Source: Sulfurospirillum oryzae | GTDB taxonomy: Bacteria; Campylobacterota; Campylobacteria; Campylobacterales; Sulfurospirillaceae | Direction of reading: 5' to 3' | Assembly: GCF_025770725.1 (NCBI RefSeq) | Contig: NZ_JANZKZ010000003.1 | Span: forward strand, 62,001 to 126,000 | DNA length: 64,000 nt | Shown here: piece after piece, positions 1 through 64,000 of the stretch | How the letters are laid out: the number at the start of each line of letters is the position of its first letter | Numbering within the stretch: position 1 is the stretch's first letter | Translations under genes and position numbers: made by a program | Notes under the pieces: generated by a model | The model's input: only the letters and a program-made list of their open reading frames with translations | The model's database searches: none | What the model was told of the DNA's origin: nothing

Positions 1-151
1 CACTGTTAGGTTCGCAAATAGCGACAAGTTTGCAATTTGGATGCTTCAAAAAGGCATGGGCATGTGAGGCAATGTTCGCACTATGAGGCGAGTCGATCAA
101 ACCGCCGATGCTTCCTGCTCCAACAATGGCACATGAAAGAGATTTTTGCAT
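1..151 (-). CDS. NAD(P)-binding oxidoreductase, Gfo/Idh/MocA-like, N-terminal part
   Basis: Only about 50 N-terminal codons are in the window; the gene runs off the left edge. It opens with an ATG at 149-151 that overlaps the stop codon of the preceding gene (TAATG), so it belongs to the same minus-strand operon as the pse genes. Residues 8-17 read AIVGAGSIGG, the glycine-rich beta-alpha-beta turn of a Rossmann fold, and a second strand (KLVAICEPN) ends where an adenine-ribose-binding acidic residue is expected. This is the usual start of Gfo/Idh/MocA sugar oxidoreductases, which are common in surface-glycan clusters. The substrate cannot be told from this fragment. Confidence 0.7.
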   Translation of the reverse strand, partial: MQKSLSCAIVGAGSIGGLIDSPHSANIASHAHAFLKHPNCKLVAICEPNS

Positions 152-1146
152 TAATGTCCTAGCTGTTTTTCTAAGAATAAAGCAAAATCCATACCGAAAT
201 CTTCGGGATTTTGAGAAATTTTCTCCAGCTGATTAAGATGAAAATGCTCAAAAGTGGTGAGTTGGTTTGCTTTAGGCAAAGGAACACAGCATTCTCTTTT
301 GGTTGAGGGGATGTAAGAGAGGACGTATTTTCCGAGCAGATAAGCAGTATAAAGTGCTACGGTATCGATACCAATGACCACTTTGGCACGGGCGATGTCC
401 TCTAAAAGCGTGGTGTGGCTAAACGTAGCGCTTGGATCAATCGCTTGGTAGCATTCGGGTGTATCGGAGGGGTGAAGGCGAATTAAAATGTTTTTACAAC
501 CAAATTTCTTTTTACATGTAAGAATATCTTCAAAGACCTCTTTCTCGGTAAACCCCCAACCATAGGCATTTCCAAAGGAGCGTTTTGCCACTTTGGCGGT
601 GGGTTCACTTAGAAAGAGTAGAGTGTCACTCTCTTGCGTACTGGCTAAAATATTTTGAGCCTCTTTAAGTTGAGCCATCAAGGCATAATTTTTGATAGCG
701 ATAACGTTAGGAAGCCCTAAGGCTTTGGCTTTATCGAAACTTGTTGGATCGTGCGCTGCGATGAAAGAGGGGAGATTGTTCTCCCAATTTTTTTCGGGAT
801 ATCCGAAGCGTTCGCGGTAGTTTGTCCAGTGGTCTAAAAAAGCGATGCTCGGAATGGTGTGCGCTTTGGCATAGTGTAAAAAGTGGTACTCAAGGTGGTT
901 TTGCCAGCCTGTACCATAGAGGATGATGGAGGGGGCAAAAAAAGCAAGTTTGGCTTCTATATCGCTTCTTTCAGGCGTTATTTCACACCAAAAGTGCTCC
1001 AATTTTTTGGTTTTGATGAGGGTGTAACACGGCGACTCGATTAAAGAGAAGATGCAAAATTCACCTACATGTAAAGAGGCGTTGAGAAGCTCTAAAAGTA
1101 TTTCAGCCCCTCCCGCGTCGTGGGCAAAAAGAGCGATTTTTCTCAC
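151..1146 (-). CDS. Unrecognised protein of the pseudaminic acid operon
   Basis: A 331-residue soluble protein that I cannot assign to a named family. No signal peptide or membrane helix is visible. The N terminus (RKIALFAHDAGGAE) looks like a Rossmann-type strand-loop, as in GT-B glycosyltransferases or nucleotide-sugar enzymes, and residues 235-275 (RLHPSDTP, then VVIGIDTVALYTAYLLGKYVLSY) resemble the C-terminal half of GT-B-like or CDP-glycerophosphotransferase-like folds. I prefer a GTG start at 1146, which overlaps the pseI stop as GTGA and has AAGGA 12 bases upstream; a longer TTG start at 1164 is possible. Its place directly after pseI suggests a role in making or transferring the nonulosonate, which is inference. 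Confidence 0.6.
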   Translation of the reverse strand: MRKIALFAHDAGGAEILLELLNASLHVGEFCIFSLIESPCYTLIKTKKLEHFWCEITPERSDIEAKLAFFAPSIILYGTGWQNHLEYHFLHYAKAHTIPSIAFLDHWTNYRERFGYPEKNWENNLPSFIAAHDPTSFDKAKALGLPNVIAIKNYALMAQLKEAQNILASTQESDTLLFLSEPTAKVAKRSFGNAYGWGFTEKEVFEDILTCKKKFGCKNILIRLHPSDTPECYQAIDPSATFSHTTLLEDIARAKVVIGIDTVALYTAYLLGKYVLSYIPSTKRECCVPLPKANQLTTFEHFHLNQLEKISQNPEDFGMDFALFLEKQLGH

Positions 1147-2180
1147 TCGAAATCTTCCTTGCAAAGTCTCTCTCCAAAGCTCAAATTTTCTTTGGCACGT
1201 TTGCCTAAAACATCTTTGAGGAATCGTGGATGGAGTCCATACCCTGGGCGAATAGAGCGGATATTTTCTTCGCTCAAAACTTCCCCTTTGGCAATATCTT
1301 TGGCGATATAAAGGCTGCGTGCAAATTGTCTGCCTTTAATCGTTTTTACATCGGTGTTGTAGGTGGGTTTTCCTAGCAATTTTTCGGCCTCACGTACGGC
1401 TTGAACCATTGCGGTAAAGGCCTCAACATCGAGTGAAAAACTTGCATCCGCGCCACCGATGGCTTTGTCTAAAATGAAATGCTTTTCGATGACTTTAGCG
1501 CCCAGTGCCACGGCGGTAATCGGTGCGGTGATGCCTAACGTGTGGTCTGAAAAACCAGCAATAACGCCAAAACGTTTGGCAAGATCGGGTATGGTAAGGA
1601 GGTTTGCGCCCTCAAGTGGGGCAGGGTAAGATGAGGTGCATTGCAATAAAATAATATCAGAGTTATCTTCCCTTTGGCAAATGCGCACAACATCTTCAAT
1701 TTCATTAAGTGTAGCAATGCCCGTGGAGATAATCATAGGTCTTTGTTTGGACGCCATATAGCGAACGAGTTCGTAGTCCGTGATTTCAAAACTGGCTACT
1801 TTATAAGCTGGCGGGTCAAATTGCTCTAAAAAATCCACAGCGCTTTTGTCAAACGGTGTCGAAAAACAGAGGAGTCCTTCTTCTTTAGCGCATGCAAAAA
1901 GCTCTGCGTGCCACTCCCACGGTGTGTAGGCTTCTTTGTAGAGTTCATAGAGTGTTTTATTATCCCAAAGCGTGCCGCCTTTGACGACGAAATCCTCTTT
2001 GTTACAGTTGAGTGTTAAGGTGTCAGCCGTATAGGTTTGAAGCTTAATGGCATCAGCCCCCGCTTTTTTAGCCGCTCTTATGGTCTCTTTGGCGGTTTCG
2101 ATGCTGTTCCCATGGTTTGCGGAAAGCTCCGCTATGATAAGTGTTTGTGTGCTATTTAAATCAAAATTACCGATGTTCAT
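1143..2180 (-). CDS. pseI: Pseudaminic acid synthase
   Basis: A 345-residue NeuB-family enzyme that condenses 2,4-diacetamido-2,4,6-trideoxy-L-altrose with phosphoenolpyruvate to give pseudaminic acid. The N-terminal TIM barrel has the family signatures IIAELSANHGN (residues 14-24), STPFD (about 108-112) and GFSDHTLG (about 209-216). The C-terminal 60 residues are an SAF/antifreeze-like domain (RSLYIAKDIAKGE onward). Assignment to PseI rather than NeuB or LegI rests on the neighbouring pseB, C, F, G and H. The start overlaps the pseH stop, and a GGAG lies 7 bases before the ATG. Confidence 0.92.
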   Translation of the reverse strand: MNIGNFDLNSTQTLIIAELSANHGNSIETAKETIRAAKKAGADAIKLQTYTADTLTLNCNKEDFVVKGGTLWDNKTLYELYKEAYTPWEWHAELFACAKEEGLLCFSTPFDKSAVDFLEQFDPPAYKVASFEITDYELVRYMASKQRPMIISTGIATLNEIEDVVRICQREDNSDIILLQCTSSYPAPLEGANLLTIPDLAKRFGVIAGFSDHTLGITAPITAVALGAKVIEKHFILDKAIGGADASFSLDVEAFTAMVQAVREAEKLLGKPTYNTDVKTIKGRQFARSLYIAKDIAKGEVLSEENIRSIRPGYGLHPRFLKDVLGKRAKENLSFGERLCKEDFE

Positions 2181-2649
2181 TGGTTAGCTCCATGCAAATA
2201 ACCTCTTTTTCATTGACCATTTTACGCTCTTTTTCGCAAAATCCAAATTTTTCATACAATGCTTTGGCCTTGATGTTGTCCTCAAAAACTTCCGCTTTGA
2301 GTATGTTCACCTTTAATCTCTTAAACGCATACTCTACAATGCTTTGCATCAAAAGCGAACCAATCCCTTTTTGATCGAGCTTTGGGTTTGCGTAGAGTCC
2401 CAGTGTTGCAGAAGTGGCTGAAATGTCATTAAAGTCGATAACACCAATGTCAACACCTTCATGTTGTACTAAGAAGTAACGTCTATCCTCGCGTGTTTTT
2501 AAAGCCTCAATAAATGCAAAATGCTCCGCTTCGCTGATGTCATTAACATTGTACATGTACGCTTTGACATTTTCGTGATTTCGCCATGCTAAAATCATCT
2601 TTTTTTGAGGCTCACTGAGCGTTGTAAAGTTGCATAAATAAAGACGCAT
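2167..2649 (-). CDS. pseH: UDP-4-amino-4,6-dideoxy-N-acetyl-altrosamine N-acetyltransferase
   Basis: A 160-residue GNAT acetyltransferase that would acetylate the 4-amino group made by PseC, using acetyl-CoA. The fold is visible as the N-terminal YLCNFTTLSEPQ...ILAWRN segment, typical of PseH, and the acetyl-CoA loop QKGIGSLLM around residues 103-111. It starts inside the end of pseG (38-base overlap) behind AAGGAGTGGG. Length and position match PseH of Campylobacter and Helicobacter. A generic RimJ/RimL-type acetyltransferase is the only alternative, and the context argues against it. Confidence 0.88.
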   Translation of the reverse strand: MRLYLCNFTTLSEPQKKMILAWRNHENVKAYMYNVNDISEAEHFAFIEALKTREDRRYFLVQHEGVDIGVIDFNDISATSATLGLYANPKLDQKGIGSLLMQSIVEYAFKRLKVNILKAEVFEDNIKAKALYEKFGFCEKERKMVNEKEVICMELTNEHR

Positions 2650-3475
2650 CCCACTCCTTTAAAACAGGGTACTCCTGTTTTTGAAGATATGCAAACATAT
2701 CGTCTTGATTGCTTGCCACTTTAATCGCTATAAAAGGTACTTCCATGAAAAGCACCTCATGTACCATAACGCTAGGTGTTACGATGGCAAAGCGGCTTTG
2801 GTGCAGCAGTTTGGCGACTTCGTTGGAGTTTACATGTAAAGCAATGTTGGGCTTATCTTTGACGTAGTTTTGAAGCTCTCTTAGATGCGCATTCGCCGTG
2901 GTTGTAAGAACGCTTACATGTAAAGATTGGGGAAGTGTTTTTAAAATGCAAAGCGTAATGTTCGATGCGTCCGTTCCGCCCATGGCGACTAAAACATCGT
3001 AGATTTTCTCACGCGTTTGCTTTTTTTCATCTTTAAACTCATCGCGAATGAGCGTGTATAAAATTCCACAACGAAGTTCGCACCGTGGAGGCACTAAACC
3101 TTTATACCGCGTTTTGTCGGCTGAAATATTGTGGTTAAGCAAAATATCGCAGTCATGCGCTTGGTAGGTGTCATCTAGGCTGAGGATTTTCACTCCTGTA
3201 GCCTCTTTGACTCTTTGCTCAAATGGCGCATCAATGCCGTAGTGATCGATCACCAAGAGTTTTACATGTAACGTTTTAATGAGTGCAATGAGCTCTTCGG
3301 CATCGTTTGATTGTAAGATTTTGACTTCGTAAGGAATGGAGGCGATGATATTGCCCTCTAGGTTTTGGCAGGCAAAGAGCACTTCGCCCTCAAAACTTTT
3401 GGCAAGCACTAAATCTCGCATGATATGCCCAAGTCCGATGGTGCTTGAACTATCGGCTCGTATGAGTGTCTTCAT
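2612..3475 (-). CDS. pseG: UDP-2,4-diacetamido-2,4,6-trideoxy-beta-L-altropyranose hydrolase
   Basis: A 287-residue GT-B-fold hydrolase that removes UDP from the diacetamido sugar before PseI acts. It has the N-terminal GLGHIMRD motif (residues 14-21) carrying the expected catalytic His, and the UDP-binding GGTDASN around residues 165-171. The ATG overlaps the pseF stop as ATGA. Three copies of the ACATGT-centred palindrome family fall in this gene (2829, 2914, 3261), each read as LHV plus one residue, so those residues are probably set by the DNA motif rather than by the protein. Confidence 0.9.
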   Translation of the reverse strand: MKTLIRADSSSTIGLGHIMRDLVLAKSFEGEVLFACQNLEGNIIASIPYEVKILQSNDAEELIALIKTLHVKLLVIDHYGIDAPFEQRVKEATGVKILSLDDTYQAHDCDILLNHNISADKTRYKGLVPPRCELRCGILYTLIRDEFKDEKKQTREKIYDVLVAMGGTDASNITLCILKTLPQSLHVSVLTTTANAHLRELQNYVKDKPNIALHVNSNEVAKLLHQSRFAIVTPSVMVHEVLFMEVPFIAIKVASNQDDMFAYLQKQEYPVLKEWDASLFMQLYNAQ

Positions 3476-4157
3476 GAAAGAGCAAGTGCCTTAAACATAA
3501 ATTCTGCTCTCATCCAGTCTTCTGGCGTGTCGATGTCTTGCACCAAATGGCGAGGCAAAAGAACGGCGGTAGAGTGGGGTGCAAAAATCACTTGACCTTC
3601 CAACCATGCTTCTGGTGTTCCCCAGTAAAATTGTCCCGCATCGTGGTACGCCTCTTCCAAATCTTGGCTTCTGGTGTTAAAGTGTTCAGGTGAAAACATC
3701 TCAACACGATCTTCTTTGGTGAGGCGAATAGCACGCTGAATGGGGAAAGGGAAACTGGTGGCACTAAAGCAATACGCTGCTTTACATGTAAGCAGTTTTG
3801 TATAGGCTTCTTGGATGTATTTTGGTTGCACAAAAGGGGCGGTGGCGTAGATGCAACAGACCGCTTCAACCTCGCTGATGTCGTGAACCGAAGCCGTGAT
3901 GGCATGGGCGATGACGGGAATGGTTGCCGTGTGGTCATCACTGAGTTCCTTGGGGCGCATAAAGGGAACTTCAGCTCCTAGGGAGCGTGCCAATGTTGCA
4001 ATCTCTTCATCGTCCGTACTCACAACAATTTTGTCAAAACAACCGCTTTTTTGAGCTGCTTCAATGCTATAGGCGATCATCGGTTTGCCACAAAATGCTT
4101 TGATATTTTTACGAGGAATGCGTTTACTGCCTCCACGTGCTGGGATGATGGCTAGTC

Positions 4158-4161
<4 letters not shown>
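3472..4161 (-). CDS. pseF: Pseudaminic acid cytidylyltransferase
   Basis: A 229-residue CMP-sugar synthetase that activates pseudaminic acid with CTP. The nucleotide-binding signature IIPARGGSKRIPRKN is at residues 4-18, followed by KPMIAYSIEAA and the metal-binding VVSTDDEEIA segment typical of NeuA/PseF. I start it at the ATG at 4161, which overlaps the pseC stop as ATGA; an ATG three codons upstream is also open. CMP-pseudaminic acid is the donor for flagellin glycosylation in this phylum. Confidence 0.9.
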
Positions 4162-6364
<2,203 letters not shown>

Positions 6365-6382
6365 TTAAACAAGGAGCATCTG

Positions 6383-7102
6383 ATGAAAGTTTCCAGTAGT
6401 TCCAATACGCAAACACTCAATTTAATTACGCAAAACAAGTCTCAAACAGATGCTATGTTGGAAAAAATTAATGCTACAAAAGAGCTCAGTGGCAAAGATG
6501 GCGCTAACCTAGTTGTTTCAGACGCATTAGCTTCACAAATGGCAGCACTCAGCCAAGGTGTGCAAAACGCCAATGAGAGCATCGGTATGTACCAAATCGC
6601 AGATGCTTCGATCCAAGCGATTCAATCAGGAACCGATAAATTAAACGATCTCTCCGTTCGTTTCAATAGTGCCACCCTAGGAAGCGAGCAAAAAGCAAGT
6701 CTACAAAAAGAGTTTTCAAGCATCAGTAGCTCAATGCAAGATATTGCGGCTCAAACGACCTATAATGGTCAAAATCTTCTTAGCAGTAATTATGGACTTG
6801 ATGTTTCAGGACTTAGTGATTTAACGATTAATGATCAAAAAGGCATCGCTACTTTTAGAGAAAACCTCACTGCTCTGTCTTCAACCATTAGTTCTCAGAT
6901 GAATAGTGCGAGTAGCAGCATAACCAGTTCATTGACCGCAATGACGAATTTAAGCAGTGCCAATGCGCAAATTTCAGAAAAACCACTCGATCAAAAGATC
7001 GCAGAAATCAACAGCGATCAGATAAAACTCAGTAGTTCTGTTTTAACTCAAATTCATCAAAATAACATGATGCAACAAAACATTTCGGCACTTTTAGTTT
7101 AA
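6383..7102 (+). CDS. flaC: Short flagellin-like protein (FlaC-like)
   Basis: A 239-residue protein with a flagellin-type D0/D1 N terminus (NTQTLNLITQN, then GANLVVSDALASQMAALSQGVQNANE) and C terminus (IHQNNMMQQNISALLV), but without the variable D2/D3 domains. Its size matches the secreted flagellin-like FlaC of Campylobacter jejuni, not a filament flagellin of about 500 residues. I choose the ATG at 6383 because AAGGAG sits six bases before it. The open frame begins 30 bases earlier, inside the promoter -10 box. It is rich in Ser and Thr, possible glycosylation sites given the adjacent pse operon. Confidence 0.8.
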   Translation: MKVSSSSNTQTLNLITQNKSQTDAMLEKINATKELSGKDGANLVVSDALASQMAALSQGVQNANESIGMYQIADASIQAIQSGTDKLNDLSVRFNSATLGSEQKASLQKEFSSISSSMQDIAAQTTYNGQNLLSSNYGLDVSGLSDLTINDQKGIATFRENLTALSSTISSQMNSASSSITSSLTAMTNLSSANAQISEKPLDQKIAEINSDQIKLSSSVLTQIHQNNMMQQNISALLV

Positions 7103-7120
7103 AAGTGCCTCTTCTTTTTT
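7087..7120 (+). terminator. Rho-independent terminator of the flagellin-like gene
   Basis: A perfect 9-bp stem, GGCACTTTT at 7087-7095 with AAAAGTGCC at 7101-7109, is followed by a T-rich run. The left arm encodes the last residues of the flagellin and the stop codon lies in the loop region. Confidence 0.85.
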
Positions 7121-7131
7121 AGCCTTTTCCC

Positions 7132-7719
7132 ATGCCACGTATTAACAACAAAACCTTTTATGAAAATGCCATCAAACGCTATGGCTGTACGGCAAAGGGG
7201 TTGAACTGGAACTCCAAGCAGTCGCAACATACGCGTTTTGAGGTGATTCATGAGCTTTTGGACGCGCATTTACCATCCAGTACTGTTATCGATGCTGGGT
7301 GTGGTTTTGGAGATCTTTATCTCTATTTGCAACAAAAAGGCTCTTTGCCTCGCAAATATATAGGTTATGATATGCTTCAAGAAGCGCTTTTCGTTGCCCA
7401 AAAACGCACCAAACAACAGTTTGCGCATAAAGATATTTTAAATGATGAGCTTGAATTTGCAGACTTTTATGTGGCAAGTGGTTCGATGAATATTTTGAAT
7501 CGTTTTGAGACGTTTTTGTTTATTCGCCGTTGTTATGAAGCTTCAAAAAAAGGGTTTGTTTTTAACTTGCTTAGAGGCGAGGAAAAAGAGGGTCATTTTA
7601 ATTACTTTTTGCCTGAGGAAATCGAAGCACACGTCAATGATTTTGCGTACGATGTAGAAATTTATGAGGGTTATATGGAAGGTGATTTCACCGTATTTTT
7701 GAAGAAGGAAGATTTATGA
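7132..7719 (+). CDS. Class I SAM-dependent methyltransferase
   Basis: A 195-residue soluble protein with the SAM-binding motif I VIDAGCGFGDLYLYL near residues 55-69 and an acidic residue after the second strand (YIGYDMLQEAL). The target is unknown. No clear ribosome binding site precedes the ATG. Its last codon overlaps the next gene by ATGA, which suggests cotranslation with the hydrolase gene. It lies just past the flagellin terminator, so it needs its own promoter, which I did not find. Confidence 0.8.
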   Translation: MPRINNKTFYENAIKRYGCTAKGLNWNSKQSQHTRFEVIHELLDAHLPSSTVIDAGCGFGDLYLYLQQKGSLPRKYIGYDMLQEALFVAQKRTKQQFAHKDILNDELEFADFYVASGSMNILNRFETFLFIRRCYEASKKGFVFNLLRGEEKEGHFNYFLPEEIEAHVNDFAYDVEIYEGYMEGDFTVFLKKEDL

Positions 7720-8498
7720 AAAAACTTTTACTAGGCGTTGTAGGGCTCTATTTGGTAGCGATGGGATATTTGTATTTCACACAAAATGACCAACTCTTTC
7801 CTGCTAAATCAATTGAGAAGCAAGCCAAAGTAAGTGGTGAAAATATTGAGTCACTCTCTTTACATGTAAAAGAGGGTGTTGATTTAGAGGGTGTTTTACG
7901 CCATGATGAAGCGAGCGATGCTGGGCTTATCATCTACTTTGGTGGAAATGCCGATGATGCGACACGTTTTGTTTTACATGTAAAAGAGCTTCAAGGCTAT
8001 GATATTATTGCGTTTAATTACCGAGGGTATGTTGGAAGTACGGGGAAACCTAGTGAAGAAGCCCTATTTTCAGATGCTTTGAAAATTTATGACACATACG
8101 CTAAAGGTCGAAAAGTCGTTGTGATAGGGCGCAGCTTAGGCACAGGAGTTGCTACGTACCTTGCTTCTCAAAGAGTTGTTGATGGCTTAGTTCTTCTGAC
8201 TCCTTACGATTCTATTATTTCTATTGCTAAACTCAAATACCCTTTCTTCCCGATCGATCTTTTGCTCAAAAACAAATTTGAAAGTATTAACTATCTGCCT
8301 TTAGTGAAAGCAAAAATTGCGGTGGTCGAGGTGGAAAATGATGTTACGATTCCACGTTACCATCTTGAAAGACTTTTAGAAGCAATGCCAACAAAGCCTT
8401 TACATGTCATTCTTTCCAACACCACACACGGCAAGATTCTCGAGCACCCAGCCTTTACCAGCGAATTACAAACTATATTAGGAAAAATCATTGAATAA
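7716..8498 (+). CDS. Membrane-anchored alpha/beta hydrolase
   Basis: A 260-residue protein with an N-terminal hydrophobic anchor (residues 4-21, LLLGVVGLYLVAMGYLYF) and an alpha/beta hydrolase domain of the BEM46/YfhR type. The nucleophile elbow GRSLGTG is near residues 139-145, and a histidine in NTTHGKIL near the C terminus completes a plausible Ser-Asp-His triad. Two exact copies of TTTACATGTAAA occur in frame as LHVK (7859 and 7973), and a degenerate copy at 8399 is read LHVI. The substrate is unknown. Confidence 0.82.
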   Translation: MKKLLLGVVGLYLVAMGYLYFTQNDQLFPAKSIEKQAKVSGENIESLSLHVKEGVDLEGVLRHDEASDAGLIIYFGGNADDATRFVLHVKELQGYDIIAFNYRGYVGSTGKPSEEALFSDALKIYDTYAKGRKVVVIGRSLGTGVATYLASQRVVDGLVLLTPYDSIISIAKLKYPFFPIDLLLKNKFESINYLPLVKAKIAVVEVENDVTIPRYHLERLLEAMPTKPLHVILSNTTHGKILEHPAFTSELQTILGKIIE

Positions 8499-9663
8499 AG
8501 TCTATATCAAACACTCTGTTGTTCCCAAACTAAGACGCTTTACCCCATGGGTTTATGCCAACGAAATTGACTCTGCTTTAGAGGAGTTTCAAAGCGGTGA
8601 AGTCGTTGCACTCTTTTCCAAAAAAGATGGCTTTTTAGGAACAGCCTATGTCAATCCAAAGTGCGCTATTTTTGCTCGCGTTCTTAGCTTTGGCAAAGAG
8701 GAGATCGGCAAAAAGTTTTTCCACAACCGCATCAAAAGAGCCATTGCAAAGCGTGAAGCACTTTTGTCTCAAACGAATGCTGTACGTCTCATCCACTCCG
8801 AAGCAGATTTTCTACCAGGGCTTATTGTCGACAAATATGGCGACACGCTCTCCATTCAGATCAACACCGCAGGAATGGAAACGTTTCGTGAACTCATTTT
8901 AAGTACTCTTAAACAACTTGTCAATCCTGCTTGGATTATTGAAAAATCCGATGAGCACTCACGCGAGATCGAAGGCTTAGAGAGTAAAAACGGCACACTT
9001 TTTGGCACACCAACAACGCAATTTGAGCTGAGTGAAAATGGTTTGACTTTTTTAGTGGACATTGAAGATGCCCAAAAGACAGGCTTTTACCTAGATCAGC
9101 GTAAAAATAGAAGCGTATGTGCGAGTTACATTAAAGAAGGCGACACGGTACTTGATGTGTGTTGCAATGCCGGTGGTTTTGGCATTTATGCACTCTCCAA
9201 TGGTGCTAAAAATGCTGTCTTTGTTGACATCTCAGAATCAGCCATAGAGCAAACCAAAGCCAACTTGCACGCCAATGCAATGGAAAACTACGAAGCCTAC
9301 ACCGCCGATGCGTTTGCGTTTATGAAAGAGAAAAAGTATAAAAACAGTTTTGATCTGATCGTGCTTGATCCGCCCTCTTTTGCTAAAACCAAAGAACAAG
9401 CTAGTGGCGCAAAAAGAGGCTTCAAACACCTTTTGATGGAGTCCACCAAAGCGGTCAAAGACGGCGGCTTAATCGCGCTGTTCTCCTGCTCCTTTCACGT
9501 CGGCAAAAAAGAGCTTTTAGAAATCGCAATGGAAGTGTCACACGATCTGAAAGTGCAATATATACTGCTTGAGCAGATGCAACAAGACAGCGACCACCCT
9601 TGCCTTATTAATGCCTCTGCATCGTTTTATCTGAATGGATTGTTGCTTCGGGTTGAGAAGTAA
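8491..9663 (+). CDS. 23S rRNA (cytosine) methyltransferase, RlmI-like
   Basis: A 390-residue protein with an N-terminal PUA RNA-binding domain (residues 1-75), an EEHD-like middle domain (HSEADFLPGLIVDKYGD around 100-116) and a Rossmann methyltransferase domain with VLDVCCNAGGFGIYAL near 211-226 and the catalytic LDPPSFAK around 292-299. This order defines the RlmI/YccW group of m5C rRNA methyltransferases. It starts at a TTG that overlaps the end of the hydrolase gene. The strong hairpin just after the stop ends this transcription unit. Confidence 0.85.
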   Translation: MNKVYIKHSVVPKLRRFTPWVYANEIDSALEEFQSGEVVALFSKKDGFLGTAYVNPKCAIFARVLSFGKEEIGKKFFHNRIKRAIAKREALLSQTNAVRLIHSEADFLPGLIVDKYGDTLSIQINTAGMETFRELILSTLKQLVNPAWIIEKSDEHSREIEGLESKNGTLFGTPTTQFELSENGLTFLVDIEDAQKTGFYLDQRKNRSVCASYIKEGDTVLDVCCNAGGFGIYALSNGAKNAVFVDISESAIEQTKANLHANAMENYEAYTADAFAFMKEKKYKNSFDLIVLDPPSFAKTKEQASGAKRGFKHLLMESTKAVKDGGLIALFSCSFHVGKKELLEIAMEVSHDLKVQYILLEQMQQDSDHPCLINASASFYLNGLLLRVEK

Positions 9664-9686
9664 AAAGCTTACATGTAAAGCTTTTT
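9662..9686. terminator. Terminator whose loop is the ACATGT palindrome
   Basis: AAAAAGCTT at 9662-9670 pairs with AAGCTTTTT at 9678-9686, and the seven-base loop is ACATGTA. The palindrome family motif CTTACATGTAAA (9669-9680) therefore forms the top of the hairpin. T or A runs on both sides let it work in either direction. It also marks the left border of the restriction-modification pair. Confidence 0.75.
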
Positions 9687-9752
9687 GATTTTAATAAAAA
9701 CGCAATTAAAGGTAATGTATGATGCCTTTTATCTTATAAATGGGAATTGATA

Positions 9753-10481
9753 ATGACTGAGCATGAAAAATGTGAAATTTTGCAAAAAGCCAAAATCTGG
9801 TTTAAAGACTCAATTATCGAAAATCATATTAAAAATACTTTGAAGCTATCAAACATCAAAGAATTTAATGTTAATCCTTTTTTGTTGGCGTATTTATCCA
9901 ATTTTTTAGAAGGTAATCACGACCCTATAAGTATTGCCAAAGCTTTAATTTATCCTAGAGTTCTTGGCACATCGATCAATACATCTTTTGGAACCAATAT
10001 TCAAAAATTTACAGCTACAGTACTCTCTTCTTTTGGGAGTACGACTTCGGGGATTGATATAGAATTTATCGATATGATTGATGGTGAAAAGAAGTTTTGT
10101 CAACTCAAATCAGGCCCAGACACGATTAACAAAGATGATGTTGAAACGATAGCCAAACATTTTACGGATGTCATTCACTTATCAAGAACGAATGGGGTCA
10201 AAATTGGGTTTGGCAATTTAATCGTAGGTGTTATTTACGGTGAATTCTCCGATTTGAGTTCACACTACAAAAGAATCACTAAGCAATATCATTATGATGT
10301 TATTATCGGCAATGATTTTTGGCACAGACTTACAGGTGATCCTGATTTTTACATAGACTTAATCAAAGCTATTGCAGAAGTGGCAACTGAAGCTGATTTT
10401 AAACATGAACTTGATCATGTCATTGAAGAACTCGCTCAATCAGAATACGTTCAAACACTTTCTCATAATCTTAATTCATAA
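9753..10481 (+). CDS. Type II restriction endonuclease, PD-(D/E)XK fold
   Basis: A 242-residue protein next to a DNA cytosine methyltransferase. The segment GIDIEFIDMIDGEKKFCQLKSGPD near residues 105-128 fits the PD-(D/E)XK nuclease core: an acidic residue, a beta hairpin and a Q-x-K end of the second strand. The family resembles the EcoO109I/PmeII type, but I cannot fix the recognition site from sequence. The ATG at 9753 follows GGGA; a TTG two codons earlier is also open. The gene looks more AT-rich than the chromosomal genes beside it, in keeping with horizontal acquisition. Confidence 0.72.
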   Translation: MTEHEKCEILQKAKIWFKDSIIENHIKNTLKLSNIKEFNVNPFLLAYLSNFLEGNHDPISIAKALIYPRVLGTSINTSFGTNIQKFTATVLSSFGSTTSGIDIEFIDMIDGEKKFCQLKSGPDTINKDDVETIAKHFTDVIHLSRTNGVKIGFGNLIVGVIYGEFSDLSSHYKRITKQYHYDVIIGNDFWHRLTGDPDFYIDLIKAIAEVATEADFKHELDHVIEELAQSEYVQTLSHNLNS

Positions 10482-10500
10482 AATAAATATTTCAAAATGT

Positions 10501-10528
10501 AATCTTTTGAGTGCAAAAGATTTTTTTT
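10501..10528 (+). terminator. Terminator after the restriction endonuclease gene
   Basis: AATCTTTT at 10501-10508 pairs with AAAAGATT at 10515-10522, followed by a run of eight T that starts within the right arm. It separates the nuclease gene from the methyltransferase gene, so the methylase has its own promoter. TATAAT hexamers at 10568-10573 and 10581-10586 are candidates for its -10 box. Confidence 0.7.
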
Positions 10529-10607
10529 GATTATTCTTCGATTAAGCAAAAAGTTTAGTCACTATGCTATAATAACCATGTATAATGTTGTATAAGGTGG
10601 GTATTGA

Positions 10608-11846
10608 ATGCAAAGAACATTTTCATTAAATGAAACAGCAGAAATTTTATCGGTCAATAAAGAGACACTACGAAGATGGGATAATGCAGGCAAATTAAAA
10701 AGTATTCGTAATCCTATTAATAATTATCGTGAATACAGACAAGATGATTTAGTTATATTTGAAAACGCAAAATTACATTTTAATACCATTGCTGATCGAT
10801 ATGAATCTCCTAAAAAGCTGTACAAGAGTATTGAATTATTTGCAGGAGCTGGGGGCTTAGCGTTAGGCCTCGAAAAAGCAGGAATAGAACACGCATTACT
10901 CAATGAAATTGATAAATATGCTGTGCAAACACTGAGAAAAAATAGACCACATTGGAATGTGGTTGAAGGGGATATCTCAAAGATTGATTTTACGCCATAT
11001 CACAACAAAATAGACCTCTTAACAGGAGGGTTTCCTTGCCAAGCATTCAGCTACGCAGGAAAACGGCTTGGCTTTGAAGATACACGAGGAACATTGTTTT
11101 TTGAATTTGCAAGAGCTCTCAAAGAGACCAATGCCCCTGTCTTTTTAATCGAAAATGTTAAAGGTCTTCTTTCTCATGATAATGGGAAAACACTTCAAAC
11201 GATGATAGAAGTGTTAACACAAGAATTGGACTATCATGTATTTGAGCCACGCGTTCTCAAAGCCATCTATTACAGAGTTCCACAGAAGCGAGAACGGCTC
11301 ATTCTTGTAGGCATCAAAAAAGAGTATAAAGATAAGATCAATTACATGTATCCAAAGCCGTATCAAAAGATTTATACTTTAAAAGATGCCCTTAAAAAAA
11401 GTGATTTATACGCTACAGATGTACCAACTTCTTATGGGCAATCTTATCCTAAGCGTAAGAAAGAAATTTTAGAGATGATAAAGCCTGGTGGTTATTGGCG
11501 AGACTTACCCATTGAGCTTCAAAAAGAGTATATGCAAAAGAGTTTTTATCTTGGTGGTGGTAAAACAGGAATGGCAAGAAGAATCTCATGGGATGAACCT
11601 AGCCTTACTTTAACATGTTCGCCTGCTCAAAAACAGACTGAGAGATGTCATCCTGATGAGACGCGCCCTTTTCAAATAAGAGAGTATGCGCGTATTCAGA
11701 CGTTTCCTGATGATTGGGAATTTGAAGGCTCACCTTCGCATCAATATAAACAAATTGGTAATGCTGTGCCTGTGAATTTAGCAGAAGAGATTGGGCATAC
11801 ACTCGTCAAATTATTAAATGATATAAAGATAAGTGAAGAAGCTTAA
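10608..11846 (+). CDS. DNA (cytosine-5) methyltransferase with N-terminal MerR-type HTH
   Basis: A 412-residue fusion. Residues 4-48 (FSLNETAEILSVNKETLRRWD...NYREYRQDDL) are a MerR/excisionase-type winged helix-turn-helix. From about residue 70 follows a complete C5 methyltransferase: motif I FAGAGGLALGL, motif IV GGFPCQAFSYAG with the catalytic Cys, motif VI ENVKGL, motif VIII QKRERL, and motif X QIGNAVPVNLA. The target-recognition region lies between about 240 and 320. The HTH domain may bind the gene's own promoter, as in M.SsoII-type self-regulating methylases, which is inference. With the upstream nuclease it forms a type II restriction-modification system. Confidence 0.92.
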   Translation: MQRTFSLNETAEILSVNKETLRRWDNAGKLKSIRNPINNYREYRQDDLVIFENAKLHFNTIADRYESPKKLYKSIELFAGAGGLALGLEKAGIEHALLNEIDKYAVQTLRKNRPHWNVVEGDISKIDFTPYHNKIDLLTGGFPCQAFSYAGKRLGFEDTRGTLFFEFARALKETNAPVFLIENVKGLLSHDNGKTLQTMIEVLTQELDYHVFEPRVLKAIYYRVPQKRERLILVGIKKEYKDKINYMYPKPYQKIYTLKDALKKSDLYATDVPTSYGQSYPKRKKEILEMIKPGGYWRDLPIELQKEYMQKSFYLGGGKTGMARRISWDEPSLTLTCSPAQKQTERCHPDETRPFQIREYARIQTFPDDWEFEGSPSHQYKQIGNAVPVNLAEEIGHTLVKLLNDIKISEEA

Positions 11847-11862
11847 TACATCGTTTTTAATG

Positions 11863-11887
11863 CTTACATGTAAATCTTCTAAGATTT
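11863..11887. repeat. Palindrome-family copy with weak terminator hairpin
   Basis: CTTACATGTAAA at 11863-11874 is one base from the window-wide consensus TTTACATGTAAA. It is followed by a short hairpin, AAATCTT at 11872-11878 with AAGATTT at 11881-11887, between two convergent genes. It marks the right border of the restriction-modification pair, matching the copy at the left border. Confidence 0.7.
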
Positions 11888-11889
11888 AT

Positions 11890-12348
11890 TTAGGTAGTTA
11901 CTTCTAACTTCCCTTTTTCAATAAAACTCAAAAATTCGGCTTTAAATTTGACTCTATTTTCATCTTTTTGTATCCATGCGACGTGAATTTTACGCTCTGC
12001 CTCGATGATGGGAAACCATGTTTTTTGCAAAGCATGATCTAACATACAACGATCGTAAATGGATTCCAAAAAGTTCCAAACGATAAAAGCGTAGATGTCA
12101 TACTCTGTCTCTTGTTCTACACTTCGCTCAATGCCTTGACGTACCAAATGAGGCTTATTGAGGGCTTCTTTGAGAATTTCGAAGTACATTTTATCGATTT
12201 CACCGTAGTGAACGATTTGCATGGTTTTACGATACGTTCGCATGGAATAAATCAGTGCAAAGATAGCCATCATTGTCGCTAAAATGCTCATGATAGCACT
12301 CACGGCTGTCCAGAGGGTTTCGTATTCGTCACTTAGAAAAATTTCCAT
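11890..12348 (-). CDS. Membrane-anchored protein of unknown function
   Basis: A 152-residue protein with a single N-terminal transmembrane helix (about residues 12-35, AVSAIMSILATMMAIFALIYSM), followed by a basic turn and a helical cytoplasmic domain rich in charged residues. It resembles DUF4760-type small membrane proteins, but I do not recognise a specific family. The ATG at 12348 follows AAGGAG. It is the second gene after the GNAT and dcd genes on the same strand and is probably cotranscribed. Confidence 0.6.
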   Translation of the reverse strand: MEIFLSDEYETLWTAVSAIMSILATMMAIFALIYSMRTYRKTMQIVHYGEIDKMYFEILKEALNKPHLVRQGIERSVEQETEYDIYAFIVWNFLESIYDRCMLDHALQKTWFPIIEAERKIHVAWIQKDENRVKFKAEFLSFIEKGKLEVTT

Positions 12349-12360
12349 CAAAAGCTCCTT

Positions 12361-12999
12361 TTAGATGAGGTTTAAAATCGGTGGTACATGATCTAGCATT
12401 TTTGCAATGCGAGAGTCATTCTTAGAGCAACCATAGACGTTTGCGTAAAGTTTTTCAAGCCATGATTGCAATGTTTCCTTGGGAATTTTATGCAGATTTG
12501 GCTGATACACCAAAAGTTCCATAGGTGGCGCTTCTTCGCTGCTTTGAAGCGGTAAAATATAATCAAATGGATCAATTTTTAAAGCACCCAAATGGCGGTA
12601 AAATTGTTCTCGTTTTTCGCGAATTTTTTGCTCATTTGAGCTTTTCTCAGGCGAGTCGATCTCGATGAGAAGAGCTCTCGTACCATGCGTTTGGAACAGC
12701 TGGTCAATGCTACTTTTTAAAAGCATTGAACCTAGCCCAATGCCTCGCTCTTTTTCATCAATTGCCATGTATTCGAGTAGGAAAAAATCTTTATTATCTG
12801 GATGATACATAATACAAAATCCAACAATTTTTTCGTCACTATATGCCAGATAAATAGTATAAAAAGAGGCGTGTTGCATCGCTAAGAGTGCATCGCGAGA
12901 TTTCTGTTCTGAGAGAGGAAAAGCGGTAGAGTAGATGGCATAAAAGCCATCAAACTCATGTGTATTACTGCTCCCTAAAGCTTTTACATGTAAAGCCAT
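12361..12999 (-). CDS. GNAT-family N-acetyltransferase
   Basis: A 212-residue acetyltransferase with the expected acetyl-CoA motif EYMAIDEKERGIGLGSMLL around residues 75-93, where ERGIGLG is the pyrophosphate loop. The substrate is unknown. The start region is read LHVK from an exact TTTACATGTAAA at 12983-12994, immediately after the initiator Met-Ala. The gene lies six bases from dcd on the same strand. Confidence 0.78.
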   Translation of the reverse strand: MALHVKALGSSNTHEFDGFYAIYSTAFPLSEQKSRDALLAMQHASFYTIYLAYSDEKIVGFCIMYHPDNKDFFLLEYMAIDEKERGIGLGSMLLKSSIDQLFQTHGTRALLIEIDSPEKSSNEQKIREKREQFYRHLGALKIDPFDYILPLQSSEEAPPMELLVYQPNLHKIPKETLQSWLEKLYANVYGCSKNDSRIAKMLDHVPPILNLI

Positions 13000-13005
13000 A
13001 CGGAG

Positions 13006-13566
13006 TTATTTTAAAATGCGTGGTAGGGTAATACCTGTTTGTCCTTGGTACTTACCGTGTTTGTCTTTGTAAGTGGTTTCACATGGCGTATCACCCTCTA
13101 AAAAGAGCACTTGTGCAATGCCTTCATTGGCATAAATTTTTGCGGGGAGCGGGGTGGTATTTGAAATTTCGATGGTAATGTGACCTTCAAACTCTGGCTC
13201 AAATGGTGTGACGTTAACGATGATGCCACAACGTGCATAGGTACTTTTACCCAAACAAATTGCAAGGACATTTTTAGGAATACGAAAGTACTCCACAGTA
13301 CGTGCCAACGCAAAAGAGTTCGGTGGGACAATACAAATGTCGCCCACAAAATCTATAACATTTTTATCGTCAAATTCTTTAGGGTCAACCACGGTCGAAT
13401 TGACATTGGTGAAAATCTTAAACTCACGCCCAACACGGATGTCATATCCATAACTGCTGACACCATAACTCACGACATCACGGCCAACTTGATCCTCACA
13501 AAAAGGCTCTATCATACGCTCTTTAAGCGATTTCTCTCGTATCCAACTGTCTGCTTTTAAACCCAT
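13006..13566 (-). CDS. dcd: dCTP deaminase
   Basis: A 186-residue enzyme that deaminates dCTP to dUTP for dTTP synthesis. Family marks are the N-terminal [14 protein letters not shown] (about 33-46), [10 protein letters not shown] (about 109-118) and the active-site [17 protein letters not shown] (about 123-139). The C-terminal YQGQTG is also typical. Length matches the monofunctional enzyme. Confidence 0.95.
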
Positions 13567-13667
13567 AAAAGTACCTTTACATTATTAAGTGAGTGTATAT
13601 CTTTAGTATGGTATTATAGCACATTTTATGTCATGCCAAAAAATGGCAAATATTTAGGAGAAACCGA

Positions 13668-14144
13668 ATGGACAAAAATGAGATCAGAGAGTTAATACGT
13701 ATTTTTGATAAAAGTGATATCACAAAACTCAAAATCAAAGAGGGTGATTTTAGCATTGAGTTGCAAAAAGGTTTAGAGGGTGGTGTAACCTATACAACGG
13801 CTGCTCCAGCTCCAGTTATGCAAGCTCAAAGTGTAGCTCCAGCTTTAGCAGCAGCGCCTGTTGCACACGTTGGCGGTGAAGCAAGCATCAATGCAGCGCC
13901 TGCTGGTTTAAGCATCAAATCACCAATGGTCGGAACTTTCTACAAATCTCCAGCCCCAGGTGCGGCTCCGTTTGCAAAAGTGGGCGATATTATCCGTAAA
14001 GGTCAGCCTATCGGAATTATTGAGGCGATGAAAATCATGAATGAAATTGAAGCAGAATTTGACTGTAAGATTTTAGAAATCCTTGTTGAAGATGGTCAGC
14101 CAGTAGAATACGATATGCCAATCTTCGCGGTGGAGAAAGTGTAA
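13668..14144 (+). CDS. accB: Biotin carboxyl carrier protein of acetyl-CoA carboxylase
   Basis: A 158-residue BCCP that carries the carboxybiotin of acetyl-CoA carboxylase in fatty acid synthesis. An N-terminal helical part (residues 1-35) is joined by an Ala/Pro-rich linker (about 45-85) to the biotinyl domain. The biotin lysine is Lys122 in EAMKIMNE. AGGAG lies 8 bases upstream, and the stop overlaps the accC start, as is usual for accBC. Confidence 0.95.
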   Translation: MDKNEIRELIRIFDKSDITKLKIKEGDFSIELQKGLEGGVTYTTAAPAPVMQAQSVAPALAAAPVAHVGGEASINAAPAGLSIKSPMVGTFYKSPAPGAAPFAKVGDIIRKGQPIGIIEAMKIMNEIEAEFDCKILEILVEDGQPVEYDMPIFAVEKV

Positions 14145-15475
14145 TGAAGATTGAGAAAATTCTTGTTGCCAATCGTGGTGAGATCGCCCTTCGTGCAATA
14201 AGAACCATCAAAGAGATGGGGAAACAAGCGATTGCGGTTTATTCCACAGCGGATAAAGATGCACTCTATCTTCAGCATGCCGATGCAAGTATCTGTATTG
14301 GTGGACCAAAGTCATCTGAGAGCTATTTGAGCATTCCTGCTATCATTAGCGCGGCTGAGATCAGTGGTTGTGATGCTATCTTTCCAGGATACGGTTTTTT
14401 AAGTGAGAACCAAACTTTTGTTGAAGTGTGCAAACACCATAACATTAAATTTATCGGGCCTTCTGTTGATTCTATGGTTTTAATGAGCGATAAATCAAAA
14501 GCCAAAGAAGTGATGAAAAAAGCGGGTGTTCCTGTTATCCTCGGTAGCGAAGGTGCGCTTGAGAGTGTTGAAGAGGCGAAAAAACTCGCTGAACAAATCG
14601 GACTTCCTGTTATCGTCAAAGCGAGTGCAGGCGGTGGCGGACGCGGTATGCGTGTGGTTGAGAAGATGGAAGATTTGGAAAAATCATTCCTCGCAGCAGA
14701 GAGCGAAGCGCTGAGTGCGTTTGGCGATGGCACGCTTTACATGGAAAAATACATTAAAAATCCACGTCACATTGAAGTTCAAGTTATTGGCGATTCATTT
14801 GGTAATGTTGTGCATATTGGTGAGCGCGACTGTTCGATGCAACGTCGCCATCAAAAGCTTATTGAAGAGTCTCCTGCTATTGCGCTCGATGCCAAAACAA
14901 GAGCAAGACTTCATGAAGTAGCGGTTAAAGCAACCAAATATATCGGTTATGAAAATGCGGGAACATTTGAGTTCCTCTTAGACGCGGATAAAAATTTCTA
15001 CTTTATGGAAATGAACACCAGACTTCAAGTCGAGCACTGTGTCAGTGAAATGGTAAGCGGTATCGACATCATTGAGTGGATGATTCGTGTGGCTGAGGGT
15101 GAAAAACTTTTTGATCAAAGCGCACTAACATTCCGTGGTCATTCTATTGAGTGTCGTATTACGGCAGAAGATCCTGTCAAATTTATCCCAAGTCCAGGTA
15201 AAATCACAAAGTATATTATCCCTGGTGGTCGTAACGTACGTATGGATTCTCATGCGTATCAAGGCTACTCTGTACCGCCACACTATGACTCTATGATTGG
15301 AAAATTGATCGTTTGGGGTGAAGATCGTACACGTGCTATTGCAAAAATGAAACAAGCTTTGAGTGAGTTACAAATTGAGGGTATTAAAACGGTAAGAGAT
15401 TTTCATTTGAATATGATGGATAACAAAGATTTTATCGAAAACAAGTTTGATACAAACTATCTTTCACGCTACTAA
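14144..15475 (+). CDS. accC: Biotin carboxylase subunit of acetyl-CoA carboxylase
   Basis: A 443-residue ATP-grasp enzyme that carboxylates the biotin on AccB using bicarbonate and ATP. The N-terminal ILVANRGEIALR, the glycine-rich ATP loop KASAGGGGRGMR (about 159-170), HIEVQV and the catalytic FMEMNTRLQVEH (about 286-297) are all intact. Length is normal. It ends at a strong bidirectional terminator. Confidence 0.96.
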   Translation: MKIEKILVANRGEIALRAIRTIKEMGKQAIAVYSTADKDALYLQHADASICIGGPKSSESYLSIPAIISAAEISGCDAIFPGYGFLSENQTFVEVCKHHNIKFIGPSVDSMVLMSDKSKAKEVMKKAGVPVILGSEGALESVEEAKKLAEQIGLPVIVKASAGGGGRGMRVVEKMEDLEKSFLAAESEALSAFGDGTLYMEKYIKNPRHIEVQVIGDSFGNVVHIGERDCSMQRRHQKLIEESPAIALDAKTRARLHEVAVKATKYIGYENAGTFEFLLDADKNFYFMEMNTRLQVEHCVSEMVSGIDIIEWMIRVAEGEKLFDQSALTFRGHSIECRITAEDPVKFIPSPGKITKYIIPGGRNVRMDSHAYQGYSVPPHYDSMIGKLIVWGEDRTRAIAKMKQALSELQIEGIKTVRDFHLNMMDNKDFIENKFDTNYLSRY

Positions 15476-15480
15476 TAAAA

Positions 15481-15504
15481 AAGGTCGCTTTTAAAGGCGA
15501 CCTT
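15481..15504. terminator. Bidirectional terminator between accC and the SurA-like gene
   Basis: AAGGTCGC at 15481-15488 pairs perfectly with GCGACCTT at 15497-15504 around an eight-base loop. A runs on the left and T-rich sequence on the right allow use by both convergent genes. Confidence 0.8.
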
Positions 15505-15525
15505 CCACTTCTTTAAATCTCTTGC

Positions 15526-16377
15526 TTATGGTGCTCTGATAACTTGAATGTTAGCAGATGATTTGAGTTTTTCAAAATACTCTTCGATTCCTTTTTGCTC
15601 TTTACCTTCACCAAGTTTATTATAAATATAATTTTTTGCATCGGCAAAAGAGACACTTTGAACATTGTATTTTTCTTTGACAAAGAACATCACATAATTT
15701 GAATCATTTTTAGAGATCGCAGTAAACTTACCTTTAGCGGTTTTGTTGAGGAGTGCTAAAAGTTTTGGATCCGTTTTGCCTGCTTCAATTTTTCCTTCTT
15801 GAAGTTGAACATCACTTGCAGCGCTCATTGGGTTGTTTTGGATAGCTGTTAAACTTTGTTGATTTGCACTGGTATAGATTGTGACATCAAAAGCGCCTGC
15901 TTGTGAAAACTCATTGAGGTTTTCATTATAATAGGCCTGAAGTTCACCATCATTCATTTGTTGCATTTTGGTACTTACAATTTTTTTATAGAGTTTATCG
16001 CGTTGCAATTTCTTTTTAAGATCTTCTTTGTATTCGGCAATGTCAATATTTTTTGAGCGAATCATATTGAGAAAATCGTATTGGTTCATGTTGTTGCTGA
16101 TCGCCAAGCTTTCAATATATTGATCGACTTCAAAATTGTCAACGGTAATACTTTGTTTTTTAATCTCAGACTCTTCCAGTTTTTGTCTTACCAAAATATC
16201 CAAAGCCTCTTTTTTAGAGATATTAAAGCGCTGAGAGTATTTAAAAACATCGTAAAGTGTTATTGGTTCTTTGTTAATTATGAGAGAAACGCCATCAACT
16301 GTGCCTGCACTTGCAGGTGAGAAAAGAAGGGTTGTACACAAAGTTACAAAAGTTAACACCTTTAATTTAATCTTCAT
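15526..16377 (-). CDS. Periplasmic SurA/PpiC-like chaperone
   Basis: A 283-residue exported protein with a signal peptide (about residues 1-25, ending ASAG). A SurA-type N-terminal chaperone domain follows, with repeated helices such as ISKKEALDILVRQKLEE and MNQYDFLNMIRSKNIDIAEYK. The parvulin part in the second half is reduced and lacks a clear complete active site. It resembles the PEB4/Cbf2 peptidyl-prolyl isomerase-chaperones of Campylobacterota. The ATG at 16377 is preferred over a TTG one codon earlier, with AAAGGA upstream. Confidence 0.75.
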   Translation of the reverse strand: MKIKLKVLTFVTLCTTLLFSPASAGTVDGVSLIINKEPITLYDVFKYSQRFNISKKEALDILVRQKLEESEIKKQSITVDNFEVDQYIESLAISNNMNQYDFLNMIRSKNIDIAEYKEDLKKKLQRDKLYKKIVSTKMQQMNDGELQAYYNENLNEFSQAGAFDVTIYTSANQQSLTAIQNNPMSAASDVQLQEGKIEAGKTDPKLLALLNKTAKGKFTAISKNDSNYVMFFVKEKYNVQSVSFADAKNYIYNKLGEGKEQKGIEEYFEKLKSSANIQVIRAP

Positions 16378-16575
16378 CAATAATCCTTTGTTTTAAGAAA
16401 AATAGCTATATAATCGTGTTGTATTAAAAATAAGAGCTACGAATGATAACATTTTTTTAAGCAAAAAAAATTAAAAAAATGTTTTTATATGCGCTCCAGT
16501 AGAATTTTTGTTCTCCGCGTAACGAAATGATACATAATTTATACATAATTCATCAAAAATAGTGAAGGTACAGTC

Positions 16576-17967
16576 ATGGTTGTGACACGATTTGCCCCTA
16601 GTCCCACGGGATATTTACATATTGGAGGGCTAAGAACGGCTCTTTACAGTTATCTTTGGGCAAAAAGAAATAATGGAAAGTTTTTATTCCGTATTGAAGA
16701 TACAGATCTTGCTCGAAATTCTAAAGAAGCTGCGGAAGCGATTGTTGAAGCCTTTAAATGGGTAGGGCTTGCGCATGAGGGTGAGATTGTTTATCAATCT
16801 GAGCGTTTTGATCTTTACAAAAGTTATGTTAAAAAGCTTTTAGAAGAAGGCAAAGCTTATAAATGTTATATGAGCAAAGAAGAACTCGACGCGCTTAGAG
16901 AAGCTCAGATGGCACGCAAAGAGCGTCCGCGTTATGATGGCAGATACCGTGATTTTACAGGTACTCCACCAGAGGGCGTTGCACCTGTAATTCGTATCAA
17001 AGCGCCTACAAGTGGCGTTGTTTCATTTGTCGATGGTGTCAAAGGTGAAGTCACATTTAATGCAAGTGATATGCTCGATGATTTTATTATTGCACGAAGT
17101 GACGGCACACCAACGTATAATTTTGTGGTTGTTATTGATGATGCCCTTATGGGTGTTAATGAAGTCATTCGTGGAGATGACCACCTTTCAAATACCCCTA
17201 AACAGATCATCTTATATCAAGCACTTGGCTTTGATATTCCTAAATTTTACCATGTTCCGATGATCCTCAATCCTGAGGGCAAAAAGCTCTCTAAACGTGA
17301 TGGTGCGGTCGATGTAATGGAGTATAAAAGAGAAGGCTATTTGCCAGAAGCATTGCTCAATTTCCTCATTCGTCTAGGGTGGAGTCATGGCGATCAAGAG
17401 ATTTTCTCGTTTGACGAGATGAAGGCTTTATTTGATCCAAACAATATCAATAAATCAGCTTCTGCATACAATCAAGAAAAACTTGTGTGGCTCAATGCGC
17501 ATTACATTAAACAAGCGAGTTATGAGCGTTTAATTGATGAATTACGCTTTTTTGATCTGGATCTTTCTTTACATGTAAAAAAAGAGTTACTTATTGACGC
17601 ATTAAGAGATAGGGCAAAAACACTTGTTGAGTTTGCAAGCCTTGCAAAACAGATTTTAGAAGCACCAACGTGTTACGATGAAAAAGCTGTTGAAAAGTTC
17701 TTAACAGTCGATGGACTAAGTGTTTTAGAGCACTATTTTGAAGCGTTAAAGAGTACAAAAGAGCTTAGTAATGCGAGTGAATTTGAAACATTTACGAAAA
17801 CATTTTTAGAAGAGAAAAATTTGAAACTTAAAGATCTGGCACAAGCCATTCGTATTGCGATGGTTGGAAGTTCTGTAAGTCCTTCGATTTTTGAAGTATT
17901 AGAGATTATCGGTTATGAGAGTGTTGTGCAAAGAATTCAAAAATTAATATCATATAAAAGGAGTTAG
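16576..17967 (+). CDS. gltX: Glutamyl-tRNA synthetase
   Basis: A 463-residue class I synthetase. The HIGH-type motif is in [13 protein letters not shown] (residues 6-18) and the KMSKS-type loop is KKLSKRDG (about 235-242). The [13 protein letters not shown] segment between them is typical. Campylobacterota often carry two GltX paralogues, one charging tRNA-Gln; this window alone cannot say which this is. One exact TTTACATGTAAA at 17568 is read LHVK in the poorly conserved anticodon-binding part. Confidence 0.95.
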
Positions 17968-17968
17968 T

Positions 17969-19246
17969 GTGAGTAATAAGGGAAAAGTTACTAAAGAAGA
18001 GTCTTTAGAGTATCATATTGGTGGAAAAATCGAGATAAAAGTTAAAACACGTTGTGATACCGCTAGAGATCTTTCAATGGCCTACACTCCAGGTGTTGCA
18101 CACCCCTGTTTAGAGATTGAAAAAGATAATGAATTAGCGTATAAATATACCAACAAAGGTAATCTTGTTGCTGTCATTAGTGATGGAACAGCCGTTCTTG
18201 GACTTGGCGATATTGGTGCCGTTGCAGGAAAACCGGTTATGGAAGGCAAATCAGTTTTATTCAAAAAATTCGCTGATGTTGATGCTTTTGATATCGAACT
18301 TGACGAGCATGATGTTGATAAAATCGTTGCTATCTGTAAAGCGCTTTCTCCAACATTTGGTGGTATCAATCTTGAAGATATTAAAGCACCAGGTTGTTTT
18401 GAAATAGAGCGAAAGCTTCAAGAATGTGTTGATATTCCTGTTATGCACGATGACCAACATGGTACTGCTATGATTACATCTGCTGGACTTATTAATGCCC
18501 TTGAAATCAGTGGCAAAAAAATAGAAGAGATGAAAATCGTTGTCTCTGGTGCTGGTGCTGCTGGTATTGCTTGTGCAAAAATGTACAAACTCTTAGGCGC
18601 AAAGAAAATTGTGATGATCGATAGTAAAGGTGTTATCCATTCAGGCAGAACAGACCTTAACACATATAAAGCAGAGTTTGCTCTTGAGACAAGCGATAGA
18701 ACACTTGAAGATGCAATGAAAGGCGCGGACATGTTCCTAGGTCTTTCAAAACCAGATGTTGTAAGCCAAGAGATGGTTAAATCAATGAATCCGTACCCAA
18801 TCATTTTTGCTCTTGCAAACCCAACACCTGAAATTTTACCTGAAGAAGTCCATGCTATTAGAAATGACGTTATGATGGGAACAGGTCGAAGTGACTATCC
18901 AAACCAAGTTAACAACGTATTGGGTTTCCCTTTCATCTTTAGAGGTGCGCTTGATGTGAGAGCAACCAAAATTACAGAAGGCATGAAAATGGCAGCTGCT
19001 GTTGCGATGGCAAAATTGGCAAAAGAAGATGTGCCTGATTATGTCAAAGCGGCTTACAATGGCGAAGATCTTAAATTTGGTATCAATTACATTATTCCAA
19101 AGCCATTTGATAGAAGAGTTTTTGTGTGGATTTCTGCCGCGGTTGCGGAAGCTGCAATCAAAGATGGCGTTGCTCGTGTGAAAGATTTTGATATGAAAGC
19201 TTATCGTGCAAAACTTCAAGCCATTATTGATGCGGAGCAAAAATAA
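17969..19246 (+). CDS. Malic enzyme (oxaloacetate-decarboxylating malate dehydrogenase)
   Basis: A 425-residue enzyme converting malate to pyruvate and CO2 with NAD(P). The N-terminal malic domain contains [12 protein letters not shown] (about 32-43) and the metal-binding [16 protein letters not shown] (about 133-148). The NAD domain has [16 protein letters not shown]. It is the short form without the phosphotransacetylase-like tail of MaeB. It starts at a GTG one base after the gltX stop, with AAGGAG overlapping that stop, so the two genes are coupled. Confidence 0.92.
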
Positions 19247-19879
19247 GTGAAAAATGTCCATCTCATCAAACATCCTTTGATCGAGCATAAACTTTCGATT
19301 TTAAGAGATGAAAAAACAGAGCCCTTTCAGTTTCGCCTTTTAGTCGATGAAATCTCTTATTTGATGCTGTTTGAGGCAACAAGAGATTTACCATTAAGAG
19401 ACGTGAAGGTTCAAACTCCTGTCGCAGTGGCAAATGCTAAAAAGCTGGACGTGAAGATTATGATCTGCCCGATTCTTCGGGCGGCTCTTGGTATGCTGGA
19501 CAGTGTTTTTAAACTCATTCCTGATGCGAGTGTGGGCTTTTTAGGCTTTCAGCGCAATGAAAAAACGCTTGAAGCAGAATTTTACTATGCCAAACTTCCT
19601 GCTGACCATACGGAGCGTACCGCGATCATCATTGATCCGATGTTTGCAACGGGTGGTACGGCGATTGATGCGGTGAATTTCCTTAAAGGTAAAGGTGTTC
19701 AAGACATTCGCTTTTTATGCCTTGTTTCAGCGCCTGAAGGACTTAAAAAGTTTCATGAACTACATCCTGATGTACCTGTTTATACGGCATGTATTGATGA
19801 TGGATTGAATCAAAATGGTTATATCGTTCCTGGTCTTGGTGACGCTGGGGATAGAGTTTTTAATACCATTGGTGCTTAA
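19247..19879 (+). CDS. upp: Uracil phosphoribosyltransferase
   Basis: A 210-residue salvage enzyme making UMP from uracil and PRPP. The PRPP loop is IIDPMFATGGTAIDA (about 126-140), and the uracil-binding CIDDGLNQNGYIVPGLGDAGDR is near the C terminus. It begins at a GTG immediately after the malic enzyme stop. Length is standard. Confidence 0.96.
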   Translation: MKNVHLIKHPLIEHKLSILRDEKTEPFQFRLLVDEISYLMLFEATRDLPLRDVKVQTPVAVANAKKLDVKIMICPILRAALGMLDSVFKLIPDASVGFLGFQRNEKTLEAEFYYAKLPADHTERTAIIIDPMFATGGTAIDAVNFLKGKGVQDIRFLCLVSAPEGLKKFHELHPDVPVYTACIDDGLNQNGYIVPGLGDAGDRVFNTIGA

Positions 19880-19894
19880 AAACACTTTCTAGCC

Positions 19895-19906
19895 TTTACA
19901 TGTAAA
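19895..19906. repeat. Exact TTTACATGTAAA copy
   Basis: An exact intergenic copy of the window-wide 12-bp palindrome. Its right end overlaps the left arm of the upp/gdhA terminator by three bases. Confidence 0.85.
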
Positions 19907-19924
19907 ACGGGCTTTGCCCGTTTT
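19904..19924. terminator. Bidirectional terminator between upp and gdhA
   Basis: AAAACGGGC at 19904-19912 pairs with GCCCGTTTT at 19916-19924 around a TTT loop. The A and T ends make it usable by both convergent genes. Confidence 0.85.
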
Positions 19925-19925
19925 A

Positions 19926-21287
19926 CTACACCGCTCCTTGGTCGATCATGGAGTCTGCTACTTTTCTAAATCCTGCAATATTCGCACCCAACATCAAGTT
20001 GCCTTCATCGCCAAACTCTTTGGATGTTTTATAAGAGAGATCAAATATATTTTTCATAATGCCTCTAAGCTTACTATCGACTTCAACAAAGCTCCATTTT
20101 TGCATACTGGCGTTTTGACTCATCTCTAACTGGCTGGTCGCCACACCACCTGCATTGGCAGCTTTTGCTGGACCATAAAACATTTTCTTAGAGAGCATAA
20201 AATCAATCGCGCCAGGTGTGCTTGGCATATTGGCACCCTCATTTACCAAACGGCATCCATTTTTGTAAAGTATTTGAATATCAGTAAGATTCAGTTCATT
20301 TTGCGTGGCACTTGGGAAAGCTGCAAAACAAGGAATACTCCAAACAGCATTGGTTCCTTCTGGATACTCACTAACAGGTATATACATAGCTTGTGGATGA
20401 ATTTTGAGGTATTCTGTTAAATCTTTTCGGGCAACTTCTTTAATCGTTTTCAGTGATTTGAAATCAATGCCATTTTTATCGTAGATCATTCCATGTGAGT
20501 CGCTACATGTAACAGGAGTAGCGCCTAATTCATAGAGCTTTTGAATGGTATAAAGTGCAACATTCCCTGCACCCGAAACCGTGCAGATTTTACCTTTAAG
20601 TGAATCACCTTGCTTGTTGAGAATATTTTCCGCAAAATAGACCGAACCATAACCTGTAGCTTCTGTGCGTGCAAGAGAACCGCCCCAATTAAGCCCTTTG
20701 CCTGTTAATGCCCCTTCAAAACGACCCGTAAGACGTTTGTATTCGCCAAACATATAGCCAATCTCTCGTCCGCCCACGCCAATATCACCCGCAGGGATGT
20801 CTTTGGTTTCGCCAATGTGCTTGGAGAGTTCCACCATGAAAGACTGGCAAAAACGTATAATCTCGCCTTCGCTTTTACCCTTAGGATCAAAGTTACTGCC
20901 ACCTTTTGCACCGCCAATAGAAAGCCCTGTGAGCGAGTTTTTAAAAATCTGCTCAAAGCCTAAGAACTTAATAATGCCAAGATTGACACTGGGGTGAAAA
21001 CGAAGACCGCCTTTGTAAGGTCCAATGGCAGAGTTAAACTGGACACGGTAGCCGATATTGGTTTGAATCTTGCCTTGATCATCTATCCAGACGACGCGAA
21101 AGAGAATTTGACGCTCGGGGATGACGATACGCTCCAAAATATTGTACTGATCGTACTTGGGTTCGGATTGTAAGAGCGGTTCAAGCGAGGTTAAAACCTC
21201 CTCAACCGCTTGGTAAAATTCGGTCTGACCGGGTGTACTTTCGATCGTGGATTTGAGAACTTTGTCAATATAGCTTTTCACAGACAT
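19926..21287 (-). CDS. gdhA: NADP-type glutamate dehydrogenase
   Basis: A 453-residue hexameric-type enzyme interconverting glutamate with 2-oxoglutarate and ammonia. The substrate domain has GPYKGGLRFHPSVNLGIIKFLGFEQ and the catalytic-lysine loop GGAKGGSNFDPKGKS (about 127-141). The Rossmann domain has VSGAGNVALYT. Length and motifs match the small NADP-dependent class. A short spacer with no clear terminator separates it from mqnA upstream. Confidence 0.95.
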   Translation of the reverse strand: MSVKSYIDKVLKSTIESTPGQTEFYQAVEEVLTSLEPLLQSEPKYDQYNILERIVIPERQILFRVVWIDDQGKIQTNIGYRVQFNSAIGPYKGGLRFHPSVNLGIIKFLGFEQIFKNSLTGLSIGGAKGGSNFDPKGKSEGEIIRFCQSFMVELSKHIGETKDIPAGDIGVGGREIGYMFGEYKRLTGRFEGALTGKGLNWGGSLARTEATGYGSVYFAENILNKQGDSLKGKICTVSGAGNVALYTIQKLYELGATPVTCSDSHGMIYDKNGIDFKSLKTIKEVARKDLTEYLKIHPQAMYIPVSEYPEGTNAVWSIPCFAAFPSATQNELNLTDIQILYKNGCRLVNEGANMPSTPGAIDFMLSKKMFYGPAKAANAGGVATSQLEMSQNASMQKWSFVEVDSKLRGIMKNIFDLSYKTSKEFGDEGNLMLGANIAGFRKVADSMIDQGAV

Positions 21288-21308
21288 CGGGCAACTCCTT
21301 TGAGGATT

Positions 21309-21980
21309 TTACGATGAAGACTTTTGAAGGCGTTTTGCTTTTTTCAAAAAGATAAAGAGTGCTTTTTGCTCTTTTCTTCCAATGGAATAGCTAATAAGTT
21401 TGAGATACTCTTTGATGTTATGCTCAGAAATACCACGCTTGGTTGCATAATTTTTTAAAATATAGTTGGGAATTTTAATCGGTCGTTGAACGAATTTTGC
21501 ACAGAGTTTTTTGTAAAAACTTTGACGCTCATTCACGCATAATCGTGCAAAAACGAAGGGAAGATGGTATTTATCATGCCATATCTGAGCAAGATCGATG
21601 TAGGCATCAGGCTCTTGTAGATAGAGCTTGAGTGCGCGATCTCCAATGAACACTTCACCTTGTAAATCAAGAACGCGAGCGAGCATGTTGGATGTTGCAG
21701 AAGCAGGATCTCTTTTAGCTTCTCCTTTTTTCAGGATGACACTTTTAACATTTTTTTGCGCCACAATACCAATCGGTAAAGGGGTAATTGATTTGCGTTT
21801 ACTTTCGATGCTTGAGATAAATGCAGCATCCACAACACGTTTTCTAAATTTGCGATTAATGCTGGAAGGTACGGACTTTTGATGTTCACAGGAACGCTTA
21901 AAAGCATTGGGAAGTGAGGCCCGTTTTAAAAAAACATGAAATGGAAGAAGATTGATATAATCTATCTTTCCAAAGACCAT
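21309..21980 (-). CDS. mqnA: Chorismate dehydratase of the futalosine menaquinone pathway
   Basis: A 223-residue protein starting FGKIDYINLLPF, the MqnA signature, followed by SSINRKFRKRVVDAAFISSIES. It would dehydrate chorismate to 3-enolpyruvylbenzoate, the first step of the futalosine route. That route is the usual one in Campylobacterota. Length is a little shorter than many MqnA proteins but similar to those of this phylum. Menaquinone would feed the arsenate reductase encoded nearby. Confidence 0.88.
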   Translation of the reverse strand: MVFGKIDYINLLPFHVFLKRASLPNAFKRSCEHQKSVPSSINRKFRKRVVDAAFISSIESKRKSITPLPIGIVAQKNVKSVILKKGEAKRDPASATSNMLARVLDLQGEVFIGDRALKLYLQEPDAYIDLAQIWHDKYHLPFVFARLCVNERQSFYKKLCAKFVQRPIKIPNYILKNYATKRGISEHNIKEYLKLISYSIGRKEQKALFIFLKKAKRLQKSSS

Positions 21981-22100
21981 ACAGACTCCTTATTTTGGGT
22001 TCTGTATTATAACGCGTCTAGCTTAACAGGATGGTTTACTAAGAAGATTTATACCCAAAAGTCGGTACAATCAAATCAAAAAAATTAGGAAAGAATTGAC

Positions 22101-22844
22101 ATGTTAGAATCGCTATTTACAGCCGAAGCGTTAATGGCATTATTGACCTTAACAGCCTTAGAAATTGTGCTTGGAATCGACAATATTATTTTCATAGCGA
22201 TCTTAGTAGGCCGCTTGCCCGCACATCAAAGAGATAAAGGCAGAATTTTTGGTCTTGGTCTTGCGATGCTAACGCGCATTATGCTTCTTCTTTCACTTTT
22301 TTGGATTATGAAACTCACAACGCCTCTGTTGACTATTTTTTCGCAGGAGATTTCGGGGCGCGATCTGATTTTGATTGTGGGTGGACTGTTTTTGCTTGCC
22401 AAATCAACAACAGAAATACACGAAGATATTGAAGAGAGCGGTAAAGAAGAGCAAGAGCTTAAAAAAGGTTCACGCGGTTTTTTTAACACACTCATCCAAA
22501 TTGCTATCTTAGACATCGTTTTTTCATTGGATTCTGTTATTACGGCTGTGGGTATGGCCAATAATATCATCGTTATGATCCTAGCCGTTGTGCTTGCCGT
22601 GGGTGTTATGATGTTCGCAAGCAAAAGTATTTCTAACTTTATTGATGCCAATCCTACCATTAAAATTTTGGCACTCTCCTTTTTGATTTTAGTCGGTGTT
22701 ACGCTCATTGCAGAAGGGCTTGATTTTCATATCTCCAAAGCCTATGTCTATTTTGCGATGGCATTCTCTCTTGCCGTTGAGTCTATTAACATTTATAGTC
22801 GAAAGAAAAAAGCTAAAAAATCAGTCGCACACAAAGAGTTATAA
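22101..22844 (+). CDS. TerC-family integral membrane protein
   Basis: A 247-residue protein with seven or so membrane helices and the TerC signature EIVLGIDNIIFIAIL near residues 17-31. A second acidic repeat, DIVFSLDSVITAVGM, lies near 140-154. TerC proteins are linked to tellurite resistance or to metal (manganese) export across the inner membrane; the substrate here is unknown. The stop overlaps the start of the mreB-like gene as TAATG. Confidence 0.88.
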   Translation: MLESLFTAEALMALLTLTALEIVLGIDNIIFIAILVGRLPAHQRDKGRIFGLGLAMLTRIMLLLSLFWIMKLTTPLLTIFSQEISGRDLILIVGGLFLLAKSTTEIHEDIEESGKEEQELKKGSRGFFNTLIQIAILDIVFSLDSVITAVGMANNIIVMILAVVLAVGVMMFASKSISNFIDANPTIKILALSFLILVGVTLIAEGLDFHISKAYVYFAMAFSLAVESINIYSRKKKAKKSVAHKEL

Positions 22845-23851
22845 TGTTTTCTTTTTTTCATTCTTCCAATGCCTTTGCCATTGATCTAGGGACGAATAAT
22901 ACGCTCGTTTACCAACCCAAACGCGGTATTATTTTAGATGAGCCGACTTCGATTGCCTTCGATAATAATCGAAATTCATTTTTTGATGGTGGCGTCTCTT
23001 CAAGACGCATGTGGGGTAAAAATCCCAAATATATTGAAGTGATGCATCCACTTTCCAGAGGCGCTATTGCGAATTTAACGGTTGCAAAAGCGTATATCAA
23101 AGAGGTGATTTCTCGTATAGCACAGAGTCGATTCTTTAAGCCGACGATAGTTGTGAGTGTTCCAAGTGATCTCAATTCTATGGAGCGGAGCGCTGTGGTG
23201 GAAGCGTGCAAAGATGGGGGTGCTCGTGAAGTGATGCTCATCAAAGATCCTTTTTCTGCCGCGCTTGGTTCGATGCAGTCCATTGAGCTACCCAAAGGAG
23301 TTTTGGTTCTTGACGTTGGCGCAGGAGTGAGTGATATTTCGCTACTTTCATGCAATGGCATCGTGATGAGTAAGTCCCTTCGTCTTGCCGGGAATGACCT
23401 TGATGAGGCGATCATTGAATATTTTAAAGCACATCATCGCGTGCTTGTTTCTCACAACGATGCGGAGCGTTTGAAAAAAGAGTTGGGAAATCCTTTTGTG
23501 AATGAAGCGATAACGATGCAGATTAATGTAAAAAATCTCGTCTCTAGGCTTCCTGAACGCTTTGTTGCCAGTTCCATCGATGTACGCCAAGCCATCTTAC
23601 CCATGGTCGATAAAATAGTCTCTCTGACACACAGTATACTCTCAGAACTTCCTCCTACTTTTGCCCAAGATATTTACGATCAGGGTATTTTGCTCACAGG
23701 TGGCTCTTCAATGCTTTTTGGGCTGGATCGTTACCTCAGTGAAAAATTAGAAATAACCGTTAATCCAGTGGAAAATCCTTTGCATAATATCATTTTAGGG
23801 GCAGGGCGAGCTATGGAAGAGGCGCGTTATAGCTCACTTCTAGGTGTTTAG
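22844..23851 (+). CDS. MreB-like actin-family protein
   Basis: A 335-residue actin/Hsp70-superfamily protein. Phosphate 1 motif is IDLGTNNTLVY (about 13-23), phosphate 2 is LVLDVGAGVSDISLL (about 155-169), and the adenosine motif is LLTGGSSMLFGLDRYL (about 288-303). It looks like a divergent second MreB rather than the main cell-shape protein. Its partner is terC, not mreC/mreD. The role is unknown, and the coupling to a TerC gene is the only hint. A strong terminator follows. Confidence 0.8.
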   Translation: MFSFFHSSNAFAIDLGTNNTLVYQPKRGIILDEPTSIAFDNNRNSFFDGGVSSRRMWGKNPKYIEVMHPLSRGAIANLTVAKAYIKEVISRIAQSRFFKPTIVVSVPSDLNSMERSAVVEACKDGGAREVMLIKDPFSAALGSMQSIELPKGVLVLDVGAGVSDISLLSCNGIVMSKSLRLAGNDLDEAIIEYFKAHHRVLVSHNDAERLKKELGNPFVNEAITMQINVKNLVSRLPERFVASSIDVRQAILPMVDKIVSLTHSILSELPPTFAQDIYDQGILLTGGSSMLFGLDRYLSEKLEITVNPVENPLHNIILGAGRAMEEARYSSLLGV

Positions 23852-23878
23852 AAACTAAATAGAACAAAAATTATTGGC

Positions 23879-23902
23879 AAAGACCCTCGAATGAGGGTCT
23901 TT
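23879..23902. terminator. Bidirectional terminator between the mreB-like gene and arrB
   Basis: AAAGACCCTC at 23879-23888 pairs perfectly with GAGGGTCTTT at 23893-23902. It ends both convergent transcription units. Confidence 0.88.
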
Positions 23903-23905
23903 GAT

Positions 23906-24604
23906 TTAGTTGTAGCTTCTGATATAAAACACTTTAGGTTTTGTACCTTTTTCAGGAAGCAATACCGTTGGCTTATGTGCTCTAAGTGTTGTCGAAATTT
24001 GACTTTTCTCATCATTAAGATCGCCAAATATACGCGCATCCGCTGGACATGCTACCACACAGGCAGGTGCCAATCCTTGTGTAACTCTGTGGTTACAGAA
24101 TGTACACTTCTCAACTGCCCCTTTACGGCGTATTGCTTCATAGCCACCAGCACCTCGTGCCGCATTGAAGTTAGGAAAGGGAGCCTTTGCTTTGTCACTG
24201 AGCTCTTTTTTAGAAAATGTTCCACCTTTAACAATACTACTATCATCGGTTACATAATCCAAGAAAGCGTGCTCTTTATTAAAAAAGATAACCCCATAAG
24301 GATCAGCCAGCATACAACTTTTACAACCGATACAAAGACTTGGATCGTGTACAACCATACCATCTTCATTTTTGTGCATCGCTTGTGTTGGACACACTCT
24401 TACACAAGGAGCATCTTCACAGTGGTTACACAGGGTTGGCGTATGCGTATAGGTCACTTTTGGGAATACACCATAGGTTTCGATTTTATGACTTGCCCAG
24501 TCAATTCCATCTGGCGTATTATTTTCACTTTTACATGCAAGATCACATGCACCGCATCCCACACAACGATGGAGGTCAATAATCATTCCATATTTTTTTG
24601 CCAT
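23906..24604 (-). CDS. arrB: Iron-sulfur subunit of the arsenate respiratory reductase
   Basis: A 232-residue ferredoxin-like subunit of the DmsB/PsrB group that passes electrons from the membrane subunit to ArrA. It has four Cys groups: CVGCGACDLAC, CNHCEDAPCVRVC, CIGCKSC and CTFCNHR...CVVAC. The third group is odd: where family members normally have a fourth Cys before Pro-Tyr-Gly, this protein has Asp (ADPYG), so only 15 of 16 ligand cysteines are present. One cluster may be [3Fe-4S] or Asp-ligated. It lacks its own signal and would be exported with ArrA. Confidence 0.82.
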   Translation of the reverse strand: MAKKYGMIIDLHRCVGCGACDLACKSENNTPDGIDWASHKIETYGVFPKVTYTHTPTLCNHCEDAPCVRVCPTQAMHKNEDGMVVHDPSLCIGCKSCMLADPYGVIFFNKEHAFLDYVTDDSSIVKGGTFSKKELSDKAKAPFPNFNAARGAGGYEAIRRKGAVEKCTFCNHRVTQGLAPACVVACPADARIFGDLNDEKSQISTTLRAHKPTVLLPEKGTKPKVFYIRSYN

Positions 24605-24618
24605 TGTTTATCCTTCAC

Positions 24619-27177
24619 CTATATCTTTTCAATTTTTACGCGAGTATGTCCACCATGTCGTGGGTTTGAGCCACTAAGGCGCTCCCAGTCATAACAATAT
24701 AAATCATTGTTATTTCCGCCACGAGGTTTTGATCCAAAGATTTCTGACCCTACGCGACCATACGCCCAGTGACCCTGTCCATAACATTTGGCAACAGTTC
24801 CAGGACGAATACCTTCCCATAGTTTAATCTCACTCTCAATAGTGCCAAACATAGAGCTAACACGTACTTTGTCACCATTTTTAAGTCCGAGTTTTTTACC
24901 GTCTAATGGATTGATTTTGGTAACATCTTTTTCATTTTCATCACCAGGGTCAACACTTTTTGTACTGTAATACCAAGGAGTATTTTGGCTTCTTCCTTCT
25001 CGGTTAAGGCGTGAGCGATGATCGATAAAAATGAATGGGTAAATCGTCTCATCTCCATACCGTACTGCTGGCTCATAGTGAGGTACAAAGAAAGCTTCAC
25101 CTTTGACGGTATAGTTTGCCGCTTCAATAGCTTCATCAAGCGTCATTTTATGTTTATCAGCATGATTTTGCATTCCCGCTTTAAGCGTTTCACTGAAAAA
25201 CTCAAATTTATGGGTTGCTGTATGAAAATGACCTATTTTTTCGCCAATTTTGTAGCGTTTTGTTTTCCAAATGCCTTTTTCAAGTAACTCAGCCCAGCTA
25301 TTTATCGTATCGCCTTTGCTATTACTGCTACCATCCCAACAAGGTTTAGTGAAGAATTTCATTGCAAAGAGGTCAAACTCTTCAGGTGTCTCTGGTGTTT
25401 TGCCCGTTTCAGGATCTTTGAAATTCTCTTGATAATATTTCAGAGGTAAATCAAAACCTTTTTTTGCGAGTGCTTGAGCGAGCATAAATGGCACTTCTGT
25501 CTCATCTGTTTTAGCTTCACCATAAGGTTTGATAAGCGGTTGATGGATGGAAAGATAGGCTGTCAAGTTTTGTTTATTTTTAGCAAATCCATAACGCTCA
25601 AGCATATGCATTTTAGCTGGTAATACAATATCTGCAAACATTGTCATCTCTGCAATATTGGTTGTAATATGAGCAAAGAATGGTAATTTTGACATTGCCT
25701 CTTCCCATTGTTTTGTTCCCATAGAAGAGAAGACCCAGTTATTCCAATAACCAATTGCCATTTTGATGTCATACGGATCTTGATCAAGCATGGCTTGTGC
25801 AACCCTTGAGGTACACACAAATCCACCCGATTTCATGTGCTCAAGTGCTGGAAACCCTTTGGTTCCTCGCTGATCGATTTTTGGTTTTTTCAAACTGTCA
25901 GCAAAACGAGGGTCAAGATAAGGCTTCACATCAGGTGTTTTGGCATTAGGCGCTGAACCTTGTTGTAAGATACCGCCAACGGAATCAACAGAGCCTACAA
26001 GACCATTGAGCGCATGGCATGCAAAGGAAGAGATGCCTCCTCTTATTTGCATAGAAGCGCCTGGACTTGTCCATGAAATGGCTCTATTGCCAGCTTCCGC
26101 AAATTCACGAGCTACTTCACAAATCTCTTTGGCACTAATACCTGTAATTGGCTCCGCCCACTCAGGAGTACGATCTTTTAGCTCTAAATTCCACCATGCA
26201 ACAACACCATTGGTATGAATTTCATTAAAGACAACAGGAATTTTTTTATCTTCAACAATAATTTCTGTTGGAACTTCTTGTCCTGCAACAAAATAGTTGA
26301 CTTTATCAGCAAAATCACCTACAAAATTTCTGTTCCATTTGCCCTCAGTAAGAATAACATGGGCAATGGCAATAGCAAGTGCTCCGTCGGTTCCAGGAAT
26401 AATGGGCAACCAACGATGCGATTTAGCTCCCGTAGCGGATAAACGAGGATCAATCGTCGTGATTTTAGCTCTATCTTTAACATTTCCAAATTGGTTGATA
26501 AACCACGGTGTCTGACGGTTAGAGGCAACCATGTCTGAACTCCAACCCAAAATATAACGAGTATTTTGAAGATCAAAGTCAGCATAAGCTGGATAGCCCT
26601 CAGATTGCTCTCGCCCAAACTCTTCTGCATCTGCACATAAAGCACTGTGTGAAATGTTATTTGGGCTACCAATTAGTTTTGGAAATGTTCCATACATGAT
26701 TTCATTCATTCCTGTGTAACGACCACGTGTTAAAAGGAATTTATGTGTTTCACCTGCATTAATAAGTTCCATAATTTTATCGGCTATCGTATTGATGGCT
26801 TCATCCCATGAAATAGGTACAAATTTAGGATCAATACCTCTGCCTTTTTTAGGATTGGTTCGTTTAAGAGGTGTTTTAACACGATCTGGATCATACACTT
26901 GTTGCAATGCCAAATGAGGTCTAGGACAAATACGTCCACCACTTGGAGAGTTGGGATTACCTCTGACTTTAATAACTTTACCATCAACCACGAGTCCTTG
27001 AATGCTACACCAACTTGTGCATCCTTGACAGGTCGTTGAAACCCATTTACCAGCTTCACCTTCATAACCCAGTTCACCTGTTTTTGCTTCTGCCTCTTCT
27101 GGAAAAATGGACAATGTCGAAGCTACGGCAGCCGTTCCTGCTGTTGTTTTGAGAAAATCTCTTCTGTTAATACTCAT
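24619..27177 (-). CDS. arrA: Molybdopterin catalytic subunit, arsenate respiratory reductase
   Basis: An 852-residue Mo-bisMGD enzyme with a Tat signal (RRDFLK near residue 5). The N-terminal [4Fe-4S] motif has Cys50, 53, 57 and 84. The segment RGRY (Arg153, Tyr154), then His177 and Cys181 in SHSALC, reproduces the relative spacing I recall for the arsenate-binding Arg, Tyr and His and the Mo-ligating Cys of Shewanella ArrA. This favours ArrA over PsrA/PhsA. Length is also that of ArrA. The ATG at 27177 is preferred, with AAGGAG six bases upstream. Adjacent AioXSR-like regulators and arsenic genes support arsenate. Polysulfide or thiosulfate reductase remains the alternative. Confidence 0.78.
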   Translation of the reverse strand: MSINRRDFLKTTAGTAAVASTLSIFPEEAEAKTGELGYEGEAGKWVSTTCQGCTSWCSIQGLVVDGKVIKVRGNPNSPSGGRICPRPHLALQQVYDPDRVKTPLKRTNPKKGRGIDPKFVPISWDEAINTIADKIMELINAGETHKFLLTRGRYTGMNEIMYGTFPKLIGSPNNISHSALCADAEEFGREQSEGYPAYADFDLQNTRYILGWSSDMVASNRQTPWFINQFGNVKDRAKITTIDPRLSATGAKSHRWLPIIPGTDGALAIAIAHVILTEGKWNRNFVGDFADKVNYFVAGQEVPTEIIVEDKKIPVVFNEIHTNGVVAWWNLELKDRTPEWAEPITGISAKEICEVAREFAEAGNRAISWTSPGASMQIRGGISSFACHALNGLVGSVDSVGGILQQGSAPNAKTPDVKPYLDPRFADSLKKPKIDQRGTKGFPALEHMKSGGFVCTSRVAQAMLDQDPYDIKMAIGYWNNWVFSSMGTKQWEEAMSKLPFFAHITTNIAEMTMFADIVLPAKMHMLERYGFAKNKQNLTAYLSIHQPLIKPYGEAKTDETEVPFMLAQALAKKGFDLPLKYYQENFKDPETGKTPETPEEFDLFAMKFFTKPCWDGSSNSKGDTINSWAELLEKGIWKTKRYKIGEKIGHFHTATHKFEFFSETLKAGMQNHADKHKMTLDEAIEAANYTVKGEAFFVPHYEPAVRYGDETIYPFIFIDHRSRLNREGRSQNTPWYYSTKSVDPGDENEKDVTKINPLDGKKLGLKNGDKVRVSSMFGTIESEIKLWEGIRPGTVAKCYGQGHWAYGRVGSEIFGSKPRGGNNNDLYCYDWERLSGSNPRHGGHTRVKIEKI

Positions 27178-27187
27178 CATTGACTCC

Positions 27188-28024
27188 TTATACTGCTTGA
27201 CCAAGATAAACAACTAAGTTTTTAAGGAAAAAACTTCCCAGAACCATCGTAGCGAATGTTGGGATGGCAACTATTTTTAACGATGTTTTGCCTAAGATAA
27301 CGAGGGTTAAAAGTACCATTGGTATGATTAAACCAACTAAGATACTAAGCCCCCAAAACTCAATGCCAAAACTTCCCATCAAGACTTCATAGGCATGTTT
27401 TGAAGAGGCGGTTGTAAGGGCAAGATTGTAAACCCATGCAAAAACAGCTGCTAACTCAAGCGTTAAAATCATGTTGATGATAATAGGGAGTTTGAAGCGT
27501 GCGATGAGTCCTTCTAGGCTTTCAAGGTTGAGCAATAACATTAATGATGAACCTGAAAGAATGGAAGAGACAAAGAAGATGACAGGAATTGCATTGTTCC
27601 AAGGCTCTTTTGCGATGCCGGAGAGCAAGAATCCATGATACAAACCAACCAAGCCAGCAAGGATGGCACCTGCATAAATAATTTTTGAGCAGAGAGATTC
27701 AACACCACTGGTCAGTACTTTAAAGGCGATAAGGAGCGCAACGGCTACAAACGCACTTTGTAAAAAAATACCGATCGACATAAACGATGTTGGATTAATC
27801 GCATAGATAGTTTTGATCACGTTTAGTGGGCGACCAAGTTCCGTTAAAAGCAAAAGCAATCCTGCAATCACCAAAAGTGGTGCAATAACAAATGATTTTT
27901 TCACAAAAGTATCATAAACTTTTGCATCAATATAGTACAGTATAACCCCCACAAGGAAGGCTCCTACACCTAAACCACCCAAAAATAGATCGAGCGAGAC
28001 CCGTATATCCCACAATAAATGCAT
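27188..28024 (-). CDS. arrC: NrfD/PsrC-family membrane subunit of the arr complex
   Basis: A 278-residue polytopic protein with about eight membrane helices (for example residues 12-32, 43-63 and 76-101), of the NrfD/PsrC family. It would oxidise menaquinol and pass electrons to ArrB. It is the first gene of the operon, behind a sigma-54 promoter. Two ATG codons stand side by side after AAGGAGTCC; I take the second. The arrA ribosome binding site overlaps its stop. Shewanella ArrAB lacks this subunit and uses CymA, so the three-gene form is the quinol-oxidising type. Confidence 0.78.
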   Translation of the reverse strand: MHLLWDIRVSLDLFLGGLGVGAFLVGVILYYIDAKVYDTFVKKSFVIAPLLVIAGLLLLLTELGRPLNVIKTIYAINPTSFMSIGIFLQSAFVAVALLIAFKVLTSGVESLCSKIIYAGAILAGLVGLYHGFLLSGIAKEPWNNAIPVIFFVSSILSGSSLMLLLNLESLEGLIARFKLPIIINMILTLELAAVFAWVYNLALTTASSKHAYEVLMGSFGIEFWGLSILVGLIIPMVLLTLVILGKTSLKIVAIPTFATMVLGSFFLKNLVVYLGQAV

Positions 28025-28076
28025 CATGGACTCCTTTAAAGTTTTTTGAACTTTTCTTCAAGTACAATGTACTAAC

Positions 28077-28093
28077 TGCAATTATCATGCCAA
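28077..28093 (-). promoter_or_regulatory. Sigma-54 promoter of arrCAB
   Basis: Read on the minus strand the site is TTGGCATGATAATTGCA. The invariant GG (rc of 28090-28091) and GC (rc of 28078-28079) are separated by exactly ten bases, the -24/-12 spacing of sigma-54 promoters, and flanking bases match the TGGCA...TTGCA consensus. It lies about 50 bases upstream of arrC. The nearby regulator gene encodes an NtrC-type activator, which such a promoter requires. Confidence 0.85.
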
Positions 28094-28103
28094 CTTCTAA
28101 AAG

Positions 28104-28116
28104 CCCTAAAATAGGG
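28104..28116. promoter_or_regulatory. Short inverted repeat upstream of the arr sigma-54 promoter
   Basis: CCCTA at 28104-28108 and TAGGG at 28112-28116 form a dyad around AAA. It lies just upstream of the -24 element of arrC and also just before the arrX gene. It could be a regulator site or part of the arrX leader. I see no other clear activator site in this 120-base gap. Confidence 0.3.
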
Positions 28117-28146
28117 GATTTAAAGAGAAAAAGGAGTCTTCGGAAG

Positions 28147-29019
28147 ATGAAAAACGATCAAATTTTGACCAGTGCCTTTCAAAAATTTACCATGTTTTTT
28201 TTGCTACTTTTGTTACCTTTTTCACTCTATGCCAAAGAAAAAATTGTCCTTGGTCTTACGGGCACTGTTTTTAAAGATGATCTTAAAAATTTTATGGATT
28301 GGGAGAAGTATCTGGAGAGTAAAAACAGTGAGTTTGACATCCAAATCCGCTTTTCAAAAACCTATGCTGAGATGAATACACTCATTAAAGAGCATAAAGT
28401 CGATATTGCGTATGTGTGTAACTCTAGTTATACCAAATTGGACAAAGAGGGAACGGGAAAAATTTTGGTGATTCCTATCTTTGATGGAAGTGACCAATAT
28501 TATTCCTATATCATTGCAAAGAAAAACAGCCGTTTTAATTCATTATCTGACTTTAAAGATGCCATTTTTGCCTTTACCGATCCAGAGAGTAATTCGGGAG
28601 CAACGGCGCCTAGTTATTATATGTTAAGTCATGGGATGGATCCAAAAACTTTCTTTAAATCCTACATTTATACCTATGAACATGGCGAGTCGATTAAAGC
28701 GGTGATTGATGGTTTTGTGGATGGTGCAAGCGTGGATAATATTGTCTATACCCGTTTTGCACAAAAGCATCCAGAGCAGATCGAGCAGCTTAAAATTATT
28801 CAGGTCTTAGGACCTTATACCAATTCTCCGATTGTAGCGAGAAGTTCATTGCCCCAAAAGCAGTTTGATAAGCTACAACATGCCTTTGCAACAATGCACT
28901 TAGACTCTTATGGTCAAAGCATTTTGGAAAAGCTCTCGTTGGATCGCTTTGATCTTCCCTCTGGTCAAGATTTTTCCAATGTAGCCAAAATGCTTGAAGT
29001 CATTGAACAAAGACAATGA
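28147..29019 (+). CDS. PhnD-like periplasmic oxyanion-binding protein (AioX/ArrX-like)
   Basis: A 290-residue protein with a signal peptide ending LYA|KEK and a periplasmic-binding fold of the PhnD/phosphonate class (IVLGLTGTVFKDDLKNFMDW onward; DPESNSGATAPSYYML about residues 160-175). In arsenite oxidase systems the similar AioX binds As(III) and signals to the kinase AioS. Placed beside a kinase and an NtrC-type regulator, it is probably the arsenic sensor for the arr operon. I start it at the ATG at 28147, which gives a clean signal peptide; an upstream in-frame ATG at 28087 would add 20 charged residues. Confidence 0.75.
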   Translation: MKNDQILTSAFQKFTMFFLLLLLPFSLYAKEKIVLGLTGTVFKDDLKNFMDWEKYLESKNSEFDIQIRFSKTYAEMNTLIKEHKVDIAYVCNSSYTKLDKEGTGKILVIPIFDGSDQYYSYIIAKKNSRFNSLSDFKDAIFAFTDPESNSGATAPSYYMLSHGMDPKTFFKSYIYTYEHGESIKAVIDGFVDGASVDNIVYTRFAQKHPEQIEQLKIIQVLGPYTNSPIVARSSLPQKQFDKLQHAFATMHLDSYGQSILEKLSLDRFDLPSGQDFSNVAKMLEVIEQRQ

Positions 29020-30386
29020 AAAAGCTTTTTGACTATCTTTTAGCGCTTTCGGTTCAAGTCAAACTTGCCACGTTAATTTTTGGGGTTGTTTTTGCGATCT
29101 CTTCCGTTTCTATTATCATCAACATTGACATTCATAAAAACCATACCAATCAGATCATTGATGAGCTGATTAAGACCAACATCAACTCCAATAAAGCGTT
29201 TGTGAGTGAATTTATACTCACGCACAATCAATGGGAACTCTACAAATTTCTTAAAACGCTAAGTTCGAGTAGTTTGATCGAAAGTTCTGGATTTATAGAC
29301 AATCAAAATGTTATTGTGGCGCATACCGATACGGAACATTATCGTCTTGGTGATACGTTTAAAGAGTTTGACACTTACAATGTTGTCCCTTTTGAACAAG
29401 ATGGGGTGACCTTTGGCTCTTTTGTGCTTAAAGTGAAAAATCAAACACTTTTGAGTATGTTGGAAGACACCTTTTTAGCGCAGTTCGTTCTGCTCCTTTT
29501 AGTGGCGTTGCTCTCACTCATTATTGCCAATATTTTTATGGGAAGACTGCTTGGAAGGCTTCATTTGCTTGCAAATAATGCGACAGCAATCATCGAAAAG
29601 CGTTGGGATGACATCACCATTTATCAAGGGCGTGAAAACGACGAGATCACACGCATCATCGAAAAAACGACACAGTTGATGCACGAACTCAGAGAGTCTA
29701 TTGAAAAAGAGGAGAAGAACGCTCGCATTTCACACTCACTTATTATATTGGGTGAAATTGGCTCCTCTTTTGCGCATGAGGTTAAAAATCTATTACAGCC
29801 TTTGAAGTTGCTGCTTTCTCCCGCACAACTACCCGATAAAGAAGATATGCCCATCATTCATGGAGCATTAGCGCGCATCGATCATCAGGTTGTGGACTTT
29901 TTGGCCCTTGCAAAACCCGCTGATTTTAAGTACGAAAAACCTTTACATGTAAAGCCATTTGTTGAAGAGTCTATCGCGTTATTGCGCTCTTCTTTGAATA
30001 AAAAACATTTAATGATTCAGAGCATCGTGGAAGAGGATTTGAGCGTTAAAATGGGTGCGAATGCCATTGAAATTATTTTGATCAATTTACTGAATAATGC
30101 CATTGATGCAGCATTTCAACGAAGTACGATTGAGATCACATGGAAGAGGGCAGAGCAAGCAGGATTTTCCATATTATGTGTGAAAAACAGTGGTGAAACG
30201 ATGGATGAAAAAACCAAAGCCAATCTTTTTAAACCCTTTTTCACGACCAAAAAAGAGGGTTCGGGTTTGGGGCTTTTTAGCATCTATAAAATTGTCTACC
30301 TCTCCAATGGTTACATCGAGTTTGAAAGTCAAAAAGAGCAGACAAAGTTTTGTCTCTATATCCCATGTGAAGAAGCAAGTACCTAA
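29016..30386 (+). CDS. Sensor histidine kinase of the arr regulatory system
   Basis: A 456-residue membrane kinase. Two membrane helices (about residues 17-37 and 152-172) enclose a periplasmic sensing domain. After a HAMP-like linker comes the H-box SSFAHEVKNLLQPLKLL with the phospho-accepting His, then an HATPase with NLLNNAIDAA and GSGLGLFSIYKIV. The kinase core is of the NtrB-like HPK4 kind that pairs with NtrC-type regulators. It overlaps the binding-protein gene by ATGA. Its last codons lie in the left arm of the folded repeat that follows. An exact TTTACATGTAAA at 29942 is read LHVK. Confidence 0.82.
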   Translation: MKKLFDYLLALSVQVKLATLIFGVVFAISSVSIIINIDIHKNHTNQIIDELIKTNINSNKAFVSEFILTHNQWELYKFLKTLSSSSLIESSGFIDNQNVIVAHTDTEHYRLGDTFKEFDTYNVVPFEQDGVTFGSFVLKVKNQTLLSMLEDTFLAQFVLLLLVALLSLIIANIFMGRLLGRLHLLANNATAIIEKRWDDITIYQGRENDEITRIIEKTTQLMHELRESIEKEEKNARISHSLIILGEIGSSFAHEVKNLLQPLKLLLSPAQLPDKEDMPIIHGALARIDHQVVDFLALAKPADFKYEKPLHVKPFVEESIALLRSSLNKKHLMIQSIVEEDLSVKMGANAIEIILINLLNNAIDAAFQRSTIEITWKRAEQAGFSILCVKNSGETMDEKTKANLFKPFFTTKKEGSGLGLFSIYKIVYLSNGYIEFESQKEQTKFCLYIPCEEAST

Positions 30387-30645
30387 CCATAGTTAATAGC
30401 ACCTTTTGACATTTAAAAAAGGGTATAGATACAAGGCGGATTTTTGCAGGTTTACTTATTGTAAATCAAAAAAATCTAACGCAGTAGACATGCCCTTTTT
30501 TAAATGCCCTATAGGTGAAAGGATTTTGCCTCATCTTCGTCGTTAAATTTATTCAACTTGCAATAAGCAAGTCATCATAAATTTGCCTAGAAGCTAAAGC
30601 AAAATCCTTTCATCAAAAGGTGTTACTAACTATGGGTAGGTACTT
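30377..30645. repeat. Folded inverted-repeat element (MITE-like) between kinase and regulator genes
   Basis: The outer arms, 30377-30409 and 30613-30645, are 33-base inverted repeats with only three mismatches. Inside them lie two further perfect inverted repeats: 30410-30423 with 30493-30506 (CATTTAAAAAAGGG), and 30517-30529 with 30599-30611 (GAAAGGATTTTGC). Each encloses smaller dyads. The whole element can fold as a three-way junction in DNA or RNA. The left arm encodes the kinase stop, and the right arm ends five bases before the regulator ATG. No transposase is nearby and no target duplication is clear. Confidence 0.85.
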
Positions 30646-30649
30646 AAGT

Positions 30650-32032
30650 ATGAAAATTGCTATTATTGATGACCAGCAAGAGATTCGCTACTCGGTTGCT
30701 AAAATTTTACAGCGCAATCACCATACACCGTTGCAGTTTAACGGCGAAGAGTTTGAACTCTCTTTAATCATCGAAGAGCAAGGTGTTGAGCTTTTAATTG
30801 TCGATGTGATGCTTGGCGAAAATCTTACAGGCATTGATCTGATCAAACAGTTTAAAAAAGCAGGCATTCAACTTCCTATCATTTTGATGACAGCGTATAC
30901 CACGCCTACGAATATGATTGAAGCGTCCAAAATTGGCATTAAAGACATTTTGCAAAAGCCTTTTGATGAGGCGCAACTTTTAGAATTGGTTGGAAAATAC
31001 ATGCACACTTCAAGCAAAGAGAAGAGTGCTAAAAAGCCTATAAAACAAGGGGAAGAGGCGTTTGTAGGTTCGTATGAAACGATGAAAGAGATTTACAAGA
31101 AGATTGGCATCGCCGCCAATAATGACCTCTCTGTGCTTATTTACGGTGAAACAGGAACGGGTAAAGAGCTTATCGCCAATCTGATTCATACCAACTCGAC
31201 TCATAGTGAACACCCCTTTATTGCCGTGAATTGCGCTTCCATCCCTAAAGATCTTTTTGAGAGTCAGCTTTTTGGGCATGAGAAAGGCTCTTTTACGAGC
31301 GCCGATAAACAGCACATCGGTTTTGCTGAACTTGCAGGGGAGGGAACACTTTTTTTAGACGAGATTGGAGAACTCGACATTGAGCTTCAAAGCAAACTGC
31401 TGCGTTTTTTGGAGACGAAGAAGTTTAGACGCGTTGGAGGCTCTAAAGAGCTTAATTTTGAAGGACGCATCATCAGTGCGACCAATGCCAATCTTAAAGC
31501 GCATATTCAAAAATCAACGTTTAGGGAAGATCTTTACTTTCGCCTCTCGATGCTCACGATTACGATGCCATCTTTAAAAGAGCGCATTCAAGATATTCCT
31601 ATTTTGTGTGAGCATTTTATTGCCAAAGCTAACCGTGATCTTAAAACGACCATTACATCTATTTCCGAAGAGGCGTTGGTTAAACTTGCACGTCATCATT
31701 GGAGAGGAAACATTAGGGAGCTGCGCAATACTATCTACAGTGCCTGCTTAAATGCCAGTGATGACATGATCAAAGCGGATGACATCAAAGAGTTTGAAGA
31801 GACAGAAGATATACAGAAACAGCTGCATAAATTTTGCCTAGCGTATTTACAAAAGGAAGGGGTTGAAAAAGCCCATGATTTGGAGCAAACCTTGCAAAAA
31901 ACCTTTTTACATGTAAGCTTTTCGCTTTGCCCAAACATCACACAGCTTTCCACCATACTCGATATTTCTCGCAATACACTCAAAAAACAGCTTAGAGAAT
32001 TTGGTATTTATGAAGGGGAAGAAGAGAAGTAA
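30650..32032 (+). CDS. NtrC-type sigma-54-dependent response regulator (AioR/ArrR-like)
   Basis: A 460-residue regulator. The receiver domain (1-120) has the phospho-accepting Asp in LLIVDVMLGEN. The AAA+ domain has Walker A GETGTGKE and the sigma-54 contact loop GSFTSAD, a variant of GAFTGA, followed by Walker B GTLFLDEIGEL. A Fis-type helix-turn-helix ends the protein (LSTILDISRNTLKKQL). It should activate the sigma-54 promoter of arrC. The ATG at 30650 gives a standard receiver start, but there is no good ribosome binding site. Expression may depend on the folded repeat immediately upstream. Confidence 0.88.
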   Translation: MKIAIIDDQQEIRYSVAKILQRNHHTPLQFNGEEFELSLIIEEQGVELLIVDVMLGENLTGIDLIKQFKKAGIQLPIILMTAYTTPTNMIEASKIGIKDILQKPFDEAQLLELVGKYMHTSSKEKSAKKPIKQGEEAFVGSYETMKEIYKKIGIAANNDLSVLIYGETGTGKELIANLIHTNSTHSEHPFIAVNCASIPKDLFESQLFGHEKGSFTSADKQHIGFAELAGEGTLFLDEIGELDIELQSKLLRFLETKKFRRVGGSKELNFEGRIISATNANLKAHIQKSTFREDLYFRLSMLTITMPSLKERIQDIPILCEHFIAKANRDLKTTITSISEEALVKLARHHWRGNIRELRNTIYSACLNASDDMIKADDIKEFEETEDIQKQLHKFCLAYLQKEGVEKAHDLEQTLQKTFLHVSFSLCPNITQLSTILDISRNTLKKQLREFGIYEGEEEK

Positions 32033-32269
32033 GAGGTAGCCTAAGCTACCCCTTGCATTTAAGCGCGTTCCAAGAAGGTCATATCTTTGATAAGCCCTTC
32101 ACTGCTGTGATGAATAATATGCCAACTGTCATGATTATGAATATTGCCTTGCCCAACATTCCAAATACTGCTTTAGCCTACGCCACCAGTGTTATTGTTG
32201 GTTTTATTAACACTCTAAAAAGGTTTTTAATGAGCTTCTTGGATGCATTGCATCTTAGAAGCTCATGCA

Positions 32270-32317
32270 ATAAAGTCATCTTTATATCAACATATCTTGA
32301 TATAAAGATGACTTTAT
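32270..32317. promoter_or_regulatory. Perfect 20-bp inverted repeat, probable ArsR-type operator
   Basis: Arms at 32270-32289 and 32298-32317 are perfectly complementary over 20 bases around an 8-base centre. The middle reads ATATCAACATATCTTG (32284-32299), the ATATCAA/TTGATAT dyad expected for an ArsR/SmtB-family site. The right arm covers the -35 and spacer of the promoter of the ars operon, as for a repressor. A near-identical core recurs at 42508. Confidence 0.75.
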
Positions 32318-32325
32318 GCTACACT
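32297..32325 (+). promoter_or_regulatory. Promoter of the arsenic/thiol operon
   Basis: TTGATA at 32297-32302 and TACACT at 32320-32325 are 17 bases apart, a good sigma-70 arrangement. The -35 box is embedded in the right arm of the operator palindrome. Confidence 0.65.
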
Positions 32326-32334
32326 TTCATCATT

Positions 32335-32346
32335 GTTACATGTAAA
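32335..32346. repeat. Palindrome-family copy in the ars leader
   Basis: GTTACATGTAAA differs from the 12-bp consensus only at the first base. It lies just before the ribosome binding region (AAAGG) of the arsenate reductase-like gene. Confidence 0.7.
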
Positions 32347-32355
32347 GGTTGAACC

Positions 32356-32754
32356 ATGAAAAAAGTACTGATTTTATGTACGGGAAACAGTTGCCGAAGT
32401 ATCATCGCAGAAGCACTTGTAAACGCGCATCTTAAAGGCATTGAGGCTTATAGTGCGGGCGTTCGTGCTACGGGCAAAGTGAACGCTTATGCTAAAAAAG
32501 TGCTTGAGGAAGAGGGTATATGGAAAGAGAGCTATCACTCCAAAACGCTGGATGAGGTGATAGATATGGACTTTGATTTGGTGGTTACTGTCTGTGACCA
32601 TGCTAAAGAGAGTTGCCCGATGTTTCCTCGTCCCATTCCTAAAATTCATGTCGGATTTTCTGATCCTGATGGTAAAGATTATGGGGCGTTTATTCTTACA
32701 TGTAAAGCGATACAGGCTGAACTTTTACCGATCATTGAAGAAAAACTTTTATGA
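32356..32754 (+). CDS. Arsenate reductase-like low-molecular-weight phosphatase
   Basis: A 132-residue protein of the LMW-PTPase/thioredoxin-coupled ArsC family. The P-loop is LCTGNSCRS (residues 6-14), with nucleophile Cys and Arg in CX5R form. The later cysteines lie in TVCDHAKESCPMF (about 77-89), as in ArsC of Gram-positive bacteria, where they form the relay disulfide. It would reduce As(V) to As(III) in the cytoplasm with thioredoxin. The last two codons overlap the next gene by ATGA. A CTTACATGTAAA copy at 32695 is read LTCK, so that extra Cys is probably not functional. Confidence 0.85.
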   Translation: MKKVLILCTGNSCRSIIAEALVNAHLKGIEAYSAGVRATGKVNAYAKKVLEEEGIWKESYHSKTLDEVIDMDFDLVVTVCDHAKESCPMFPRPIPKIHVGFSDPDGKDYGAFILTCKAIQAELLPIIEEKLL

Positions 32755-33458
32755 ATTTGGAGCAGATGCTTATTGAGCTGACCTCAGAGTTTGGGGCATG
32801 GGCGATTTTTGCATCATTTGGCATTGGTCTTTTAACCTCTTTGGCTCCGTGTTCTATCATTACCTTGCCTCTGCTTGCGGGTAGTGCGCTTGGTTTGTCG
32901 GGCGATTTAAGCCCAAAACAAAAAAGAGTTTTTATTTACCAATACTCACTACTTTTTGTTTTGGGTTTGGTTGTCAGTTTTTCACTGTTGATGCTGTTGG
33001 TTTCTAAGATGGGCATAATGCTCTCTGTCGCTCCTTTTTGGGCGTATTTACTTGCTTCGTTTGCGACATTTTGCGTTGTTGCGTATGCCCTTGGGTTTAT
33101 TCAAACATTTGATAAAGACAAAGTTGCACGTAAGTTTTTAAGGCTCAAATTTTTTGGCGCTGTGATCATCGGGCTGATTTTTGGGCTGGTAAGCACTCCG
33201 TGCGCATCTGCTCCTCTGGTTGCTATCATCACCATCGCCTCTCAAAGCGGTTGGGTTTATTCGTACGCACTTGTTTTGGCGTTTGCCTTAGGGCATGGCA
33301 TGTTGCTATTAGTGGCGGGAACCTCACTCGGATTTACGCAAAGTGTGGTTTCGAGTCAAAAAATAAGCAGGGTGAGCCGCTTTATCAACGGCTTTTTTAT
33401 CGTGCTTTTGGCGGGAATTGGTTTTTACTTTCTCTACCAAACGTATCTTGTATTTTAG
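32751..33458 (+). CDS. CcdA/DsbD-like thiol transmembrane transporter
   Basis: A 235-residue protein with six predicted membrane helices of the CcdA type. The two redox cysteines are in LTSLAPCSIITLPLL (about residue 33) and GLVSTPCASAPLV (about residue 149). CcdA carries reducing power from cytoplasmic thioredoxin to the periplasm. Between an arsenate reductase-like gene and a secreted thioredoxin it probably supplies electrons to that thioredoxin. Confidence 0.85.
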   Translation: MNLEQMLIELTSEFGAWAIFASFGIGLLTSLAPCSIITLPLLAGSALGLSGDLSPKQKRVFIYQYSLLFVLGLVVSFSLLMLLVSKMGIMLSVAPFWAYLLASFATFCVVAYALGFIQTFDKDKVARKFLRLKFFGAVIIGLIFGLVSTPCASAPLVAIITIASQSGWVYSYALVLAFALGHGMLLLVAGTSLGFTQSVVSSQKISRVSRFINGFFIVLLAGIGFYFLYQTYLVF

Positions 33459-33466
33459 GAAAAAAG

Positions 33467-33895
33467 ATGAAAAAAAAGATTGTTTTAGCTGTGCTAGCCC
33501 TCTTCTTAGCAGGGTTTTGTGAGGCTAAAGAGCCTAATGCTTTTTCGTGGAAACAGAGCAATGAAGTTTCGAGTATATTGGATGCAACTGCTTATGCCCA
33601 GATTGTTCCACAGATCAGGAAAAGCCCAATGCTCATAGAGTTTGGCTCTACCAGTTGTGCTTCGTGTGTTGAGATGGGAAAATTGCTATACCGTGTTAAA
33701 CAAGAGTATCCGCAAAGTGCTATTTACTTTGTAGAGGTTCATAGCGATCAACAAGCAACGCGTGATTATAGGATACAGATGATTCCCACACAAATCTATC
33801 TTGATGCTAAGGGTGGTGAATCTTATAGACACATTGGGATCGTAAGTTATGAGCAGTTAATCGCAAATCTCAAAGCAGAGAAAATTATTTTTTAA
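33467..33895 (+). CDS. Periplasmic thioredoxin-fold protein
   Basis: A 142-residue exported protein with a signal peptide ending about residue 20 (FCEA|KEP) and a thioredoxin fold. The active site is CASC (about residues 63-66) in FGSTSCASCVEMGKLL, and the cis-proline loop is IQMIPTQIYLDAKG. It is the likely partner of the CcdA-like protein encoded just before it. The ATG follows AGGAAAAAAG. Confidence 0.85.
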   Translation: MKKKIVLAVLALFLAGFCEAKEPNAFSWKQSNEVSSILDATAYAQIVPQIRKSPMLIEFGSTSCASCVEMGKLLYRVKQEYPQSAIYFVEVHSDQQATRDYRIQMIPTQIYLDAKGGESYRHIGIVSYEQLIANLKAEKIIF

Positions 33896-33906
33896 AAGGG
33901 TTTGTT

Positions 33907-34866
33907 ATGTTTAGTCTCTGGGAAAAAATGGTTGATTATTTGGTGTATGGGCTTTTTGGGCTCGATTCTACGACTCAAAAAGCAGAGGCGTTGCATTTTT
34001 TTATCTTCGATACGATTAAGATTTACATTCTTTTAGTGCTGATTATCTTTGCGGTAACTTTTTTACGAACCTACTTTAACACCGAAAAAGTCAGAGTCTA
34101 TCTGCAAGGTAAAAGTGAATTTACAGGCAATATCTTAGCGGCTCTTTTTGGCATTATCACGCCGTTTTGCAGTTGCTCTGCCATTCCTCTGTTTTTAGGG
34201 TTTATGCAAGCACGCATTCCGCTTGGTATTACCTTTAGTTTTCTGATCTCAAGTCCTATGAACAACGAGATAGCCATAGCGCTTTTGTTTGGGCTTTTTG
34301 GGTGGAAAATCACAGCACTTTACATCGGTTTTGGACTTTTGGTTGCCATTCTTGGCGGTTTCATCGTTGGTAAGCTGGGTATGGAAAAATATGTCCTCAT
34401 ACCTGTCGTACCGATGAGTGGTGATTTGGAAGAGGTCGAAATTAAGCTTACGATGAAAAAAAGAGTGAAAGAGTCTTGGGCTTATACATTGGATATTTTG
34501 CAAAAAATCTATCTTTATGTCCTCATGGGCGTTGGCATAGGGGCATTTATTCATGGTTATGTTCCAACAGAATTCATCGTCAAATACGCAGGAAGCGATG
34601 CGTGGTACAGCGTTCCTTTGGCAGTATTTTTGGGCGTTCCTATGTATGCAAGTGCCGCAGGTGTAATGCCTTTGATAGAAGTTTTGACCTCAAAAGGAAT
34701 GTTGCTTGGTACGGCTCTGAGCTTTATGATGGCAATCACAGCCCTTAGTTTACCCGAAGCGATGATCTTAAAGCGCATTTTACATGTAAAGCTCATTGCG
34801 ACTTTTTTTGGTATCGTCGCTCTTGGTATTATGGGTGTTGGGTATCTGTTTAACGCTATTTTATAG
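33907..34866 (+). CDS. ArsP/DUF318-type permease
   Basis: A 319-residue permease with two bundles of about four membrane helices each and the conserved FCSCSAIPLF motif near residues 80-89, followed by SSPMNNEIAIAL. ArsP of Campylobacter jejuni exports organic arsenicals, and related SO_0444-type permeases export metals. Position in an arsenic operon favours arsenic export. One exact TTTACATGTAAA at 34779 is read LHVK between two helices near the C terminus. Confidence 0.8.
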   Translation: MFSLWEKMVDYLVYGLFGLDSTTQKAEALHFFIFDTIKIYILLVLIIFAVTFLRTYFNTEKVRVYLQGKSEFTGNILAALFGIITPFCSCSAIPLFLGFMQARIPLGITFSFLISSPMNNEIAIALLFGLFGWKITALYIGFGLLVAILGGFIVGKLGMEKYVLIPVVPMSGDLEEVEIKLTMKKRVKESWAYTLDILQKIYLYVLMGVGIGAFIHGYVPTEFIVKYAGSDAWYSVPLAVFLGVPMYASAAGVMPLIEVLTSKGMLLGTALSFMMAITALSLPEAMILKRILHVKLIATFFGIVALGIMGVGYLFNAIL

Positions 34867-34875
34867 GAGTATTGG

Positions 34876-35337
34876 ATGAAAAAAGTGATTTTTATGGTCT
34901 TGGCACTGGTAGGCTTAGTGAATGCGGCGGAGCTTAAAAAAGTTGGCATTGAAGAGTATTTGAGTTCGTTTGATTATAAAGAGCGTGAAAATATGAAGAT
35001 CAAAACGCCTGATATGCTGGCTCTCGTTGAAGAAGGCAAGGCTATTTTAGTCGATGTACGTTTTCGTGAAGAGTTTGAAGTGTGGCATATAAATTTTGCT
35101 AAAAATATTCCTTTAAACGAACTGCCAAAACGTCTGGGGGAATTACCTAAAGACAAACTGATTATCACGGCATGTCCGCATTATGACCGCTCTAGCATGG
35201 CAAGGCTTTTTTTAACGCTGAATGGTTATAACGCAAAATATCTTAATGACGGATTGCTTAAAACAGCTGAATTTTTACGTGGTGACAATGCCAAAGAATT
35301 TTTGGATGAATACAACGCGCATAAGGAGAAAAAATGA
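34876..35337 (+). CDS. Exported rhodanese-domain protein
   Basis: A 153-residue protein with a signal peptide (residues 1-17, ending VNA|AEL) and one rhodanese domain. The active-site loop is CPHYDRS (about residues 101-107), with catalytic Cys and CX4R form. It would bind sulfane sulfur or a thiol-bound oxyanion in the periplasm. It overlaps the next gene by ATGA. What a rhodanese does in an arsenic operon is not established. Confidence 0.82.
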   Translation: MKKVIFMVLALVGLVNAAELKKVGIEEYLSSFDYKERENMKIKTPDMLALVEEGKAILVDVRFREEFEVWHINFAKNIPLNELPKRLGELPKDKLIITACPHYDRSSMARLFLTLNGYNAKYLNDGLLKTAEFLRGDNAKEFLDEYNAHKEKK

Positions 35338-35564
35338 AAATTGAAGTCTTGGGAACAGGGTGTGCAAAGTGTCAAGCGTTAAGCTTACATGTAAAAGAAG
35401 CCGTAGCGAAAAAAGGAATTTTTGCTCAAGTTGAAAAGGTTGAAGACATTATGAAAATTATGCAATACGGTGTCACTTCAACACCCGCTTTGGTTGTGGA
35501 CGGTGTCGTAAAAAGCAGTGGGAAGCTCTTAAGTGTGGATGAAATAGTCACCTTACTTTCATAG
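35334..35564 (+). CDS. Mini-thioredoxin (redox-active disulfide protein 2 family)
   Basis: A 76-residue thioredoxin-fold protein with CAKC at residues 10-13 (GTGCAKCQAL) and the cis-proline TSTPALVVDG. It matches the small MTH895/TM0996-type thioredoxins often found next to DUF318 permeases. A CTTACATGTAAA copy at 35384 is read LHVK straight after the active site. It is the last gene of the operon. Confidence 0.88.
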   Translation: MKIEVLGTGCAKCQALSLHVKEAVAKKGIFAQVEKVEDIMKIMQYGVTSTPALVVDGVVKSSGKLLSVDEIVTLLS

Positions 35565-35608
35565 GCTGAATAATTTTGTGTTATAATCGTGCATAGAAGG
35601 AGATAGCT

Positions 35609-37042
35609 ATGCGATTAAAAACCAAAGTTGTTGTGATTATAGCGGGGTTGCTTTTAAGTGTGTCAATTACAGGCTCTATCATCAATTACCTCAAAAGCGT
35701 TCATGACACCCAAAATCAACTCCAAAACACCTCTTTGCCTCTCTCGGTTGATAATATATACACTGAGATTCAGCAGCGTATGATCGAACCACTTCTTGTG
35801 TCATCCTTGATGTCTAATGACACTTTTTTACGTGACTGGCTGATGGAAGGAGAGACAGATATTAATGGAATTTCACGTTACCTCACCGAAATCCAGCAGA
35901 AATATGACATTTTTACCACTTTTTTGGTTTCCGATAAAACAAAAAGTTACTACCATCCCAGAGGGATTATTGATATTATCAATGAACAAAACAGTGCTGA
36001 TGCGTGGTATTTTAAATTTAAAGCACAAAATGAACCTTATGAAATCAACCTTGACCACAATGTCAACTTGGGTGATTTTTTAATCATGTTTATTAATTAC
36101 AAAGTGATGAATTATAAAAATGAGTTGATCGGTGTAACAGGTGTTGGCGTAAGGTTGCTTAACATTGAAGAGATGCTCACATCGTTTAAAACCAAGTACA
36201 AGTACGATGTCTATTTTGTCGATCAAAATGGAGAGATAACGCTTTTTTCCAAAGGACTCAACAAACGTGGCAACATCGCTCATAGCGAAGGGTTAAGAGA
36301 GATTAATGAGGTTATTAAAAGTGGCATACAAACCCAATTTGAGTACAAAGATAAAGATGGTGAGTACCTGCTCAATACTAAATATATTGAAAAATTAAAG
36401 CTTCATCTTTTTGTTGAGATCAATAAAAAAGAGTATATGAACGAACTCAAAAAGACTTTTTATGCAAACCTTGCTATCTCACTTTTAGTGACATTGTTGG
36501 TGACACTTATTATTATTTATACGATCAATCTGTATCAAAAACAGCTTGTACAACTTGCCAGTGAAGATGCACTAACAGGGCTTGCTAACCGCAGGAAATT
36601 CAATGAGTATTTTGAAAAACTCTATAAACTTTATAAAAAAAGTGTCAATAGCATCACACTTTTGTTGATTGATATTGATGATTTTAAAGGGGTAAATGAC
36701 ACGCATGGACATCTTATCGGCGATGAGGCGTTGGTGCGAGTTGCACAGATTTTAAGAATGGAACTCAGAGCTTCTGATATGATAGCACGTTGGGGCGGTG
36801 AAGAGTTTTCTTTGTTACTGGTTGATGTAACGTCTCAAAATGCTTTAGAGATTGCGCAAAAGATTTGCTGTGCGATTAAAGAAGATCCAATAATGAATGA
36901 ACTTTTGCAAAGACAACTTACCGTGAGTATAGGTCTTGGAGAACTTAGTAGCTTAGAGAGTCAAGATGGATTGGTGCATAAAGTTGATAATGCACTGTAT
37001 GAAGCTAAAAAAGCGGGCAAAGACCAAGTGGTTGTTGCTTAA
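35609..37042 (+). CDS. Membrane diguanylate cyclase with periplasmic sensor
   Basis: A 477-residue protein. Two membrane helices (about 6-26 and 287-309) enclose a Cache-like periplasmic domain. The GGDEF domain begins LASEDALTGLANRRKF (about 317-332). The catalytic loop is GGEEF, preceded by an inhibitory I-site RASD five residues earlier, so the enzyme should be active and subject to product inhibition. TATAAT at 35582-35587 is a likely -10 box. The signal sensed is unknown; the location next to the ars operon is only suggestive. Confidence 0.88.
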   Translation: MRLKTKVVVIIAGLLLSVSITGSIINYLKSVHDTQNQLQNTSLPLSVDNIYTEIQQRMIEPLLVSSLMSNDTFLRDWLMEGETDINGISRYLTEIQQKYDIFTTFLVSDKTKSYYHPRGIIDIINEQNSADAWYFKFKAQNEPYEINLDHNVNLGDFLIMFINYKVMNYKNELIGVTGVGVRLLNIEEMLTSFKTKYKYDVYFVDQNGEITLFSKGLNKRGNIAHSEGLREINEVIKSGIQTQFEYKDKDGEYLLNTKYIEKLKLHLFVEINKKEYMNELKKTFYANLAISLLVTLLVTLIIIYTINLYQKQLVQLASEDALTGLANRRKFNEYFEKLYKLYKKSVNSITLLLIDIDDFKGVNDTHGHLIGDEALVRVAQILRMELRASDMIARWGGEEFSLLLVDVTSQNALEIAQKICCAIKEDPIMNELLQRQLTVSIGLGELSSLESQDGLVHKVDNALYEAKKAGKDQVVVA

Positions 37043-37051
37043 GGAGAGAAT

Positions 37052-37498
37052 ATGCGTGAAACAGTAGAGCAAAAAGCGTTGGAGTATTTTTCCAGCGGTT
37101 ATGTGTGCAGTGAAGCGGTTTTAAAAACAATTGCCGAGAAACATGGTATCGATTCGCCACTTATTCCTGCTATTGCCACGGGATTTGGAAGTGGACTGGC
37201 GCGCAGTGAAAATGGTCTTTGTGGCGCATTTAGCGGAGGAGTGATGGCACTTTCTCTCCTTCAAGGACGCTCAAATGTAGGTGAGCCAAAAGACCCACTC
37301 TATCACAATGTGCAAGCATTCAAGGAAAACTTTGAAAAAGCATTTGGCTCTTGTGAATGTGCTAAACTTTTAGGATTTTCACTCAGCTCCCCCGATGCGG
37401 GTGAAAAGTTTAAAGAGGGCAATTGTAAAACGTGTAAGTGTGATTTGTATGTCGTTTACGCGGTTAAAGAGGTAGAAGTACTACTCGGAAACAGGTAG
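37052..37498 (+). CDS. C-GCAxxG-C-C family redox protein
   Basis: A 148-residue cysteine-rich protein of the C_GCAxxG_C_C family. A Cys in GYVCSEAVLK (about residue 19), the core LCGAFSGGVMAL (about 51-62) and three or four Cys in the C-terminal half (GSCECAKLLG; GNCKTCKCDL) make up the pattern. Such proteins are thought to bind a metal or Fe-S centre and often appear next to electron-transfer genes. It follows the cyclase gene by 9 bases behind AAGGAGA. Its end overlaps the convergent kinase gene by 18 bases. Confidence 0.82.
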   Translation: MRETVEQKALEYFSSGYVCSEAVLKTIAEKHGIDSPLIPAIATGFGSGLARSENGLCGAFSGGVMALSLLQGRSNVGEPKDPLYHNVQAFKENFEKAFGSCECAKLLGFSLSSPDAGEKFKEGNCKTCKCDLYVVYAVKEVEVLLGNR

Positions 37499-38902
37499 TA
37501 TCACTTTCACTTCCAGCCCATACGGTTTGCGGTTTTTTACCCTAATGGTTCCATCGTGTACTTCAACGATTTGCTGAACAATGGAAAGCCCCAAACCAAA
37601 TCCTTTGATATGTTTAGAGCGTGAGTCATCTGCTCGGTAAAAGCGATCAAAAACAAGTTTGAGCTTTTCTTCTTCAATGCCATTACCTTCGTCTTCTATA
37701 CAAAAAATAGCTTTATCATTTTTATGCGTCAATGAGATAATAAGTGTTGAGTGATACGGGCTATATTTGATCGCGTTTTCAATAAGATTGGAAAAGACCG
37801 TTTTGAGCAAAATCTCATCACCGATAATGGCGACATTCTCCAACTCTAGAATTTCAAAACTAATATTTTTTTGGGCGCCCACAACCATAAGGTCTTCAAT
37901 GGCTTTGAGTACCACGTCATCAAGATTTTGTTTGGTAAATTTGTTTTTCAACGATGCTTTTTCAATATAAGTCAGCATCAGCAAGTTCTTAACAATGCTT
38001 TGTAGTGTATCGACCTCTTCAAGATTGGAATATAAAATCTTTTGATACTCTTCACAACTTCTTGGTTCTTTTAAGGCAACTTCGATTTCGCCTTTCATTG
38101 CGGTCAAGGGTGTTTTGAGCTCATGTGAAACATCTGAAGAGAAGCGTTTAACTTGCCTAAGAGATTTCATCATTTTAAGATGGGTTTCATCGCTAAAAAT
38201 TTGCAATGCCTTAATCGAACAAATTGTAATCACAAAAGCGCAAAGTGCTCGAAAAAGTTGCATAGGAACACCAAATGTTTCAAAAAACCAGATGGTATTG
38301 ATGACATTGCCGGGAAAATATGTTGTAGGAGAGACCGCAATTCCCGCTAAAAGCGCATAGCAAATAAACGCAATACCAGGAATTTTGAAGTAAATTTTGA
38401 GGCGTTCGACATACTCTATTTTTTTGAGTGATTCTCCATAATAATAAAGCCCAATGCCTAAAAAGAGTGAGCCAAAAAATCCATAAGTATAACGAACTGC
38501 AGCAATGGCATCATTTAGGGAAGGGTGAATGAGAATCAAGGTTAAAAGACTGGAAATACTGATGATATAAATGACAGGTGCGGCATAGAGAGTGTGGAGA
38601 AAATGAAGCTTGGAACTCTCTTCTTTGAAACTCTCTCTGACAATAAATCGAGAAAACTCAAATAAAAACAGATAAGACAGAAGCAGTAGAATAAACTTGA
38701 GAGGGTTGAGAAATGATTTATAATCAGGATGAATATAGATGTACAGAAAAACCCACTCGACAAATGCGTGAAGAATGGCAAAGATACCTAAAAGCCAAAT
38801 TTTTCGTGCAAAAAAGATCTCACTCTCTTTGGTTCTAACAAATAAAACTAAAACGCCTAAGATGAAAAAAGAGAGTCCATAAATAAAGAAGATAATATCC
38901 AT
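37481..38902 (-). CDS. Membrane sensor histidine kinase
   Basis: A 473-residue kinase with six to eight N-terminal membrane helices (residues 1-230) and almost no periplasmic domain. It probably senses a membrane or quinone state. The H-box is FSSDVSHELKTPLTAMKGE (about 250-268), followed by NLIENAIKYS and GFGLGLSIVQQIV of the HATPase. It is preceded by an OmpR-type regulator gene on the same strand, two bases away. The divergent haem-protein genes are the likely targets, which is inference. Confidence 0.85.
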   Translation of the reverse strand: MDIIFFIYGLSFFILGVLVLFVRTKESEIFFARKIWLLGIFAILHAFVEWVFLYIYIHPDYKSFLNPLKFILLLLSYLFLFEFSRFIVRESFKEESSKLHFLHTLYAAPVIYIISISSLLTLILIHPSLNDAIAAVRYTYGFFGSLFLGIGLYYYGESLKKIEYVERLKIYFKIPGIAFICYALLAGIAVSPTTYFPGNVINTIWFFETFGVPMQLFRALCAFVITICSIKALQIFSDETHLKMMKSLRQVKRFSSDVSHELKTPLTAMKGEIEVALKEPRSCEEYQKILYSNLEEVDTLQSIVKNLLMLTYIEKASLKNKFTKQNLDDVVLKAIEDLMVVGAQKNISFEILELENVAIIGDEILLKTVFSNLIENAIKYSPYHSTLIISLTHKNDKAIFCIEDEGNGIEEEKLKLVFDRFYRADDSRSKHIKGFGLGLSIVQQIVEVHDGTIRVKNRKPYGLEVKVILPVSE

Positions 38903-38903
38903 T

Positions 38904-39575
38904 TCAGCACGACTCTATTTTATAACCCGAGCCACGAATGGTTTTAATCAGCGGCTTTTCACCTTCAAGGTCTATTTTATGGCGTAAATGATGAATAAAA
39001 ACATTGATGATATTGCTCGATGTCGTCTCGTTAATTCCCCAAATTTTTTCTTGTAATTGTGTATGGGTAATAATATTGTTTTGATTAAGCAGCAAATAAA
39101 CCAAAATATCAAACTCTTTGGATGTGAGAACAATAAGCTTTTTTGAACGCGTCACAACTCTTTTGGAGACATTGACTTCAAGCGTATCCAGATGTAAAAC
39201 TTCATTAAAATTATAAGATGAACGGCGTAAAAGTGAGCGTATCCGGGCAACCAGTTCGGCAAAAACAAACGGCTTTACCAAGTAGTCATCTGCCCCACAT
39301 CCAAGCCCAATGATGCGGTCTTCGACACTAATTTTAGCGGTAAGCATTAAGATGGGTGTGAGCTTTTTTTGATCGCGAAGTTTCTCACAAATCTTCACAC
39401 CATCGAGTTTGGGCAACATCCAGTCGATGATCAGAAGATCATATTGATAAAGTTCAGCAAGATAAAGTCCATCTTCTCCGTCACTCGCGGTATCAACGAT
39501 AAAACCTTCTTCTTGGAGCCCTTTTTGAACAAATGAGATAATTTTTGGATCATCTTCAATGATTAATAGTTTCAT
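38904..39575 (-). CDS. OmpR-family response regulator
   Basis: A 223-residue regulator. The receiver (1-115) has the phospho-accepting Asp in LLIIDWMLPKLDG, and the winged-helix DNA-binding domain has VLTSKEFDILVYLLLNQNN and the recognition part SSNIINVFIHHLRHKID. It partners the kinase downstream. The 107-base gap to the divergent haem-protein gene is AT-rich and must hold both promoters. Confidence 0.9.
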   Translation of the reverse strand: MKLLIIEDDPKIISFVQKGLQEEGFIVDTASDGEDGLYLAELYQYDLLIIDWMLPKLDGVKICEKLRDQKKLTPILMLTAKISVEDRIIGLGCGADDYLVKPFVFAELVARIRSLLRRSSYNFNEVLHLDTLEVNVSKRVVTRSKKLIVLTSKEFDILVYLLLNQNNIITHTQLQEKIWGINETTSSNIINVFIHHLRHKIDLEGEKPLIKTIRGSGYKIESC

Positions 39576-39682
39576 TCTTTCATCGTAGCTAAAGAAATAT
39601 TAAAAAAAATTAATAAAGCGTTAATGTTGACGAAATATAAAGAGGTGATACTTCTTTTCACATTTAACAAAAAGGAGTTTTC

Positions 39683-40750
39683 ATGAAGGACTTTACACAA
39701 AAAATTTCAACTGCGGGATTATCAGTTGTTATGGTAGGTTCAATGTTGTTAGCATCAAGTGCATTAGCAGCAGATTATAAATTAGAGAGTGTTAAAGGTA
39801 CCCCTACAACGCTGGATGCAGGTGATGCTGCTTGGGCAAAAGCAAAAGAGGTTATCGTTCCATTGACCGAAACACCTTATCAGCCAGAAGGTTATAAAGG
39901 CATGACGAAATCAACAGCGGTGATTAAATCGCTTTATGACGATAAAAATATCTATATTAAACTTCAGTATGATGACCCAACCGAGAGCACGGCGCGCTTC
40001 CCATGGGTAAAACAAGCAGATGGTTCATGGAAGAGAATGAGTATAAAAGATCAAACGAAACATGAAAATGTTTACTATGAAGATAAGATGGCTATGTTTT
40101 GGAATATTAATACGAAAGGATTTGAGAAAAAAGGTTGTGCCATTGCTTGCCATCTTACTAAGGATGGTAAAAATAATGGCTTCCCTGATGATTCAGCGGG
40201 TAGAAAATATACGAACAACCCAGGTGAGTTTATCGATATGTGGCATTGGAAAGGCGTGAGAACAGGTTTACCATTCGATTTGATGCACGATCAGTATGTT
40301 GATAGTACCAATGATCCAAAACTTGCAGAAGAGTGGGGTAGAAAAGGTGATGAGTCGCTAGGTGGTGGTTATAAAGATAATTTCAATGCTGATAAAACAG
40401 GTCCTGCATTTATGAATAAAGATGCTAAAGATAATGCGATAGGTTCCATTAAAGAAGAAAATAAAATTCCTTTTGTAGATACATTCAAAGCAGGCGATTC
40501 AATTCCTGGAATTATTGTCAGTAAAATGAGCGGCTCTTCTGCTGATATTGTCACAAAGGCAGTTTGGAAAGATGGTAAATGGACAATGGTTATTAAGAGA
40601 GCACTTGTTACAACTCATCCAAAATCAGCAGAGCAAGACGTACAGTTTAATGATCTCAAGAAAAAATACTATTTTGGTGTTGCAGCGTTTGATAACTCTC
40701 AAATCAACCATGTGTACCATGATGGAAGTATAGAATTAACATTCAAATAA
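39683..40750 (+). CDS. Periplasmic haem-binding protein, ethylbenzene dehydrogenase-gamma-like
   Basis: A 355-residue exported protein with a signal peptide ending ALA|ADY near residue 31. The fold looks like the cytochrome c-552/DMSO reductase-type haem-binding domain (PF09459 type), with segments such as DDKNIYIKLQYDDPTES and the C-terminal VYHDGSIELTF. It contains GCAIACH (about residues 152-158), a CX3CH sequence resembling but one residue longer than the c-haem motif CXXCH. The ATG follows AAGGAG. With the next gene it may form an electron-transfer pair. The function is not known. Confidence 0.72.
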   Translation: MKDFTQKISTAGLSVVMVGSMLLASSALAADYKLESVKGTPTTLDAGDAAWAKAKEVIVPLTETPYQPEGYKGMTKSTAVIKSLYDDKNIYIKLQYDDPTESTARFPWVKQADGSWKRMSIKDQTKHENVYYEDKMAMFWNINTKGFEKKGCAIACHLTKDGKNNGFPDDSAGRKYTNNPGEFIDMWHWKGVRTGLPFDLMHDQYVDSTNDPKLAEEWGRKGDESLGGGYKDNFNADKTGPAFMNKDAKDNAIGSIKEENKIPFVDTFKAGDSIPGIIVSKMSGSSADIVTKAVWKDGKWTMVIKRALVTTHPKSAEQDVQFNDLKKKYYFGVAAFDNSQINHVYHDGSIELTFK

Positions 40751-40761
40751 AAGGATTCAGT

Positions 40762-41469
40762 GTGTCGATTCAACAACTCAACACACCAGCAAAAACAGCG
40801 ATATCGCTGTTTTTGCTCTTTGTGATAACCGCAACCATTTCATCAGTGATTTTGTTAGGGCTTGAACTCTCTGGTCAAAAAGATGGGCTCAATATACCGA
40901 CGATCACCCAGATACAAAACAAGTACACTACGCCCTTCATCGTCTCTGCAATGAAAGGAAGCATGAATAAAGAAGTTACGGATGATGAAGATATAGATAC
41001 GGTTCATAACTGGATTAACGATGGTGCTAAAAAAGAAGGTAAGCTCTATGAAGATGCTTGGAAAATCATACAAAAAGATTGTGCAAATTGCCACAGCAAA
41101 ACTTCAAAAATGACCAAAGCGATTCCTTCAATGCCTTTTGATACGTATGAGCAAGTATTAACACATACCGAGTCGGGTTATTCATGGTTAAAAATGTCCA
41201 AACAAGCACATATTCACATGTTTGGTATTTCAACTTTCTTAGTGCTCATCTCCTTGCTTTTTGCTTATACAACCTATAAAGATAGCATCAAAAATGTTCT
41301 GATTATAGGCTCTTTTGGCGGTGCATTTTTAGATATTTTTTCGTGGTGGTTTTCAAAATTTATTCCCGAACTCGTCTATCTTATTTTTGCGATGGGCGGC
41401 GTTATGGTCTCTTCGATACTGCTTATGAGTGTATTGGTATTAGCCAATATTTGGAAAAGAGAGGGGTAA
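40762..41469 (+). CDS. Membrane-bound monohaem cytochrome
   Basis: A 235-residue protein with an N-terminal membrane helix (about 13-35), a periplasmic part holding one c-haem site CANCH (about 109-113), and three C-terminal membrane helices (about 152-172, 180-200 and 207-230). Histidines such as those in SKQAHIHMFG could be distal ligands or bind haem b in the membrane. It starts at a GTG with AGGA upstream and lies 11 bases after the haem-binding protein gene. It probably links that protein to the quinone pool, which is inference. Confidence 0.75.
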   Translation: MSIQQLNTPAKTAISLFLLFVITATISSVILLGLELSGQKDGLNIPTITQIQNKYTTPFIVSAMKGSMNKEVTDDEDIDTVHNWINDGAKKEGKLYEDAWKIIQKDCANCHSKTSKMTKAIPSMPFDTYEQVLTHTESGYSWLKMSKQAHIHMFGISTFLVLISLLFAYTTYKDSIKNVLIIGSFGGAFLDIFSWWFSKFIPELVYLIFAMGGVMVSSILLMSVLVLANIWKREG

Positions 41470-41481
41470 AACCCTCTTTTT
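41460..41481 (+). terminator. Terminator after the membrane cytochrome gene
   Basis: AGAGGG at 41460-41465 pairs with CCCTCT at 41472-41477 and is followed by T residues. The stop codon of the cytochrome lies in the loop. Confidence 0.75.
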
Positions 41482-41539
41482 CATAGAGCTCTTGCAGAAC
41501 TTTTAACACGCTTTTCTCCAACAAACTTCTCCTTACGCA

Positions 41540-41594
41540 TTGACAATGAATATTTATTTGTGGTATATTTTCACATATAAATGATTGTTTATAT
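41540..41594 (+). promoter_or_regulatory. Promoter and dyad upstream of the ArsR-family gene
   Basis: TTGACA at 41540-41545 and TATATT at 41564-41569 are 18 bases apart. A 7-bp inverted repeat follows, ATATAAA at 41575-41581 with TTTATAT at 41588-41594, placed where a repressor would block transcription. It may be an autoregulatory site, but it does not match the ATATCAA dyad seen at 32284 and 42508. Confidence 0.6.
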
Positions 41595-41624
41595 AAATAA
41601 ACTTTTATATTAAAGGTTGATTAT

Positions 41625-41963
41625 TTGAGTCAAGGCAATAGTTTACAAGGATATTTACAAATCCTAAGCGACATCAATCGATTAAAAATTATTCAGTTTA
41701 TTGCTTATGATGAAAAAACGGTTTCTGAAATTGTTAATCAAACGAAATTATCGCAACCATTGGTGTCACATCATCTAAAAGTATTGAAAAACTACACTAT
41801 TTTAGACACTAAAAGAAATGGTCCTTTTATTCTCTATAAACTGCACAACACCGATCTTTTAGATATTTTGGGTTTATTGTGTGAGTTAATTTCTAAGGAC
41901 AATGAACTTGAAGACCCCATGTTTATACCTTCGCAAAAAAGAAAGGATAAAAAAGATGTTTAA
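41625..41963 (+). CDS. ArsR/SmtB-family transcriptional regulator
   Basis: A 112-residue winged-helix repressor-type protein. The recognition region is TVSEIVNQTKLSQPLVSHHLKVLKNY (residues 29-54), as in ArsR and SmtB. No cysteines are present, so it lacks the classic CXC arsenic site in helix alpha-3. It must sense by another site or another signal. It starts at a TTG. It overlaps the next gene by eight bases. Confidence 0.88.
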   Translation: MSQGNSLQGYLQILSDINRLKIIQFIAYDEKTVSEIVNQTKLSQPLVSHHLKVLKNYTILDTKRNGPFILYKLHNTDLLDILGLLCELISKDNELEDPMFIPSQKRKDKKDV

Positions 41964-42396
41964 AAATTTTACGCAATTTAACCCTGCTGGGAGGAGTTAT
42001 AAAAAGATGTTAAGTGATGAAAAAAAGCGACAGATTGAAGAGCTGTTAGAGACTCTTTTTTTAGAGATGAATAACGATGAAAAAGAAGAAGCAGTGATGC
42101 TTATGATGCCAAAGTTGATGCATTATGGAATGCCTACGATGAAAAATATGTGCCAATCTATGGCAGCAAGTATGTGCGGTATGGACTCAAAAGAGATGCC
42201 AAGTGAAAAGCAAACAATGGATTTTGGAAGTCCTGAGATCAAAGGGCTTTTTGAAGATTGGCTTACTCAAGTGCAAGAAGAGATAAAAAGTTACCTACAA
42301 TCCAATAACTCGGCAGGTGCTAAAGAGGTTGCGGAGTATTTAAAAATATCACAAGAGAGCGCAGATTATTTTATAAGCCTTATTGCAAAAGTTTAA
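41956..42396 (+). CDS. Met/Cys-rich protein of unknown function
   Basis: A 146-residue soluble protein I do not recognise. An amphipathic helical N-terminal part is followed by a methionine-rich stretch (residues about 44-80) including LMMPKLMHYGMP, KNMCQSMAASMCGMD. Two cysteines seven residues apart and many Met could bind Cu(I), As(III) or another soft metal. The C-terminal 60 residues are again helical (FEDWLTQVQEEIKSYLQ). It is read with the ArsR-family gene. A chaperone or metal-sensing partner of the downstream DGC proteins is possible but only inferred. Confidence 0.6.
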   Translation: MFKNFTQFNPAGRSYKKMLSDEKKRQIEELLETLFLEMNNDEKEEAVMLMMPKLMHYGMPTMKNMCQSMAASMCGMDSKEMPSEKQTMDFGSPEIKGLFEDWLTQVQEEIKSYLQSNNSAGAKEVAEYLKISQESADYFISLIAKV

Positions 42397-42507
42397 AAGT
42401 ATAGTATGTTCAATAAAAGGTTTTAACGCTCAGTAGAGAATTAAGATAATAAATTTTGTGCGCGAGTTATATACCAAATAGGGAATCAAAAATATTATCA
42501 TATCAAT

Positions 42508-42523
42508 ATATCAACATATATTG
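42508..42523. promoter_or_regulatory. ArsR-type operator core upstream of the DGC-protein operon
   Basis: ATATCAACATATATTG matches the centre of the ars-operon palindrome (32284-32299) at 15 of 16 positions. It is preceded by a further ATATCAAT at 42500. It lies 20 bases upstream of the ATG behind a GGAGG site. It suggests a common regulator for the two operons. Confidence 0.6.
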
Positions 42524-42542
42524 TTAAAAAAGGAGGACTTTT

Positions 42543-42929
42543 ATGGGAAATTGTAGTTGTGGATCAGCTAAAAAGAGTGAAGAAAGCACAAAGATAAAGC
42601 GAGTTTACGCTTGTTCTGGATGCGCTGATGTCGGCGAAGTTGCCGATAGCGTTAGCAGGCAATTACGTCATGATGGTTTTGCAAATGCAACGGCAAGTTG
42701 TTTGGTGGGAATAGGTGCTGGCATTGAAAGCTTTATCAAAGTTGCCAAAGAAACAGATGAAGTCATTACGATTGATGGATGTCCTATTGGGTGTGCTAAG
42801 TTAATGATGGAAAAAATAGGAATAAGCCCCACGAGTTATGTGTTGACGACTATGGGCTTGCAAAAAGGAAATGCAAAACCCACGAAGGAACTTGTGGAAG
42901 AAATTGCAACTAAAATTAAATCTTTATAG
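42543..42929 (+). CDS. DGC-domain putative zinc-binding protein 1
   Basis: A 128-residue protein of the DGC-domain (PF08859-type) family, whose Cys are thought to bind zinc or another metal. Cysteines appear in NCSCGS (residues 3-8), YACSGCADVGE (about 23-33), ASCLVGIGAG (about 57) and IDGCPIGCAKLMM (about 82-94). The motif DGCPIGCAK names the family. A GGAGG lies before the ATG. Family function is not established; related genes occur next to redox and metal-resistance genes. Confidence 0.75.
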   Translation: MGNCSCGSAKKSEESTKIKRVYACSGCADVGEVADSVSRQLRHDGFANATASCLVGIGAGIESFIKVAKETDEVITIDGCPIGCAKLMMEKIGISPTSYVLTTMGLQKGNAKPTKELVEEIATKIKSL

Positions 42930-42939
42930 GGAGAAGTTT

Positions 42940-43476
42940 ATGTACGAAGAGATAAAAATTGAAAAAATGGATGGCTATTGTAGTTCATGTGAAGATTATG
43001 CCAAAAAGCATACGACTCATCCAGCCAAAATAGCGATTATGTCGTGTGAAGGAGCTTGTTCGAAAGGAGAAGTATCTAGAAGAGCCGCCAATCTTATTGC
43101 GCATAAGCTTTCACCTGAAAATACCGTTAGAATTTGTTTGGGCGGTGCTTTTACCAAAGATGGAGGGCAGAGAAATTTAGTCAGACAGACGCATAAAGCT
43201 ATCGCGATTGAAGGATGTTTTATTGATTGTGCTTCACGAATGATGAAAGGGGTGATCCCTGAACTTGATGCGCTTGTTGTGCAAGCCGATAAGATTTATA
43301 AAAAGAATTTGCCTTTTGAAATGAACGAAGTTTCTGATGAAGTGTTTAATGAGTACGCAAGAATCGTAGCGGAAGAGATTGTCGAGAAGTATATTCATGG
43401 CGATGCGAAACCTGAGGTATCACAAAACACTACGTGTGAACCTGTGAGCGATAGAGGCTGTTGTTCTTGCTCATAA
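42940..43476 (+). CDS. DGC-domain putative zinc-binding protein 2
   Basis: A 178-residue relative of the preceding protein. It has GYCSSCEDYA (about residues 10-19), MSCEGACSKGEVSRRAANL (about 34-52), RICLGGAFTKDGGQ, EGCFIDCASRMMKG (matching the DGCPIGCAK position, but Glu for Asp) and a Cys-rich tail GCCSCS. It probably arose by duplication and carries an extra C-terminal helix of about 50 residues. The ATG at 42940 follows GGGAGAAG; a longer open frame exists but overlaps the previous gene without a ribosome binding site. Confidence 0.75.
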   Translation: MYEEIKIEKMDGYCSSCEDYAKKHTTHPAKIAIMSCEGACSKGEVSRRAANLIAHKLSPENTVRICLGGAFTKDGGQRNLVRQTHKAIAIEGCFIDCASRMMKGVIPELDALVVQADKIYKKNLPFEMNEVSDEVFNEYARIVAEEIVEKYIHGDAKPEVSQNTTCEPVSDRGCCSCS

Positions 43477-43481
43477 TGTGT

Positions 43482-43493
43482 TTTACATGTAAA
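43482..43493. repeat. Exact TTTACATGTAAA copy
   Basis: An exact intergenic copy between two convergent genes, immediately before the shared terminator hairpin. Confidence 0.85.
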
Positions 43494-43498
43494 GATGA

Positions 43499-43519
43499 AG
43501 AGCCCCAAAATGGAGCTCT
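43499..43519. terminator. Bidirectional terminator between DGC protein 2 and mnmA
   Basis: AGAGCCCC at 43499-43506 pairs with GGAGCTCT at 43512-43519 with one mismatch, and T or A tracts flank it. Confidence 0.65.
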
Positions 43520-43528
43520 TTATACGAC

Positions 43529-44548
43529 TTACGCTTCGATCCAGCCGCCACCTAGAACTAAATCATCCGCATAGACTACAAGTGCTTGACCGCTTGCCAG
43601 TCCATAAACACCCTCTTCGAGTTCTGCGATGATTTTACCCTCTTCAATTTTTACATGCGCCTTAGCTTGTGGGCTTCTATAGCGCACTTTCACGCCATAC
43701 ATTCCCTCTTTAAAATCTTCTGGCAAGGAGAAGTTTTGTGCCACAACACGTTTTTGCAAAAGTTCCTCTTTGGTACCTGCGACAACGGTATTGGTTTTAG
43801 CATCGATGCCCACGACAAAATGCGGGTCATGCGCGCCGTTGATGGTAAGCCCTTTGCGTTTGCCGATGGTGTAGTGCATGTAGCCTTTGTGCTCACCGAT
43901 GACCTTCCCACTGGTGTCTTTCACCACCCCTTTTTGATCGACATTGATATGTTTTTTTAACACCTCGATGTATGTGTCGGTAACAAAACAGATCTCTTGT
44001 GATTCTTTGTAGGTTTCAAGTGTGCCAAGCCAAGGCAATTTTTCCAAAGCAATGGGTTTAATGTCCTCTTTTTTCATGCCACCGAGTGGGAAAAGAATCT
44101 TTTCAATCACCTCTTTTTTGAGCCCAAAAAGGAAGTAGCTTTGATCTTTACTCATATCATAAGCTTCTTGAATGTGACCCTCTTTTATGCGCGCATAGTG
44201 TCCAGTCGCGATTTTTTCGCAGCCCATCTCCATCGCTTTTTCAAAGGCAAAGCCAAATTTCATGCGTGGATTACAAAAGGCACATGGATTGGGCGTTAAG
44301 CCTTGCTCGTATGATCTGACAAAATAGTCATACACATGCTCTTTAAAAAGGGCTTTGGCATCAATAACGTGCGTTTCGATGTTCAAATATTTGCTTACTT
44401 TTTCAATATTAGCGATGTTAACCGCGTGTTTTTTCTCATCCTCGTGAAGTTTGAGATAGATACCAATAACCTCATGACCTTGCTCTTTCAGCAAGTAAGC
44501 GGAGTAACTAGAGTCAATGCCTCCGCTCATTAGTAGTGCAACTTTCAT
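43529..44548 (-). CDS. mnmA: tRNA-specific 2-thiouridylase
   Basis: A 339-residue enzyme that thiolates U34 of tRNA for Lys, Glu and Gln. The PP-loop is [14 protein letters not shown] (residues 7-20). The catalytic cysteines are in [12 protein letters not shown] (about 93-104) and the conserved QEICFV (about 184-189). Length is typical for Campylobacterota. Confidence 0.94.
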
Positions 44549-44632
44549 AGTAATTCTCTTTTATTTACAATTTCGACGTCTAAAGAGTAAAAGTCTTTAC
44601 GTTTCGTGTTAGCCCAAAAATAGGGCACCGTT

Positions 44633-45853
44633 TTATCCTAAGGCTTGGTCAATATCTGCGATCAAGTCTTCCACATCTTCAATACCCACAGAGAGGCGAA
44701 TCATACCCTCCGTGAGTCCAAAAGCGGCTTTTTGTGCTTCGGAGTATTCCGCGTAAATCGTATGGTACGTTGCAATGGCTAGAGATTTGTTATCTTGGAC
44801 ATTTGTGCCTCGTTTGATGATATTGAGGCGATTTAAAAATGCGTATGTCGCTTCTTTATCTTTAAAGCTAAAACTCACAATGCCACCACCGCCACTAAAT
44901 TGTTTTGAAGCGTTAACGTATGCTGATGAGCCCTCTAAAAAAGGGTATTCCACGCTGATGATTTCAGTTTTTGTTTGCAGGTGTTTGGCTACTGTAAGTG
45001 CGTTAGAACAGCTTCGTTTGACGCGCAAATCCATGGTCTCAAGTCCTAAAGATAGCAGGTAAGCACTTTGAGGTGAAAGTGAAGCCCCTAGATTTCTAAA
45101 GGTCTCTTTGCGAAGGCGTGCGATAAACGCATTGGGTCCAAATTTCTTATAGTAAGGCTCTAAATTGGCGTGATTTTTCCAGTTAAAGGTACCATTATCG
45201 ACGATCAAACCACCAAGGACATGTCCGCCGCCTGAAATGTATTTGGTCGCAGAGATAATCTCAATATCCACACCATGTTTTTTTGCATTAAAGATGTTCC
45301 AAGGCGTTGCCGTTGTATCGACGATAAGAGGCACATTTTGCTCTTTTAAAACACTTTTAATCGCCTCAAAATCAGGCACAATGAGCTGAGGATTACTGAC
45401 ACTTTCACAAAAAAGAAAGCGTGTTTTAGCATCAATATTGGCTTTAATTGCCTCCAAATCGCTCAAATCTACATAACGCACTTCAATGCCAAAATCACTG
45501 AAAAGTGTTTGGAAAAGGGAGAGCGTATTGCCAAAAAGGTACTGCGTGGTAATGATGTTATCGCCACTTTTTAAAAGTGCAAACAGCGCATTTGAGATGG
45601 CAGCCATACCCGTAGCGGTTGCGATGACACCAAAAGCGCCACTGATCGCTTTGATTTTGAGTTCAAACTCTTCAATAGAAGGATTTGAGGAGCGTGTATA
45701 TACATGCCCCATCTTTTGACCTTTGAAAACGGCTTCGAGGTCTTCTGCTTTTTCAAACTCAAAGGCTGAACTTTGGTAGATAGGGAAGCGCATTGCGCCA
45801 TGTTGATCTTTGTGTGCTGGTTTGGCATGCAATGCTTTGGTGGTAAATCCCAT
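44633..45853 (-). CDS. metY: O-acetylhomoserine sulfhydrylase
   Basis: A 406-residue PLP enzyme of the Cys/Met metabolism family. The N-terminal TKALHA...PIYQSSAFEF, the substrate loop YTRSSNPS (about 51-58) and the PLP lysine in SATKYISGGGHVLGG (about 203-217) identify it. In Wolinella succinogenes the same enzyme takes sulfur from the thiocarboxylate of HcyS rather than free sulfide. The hcy genes next door suggest that here too. A structured leader element fills the gap to the upstream gene, and AAGGATA precedes the ATG. Confidence 0.88.
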   Translation of the reverse strand: MGFTTKALHAKPAHKDQHGAMRFPIYQSSAFEFEKAEDLEAVFKGQKMGHVYTRSSNPSIEEFELKIKAISGAFGVIATATGMAAISNALFALLKSGDNIITTQYLFGNTLSLFQTLFSDFGIEVRYVDLSDLEAIKANIDAKTRFLFCESVSNPQLIVPDFEAIKSVLKEQNVPLIVDTTATPWNIFNAKKHGVDIEIISATKYISGGGHVLGGLIVDNGTFNWKNHANLEPYYKKFGPNAFIARLRKETFRNLGASLSPQSAYLLSLGLETMDLRVKRSCSNALTVAKHLQTKTEIISVEYPFLEGSSAYVNASKQFSGGGGIVSFSFKDKEATYAFLNRLNIIKRGTNVQDNKSLAIATYHTIYAEYSEAQKAAFGLTEGMIRLSVGIEDVEDLIADIDQALG

Positions 45854-45874
45854 AAAAATATCCTTATTTTGAAT

Positions 45875-46000
45875 GTAAATCAGCTATCGAAAAAACCCTT
45901 TCTCGGCACGGTTGAGGCACGATGGGAGCCCCGAAACGCTCCGCTTATTCGTCCCATCGGCTCAAAGTGTCTCGTGCGGAATTTTTTCTACGCGATTTAC
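45875..46000 (-). ncRNA. Structured leader element A upstream of metY (riboswitch-like)
   Basis: This 126-base element fills the gap between the cysG-like stop and metY. Its outer arms pair: GTAAATC 45875-45881 with GATTTAC 45994-46000. Further inside, GAAAAAA 45889-45895 pairs with TTTTTTC 45982-45988, TTGAG 45912-45916 with CTCAA 45961-45965, and CGATGGGA 45920-45927 with TCCCATCG 45952-45959. The 64-base core (45907-45970) matches the element upstream of sirA at 62 positions, while the outer arms differ in sequence but still pair. This is covariation evidence for RNA structure. I cannot match it to a known riboswitch class. Confidence 0.75.
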
Positions 46001-46001
46001 G

Positions 46002-46013
46002 TTTACATGTAAA
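46002..46013. repeat. Exact TTTACATGTAAA copy supplying a stop codon
   Basis: This copy is read in the third frame by the cysG-like gene, where it gives Tyr-Met-stop. It therefore sits at the 3' end of that gene and directly abuts structured leader element A. Confidence 0.85.
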
Positions 46014-47271
46014 TAATTTTGCCGCTATTCTCGGCTGGTAAAATGTTCTCTTTTGCGACACACTCACCGATGATTAAGACCGCTGGTGTGGCACATAATG
46101 TCGCCATTTTATCCAATTTTCCCACAGTTCCCACTATGGTTACTTGATCGGGCAGGTCAATCTTCGATACAAATGCGGCAGGAAGATTGGGGTTGATGTT
46201 CTGTTTGGCTATGGCATCTTGGATTTTTTTTGCAAAACTGTGCGCCATTAAAACAATGACCGTATGCAAAGGCTGTTTTAAAATGCTCACCCAATCATCG
46301 TTAAAAAGCGTCTCTCTTAGGTGCGCCGAGACGATGGTCACCCCTTTGGAAATGTCACGAATCGTTGGCACAATGCCTGAAACAGTACAAGAGCGAAGGG
46401 CTGAGGTAATGCCATTGATCACCTCAAAGGAGATGCCATGTTGCGCCAAAACTTGTTTCTCTTCGCCGAGCCTTCCAAACAGAAGCGGGTCGCCTCCTTT
46501 GAGACGTCCGACAACAAGCCCTTGTTTGGCGTAGTCCACTAAAAGAGTGTTGATTTCATCTTGACTTTTGGAGTGAAACCCCTTCTTTTTGCTGACATCT
46601 ACCACTTTACATGTAAGGGGAATGAGAGAGCGAATCTCCTCAGAGACCAGAGCATCCACCAACGCAACATCGAGTAGTTCAAACGCATTCAACGCATCTA
46701 ACGTGAGGTTACCCACATACCCAGTTCCACAGCCGATCAAAAAGACTTTTCCCACACCTGCTTTGGCAATGTCTCGAAGTTTTTCGAGGTCACGGTCTGG
46801 TTTTTTGCGCTCGTTTTTCAGTCTGTCAATGAGTGACGTGAGGTCATGCGGTAAAATCTTTTCGATCTTATCGCGAATGACTTGCGCTAAAGTAGGCGAA
46901 CTTCCACCACTGCTGACCGCGACTTGAATGTCTCCACGACGGGTAAGCGCGCTAAAGTAAAAATCGCAGAGTTCAGGAACATCCACGACATTGAGCCAAA
47001 AATGATGAATCGGTTTCAGGGCGACCAAACGCTTGGTCACCTGCTCATTGCCTGTCGCGTCAATAATCACCTCAAAGCCCTCTGCATCAGCATCCTCAAA
47101 CGCTTTACATGTAAAGATTTTGGATTCAAAATAGGCATCTAGCCTTGATGCTGCGACGATTTCGTACGCAAAATCAAGACTGTCCAGTACGCGCGCTTTT
47201 TGTGCGGCGACTTTGCCCGCCCCAATCAAAAGCGTGCGTTTAGGCGTGAGTGCGATGCCTAAGGTACTCAT
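46003..47271 (-). CDS. cysG: Siroheme synthase: precorrin-2 dehydrogenase plus uroporphyrinogen-III methyltransferase
   Basis: A 422-residue bifunctional protein making siroheme precursors for sulfite reductase. The N-terminal half is a CysG-N domain with LLIGAGKVAAQKARVLD (about 14-30) and VAVSSGGSSPTLAQVIRD. The C-terminal half is a SUMT domain with VFLIGCGTGYVG, GRLKGGDPLLFGRLGEE (about 252-268) and GITSALRS. Three palindrome copies touch it: FTCK at 47104, LTCK at 46606, and the stop codon at 46002. The start overlaps the sirA stop, so the genes are coupled. Confidence 0.88.
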   Translation of the reverse strand: MSTLGIALTPKRTLLIGAGKVAAQKARVLDSLDFAYEIVAASRLDAYFESKIFTCKAFEDADAEGFEVIIDATGNEQVTKRLVALKPIHHFWLNVVDVPELCDFYFSALTRRGDIQVAVSSGGSSPTLAQVIRDKIEKILPHDLTSLIDRLKNERKKPDRDLEKLRDIAKAGVGKVFLIGCGTGYVGNLTLDALNAFELLDVALVDALVSEEIRSLIPLTCKVVDVSKKKGFHSKSQDEINTLLVDYAKQGLVVGRLKGGDPLLFGRLGEEKQVLAQHGISFEVINGITSALRSCTVSGIVPTIRDISKGVTIVSAHLRETLFNDDWVSILKQPLHTVIVLMAHSFAKKIQDAIAKQNINPNLPAAFVSKIDLPDQVTIVGTVGKLDKMATLCATPAVLIIGECVAKENILPAENSGKIIYM

Positions 47272-49553
47272 TTTTTAACGATCCTTACGCGCCAGCCATT
47301 ACCCTCTTTCGTGGTTGCTTCGACGGTGTGACCTTCACTTGCCACCGATTTTGGCACGTTATCAATCGGTGCTCCATCATCAAGTAAAATCTCCAAGACT
47401 TCACCGCTTTTAATTCTTGAGAGTTCCATCTTCGTTTTCACAAAGTTCATCGGACACGCAACACCGCTAAGGTCTTTAAAATGGGCTGACTTTTCTTCTT
47501 TAGGCGCATTCGCAGCCGCAGCCAACTCTTTTTCTTTCGCAAATTTAAGGGTATTATCCATTGTCTTGTAAAGCTTGATAACTTCTTCTGCCAGCTCGAT
47601 AGATTTCTCATCGGCATCACCCTCTAACATCGTTCCAAAATAGGCGTTGAGCAGTGTCGTGTCGATAAAAAGTGTTTTAAAGGCTTTTAGTACGCCTGCT
47701 TTATCCCTAGCATCTTCTCCACGAGTCACAAGAAGCATACGAGCAGACAAGAGACGAATCAGCTCATAGTCTTTTTCCTCTTTCTCTAAAGCCTCTTTAA
47801 GAGCCTTTTTATCGGCTTCGATAAGGTCGTACATACCTGCACTACATTCGCCTGTTCCTCTTCCTTTGAGTGAGAAGAGTTCTACCGCATCATAGTCAAA
47901 GTAAGGGTTTTTATCCTCTTTGAACGAAGGGATATCAACGTATTTTTTAGAAATATCTTCAATTATTTTGAGTCCGCCATCATCGATCCAGTCTGCAAAG
48001 CTCTCGTATTTTTTAACGAGTGGAAGCCATGTGTTGAGAACTTCTTCCACAAATGCTGGAAGATGGAAAGCTGCAACATCGCCACATTTTTGAGCAAACA
48101 CAGTACCTTCGCCACTGGTGCGATTCCCTGCTACGACATTGTACGCTGGGTAGGAGTACCCCTCATTACGTTGTACTTTTCCAAAAAATCCAAGATCGCC
48201 AATGAGGTGTTTTCCACAACTGTTTGGACAACCGGAGAGGTGAATTTTAAAGCCTTGTAATTGGTCATAATCGTATTGATCGAAAAGTTTAACAAGACGT
48301 TTTTGAATCGCTTCTACCGCACCACGAGGACGAGCAATACCCAGCTGACACGTTGCCGCACCCGTACACGCGACCATATCGCCAAAGAAGGTTGGTTTAG
48401 AAACATCTTTGGAGAAGTTTTGAAGGACATCATGCAATGTAATCATCTGTGAAGCCGTGAGGTTACGGATGTAAAGGTTTTGGTCGCCTGTAAAACGAAG
48501 CACATCATCACCAAATGGAAGCAGTGCATTGGCAAGGGCACGCGCATTTTCAAAATGAACATCACCTAGATACACAGGCACTTTACAACCATAAAGTCCC
48601 TCTTGTTTTTGCGCATAAACGTAACGATTCCACCATTTTTTATACGCTTCTGGCACTACAAATGGCTCATCTTTGGTGTTGCCAATGGTTCGCTCAATCT
48701 CTACAATCGGCAACTCCCAGTCGCCTTTGGCTTTGAGGGCTTCAATCTCAACGTTGACGAGTCTTCTAAACTCATCCATTCCTAGTTCTTCAAGCAAGAA
48801 GCGAAGACGTGCGGCATGTTTGTTTTTGCGGTTACCATTTTGGTCAAACACTTGTTTAATCGCTTGAGAGTATAAAAAGACTTCCGTGTCTGGTACAAAA
48901 TCAAGGAATTTAGTTCCTACACGAGATTTTGCACCCATACCACCTGCGACAAAGAGCTTAAAGCCTTTGACACCGTCTTGAATTTTCGCGATAAACCCTA
49001 CATCATGGATGGTCGCATAACCGCGGTCTGCTTCTGAACCACTAAAGGTAATTTTGAATTTACGAGGCAGTGCAAATGAGTCCTTTTGCTCAAGCATTTT
49101 TGTTGTAATCGCAAGTGCATAAGGTGAAACATCAAATATTTCATCTTTGGCTGTACCCGCAAGTGGGTCAGCAGTAACGTTACGAACGGTATTGCCACCG
49201 CCACCACGACCACTGAGTCCGATACTGTGCAGCACTTCGATAATGTTGATAATATCTTCGATTTTGACATAGTGAAGTTGCGCACCACCACGGGTGGTAA
49301 TGTGAATCGCTTCATGCGCGTACTTTTCAGCTAAGTCAGATAACGTTAAAAGTTGTTTTGGCGTTAGGATGCCGCCTGCTAGTTTGATGCGCACCATAAA
49401 GGTATTGGCTTCGCGCTGTTCATACACACCAAAAGGGACACGCATTGTTTTAAAGGTAAGCTCATCAAGCGTTCCAGCCAAAAACTCGGCATGGTTTTTT
49501 TTGAAAACTTCCAAGTCATCGTAGACGAGTTGGGGGATAATATAGTGACTCAT
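47268..49553 (-). CDS. sirA: Siroheme sulfite reductase with C-terminal TusA-like domain
   Basis: A 761-residue fusion. Residues 1-550 form a nitrite/sulfite reductase with ferredoxin-like repeats (TTRGGAQLHYV about 78-88) and the siroheme/[4Fe-4S] cysteines in CTGAATC (CX5C) and SGCPNSC (CX3C). A helical middle part of about 120 residues follows. The last 70 residues (LSGVACPMNFVKTKMELS onward) are a TusA/SirA-type sulfur-transfer domain with its conserved Cys-Pro. It would reduce sulfite to sulfide and may hand sulfur on directly. In Wolinella the SirA protein feeds HcyS. Structured leader B precedes it. Confidence 0.85.
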   Translation of the reverse strand: MSHYIIPQLVYDDLEVFKKNHAEFLAGTLDELTFKTMRVPFGVYEQREANTFMVRIKLAGGILTPKQLLTLSDLAEKYAHEAIHITTRGGAQLHYVKIEDIINIIEVLHSIGLSGRGGGGNTVRNVTADPLAGTAKDEIFDVSPYALAITTKMLEQKDSFALPRKFKITFSGSEADRGYATIHDVGFIAKIQDGVKGFKLFVAGGMGAKSRVGTKFLDFVPDTEVFLYSQAIKQVFDQNGNRKNKHAARLRFLLEELGMDEFRRLVNVEIEALKAKGDWELPIVEIERTIGNTKDEPFVVPEAYKKWWNRYVYAQKQEGLYGCKVPVYLGDVHFENARALANALLPFGDDVLRFTGDQNLYIRNLTASQMITLHDVLQNFSKDVSKPTFFGDMVACTGAATCQLGIARPRGAVEAIQKRLVKLFDQYDYDQLQGFKIHLSGCPNSCGKHLIGDLGFFGKVQRNEGYSYPAYNVVAGNRTSGEGTVFAQKCGDVAAFHLPAFVEEVLNTWLPLVKKYESFADWIDDGGLKIIEDISKKYVDIPSFKEDKNPYFDYDAVELFSLKGRGTGECSAGMYDLIEADKKALKEALEKEEKDYELIRLLSARMLLVTRGEDARDKAGVLKAFKTLFIDTTLLNAYFGTMLEGDADEKSIELAEEVIKLYKTMDNTLKFAKEKELAAAANAPKEEKSAHFKDLSGVACPMNFVKTKMELSRIKSGEVLEILLDDGAPIDNVPKSVASEGHTVEATTKEGNGWRVRIVKK

Positions 49554-49570
49554 AATCGTAACTCCTTATC

Positions 49571-49582
49571 GTTACATGTAAA
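49571..49582. repeat. Palindrome-family copy before sirA
   Basis: GTTACATGTAAA, one base from consensus, lies about 20 bases upstream of the sirA start codon, between the start and leader element B. Confidence 0.75.
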
Positions 49583-49591
49583 CGTTTTAAT

Positions 49592-49720
49592 GAAGAAGGC
49601 AGCTTCGAAATAAATCCTCTTGCAACACGGTTGAGACACGATAGGAGCCCCGAAACGCTCCGCTTATTCGTCCCATCGGCTCAAAGTGTTTTATTCGGAT
49701 TTTTTCTACGCGCCTTCTTC
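49592..49720 (-). ncRNA. Structured leader element B upstream of sirA (riboswitch-like)
   Basis: The second copy of the leader found before metY. The outer arms are GAAGAAGGC 49592-49600 and GCCTTCTTC 49712-49720, fully paired but different in sequence from those of element A. Next, GAAATAAATCC 49607-49617 pairs with GGATTTTTTC 49697-49706. The core (49626-49689) differs from element A at two positions. One of these turns a G-C pair of the central stem into a G-U pair in the transcript, keeping the fold. The unpaired segments beside the outer stem (AGCT...TC and TACGC on the plus strand) are conserved in both. It abuts the hcyD stop. Confidence 0.75.
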
Positions 49721-49721
49721 G

Positions 49722-50123
49722 TTACTCTAAAATTATTTGGATCTCTTCTTTTTCAACCGTTTTATTTTTAATAATAAAGGACTTCATATCAGGCGTTTCA
49801 CCTGCTAATGAAACAATAATATAGCTTACATTTGGATCAAATGCCAAGCGAATATCTTCCTCGCTTGGACGTGCTGGTGTCTCTGGGTGAGAGTGGTAGA
49901 CAGAAATGAGTCTAAGACCCTCTTTTTGCGTCTTTTTAAACGCGTCAAACTGCTCTTGCGGATCAAAACTGAAGTGCTCGTTGCTCGCATCGGTGTTCTT
50001 CATAGGAATGGCGTATTTTACTTCGCCATTCAGTCCCGCAAGATAACCACATGCTTCAATGGGTGTATCTTTTAAGGCGTGTGCGACGATCTCATCGTAC
50101 ACACTTTGTGGGATTTTAATCAT
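49722..50123 (-). CDS. hcyD: JAMM metalloprotease of the homocysteine pathway
   Basis: A 133-residue M67-family protease. The zinc site is the JAMM motif HSHPETPARPSEED (about residues 77-90), with the two His and the Asp in the right spacing; the assisting Glu is in PIEACGYLAG. By analogy with Wolinella HcyD it trims the C-terminal Ala from HcyS and later releases homocysteine from the carrier. It overlaps hcyF by four bases. Confidence 0.88.
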   Translation of the reverse strand: MIKIPQSVYDEIVAHALKDTPIEACGYLAGLNGEVKYAIPMKNTDASNEHFSFDPQEQFDAFKKTQKEGLRLISVYHSHPETPARPSEEDIRLAFDPNVSYIIVSLAGETPDMKSFIIKNKTVEKEEIQIILE

Positions 50124-50926
50124 AGCTTTGCCTCACACACAACCGCTTCATAATCTCGTATCTCTTTGATGCCTTCCCCTCCGCATACACGGCATTTAGG
50201 ATTTTTCTTGAAATTCACATTTCTAAAGTTCATGCTTTTCGCATCAAAGGTTAAGAGTCTGTTGTAGAGTGGCTCACCTACACCGACGATGTATTTGAGC
50301 GCTTCTGCTGCTTGAATGGTTCCTAACATTCCCGCAACCGCTCCTAAAATGCCCGCACTTGAACATGTTGGAATGGCATTCGCAGGTGGTGGGCTGTCAA
50401 ACACACACGCGTAACACGCACTCTCATGAGGTTTAATCGTCATCGTTTGTCCGCCAAAGCGTAAAATGCCACCGTGAGAGTAGGGGACATTGGCTAAAAC
50501 ACACGCATCATTGATTAAAAATTTGGATGAAAAGTTATCTGTTCCATCAATGACGAAATCATAGCCTTTGACGATGTCCAAGATATTGGACGCGTCCAAA
50601 AACTTTTGGTACACCGTTACTTTGACATTGGGATTGATCGCTTCCATCTTCGCTTTCGCCGAGAGCACTTTGGATACACCGATGTCTGCTGTGGCATGAA
50701 TCACTTGGCGTTGAAGGTTTGAAAGATCAACGACGTCACCATCCACGATGCCGATTTCCCCAACGCCTGCGGCGGCTAGGTAAAGTGCCACAGGAGAGCC
50801 AAGCCCACCCGCACCGATGACTAAAACTTTTGAATTGGCAATTTTCTCTTGCCCCTCAATACCGACATCTTGGAGGATAATATGGCGTGAATAACGCTCT
50901 AATTCCTCATCGCTAAAATCTCTCAC
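50120..50926 (-). CDS. hcyF: E1-like adenylyltransferase activating HcyS
   Basis: A 268-residue ThiF/MoeB-type enzyme. The ATP-binding motif GAGGLGSPVALYLAAAGVG is at about residues 38-56, followed by DLSNLQRQVIH. A zinc-binding pair is in the C-terminal CRVCGG, the other pair being CYACVF. It would adenylate the C-terminal glycine of HcyS. It overlaps hcyS and hcyD by four bases each, so the three are coupled. MoeB or ThiF function is possible, but the JAMM and MetY neighbours favour HcyF. Confidence 0.85.
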   Translation of the reverse strand: MRDFSDEELERYSRHIILQDVGIEGQEKIANSKVLVIGAGGLGSPVALYLAAAGVGEIGIVDGDVVDLSNLQRQVIHATADIGVSKVLSAKAKMEAINPNVKVTVYQKFLDASNILDIVKGYDFVIDGTDNFSSKFLINDACVLANVPYSHGGILRFGGQTMTIKPHESACYACVFDSPPPANAIPTCSSAGILGAVAGMLGTIQAAEALKYIVGVGEPLYNRLLTFDAKSMNFRNVNFKKNPKCRVCGGEGIKEIRDYEAVVCEAKL

Positions 50927-51129
50927 GCGCCACCTCCCATAAAATATAAAAAGTTAATCTCATCGCCCTCTTTAAGTGCAATCGTTGGGTACTCGTCTTG
51001 TCTTCTAAACTCATCATTGAGCTGAACGGATACCATCTCTGGCATTTCGACGTTTTCAATGATCAATAATTCAGTTAGAACGATCCCGTCCTTAATCTCT
51101 TTGACATCGCCGTTAATGGTTAATTTCAT
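50923..51129 (-). CDS. hcyS: ThiS/MoaD-like sulfur carrier protein
   Basis: A 68-residue ubiquitin-fold protein ending FMGGGA. Sulfur carriers act through a free C-terminal Gly-Gly, but this one ends with an extra Ala. This is exactly the feature described for Wolinella HcyS, whose Ala is removed by the JAMM protease HcyD. The start follows AAGGAAAG. It is the sulfur donor for MetY in protein-thiocarboxylate homocysteine synthesis. Confidence 0.9.
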   Translation of the reverse strand: MKLTINGDVKEIKDGIVLTELLIIENVEMPEMVSVQLNDEFRRQDEYPTIALKEGDEINFLYFMGGGA

Positions 51130-51154
51130 TTCTTTCCTTTTATATTAAATTAAA

Positions 51155-51253
51155 GCACCAAAGGTGCGCGGGCTCACTGCCGAAGTGAACCCAGTGTTAA
51201 CGTAGCTTTGAGAGCTTTGCCCTCAAAGCGTGTAGAGAGTTCTTCAAGAACTC
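51155..51253. other. Array of four hairpins between cysN and hcyS
   Basis: The 127-base gap holds four consecutive stem-loops: GCACC/GGTGC (51155-51167), GGGCTCACT/AGTGAACCC (51170-51192, one mismatch), GCTTTGAG/CTCAAAGC (51205-51229) and GAGTTCTT/AAGAACTC (51237-51253). None ends in a T run on the coding strand, so they look like mRNA-processing or stability structures rather than a terminator. Confidence 0.6.
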
Positions 51254-51256
51254 GCC

Positions 51257-52630
51257 TTAATGGAACTGATGTGGAAAATGTTTGCGAAGCAAAGCAAAAA
51301 GCTCCTCTTCAAACTCTGCACTGGTGCTTGCTTTGTCGACTAAAACATTGTTTACGTTTATTGCTTTGGTTCGTCTTGTTGTGTATTGCTCTAAAACCTC
51401 AGTGATGATGCCACCACCTGCGATGTCAAACTCATCGACAATGACAAAGCGACCTAGTTTTTGGTTTTCAGCAAAAAGTTCCATCGCCAAAAGATCGTGT
51501 ACTCTAAAGATGACGCATGCCGCTTCGTGACGACCCACGCTTGGCTCATCGGCACGATCTAGGGTATCGCCATCGATCACGCGTTTGATCTCTTCAAGGT
51601 AAATCGTGCTTTGCGCCGAACCTATTTTGATCTTGTACGGTTTATCAAGCTCTAGCGGTTTTGCGCCCAACCAAAAGAGGTTGGCTTCAAAACGGTTGCT
51701 CACTCGTGGCGCACTTTGATCAGCTCTGGCTACCACGTCACCGTTTCGCACGTAAATTTGTGTTTCAAGCGTAAAACCAATCGCCTCGCTCTCTTTGACA
51801 CTCGTTTTTACTTCGGTGTTAAAGCTCTCGATGCTTGCGACTTTCGAGCGTTTCAAAGAAGGGTAAAAAACCACTTCATCGCCGACATTCAGTTCTCCAC
51901 TCGTAACGGTACCCGCATAGATACGGCGGTCATCGTTGTCACGTGTAAACTTGTACACATCTTGCAATGGCATTCTAAAGTCATCATTCTCTTTTTCTTC
52001 CACGCTTTTGAAACTATCTAAAATTTCTAAAACAGTAGCCCCTTTATACCATGGCGTTGAAGCAGAATGCTCGATGAGATTCACACCTTCACGCGCACTG
52101 ATCGGTATAAAGATGTCGCTTTTAATGCCCAGTGTTGCGAGGTATTCGCTGTACTCAATTTTGAGCTTATTAAAAGCGATTTCACTAAAATTGACCAAAT
52201 CCATTTTGTTAACGACAATCGCGACTTGTTTGATGCCCAAAAGAGAGAGCAACATGCCGTGGCGTTTGGAATTTTCAGCCACACCCTCTTTGGCGTCAAT
52301 GAGAAGCAGTGCCGCCTCAGCACGAGACGCTCCACTGATCATGTTTTTCAAAAATTCGATGTGACCGGGTGCATCGATGATGATATACTCTCGTTTTTTA
52401 CTTTGGAAAAAGACGCGCGCACTGTCTATGGTAATGCCTTGTTTTTGCTCATCGGCTAGTGCGTCGAGCAAGAAGGCATACTCAAAAGGGCGTGCATTGT
52501 TTTCACACATCTTTTTCACACTCTCTAGTTTTCCTTGTGGCAATGAGTCAGTGTCGGCAAGCAGACGCCCGATGAGCGTACTTTTGCCGTGATCGACGTG
52601 CCCTGTGATGACAATATTGAGTCTTTGCAT
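51257..52630 (-). CDS. cysN: Sulfate adenylyltransferase large (GTPase) subunit
   Basis: A 457-residue translation-factor-type GTPase that drives ATP-sulfurylase activity of CysD. G1 is GHVDHGKST (residues 10-18), G3 is DAPGH (about 89-93) and G4 is VVNKMDLV (about 142-149). EF-Tu-like domains 2 and 3 follow. No APS kinase (CysC) is fused to it. It starts one base into the cysD stop region. Confidence 0.93.
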
Positions 52631-53508
52631 TACATGTATCCTTCTTTTCTTAGTGCTTCGAGCGTTCCGCCGCCATCTTTATCTTGAGCCCTTCCTGAGC
52701 GTTCAGCGATGTCTTTAAACTTCCCACTGGTGAGCTCTTCGATGATCTCTTTTGGCGTTGTTGCCACAGAATCCACTGGAGCCGTACATGGAAAACAGCC
52801 TAAAGAGCGGTAACGTTTTCCATTGCCTTGGTTAAAATAGAGGTTGATAATAGGAATATTCTCCCTCTCGATGTACTCCCAAATGTTAAGTTCCGTCCAC
52901 TCTAAGAGAGGATGAATGCGCACATGAGTGCCTGGTGCAAAGTCCGTTTTGTACTGATTCCAAAGCTCTGGCGGTTGCGTACTGGCATCCCATTCGCTCT
53001 TTTCATCACGTGCTGAAAAGACACGCTCTTTTGACCTGCTTCCCTCTTCATCAGCACGTACACCTACGATCACACCCGTATAGGGCGCTCCGTTTAACTC
53101 ATCTTCCCATATTTTTTTGTAAGGGTTCCATTTACGGCGTGCCCATGTACCATCCAGCGTGTATTTGAGTGCGTCGCTTTTAAGTTTTTTACAACAACTT
53201 AGTCTGTCCAATCCATTCACAAAGGTTTCGCCCTTAGCCAAGGCTTCTTTGTTTTGTCCCACCACGAGGTTTAAGTCCCATTGAATCGCTATTTCATCGC
53301 GGTAGCGAATCATCTCAGGAATTTTAAACGCTGTATCAATGTGTACCAATGGGTAAGGTACATGCCCAAAAAATGCTTTTCGTGTGAGCCATAAGAGTAC
53401 TGTGCTGTCTTTTCCTATGCTCCAAAGCATGGCAAGGTTTGGGAAGCTTCGATAGGCTTCTCGCAAAATATAGATACTCTGAGCTTCGAGTCTGTCTAAA
53501 TGATCCAT
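52630..53508 (-). CDS. cysD: Sulfate adenylyltransferase small subunit
   Basis: A 292-residue PP-loop ATP pyrophosphatase-type enzyme making APS from sulfate and ATP. The motif [15 protein letters not shown] lies at residues 27-41. The family segments [17 protein letters not shown] (about 149-165) and the C-terminal [14 protein letters not shown] are present. It works with CysN encoded directly downstream. Confidence 0.94.
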
Positions 53509-53628
53509 CTTTAATCCTTAAGTCATTTTTAACACGCATCACAAGCAAAGCTTGCGATGACTGCGCTAACGCTGAGTTTTCTTCGGCAGAATGCCCGCGC
53601 TTCGCTTTTGCAACCTTGTTGTGGTCGC
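53509..53628. other. Structured gap between cysH and cysD
   Basis: This 120-base spacer within the operon is rich in dyads. The best is a 9-bp hairpin at 53538-53558, with arms ATCACAAGC and GCTTGCGAT around AAA; in the minus-strand transcript the one imperfect pair becomes G-U. A smaller GCG/CGC hairpin sits beside it. No gene or promoter is clear. Like the cysN-hcyS gap it may affect mRNA processing. Confidence 0.5.
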
Positions 53629-54321
53629 TTATTCTTTATGCAGATGCAATCCGCACTCTTTATGTTCTGGGTTTTCCCACCACCATCTGCCCGCTCGTAT
53701 ATCTTCGCCCTCTTTAATGGCTCTCGTACAGGGCTTACAACCAATGCTTTTAAACCCTTTAGCATATAAGGTGTTTTGAGGTATGGCATTTTCGCGCATG
53801 TAACGCTCAACATCTTCATCGCTAAAGTGAGTAAGAGGGTTGAATTTTAACAGTTCAAATTTATCATCAAACTCGACCAGTTTAGTGTCACTTCTCGTGA
53901 TGGACTGCGCGATGCGAATACCGCTAATCCAGCCATCATATCCTTTCAATGCCTTAGCTAAAGGGATGATCTTGCGAACATGGCAACACTCTTTGCGTAG
54001 ATGAATATCATCAAAGATGCCGTATTCTCCGACCTTTACTTCCAATGCTTTGATTTGCTCGTCGCTTGCGCTAAAGCGTTGGATTGTGATGCCAAAAAAG
54101 GCTTCAATCTCTTTTTCATACGTGATGGATTCAGAAAACAGTTTATGGGTCTCAAGCGTAAAGACATCAAAATTAATGCCTGCTTTTTGAGCAAGAAAGA
54201 TGTTAATGGCATCTTCATTTTGATGGCTAAATGCCAACGTGACTTTAAGAGCTTTGGCTCCAACGAGTTCTTGAAGTGTGTTAATCGCTTCTGCGATTTT
54301 TGTTTCATAAGCGATACTCAT
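53629..54321 (-). CDS. cysH: Assimilatory adenylylsulfate (APS) reductase, [4Fe-4S] type
   Basis: A 230-residue CysH-family enzyme. It has the Cys pair in ECCHVRK, a second pair in GCKPCTR and the C-terminal catalytic ECGLH. The CC...CXXC set binds a [4Fe-4S] cluster in enzymes that use APS directly instead of PAPS. That agrees with the absence of CysC in this cluster. I place the start at the ATG at 54321, overlapping the upstream stop as ATGA; the longer open frame is not supported. Confidence 0.9.
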   Translation of the reverse strand: MSIAYETKIAEAINTLQELVGAKALKVTLAFSHQNEDAINIFLAQKAGINFDVFTLETHKLFSESITYEKEIEAFFGITIQRFSASDEQIKALEVKVGEYGIFDDIHLRKECCHVRKIIPLAKALKGYDGWISGIRIAQSITRSDTKLVEFDDKFELLKFNPLTHFSDEDVERYMRENAIPQNTLYAKGFKSIGCKPCTRAIKEGEDIRAGRWWWENPEHKECGLHLHKE

Positions 54322-54542
54322 ATTTGATACTCGATTTCTTTTTGGCGACCAAAATTGATCTTGTTCCATGCTCGTTCATGAAAATAGTAGAGCAAGGTTT
54401 TAGTGATAAGCTCAAATCCTCCAATAGACACGGCAGCAAGTGGGCTTCCTGTGACGATAAAACTAATCAACATGGTGTCAACTGTGCCAAGTGTTCTCCA
54501 TGAGATCGCTTTAACGATGCTTCGTTTTTTGTGCTCTACCAT
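54318..54542 (-). CDS. DUF2061 small membrane protein
   Basis: A 74-residue protein with two membrane helices (about residues 19-36 and 39-55). The pattern KRSIVKAISWRTLGTVDTMLISF...FELITKTLLYYFHERAWNKI is typical of DUF2061. It is the first gene of the cys operon and overlaps cysH by ATGA, behind GAAGGAGAC. DUF2061 proteins are often next to sulfate-assimilation genes, and a role in sulfate uptake has been suspected but is not shown. Confidence 0.85.
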   Translation of the reverse strand: MVEHKKRSIVKAISWRTLGTVDTMLISFIVTGSPLAAVSIGGFELITKTLLYYFHERAWNKINFGRQKEIEYQI

Positions 54543-54566
54543 GTTGTCTCCTTCTAAATTTTCAGA

Positions 54567-54595
54567 ATCATAGCATTTTACTAGGGTATTGTCAA
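54567..54595 (-). promoter_or_regulatory. Promoter of the cys operon
   Basis: On the minus strand TTGACA (54595-54590) and TATGAT (54572-54567) are separated by 17 bases, a near-perfect sigma-70 promoter. It lies 25 bases upstream of the DUF2061 ATG. Confidence 0.8.
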
Positions 54596-54796
54596 GTAAT
54601 ATTATCAAAATAGTCGAGAATAAACTTTTTAATCTATCTCAATTTGTGATAAAATCCTTAATAATAAGCACTTTATTTAATAAATACAAGTGATATTGCA
54701 ATGAATAAAGTTGAATAAAACAGTCAACAATAAAAACTTTGCAGATAAACTATAGTAAATTTATAAAGAATAAAAAGAATATATCAATATCTAATT

Positions 54797-54812
54797 GATA
54801 ATAGTTATTATG
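54797..54812. promoter_or_regulatory. Fur-like box upstream of fbpA
   Basis: GATAATAGTTATTATG has the GATAAT...ATTAT dyad of Fur boxes. It lies about 60 bases before the start of a ferric-iron transporter, where iron-loaded Fur would repress. Confidence 0.6.
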
Positions 54813-54870
54813 TTTATTTAAAGGTTTTGTGTATTATGATTTCGACGAAAAAATAAAATAAGGATTTTCC

Positions 54871-55890
54871 ATGAAAAAAGACTCACGTTTTCTAAAACTC
54901 ATATTAGGTTTAAGTTTAGTAACAAGCACAATGATGGCAAGCGAAGTCAATGTCTATTCACATCGCCATTATGATAGTGACAAAGCACTCTTTAAAGCAT
55001 TTGAAGAAAAGAGTGGCATTAAAGTTAATGTTATTACAGCAAAAGCAGAAGAACTTGTTTCAAAGCTTAAAATTGAGGGCGTTAATTCACCCGCTGATAT
55101 GCTTATTACTTCGGATATTGGTAATTTATATGAAGCTAAAGAAGAGGGATTACTACAAGCCATTAACTCTAAAACCTTGACGGAAAATATACCAGCTCAT
55201 CTAAGAGACAATGATAATGAATGGTTTGGACTCACAAAACGTGCGCGTATTTTCGTTTACAATCCAGAAAAAATTTCCGAAAAAGATCTTGGAAGTTATT
55301 TGGATTTGAGTGATCAAAAATTTAAAGGAAAAATTCTCACTCGTAGCTCATCGGCTGCATATAATAAATCACTTTTAGCCTCTATTATTGCTAATCATGG
55401 TGAAGTAAAAGCGTTAGAATTTGTGAAAGGTTTGGTTGCTAATTTTGCGAGAGATCCAAAAGGAAATGATAGAGATCAAATCAAAGCAGTAGCAAGTGGT
55501 GAGGGTGATTTGGCGATTGTCAATACGTATTATTTGGGGATTATGCTTAACAGTAAAGACCCTAAAGATGTTGAAATTGCCAAGAGCGTAAAGCTTTTCT
55601 TTCCAGCACAAAAAGCTGAAGGAACACATATTAACATTAGTGGTGCTGGTGTAACGAAATATGCTAAGAATAAAGAGAATGCTATTAAGCTGATTGAATT
55701 TTTAAGCAGTGTTGAGGCACAAACACTCTTTGCTGAAGCTAATTATGAGTATCCAGCCAATCCAGCCGTTAAAGCTTCTGGAACCGTAGCGACATTTGGT
55801 GTATTTAAAGAAGATACCTTACCTCTTGCAGAGGTTGGAAAATATAACAAAAAAGCAGTTGAAATTGCGACAAAGGCAAACTGGAGATAA
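54871..55890 (+). CDS. fbpA: Ferric-iron ABC transporter substrate-binding protein
   Basis: A 339-residue periplasmic protein with a signal peptide ending MMA|SEV near residue 23. It is of the FbpA/FutA transferrin-like class: VNVYSHRHYDSDKALFKAFEEKSGI, LITSDIGNLYEAKEEGLLQ, and the C-terminal YEYPANPAV with an iron-ligand Tyr. It would deliver Fe(III) to FbpB. AAGGA precedes the ATG, and a Fur-like box lies upstream. Confidence 0.9.
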   Translation: MKKDSRFLKLILGLSLVTSTMMASEVNVYSHRHYDSDKALFKAFEEKSGIKVNVITAKAEELVSKLKIEGVNSPADMLITSDIGNLYEAKEEGLLQAINSKTLTENIPAHLRDNDNEWFGLTKRARIFVYNPEKISEKDLGSYLDLSDQKFKGKILTRSSSAAYNKSLLASIIANHGEVKALEFVKGLVANFARDPKGNDRDQIKAVASGEGDLAIVNTYYLGIMLNSKDPKDVEIAKSVKLFFPAQKAEGTHINISGAGVTKYAKNKENAIKLIEFLSSVEAQTLFAEANYEYPANPAVKASGTVATFGVFKEDTLPLAEVGKYNKKAVEIATKANWR

Positions 55891-57452
55891 TGCAAACGTT
55901 TAAATATCTACTAGCCCCTCTTTTGGGGCTAGTAATCTCTCTTCCCATTTTTTCGCTTGTCATTTACTTTATCGCACAAGGCGATGTAAGCATGGTGAAC
56001 ATTAACACTTCAGAGCTAGTACTTTATTTTAAAAGCACCGCCATTGTACTTTTTGGAACGGCATTTTTAGTACTTTTTTTGGGTATTAGCACAGCATTTA
56101 TGAGTGCACGCTTTATTTACTTTGGAAGTCGTTTTTTTAGTTTAGCCTTTGTATTACCTCTTGCTTTTCCAGCCTACATTTTAGGTTACAGTTATGTGGG
56201 GTTTTTCGAATTTCATGGCATTTTAGCAACGCTTTTTTCTCTTCCCAAATTTAAACTCGACATCTTAAATATCTATGGAGTCATTGCAGTCCTCTCTTTT
56301 GCAATGTTTCCGTATGTCTTCATTTTGGCGCGTGTCTCATTTGCTTCTATCTCCTCAACGGTGGTAGAACTCGTTTCACTCAAACAGCTCTCATTTTGCA
56401 AAGCCTTTTTCACGGTCTATCTGCCTTTGGCGTACCCTGCCATTTTTGCGGGATTGGTACTTGCTATGATGGAAGTTTTGAGTGATTATGGAACCGTGGC
56501 GTACTTTGGTGTCGATACTTTTAGTGTGGGCATTTTTAAAAGTTGGTTTGGCTATGGCAATCTGGGCGAAGCAATCAACCTTTCGATTATTATGCTTGTT
56601 GTAGTTTTTGTCATCATATTTGCAGAGTCACGTTTAAGAGCGAGGTATCGCTTTATTAGTTCTACACATAGCAGTAAAAAAGCATCTAAAGTTACATTAC
56701 AAGGATTTCAAAATGGCATCGCTTTTGGACTCTCTTTGCTCATAAGTACCTTTACGCTTTTTATTCCAACGGGTGTTCTTTTGTACTGGTTTTATCTAGA
56801 TTTCAACACATTGGATTGGAGTTCTTTAACCTATCTTTACCATACACTTAGTCTCAATATTCTCTCATCGTTCATCATCATCGCTTTAGCGTTTGGAATG
56901 GTCTATGCCTCGCGTTTTTACCCAAGCAAGCTAGGAGTGATTAGCCATAAACTCTCCATTCTTGGTTACTCTATCCCTGGAGCGATCATCGGTATAGGCA
57001 TTTTGCTTTTTACCAATTTTATCGACCAAAATTTCGGTAAAGTCGTACTTGGGGGTTCATTTTTTGCGCTGATATTTGCGTATCTGACGCGTTATTTTGC
57101 TGCAAGCATTGGCTCGGTTGAAAATGGGTTTAGCAAGATCGATAAAAGTATCGATGATGCGACCATTGTTTTTGGAACAAGCGAATTTGGGCGTATGTTC
57201 AAAGTCTATTTGCCACTGATGCGACCTTATTTGTTGAGTGGTTTTTTGATTCTTTACATTGACCTTGCTAAGGAACTTCCAGCGACTTTACTTCTAAGAC
57301 CGTTTAATTATGACACCATTGCCATTCGTATCTACGAGCTAGCCAGCAATGAGATACTCTATAAAAGTGCCTTTCCATCGCTCTTGTTGGTGGTTACAAC
57401 CGCCATTGCGGTCTTATTACTTAATTCAAAATTTGTACGAGGTAGAAGATGA
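55890..57452 (+). CDS. fbpB: Ferric-iron ABC transporter permease
   Basis: A 520-residue permease with about twelve membrane helices in two homologous halves. The first EAA loop region is around SLKQLSFCKAFFTVYLPLAYP, and the second around FGTSEFGRMFKVYLPLMRPYLL. This two-in-one form is typical of FbpB/SfuB. It overlaps fbpA and fbpC by one and four bases. Confidence 0.92.
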   Translation: MQTFKYLLAPLLGLVISLPIFSLVIYFIAQGDVSMVNINTSELVLYFKSTAIVLFGTAFLVLFLGISTAFMSARFIYFGSRFFSLAFVLPLAFPAYILGYSYVGFFEFHGILATLFSLPKFKLDILNIYGVIAVLSFAMFPYVFILARVSFASISSTVVELVSLKQLSFCKAFFTVYLPLAYPAIFAGLVLAMMEVLSDYGTVAYFGVDTFSVGIFKSWFGYGNLGEAINLSIIMLVVVFVIIFAESRLRARYRFISSTHSSKKASKVTLQGFQNGIAFGLSLLISTFTLFIPTGVLLYWFYLDFNTLDWSSLTYLYHTLSLNILSSFIIIALAFGMVYASRFYPSKLGVISHKLSILGYSIPGAIIGIGILLFTNFIDQNFGKVVLGGSFFALIFAYLTRYFAASIGSVENGFSKIDKSIDDATIVFGTSEFGRMFKVYLPLMRPYLLSGFLILYIDLAKELPATLLLRPFNYDTIAIRIYELASNEILYKSAFPSLLLVVTTAIAVLLLNSKFVRGRR

Positions 57453-58408
57453 AACCTATCGTCAGCATCGAAAATTTACACAAACATTTTTGCAAAGGAA
57501 GTGTCTGTGTTGCCAATCAGATCAGTTTTTCCATCAATGAGGGTGAAATTTTTACGATTTTAGGCAGAAGTGGCAGTGGAAAAACGACCCTTTTGCGCAT
57601 GCTTTCAGGTCTTGAAAATCCAGACAGTGGAACAATTTGCATTGGTGACAAGGTTGTGTATGACGCCAAAACCAATCTTCCTCCCAATCAGAGAGAGATC
57701 GCCATTGTCTTCCAAAACTACGCACTTTTACCCCATCTGAGCATCGCTCAAAACATCGCTTTTGGAAGTAAGGCGAGCCAAGAAGAGCTTTTACATGTAA
57801 TGCAAAAAACCAAGATAGAAACGCTCTCTTCCAAGTACCCGCACGAGATCAGTGGTGGTCAGCAGCAGCGTGTTGCATTGGCGCGTGCTATATTGGATAA
57901 GCCTAAGATTTTACTGCTCGATGAGCCACTGAGTAACATTGACACCGAGCTTAGAGCCATTTTAAGGGCAGAGCTTAAAGAGATGATCAAACTCTTTAGC
58001 ATCACAGCCCTTTTCATCACGCACGACAAAGAAGATGCGTTTTATCTTTCCGATCGCATTGCGATTATGGATGGAGGCGATATCTTACAAATCGGCACAC
58101 CCAAAGAGATTTACAATCAGCCCAATTCTCTTTATTGTGCCAACTTCTTAGGAAAAATAAATGTGCTACCTAAAAGTTTGGGGTTAAGCGAAAAAGAGGT
58201 TTATTGTAGGCTTGATGCCGTGTATCTAGGCTCTGGTTTTAAGCATCAGGCATTGATTAAAGAGATTGTGTTTTATGGCAATTTTTACGAAATTATTTTG
58301 GATTTTGAAGGCGAAATTCTTATGGCGTATAGTTTTGATGACACTTTAAATGAGGGAAAAACCATAGGCTTTGAGATTGATGTAGGTAAGTTAATATCGT
58401 TTGTTTAG
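57449..58408 (+). CDS. fbpC: Ferric-iron ABC transporter ATPase
   Basis: A 319-residue ATPase. Walker A is GRSGSGKTT (about residues 36-44), the signature is SGGQQQRVALARA (about 132-144), Walker B is ILLLDEPLSN, and the switch His is in FITHDKEDA. The C-terminal 100 residues form the usual regulatory extension. A palindrome-family copy at 57790 is read LHVM. It ends the fbp operon. Confidence 0.93.
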   Translation: MKPIVSIENLHKHFCKGSVCVANQISFSINEGEIFTILGRSGSGKTTLLRMLSGLENPDSGTICIGDKVVYDAKTNLPPNQREIAIVFQNYALLPHLSIAQNIAFGSKASQEELLHVMQKTKIETLSSKYPHEISGGQQQRVALARAILDKPKILLLDEPLSNIDTELRAILRAELKEMIKLFSITALFITHDKEDAFYLSDRIAIMDGGDILQIGTPKEIYNQPNSLYCANFLGKINVLPKSLGLSEKEVYCRLDAVYLGSGFKHQALIKEIVFYGNFYEIILDFEGEILMAYSFDDTLNEGKTIGFEIDVGKLISFV

Positions 58409-58476
58409 AAAGAGATAGTGTATCATTGCATTATGTTAAAATAGTCAAGCTTTCTATATCATTTTAAAGGATTTCT

Positions 58477-59055
58477 ATGAATCGAAGAGAGTCTATCATA
58501 ACACTTGGGTTACTAAGCGCGTCCGTTCCTCTAGCTCTTTATGCTGATGATAACAAAGCAATTATTATCGAATCTGATAGTAATGAATTGAAGTTTAAAG
58601 TAGGAAAAGATGCCTTTATACTTCGTCCTCACAGCAAAATCGAACTTTCACATGATGGTACATTTACAAAAGCACTTAAACTTATCGGTGGCGGAGTGAT
58701 GGGTGTTTTTGGCGGCGGCGAAAAGACGATAGAGACCAAAACCTTTACAGCCGGCATTAGAGGTACGGGCATATACTTACAAGAGTACGCGCCAGATGCG
58801 GTGTACAGCTGTTTGTGTTATGGCGTAGGAGAGTATAAAAATCCAACAACCAATGAAGTCCTTTTTTCACTCAACTCCACTTATCACGATAAACCGGTTC
58901 AAATCGTAAAAACAAGTATGGAAAAAATTGAGTATCAAGGCTCAAAGCTTGTTAACCACAATGATGATGAATTACGTCATCTAGAGCATCTTTGTCAACG
59001 CGAAGCACCATTTGAGGCGTATTTAAAAGCAGAAAAAGTAAAAAGACATTATTAA
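58477..59055 (+). CDS. Exported FecR-like domain protein
   Basis: A 192-residue protein with a signal sequence carrying an early Arg-Arg (MNRRESIITLGLLSASVPLALYA), so it may use Tat. The mature part has a FecR-like beta pattern (FKVGKDAFILRPHSKIEL, then KTFTAGIRGTGIYLQE about residues 89-104). It contains closely spaced cysteines in YSCLCYG. It lacks the membrane helix and kinase-like parts of true FecR regulators. It may depend on the fbp operon or its own promoter. The function is unknown. Confidence 0.65.
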   Translation: MNRRESIITLGLLSASVPLALYADDNKAIIIESDSNELKFKVGKDAFILRPHSKIELSHDGTFTKALKLIGGGVMGVFGGGEKTIETKTFTAGIRGTGIYLQEYAPDAVYSCLCYGVGEYKNPTTNEVLFSLNSTYHDKPVQIVKTSMEKIEYQGSKLVNHNDDELRHLEHLCQREAPFEAYLKAEKVKRHY

Positions 59056-60227
59056 AAATAGACGCTAAATGTAGTACCTTTACCCTCAACTGAGTCTATT
59101 TCAAGCCTGAAATTATTGGCTTTACAGATGGTGTTCACGATGTCTAAACCGATGCCAAAGCCGCCTTTGTCGCTGTTTGCGCGTTTATAGCGCTTGGTGA
59201 TGTCACCTAGCTTTGAGCTTTTAATGCCGATGCCACTGTCTTTGACACTTAACTTTTCAAAGTCCAGTATAACTTCAATGCTTCCTTCAAAACGGTTGTA
59301 TTTGATGGCGTTGGAAAGTAGGTTGTCGATGAGTTTGCTAAGACTCTCTTCGTTTATATGTAACGTTTTTTCTTCCAGTTTTAATGTTAAGTCTATTTGT
59401 TTACTCGCCATTAAATCCGCAAAATATTCGAGACGTTCCTCTATGAGTTTTTTCACATCGATATCAGTTTTTTCTTCGTTTTGTTTGTCATGTAGAAGCA
59501 TGTAACTGAGGTTCCCGTATAAGGTTGCGATACGTTTGGCACTTAGTTCAATGCGTTTGCGCTTTTTCTCGTCCACATCTTTAAGTGTGCTAATGCTCAT
59601 CAAAATCGCCGTAATCGGCGTATTAAGCTCATGCGTGGAGTCTTTGATAAAAGTATCAAGCGTTTCGATCTCCGCTTTGATAGGCTTTAGAAAGAGTTTT
59701 GCAAGCACATAACCCAAGAGTGTCGCAAACGCAAGACTCAAAAGTAGGTAAAGCACAACCTCTTGTTTGATCGCGTTTATAATGCTCGATATAGAACTCT
59801 GCTTGATTACGATGTAGTGTACGCCAAGATGGTGTTGCGCGCTATCGTCCACGTAAAAAAAGCTATCGTTTTTGAGGTAAAACTTTTGTTCAAAATCGAT
59901 TTGATCGTTGAAGTTTACATGTAAAGGTTTGTGTTCTGCTCCAAAAAGAGCCACTTGATAGCCTTCATCAACGCCAAAGCACTGTTCAATGGGCTTTTGA
60001 GTGAAGCATTTCTCTAAGTCAGCATCTTCCATCATGTGCGCGGTGACGATCTTGTGCGAGATAGCAGAAGCAGTAGCACGCATTTTTAGGGCATAGTTTT
60101 CCTGCATATTTTTCATCTGTATGGTGTAAAACATGCCTGCCAAGATGAGTATAAACGTATAAATTGAGAGCAGGTAAATCAGTAAAAAACGAATGAGGGA
60201 GCGTTTTTCATAGTGGCTTAAAGACAT
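59052..60227 (-). CDS. Sensor histidine kinase of a CopS/CusS-like system
   Basis: A 391-residue kinase with two membrane helices (about 11-33 and 155-177) around a periplasmic domain of some 120 residues. The H-box is STHELNTPITAILMS (about 192-206), followed by NLLSNAIKYN and GFGIGLDIVNTI. It overlaps the regulator gene by 20 bases. Location beside a cupredoxin and a Cus-type efflux operon suggests copper sensing. An exact TTTACATGTAAA at 59914 is read LHVN in the sensor domain. Confidence 0.85.
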   Translation of the reverse strand: MSLSHYEKRSLIRFLLIYLLSIYTFILILAGMFYTIQMKNMQENYALKMRATASAISHKIVTAHMMEDADLEKCFTQKPIEQCFGVDEGYQVALFGAEHKPLHVNFNDQIDFEQKFYLKNDSFFYVDDSAQHHLGVHYIVIKQSSISSIINAIKQEVVLYLLLSLAFATLLGYVLAKLFLKPIKAEIETLDTFIKDSTHELNTPITAILMSISTLKDVDEKKRKRIELSAKRIATLYGNLSYMLLHDKQNEEKTDIDVKKLIEERLEYFADLMASKQIDLTLKLEEKTLHINEESLSKLIDNLLSNAIKYNRFEGSIEVILDFEKLSVKDSGIGIKSSKLGDITKRYKRANSDKGGFGIGLDIVNTICKANNFRLEIDSVEGKGTTFSVYF

Positions 60228-60870
60228 AACCGACCCCTTTGGTATTTTCGATCAACGCTTCAAGCCCATAACTGCGAAGATTTTTGATATAAGTACGCAC
60301 CGTCGCATACGTCGGCACTTCTTCAAAACGCCACACCTCTTCGATGATCTCTTCAAAACTCAGCACGCGGTTTTTGTGTTTTAAAAAATACTCCAAAAGT
60401 TGCGCCTCTTTTTTGCGGAGTTTATACGAAGTATCTGGTGTGATGATCTCGTAATTGGCAGGATCAAAAACGAGCTCATTCGCAAGTATAATGCGCTCGT
60501 TTGTATCGATGTTGTGAAGTTTTTTGGTGCGCTCAATTCTTACCAAAAGCTCTTCAAGATCAAACGGTTTTTTGAGGTAATCTTCAGCACCCAAAGCAAA
60601 TCCTTTTTTCACATCATTGATCTGGTCGAGTGACGTGATGAAGATGACAGGCGTGGTAATGCGAGCGTTTTTGATCTCTTTTAAAAGCTCAAAACCATTA
60701 AGGCTTGGGACGTTGATGTCAAGAAGCAAGAGGTCAAACTTATGCTCAAAAATGGCATCAAGTGCTGTTTTACCGTCATAAAAGAGCTTTACATGTAAAC
60801 CATGTTCCACTAAAAACTCTTCGATAATTTCGCTAAGAATGGGGTCATCTTCTAAGAGTAGGATTTTCAT
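60208..60870 (-). CDS. OmpR-family response regulator (CopR/CusR-like)
   Basis: A 220-residue regulator. The receiver has the phospho-accepting Asp in LLLLDINVPSLNG (about residue 51), and the winged-helix domain has YKLRKKEAQLLEYFLKHKN and the recognition part ATVRTYIKNLRSYG. I start at the ATG giving KILLLEDDP at the N terminus. The direct-repeat box just upstream probably serves both this gene and the divergent cupredoxin gene. An exact TTTACATGTAAA at 60788 is read LHVK. Confidence 0.88.
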   Translation of the reverse strand: MKILLLEDDPILSEIIEEFLVEHGLHVKLFYDGKTALDAIFEHKFDLLLLDINVPSLNGFELLKEIKNARITTPVIFITSLDQINDVKKGFALGAEDYLKKPFDLEELLVRIERTKKLHNIDTNERIILANELVFDPANYEIITPDTSYKLRKKEAQLLEYFLKHKNRVLSFEEIIEEVWRFEEVPTYATVRTYIKNLRSYGLEALIENTKGVGYVFKPL

Positions 60871-60895
60871 AGAGGCATTATACATAATTTTATTC

Positions 60896-60925
60896 CACAA
60901 ATATTGCACAGATATTTTCTATACT
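60896..60925 (+). promoter_or_regulatory. Direct-repeat box and -10 of the cupredoxin gene
   Basis: CACAAATATTG at 60896-60906 is followed directly by CACAGATATTT at 60907-60917, an 11-bp tandem repeat typical of OmpR-family regulator sites. TATACT at 60920-60925 follows as a -10 box, so the repeat covers the -35 position. The same layout occurs at 61476. Confidence 0.65.
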
Positions 60926-60957
60926 TTAGTAATACTATTACTCATAAAAGGAAATAA

Positions 60958-61449
60958 ATGTTACACCATAAAAAAAGTATTGCTATGCTAATCTTTGTTA
61001 CTGCTTTTTCAGCCCAAGCTATTGCGATGGATGACCACTCAGCTCATAACCATGCTACACATAGCCATGCAAGCTCTACCATTGGTAATCCCGCTAATGC
61101 TTCGCAGGCAAACAAAATCATTAACGTCGACTTGCTTGATTCTATGCAATTTGAATTTCATAGTAAAATGAACATCAAAGAGGGAGATATCGTTAGATTT
61201 ATCGTGACAAACCAAGGTGAAATTGACCATGAGTTTTCCATTGGTAGTGAAAAAGAACAAAAAGCACACCTAGAAGCTATGAAAAAAATGCCAAATATGG
61301 TTCACCATGATGGCAATACCATTACACTTAAACCTAAAGAAACAAAAGAGTTAACGTGGAAATTTACAAAAAGAAACACAGTTATGTTTGCATGCAACAT
61401 ACCAGAGCATTTTGAAGCTGGGATGCACCGCGAGATCACTATAAAGTAG
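60958..61449 (+). CDS. Exported cupredoxin-like copper protein
   Basis: A 163-residue protein with a signal peptide ending AIA|MDD near residue 23, then a His-rich stretch (DHSAHNHATHSHA), and a plastocyanin-type domain. Type I copper ligands are His in EIDHEFS (about residue 98), and Cys, His and Met in the C-terminal ACNIPEHFEAGMH. Both regions could bind copper in the periplasm. It is divergent from the CopRS-like pair. Confidence 0.85.
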   Translation: MLHHKKSIAMLIFVTAFSAQAIAMDDHSAHNHATHSHASSTIGNPANASQANKIINVDLLDSMQFEFHSKMNIKEGDIVRFIVTNQGEIDHEFSIGSEKEQKAHLEAMKKMPNMVHHDGNTITLKPKETKELTWKFTKRNTVMFACNIPEHFEAGMHREITIK

Positions 61450-61475
61450 TATGATGGTTTTTATTAGAGTTATTC

Positions 61476-61505
61476 CACAAATAGTACACACACGCTTTCT
61501 ATACT
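61476..61505 (+). promoter_or_regulatory. Direct-repeat box and -10 of the efflux operon
   Basis: CACAAATAGTA at 61476-61486 and CACACACGCTT at 61487-61497 repeat with an 11-bp period, and TATACT at 61500-61505 lies at the same distance as in the cupredoxin promoter. The preceding TTATTC is also shared. The nearby OmpR-type regulator is the likely binder. Confidence 0.65.
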
Positions 61506-61533
61506 GTCATTATATTTTTACAAGGAGTACGTA

Positions 61534-61920
61534 ATGAAGAAGATTTTAGGGATGTTTTTAGCGGTGGCGTTGAGCCTTAGTGCTGTTTTTGCGGCAGATG
61601 CTTTGTCTAAAAAAGGGATGGCGGGTCCATTAGAAGTTGAGTACAGCAGTGAAAAGCCTTTAAGTCAGGGCATGAACATGATCAACATCAAAGTCAAAGA
61701 GAATGGCAAAGAGATCAAAGATGCGAAAGTAAGCGTTACCGCTGCAATGCCAGCGATGCCAGGAATGCCAGCAATGGAGCAAACTTCTGAGGCAATGTTT
61801 GTCAACGGTGCGTATATGGCACATGTCACATTCTCAATGAATGGCACATGGCAGCTTAACATCGTCATCGAAACCAGTGATGGCAAAAAACAACGCTTAA
61901 AATCAAGCGTTAACCTCTAA
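61534..61920 (+). CDS. Met-rich FixH/YtkA-like periplasmic protein
   Basis: A 128-residue exported protein with a signal peptide ending FA|ADA near residue 21. The immunoglobulin-like fold resembles FixH/YtkA domains, and a Met-Pro loop (MPAMPGMPAMEQ, about residues 71-82) is suited to Cu(I) binding. It is the first gene of the efflux operon. A copper chaperone for the Cus-type pump is plausible. Confidence 0.78.
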   Translation: MKKILGMFLAVALSLSAVFAADALSKKGMAGPLEVEYSSEKPLSQGMNMINIKVKENGKEIKDAKVSVTAAMPAMPGMPAMEQTSEAMFVNGAYMAHVTFSMNGTWQLNIVIETSDGKKQRLKSSVNL

Positions 61921-63104
61921 TGAAACGCGTCATTTTAATGCTCGTAGCCCTCGCGGGCTACGCTTTGGCGCAAAGCGAGTTGACCTCTTTAGCGTATGAG
62001 CATAACTATGAGTTAAAGGCACTCGAAGCTGAGGTACAAGCGCTTGAAAAAGAGGTTGATATAAGCAAGATTTGGGAAAACCCTATGCTCTCTCTTGGGG
62101 TCAACGACATCTTTTTAAATGAGCCACTTACAAGAAACCAAGAAGCGCAAAATGAGGCGATTTCGCTTTCTCAAAAGATCCCAACGGGTGGAAAACTGGA
62201 CATCAAAGAGTCGATTGCCTTGCAAGATTTGGCGATTAAAAAGCTGGAACTAAAAACTAAAAAACTCGAAATGCAACGTGAAATTGGCGTGTTGGAGCAA
62301 AGTTACATCCGCATTAACCAAGATCTTGCTTTAGTGATAAAGTATGAGAAAGTTTTGGAAGACCTGAAAAATGCCCACCTTGCTTACAATACCACCAGCG
62401 CGCACTATGTCGATACGCTGAACAATACGATTTTGCAAAAAAACCTTACCATCGAGAAAAAAACACTGCTTCGCGACAAAGCTTCCATAGAGCGAAAGTT
62501 AGAGAGCATCATCGTAGCCTCTATGCCTGAGATGAGCGCACATGAAGGACTATTGCCTTATAAGCTCAGTGATGAAGAGAAGCTTTTGGAAAAATCGCCG
62601 AAGCTTCAAACCCAAATGATGATTAGCCAAAAAGAGCTGCTCAATTTACGCTATGAAAAAGCAAATAAAACGCCCGATGTTACGGTAACTCTTGGCTACA
62701 ATCGAAGGCAAGGAAGAGACGACTACGCCTTTTTAGGCGTTTCTGTACCGCTTCCGATTTACGGCAAAGAGAATGCCTCCATCCAAAAAGCCACACTCAC
62801 CCATGCTTCCTCCGAACAGAGTGTGCAGTCGGTGCATAAAAGTTTGCAGTTTGAGCTAAGAGATGAGCTTCTCAACAAAGAGTTGCAGTACGACAAAATC
62901 TCTTTGGCGAAAGAGGTGTTACATGAAAATGAGAAGATGTATGAAGTGCTTCAAAGCACTGCATTGTCTCAAAATGACGCACTTTTAAGCCTTCTCAATG
63001 TAGTCACGCAAATCATTGAAGCACAAAAGCAAATCAACGCTAACACGTTCGCGTATAACGAGTCCATCATCAAAATTTACACCCTTTTAGGAGTCGAGCT
63101 ATGA
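61920..63104 (+). CDS. Outer-membrane efflux protein, CusC/TolC-like
   Basis: A 394-residue TolC-family protein with a signal peptide ending LA|QSE near residue 18 and long alpha-helical coiled segments (about 25-190 and 210-390). The conserved NPMLSLGVND and SQKIPTGGKLD segments are typical of heavy-metal CusC-type channels. It starts directly at the stop of the previous gene and overlaps the adaptor gene by ATGA. Confidence 0.88.
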   Translation: MKRVILMLVALAGYALAQSELTSLAYEHNYELKALEAEVQALEKEVDISKIWENPMLSLGVNDIFLNEPLTRNQEAQNEAISLSQKIPTGGKLDIKESIALQDLAIKKLELKTKKLEMQREIGVLEQSYIRINQDLALVIKYEKVLEDLKNAHLAYNTTSAHYVDTLNNTILQKNLTIEKKTLLRDKASIERKLESIIVASMPEMSAHEGLLPYKLSDEEKLLEKSPKLQTQMMISQKELLNLRYEKANKTPDVTVTLGYNRRQGRDDYAFLGVSVPLPIYGKENASIQKATLTHASSEQSVQSVHKSLQFELRDELLNKELQYDKISLAKEVLHENEKMYEVLQSTALSQNDALLSLLNVVTQIIEAQKQINANTFAYNESIIKIYTLLGVEL

Positions 63105-64000
63105 AATACACGCATCTCATTTTAGGAGCTCTTCTACTGTTAGGCTCCACGCTTGATGCCAAGCAGATTTTCAATGTCAAAACCATCGAAGTAAAAAAAG
63201 TTTTGGAAGGCTCTGCTAAAGATTTTTACGGCTATACCAAAGCCAATGAAGAAAATGTCAAAGAGGTGAGTTTGCGTTATGACGCGTTTATCGAAACGCT
63301 TTACGTGAACAAAAGTTTTACCAGTGTTAAAAAAGGCGAGCCTTTGGCGAAACTCTATTCGCAAGAGATTTACACCGCAGAGTTGGAACTTATCAACGCG
63401 TTACGCATCAAAAGTGACAGCATGGTGCAGAGCATCACGCAAAAGCTCAAACTTTTAGGGGTCGATGAGAAAACGATTGCGAAAATTATCAGTGAAAAAA
63501 ATGTGCCTGAAAACATCACTATCGTTTCACCGTACAGCGGTATCGTAACCCAAAAAGCAATCAATCAAGGCGCGTTCGTTCCCAAAGGGATGAAACTTTA
63601 CGAGATCAGCGATTATACGAACTTATGGCTTATCGTTAAAGTGTATGAAAAAGACCTTGATTTTGTTAAACGTGCGCAAAGTGCGGACATCTTTTTTGAT
63701 ATGAGTTCTAAGCCTTACAAAGCCAAAATTGATTTTATCTACCCTAAAGTTGACCCGCAAACGAAAAGTGTGGATGTGCGTTTGGTCATCGAAAACAAAG
63801 ACCTCGAGATTTACGAAAATGCGTTTGCAAAAGCAAGGTTTGGCACAGCCAAACGTGAGTATCTAGCCCTTCCAAAAAGTGCAGTGATGACCAAAGGTGC
63901 TAAGACGAGTGTCTTTGTCAAAGGCGAATTTGAGGGCGAATACGAACCACGCGAGATCGAAGCAAAACGACTCAATAACGACACATTTGAAATAGTCAAA
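63101..64000 (+). CDS. RND efflux periplasmic adaptor, CusB-like, N-terminal part
   Basis: The first 300 codons of a membrane-fusion protein; the gene runs off the right edge. A signal peptide ends near LDA|KQI (about residue 20). The barrel-sandwich half motif KKGEPLAKLYS (about 75-85) and its partner IVSPYSGIVTQKAINQGAFVPKGMKLYEISD (about 144-174) are present, with a short helical hairpin between. This is the CusB/CzcB class. A CusA pump gene would be expected next. Confidence 0.88.
   Translation, partial: MKYTHLILGALLLLGSTLDAKQIFNVKTIEVKKVLEGSAKDFYGYTKANEENVKEVSLRYDAFIETLYVNKSFTSVKKGEPLAKLYSQEIYTAELELINALRIKSDSMVQSITQKLKLLGVDEKTIAKIISEKNVPENITIVSPYSGIVTQKAINQGAFVPKGMKLYEISDYTNLWLIVKVYEKDLDFVKRAQSADIFFDMSSKPYKAKIDFIYPKVDPQTKSVDVRLVIENKDLEIYENAFAKARFGTAKREYLALPKSAVMTKGAKTSVFVKGEFEGEYEPREIEAKRLNNDTFEIVK

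Follow-up and report, generated by a model that had tools for sequence, protein, structure and literature searches.

The cysG-metY gap of Sulfurospirillum oryzae is filled by an imperfect palindrome with a close relative in the mec-sirA gap of the same operon, and this locus raises the question of whether the two act as a switch for the genes that follow them. An initial annotation had taken them for a candidate new regulatory RNA placed before metY and sirA. We consider it likely that both are copies of one dispersed, mobile family of imperfect-palindrome DNA elements in Campylobacterota and not a metY/sirA switch. The family, which is undescribed in Rfam and in the literature searched, probably behaves as a mobile, selfish and non-autonomous element. 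The window referred to below is the whole 64-kb stretch of DNA that was analysed.

Two palindromes in one operon

The operon lies on the minus strand and runs cysH, cysD, cysN, thiS, a thiF-like gene, a mec-like JAB gene, element 2, a sirA-like gene, a cysG-like gene, element 1 and metY, followed by mnmA (Table 1). Element 1 starts 2 nt past the cysG stop codon and ends 21 nt ahead of the metY ATG, and the mec-sirA gap is likewise filled by element 2. The 126-base element and its partner described in the initial annotation are both present, and the 62/64-identical core common to them was reproduced by alignment. Their outer arms are unlike each other and each pair of arms is fully paired, as had been described, and the sole paired difference between the cores is a C to T change opposite G, which confirms the reported replacement of a G-C by a G-U pair. 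On the transcribed strand the fold z-scores are -2.2 for element 1 and -5.3 for element 2, and the reverse strand folds nearly as well (-2.5 and -4.8, respectively), so that the acting strand is not readable from the fold. The core had no chance match in 100 shuffled versions of the window, and the home genome contains two copies of the family, both in the window. An Rfam scan of positions 40000-54000 (14 kb) gave no relevant match even at E≤10, and a scan of four loci with diverged homologues gave no relevant one at E≤1; the placing of the elements outside the known SAM and SAH riboswitch classes is in agreement with this.

Table 1. Coordinates of the two palindromic elements, their parts and neighbouring features in the window
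Feature	Position	Strand	Remark
metY (Cys_Met_Meta_PP)	44633..45853	-	flanking gene
Element 1	45875..46000	-	whole imperfect palindrome, cysG-metY gap
Element 1, outer arm GTAAATC (+ strand)	45875..45881	.	partner is 45994-46000
Element 1, conserved core	45893..45980	-	covariance-model match, 108.1 bits
Element 1, outer arm GATTTAC (+ strand)	45994..46000	.	partner is 45875-45881
cysG-like siroheme synthase	46003..47271	-	flanking gene
sirA, sulfite/nitrite reductase with C-terminal TusA domain	47268..49553	-	flanking gene
Element 2	49592..49720	-	whole imperfect palindrome, mec-sirA gap
Element 2, outer arm GAAGAAGGC	49592..49600	.	partner is 49712-49720
Element 2, conserved core	49612..49699	-	covariance-model match, 105 bits
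Element 2, outer arm GCCTTCTTC	49712..49720	.	partner is 49592-49600
mec-like JAB-domain protein	49722..50123	-	flanking gene
Second, unrelated palindromic repeat family, copy	51152..51233	+	cysN-thiS gap, same operon
Second palindromic repeat family, another copy	53527..53606	-	cysH-cysD gap

Other features of the region may be recorded here. In the SirA-like protein the C-terminal TusA domain is joined to two NIR_SIR domains, and proteins of the sulfur-carrier type of cysteine synthesis (ThiS, ThiF and JAB) are encoded beside it. The second palindromic repeat family of Table 1, unrelated to the first, matches the home genome at 33 places, of which two lie within the metY/sirA operon. Within the 64-kb window a 12-bp palindrome, TTTACATGTAAA, is found at 13 sites (e.g. 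at 2829, 7859, 43482, 46002 and 59914), often in intergenic positions adjoining hairpins, and is a candidate binding site or repeat; TTACATGTAA occurs 28 times in the window.

Core, covariation and arms

The elements of the family are about 110-150 bp long and are built around a conserved hairpin core, which measures about 88 nt and has bulges at fixed positions. The Sulfurospirillum subtype of the core reads ACAC-T-TTGAG-CC-GATGGG ... GGGG ... CCCATC-GTG ... CTCAA-CC-GTGT, and a second subtype of the same architecture, AACGATTCTGCAACGGAAGGGTCAAA ... TTTGGGGTACCCACCGTGAAGCC, is common outside Sulfurospirillum. Counted in alignments fitted to the covariance model, and therefore leaning towards that model, 97.6% of the pair cells in a set of 45 sequences are standard pairs and two-sided changes are present in 15 of 20 pairs, compared with 6.3 in shuffles. 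Among 41 more distant copies, counted in the same way, 21 of 24 pairs carry two-sided changes, with 142 cells of this kind against 5 with one-sided changes. The covariation signal was lost in a control in which the partner column was shifted by one. The covariation first seen between the two window copies is thus upheld, and covarying homologues are many when a covariance model is searched across Campylobacterota.

Wobble pairs are scarce and near equal on either strand. A preference of G-U pairs for the operon strand was considered and failed on the larger set (16 versus 7, p=0.09), and was also unsupported by folding of both strands, where the modelled strand was slightly more stable than the opposite one. 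Two-sided changes with scarce wobbles are the trace expected of a constraint or correction at the level of the DNA palindrome, and they lend no support to one RNA strand. Abundant covariation, usually regarded as proof of a functional RNA, can accompany a DNA palindrome that flips and sits inside genes.

The arms mostly differ from site to site and pair with a median energy of -13.4 kcal/mol with their own partner, compared with -7.8 kcal/mol with the arms of other sites. It is conceivable, if rather improbable, that terminator-like hairpins already present receive the core in their loops and that the arms are those of the target. This explanation is compatible with a mobile palindrome and departs from it solely in where the arms come from. 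The mostly site-specific arms and the frequency of intergenic hairpins in these genomes point in this direction, as does an empty hairpin, AAGCG-TAG-CGCTT, in G001 where G017 has an element between AAGC and GCTT. However, the empty cysG-metY sites are without such a hairpin, and arms can travel with the element, since several copies outside Sulfurospirillum have the outermost arms TTAGACTTCTT/AAGAAGTCTAA in common. Nested arms were seen at the mec-sirA site of three loci (L036 6991-7120, L037 7051-7175 and L038 7159-7283), where a newer core with its arms lies inside older remnant arms.

Distribution, orientation and insertion into genes

A first covariance model, representing the core, was run on 19 good-quality Sulfurospirillum genomes at E≤0.1 and matched in all of them, with 1-4 copies each and strong matches in 17. 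The weak matches in G013 and G005 (E 0.07), each the only match in its genome, lie over the metY start and were dropped, as their fold is unlike that of the family. The second covariance model, built on the 45 sequences and run on 397 sampled genomes of the phylum, identified the family in 39 of these and in 15 of 68 genera, which makes it an unclassified structured element of at least 15 genera of Campylobacterota. Most genomes have 1-4 copies, a low number for a transposon. BLAST of the window copies and other copies against plasmids and phages gave no match. Scanning with a pattern of the core gave 12 matches in genome contigs and 2 in viral contigs, about the number expected by chance, none of which passed the covariance model, and a pattern of the second subtype had no match in viral contigs. 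No described element of like kind was found in the literature on Sulfurospirillum or Arcobacter repeats.

The genes next to the element are functionally mixed, and no single pathway is associated with it across genomes. The neighbours include recQ, dxr, hypB/hypC, dnaK, mutS, trpE, nif, mnmG and flavodoxin genes and also metE, metX and metY, and most copies outside the two window sites adjoin unrelated genes. At four sites the neighbour is a methionine or sulfite gene (sirA, metY, metX and metE), which is more than expected when judged by eye and in a category chosen afterwards. Convergent and divergent gene pairs are also found among the element sites, and the copy between hypB and hypC has the same orientation in five genomes.

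Orthologous sites are occupied in both orientations. At the mec-sirA site the element is sense to the operon in 8 Sulfurospirillum genomes and antisense in 7, and at the cysG-metY site it is sense in 5 and antisense in 3, with flanks and arms kept across these differences. The L043 copy is inverted, yet 97.7% identical to element 2 across the full length. A gene tree of cysG, thiF-like and cysN genes implies at least four changes of orientation at mec-sirA and at least two at cysG-metY. The guaB-metX site carries opposite orientations in G017 and G015 and is empty in the related species G001 and G005; at the metE site, in a non-Sulfurospirillum family, the element has the sense orientation in G044 and G170 and is reversed in the sister species G305, with flanks that are recognisably the same. 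The orientation upstream of the supposedly regulated genes is consequently not fixed. No flip was observed within a strain. The cysG-metY site is without element in L042 and L053, and in five other Sulfurospirillum species the arms of this gap hold the core of the second palindromic repeat family instead of the first. Such copies, present at some orthologous sites and absent from others, are dispersed in the manner of miniature transposable elements (MITEs), and the divergence between empty and filled sites at cysG-metY and guaB-metX is too great for a target-site duplication to be read. The metX gene of one relative (G014:C1:572384-573460) is interrupted by three stop codons in the alignment from the search and therefore looks like a pseudogene.

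Copies were also found inside protein-coding genes. In a nucleosidase-like gene (PNP_UDP_1) the core is in-frame at the same place and in opposite orientations in G002 and G011, where it adds about 35 amino acids with no counterpart in the G021 homologue. In G368 the valS gene also contains a copy in its reading frame, and the alignment to solved ValRS structures, which alone were compared, stops at the element. A tailed-phage-like prophage of G215, with terminase, head, sheath and baseplate genes, harbours about 15 copies in its gaps. These are single copies on both strands and, in L194 (2041-2352, 6355-6782 and 9149-9570), tandem arrays of 3-4 units with a period of 111-114 bp.

These distributions bear directly on the proposal of a ligand- or protein-binding cis-regulator of metY and sirA, which they contradict: the same two gaps carry the element in opposite orientation in other species with conserved flanks and arms, the cysG-metY gap may lack it or hold an unrelated palindromic core, most other copies lie beside unrelated genes, the nucleosidase gene contains it in opposite orientations in two species, and the metE copy is inverted in a sister species. 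One would not expect a cis-regulator to keep its function whichever way it points at its own site, beside genes of no common pathway and within coding sequence, all of which a dispersed palindrome permits. Of the novel regulatory RNA that had been put forward, the real, structured and covarying element absent from Rfam has stood, and the regulatory role for metY and sirA has not; the elements would accordingly be without such a role in this operon.

Probable mobility, strand bias and relation to known elements

A mobile or selfish palindrome is the most likely explanation because the neighbours are unrelated, both orientations occur at one spot and copies lie inside protein genes. As a possible mechanism, the palindrome would extrude as a hairpin during replication, and polymerase template switching between the arms would keep these complementary, which would account for arms that are paired yet site-specific. 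At times template switching may invert the spacer, so that a copy would flip in place without a dedicated recombinase. On the simplest assumption, the core would be kept because a putative factor needed for spread recognises the bulged core. Template switching between inverted-repeat arms is known to homogenise the arms and to invert the spacer (PMC8604942), and it creates or maintains perfect stems with compensatory changes (PMC8794818). The documented inversions concern very short spacers (2-5 bp substitutions) (PMC8604942, PMC8794818), far shorter than the approximately 110 nt here, and the inversion step is hence an extrapolation. Because the element is found in both orientations at orthologous sites, template switching and the mobility of hairpins can be tested on natural sequence. 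The family could be tied to no transposase, reverse transcriptase or recombinase, and none of the neighbour genes read was recognised as a transposase.

In copies from outside Sulfurospirillum, the modelled strand runs antisense to co-directional neighbours at 26 sites and sense at 3 (p about 1.5e-5; loci L174-L213), a count that leaves out other non-Sulfurospirillum copies, which add three of each orientation, and that becomes 22:3 once one orthologous site is merged. Sulfurospirillum has no such bias (19:18). In single-contig genomes beginning at dnaA, the modelled strand follows the replichore for 10 of 11 copies outside Sulfurospirillum and for 11 of 17 within, although G015 in the latter set does not start there. 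A neutral mobile element does not predict the 26:3 bias unless insertion follows the direction of replication. Gene and fork direction are confounded, and an insertion bias for the lagging strand and a strand-specific role in mRNA are therefore both possible, leaving room for a strand-dependent role. Speculatively, and with rather low probability, the family may represent a phylum-wide class of hairpins, built on a core of about 88 nt, that either moves as single-stranded DNA and favours one strand of replication or works in mRNA from the strand opposite to the model. Its arms would be formed or mended locally through template switching, and its enzyme or factor would lie outside described systems.

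Somewhat less probable still is an mRNA element inside operons that serves processing, stability or the uncoupling of neighbours in a general way. It would act from the complement of the modelled strand, and in Sulfurospirillum either hairpin would suffice for it. The 26:3 bias is consistent with such a role, as are the short gaps to both genes, the stable fold on either strand and the constant orientation between hypB and hypC; it is opposed by the even orientation in Sulfurospirillum, the in-gene copies, the convergent and divergent sites and the slightly greater stability of the modelled strand, and the bias itself is confounded with replication direction. A riboswitch or protein-binding leader answering to sulfur or methionine status is very unlikely: the conserved, covarying structure and the position of copies before metY, sirA, metX and metE would suit it, but at all four sites related species have the element in both orientations, which largely refutes the proposal, and two empty cysG-metY sites, mostly unrelated neighbours, copies within a coding gene, a position internal to the operon and the lack of any visible expression platform add to this. 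Least probable of all is a programmed switch in which a recombinase flips the core between inverted arms and so varies expression within a population, for although the core is inverted between conserved arms at several sites, no recombinase was recognised beside the copies, and the window arms, only 7-9 bp long and differing between sites, provide no common recombination site. Three further identities were rejected. Nothing in the copies read pointed to the integrase or cassette array of an integron attC site, several copies have other bases in place of the conserved triad of group II intron domain V, and an intrinsic terminator is disfavoured by mostly co-directional flanking genes and the lack of a constant T-run.

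The palindrome described here shares traits with several known systems. Like MITEs, it is short, non-coding, dispersed and hairpin-forming, lies in either orientation and is often found between operon genes, but it has no family-wide terminal inverted repeat, the TTAGACTTCTT ends being confined to a subset outside Sulfurospirillum, and no parent transposase among the neighbours read. REPs, whose marks are a GTAG-flanked hairpin and an associated tyrosine (Y1) transposase, are likewise extragenic palindromes with conserved bulges, and a GCGTAG beside the arm in some Sulfurospirillum copies recalls their GTAG; however, this motif is not kept in other copies, and the core of about 88 nt exceeds the 20-40 nt of REPs. 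As a structured RNA adjoining methionine genes in the window the element could resemble a SAM or SAH riboswitch, from which it differs in having no Rfam match and in an orientation and gene association unfit for a riboswitch. The closest in behaviour appear to be the Rickettsia palindromic elements, for which we know of no identified mechanism of spread. These are about 100-150 bp long and are found in intergenic regions and in-frame within protein-coding genes (PMC10969869, PMC1950309). The family described here is similarly a palindrome of about 110-150 bp with intergenic copies and with in-frame copies in the nucleosidase gene and probably in valS, but it belongs to another phylum and has a conserved centre, site-variable arms and few copies; the comparison is one of behaviour and not of sequence, and suggests a likeness, not membership of the Rickettsia elements or of any MITE family. 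It adds a gene-inserting, in-frame palindrome outside Rickettsia.
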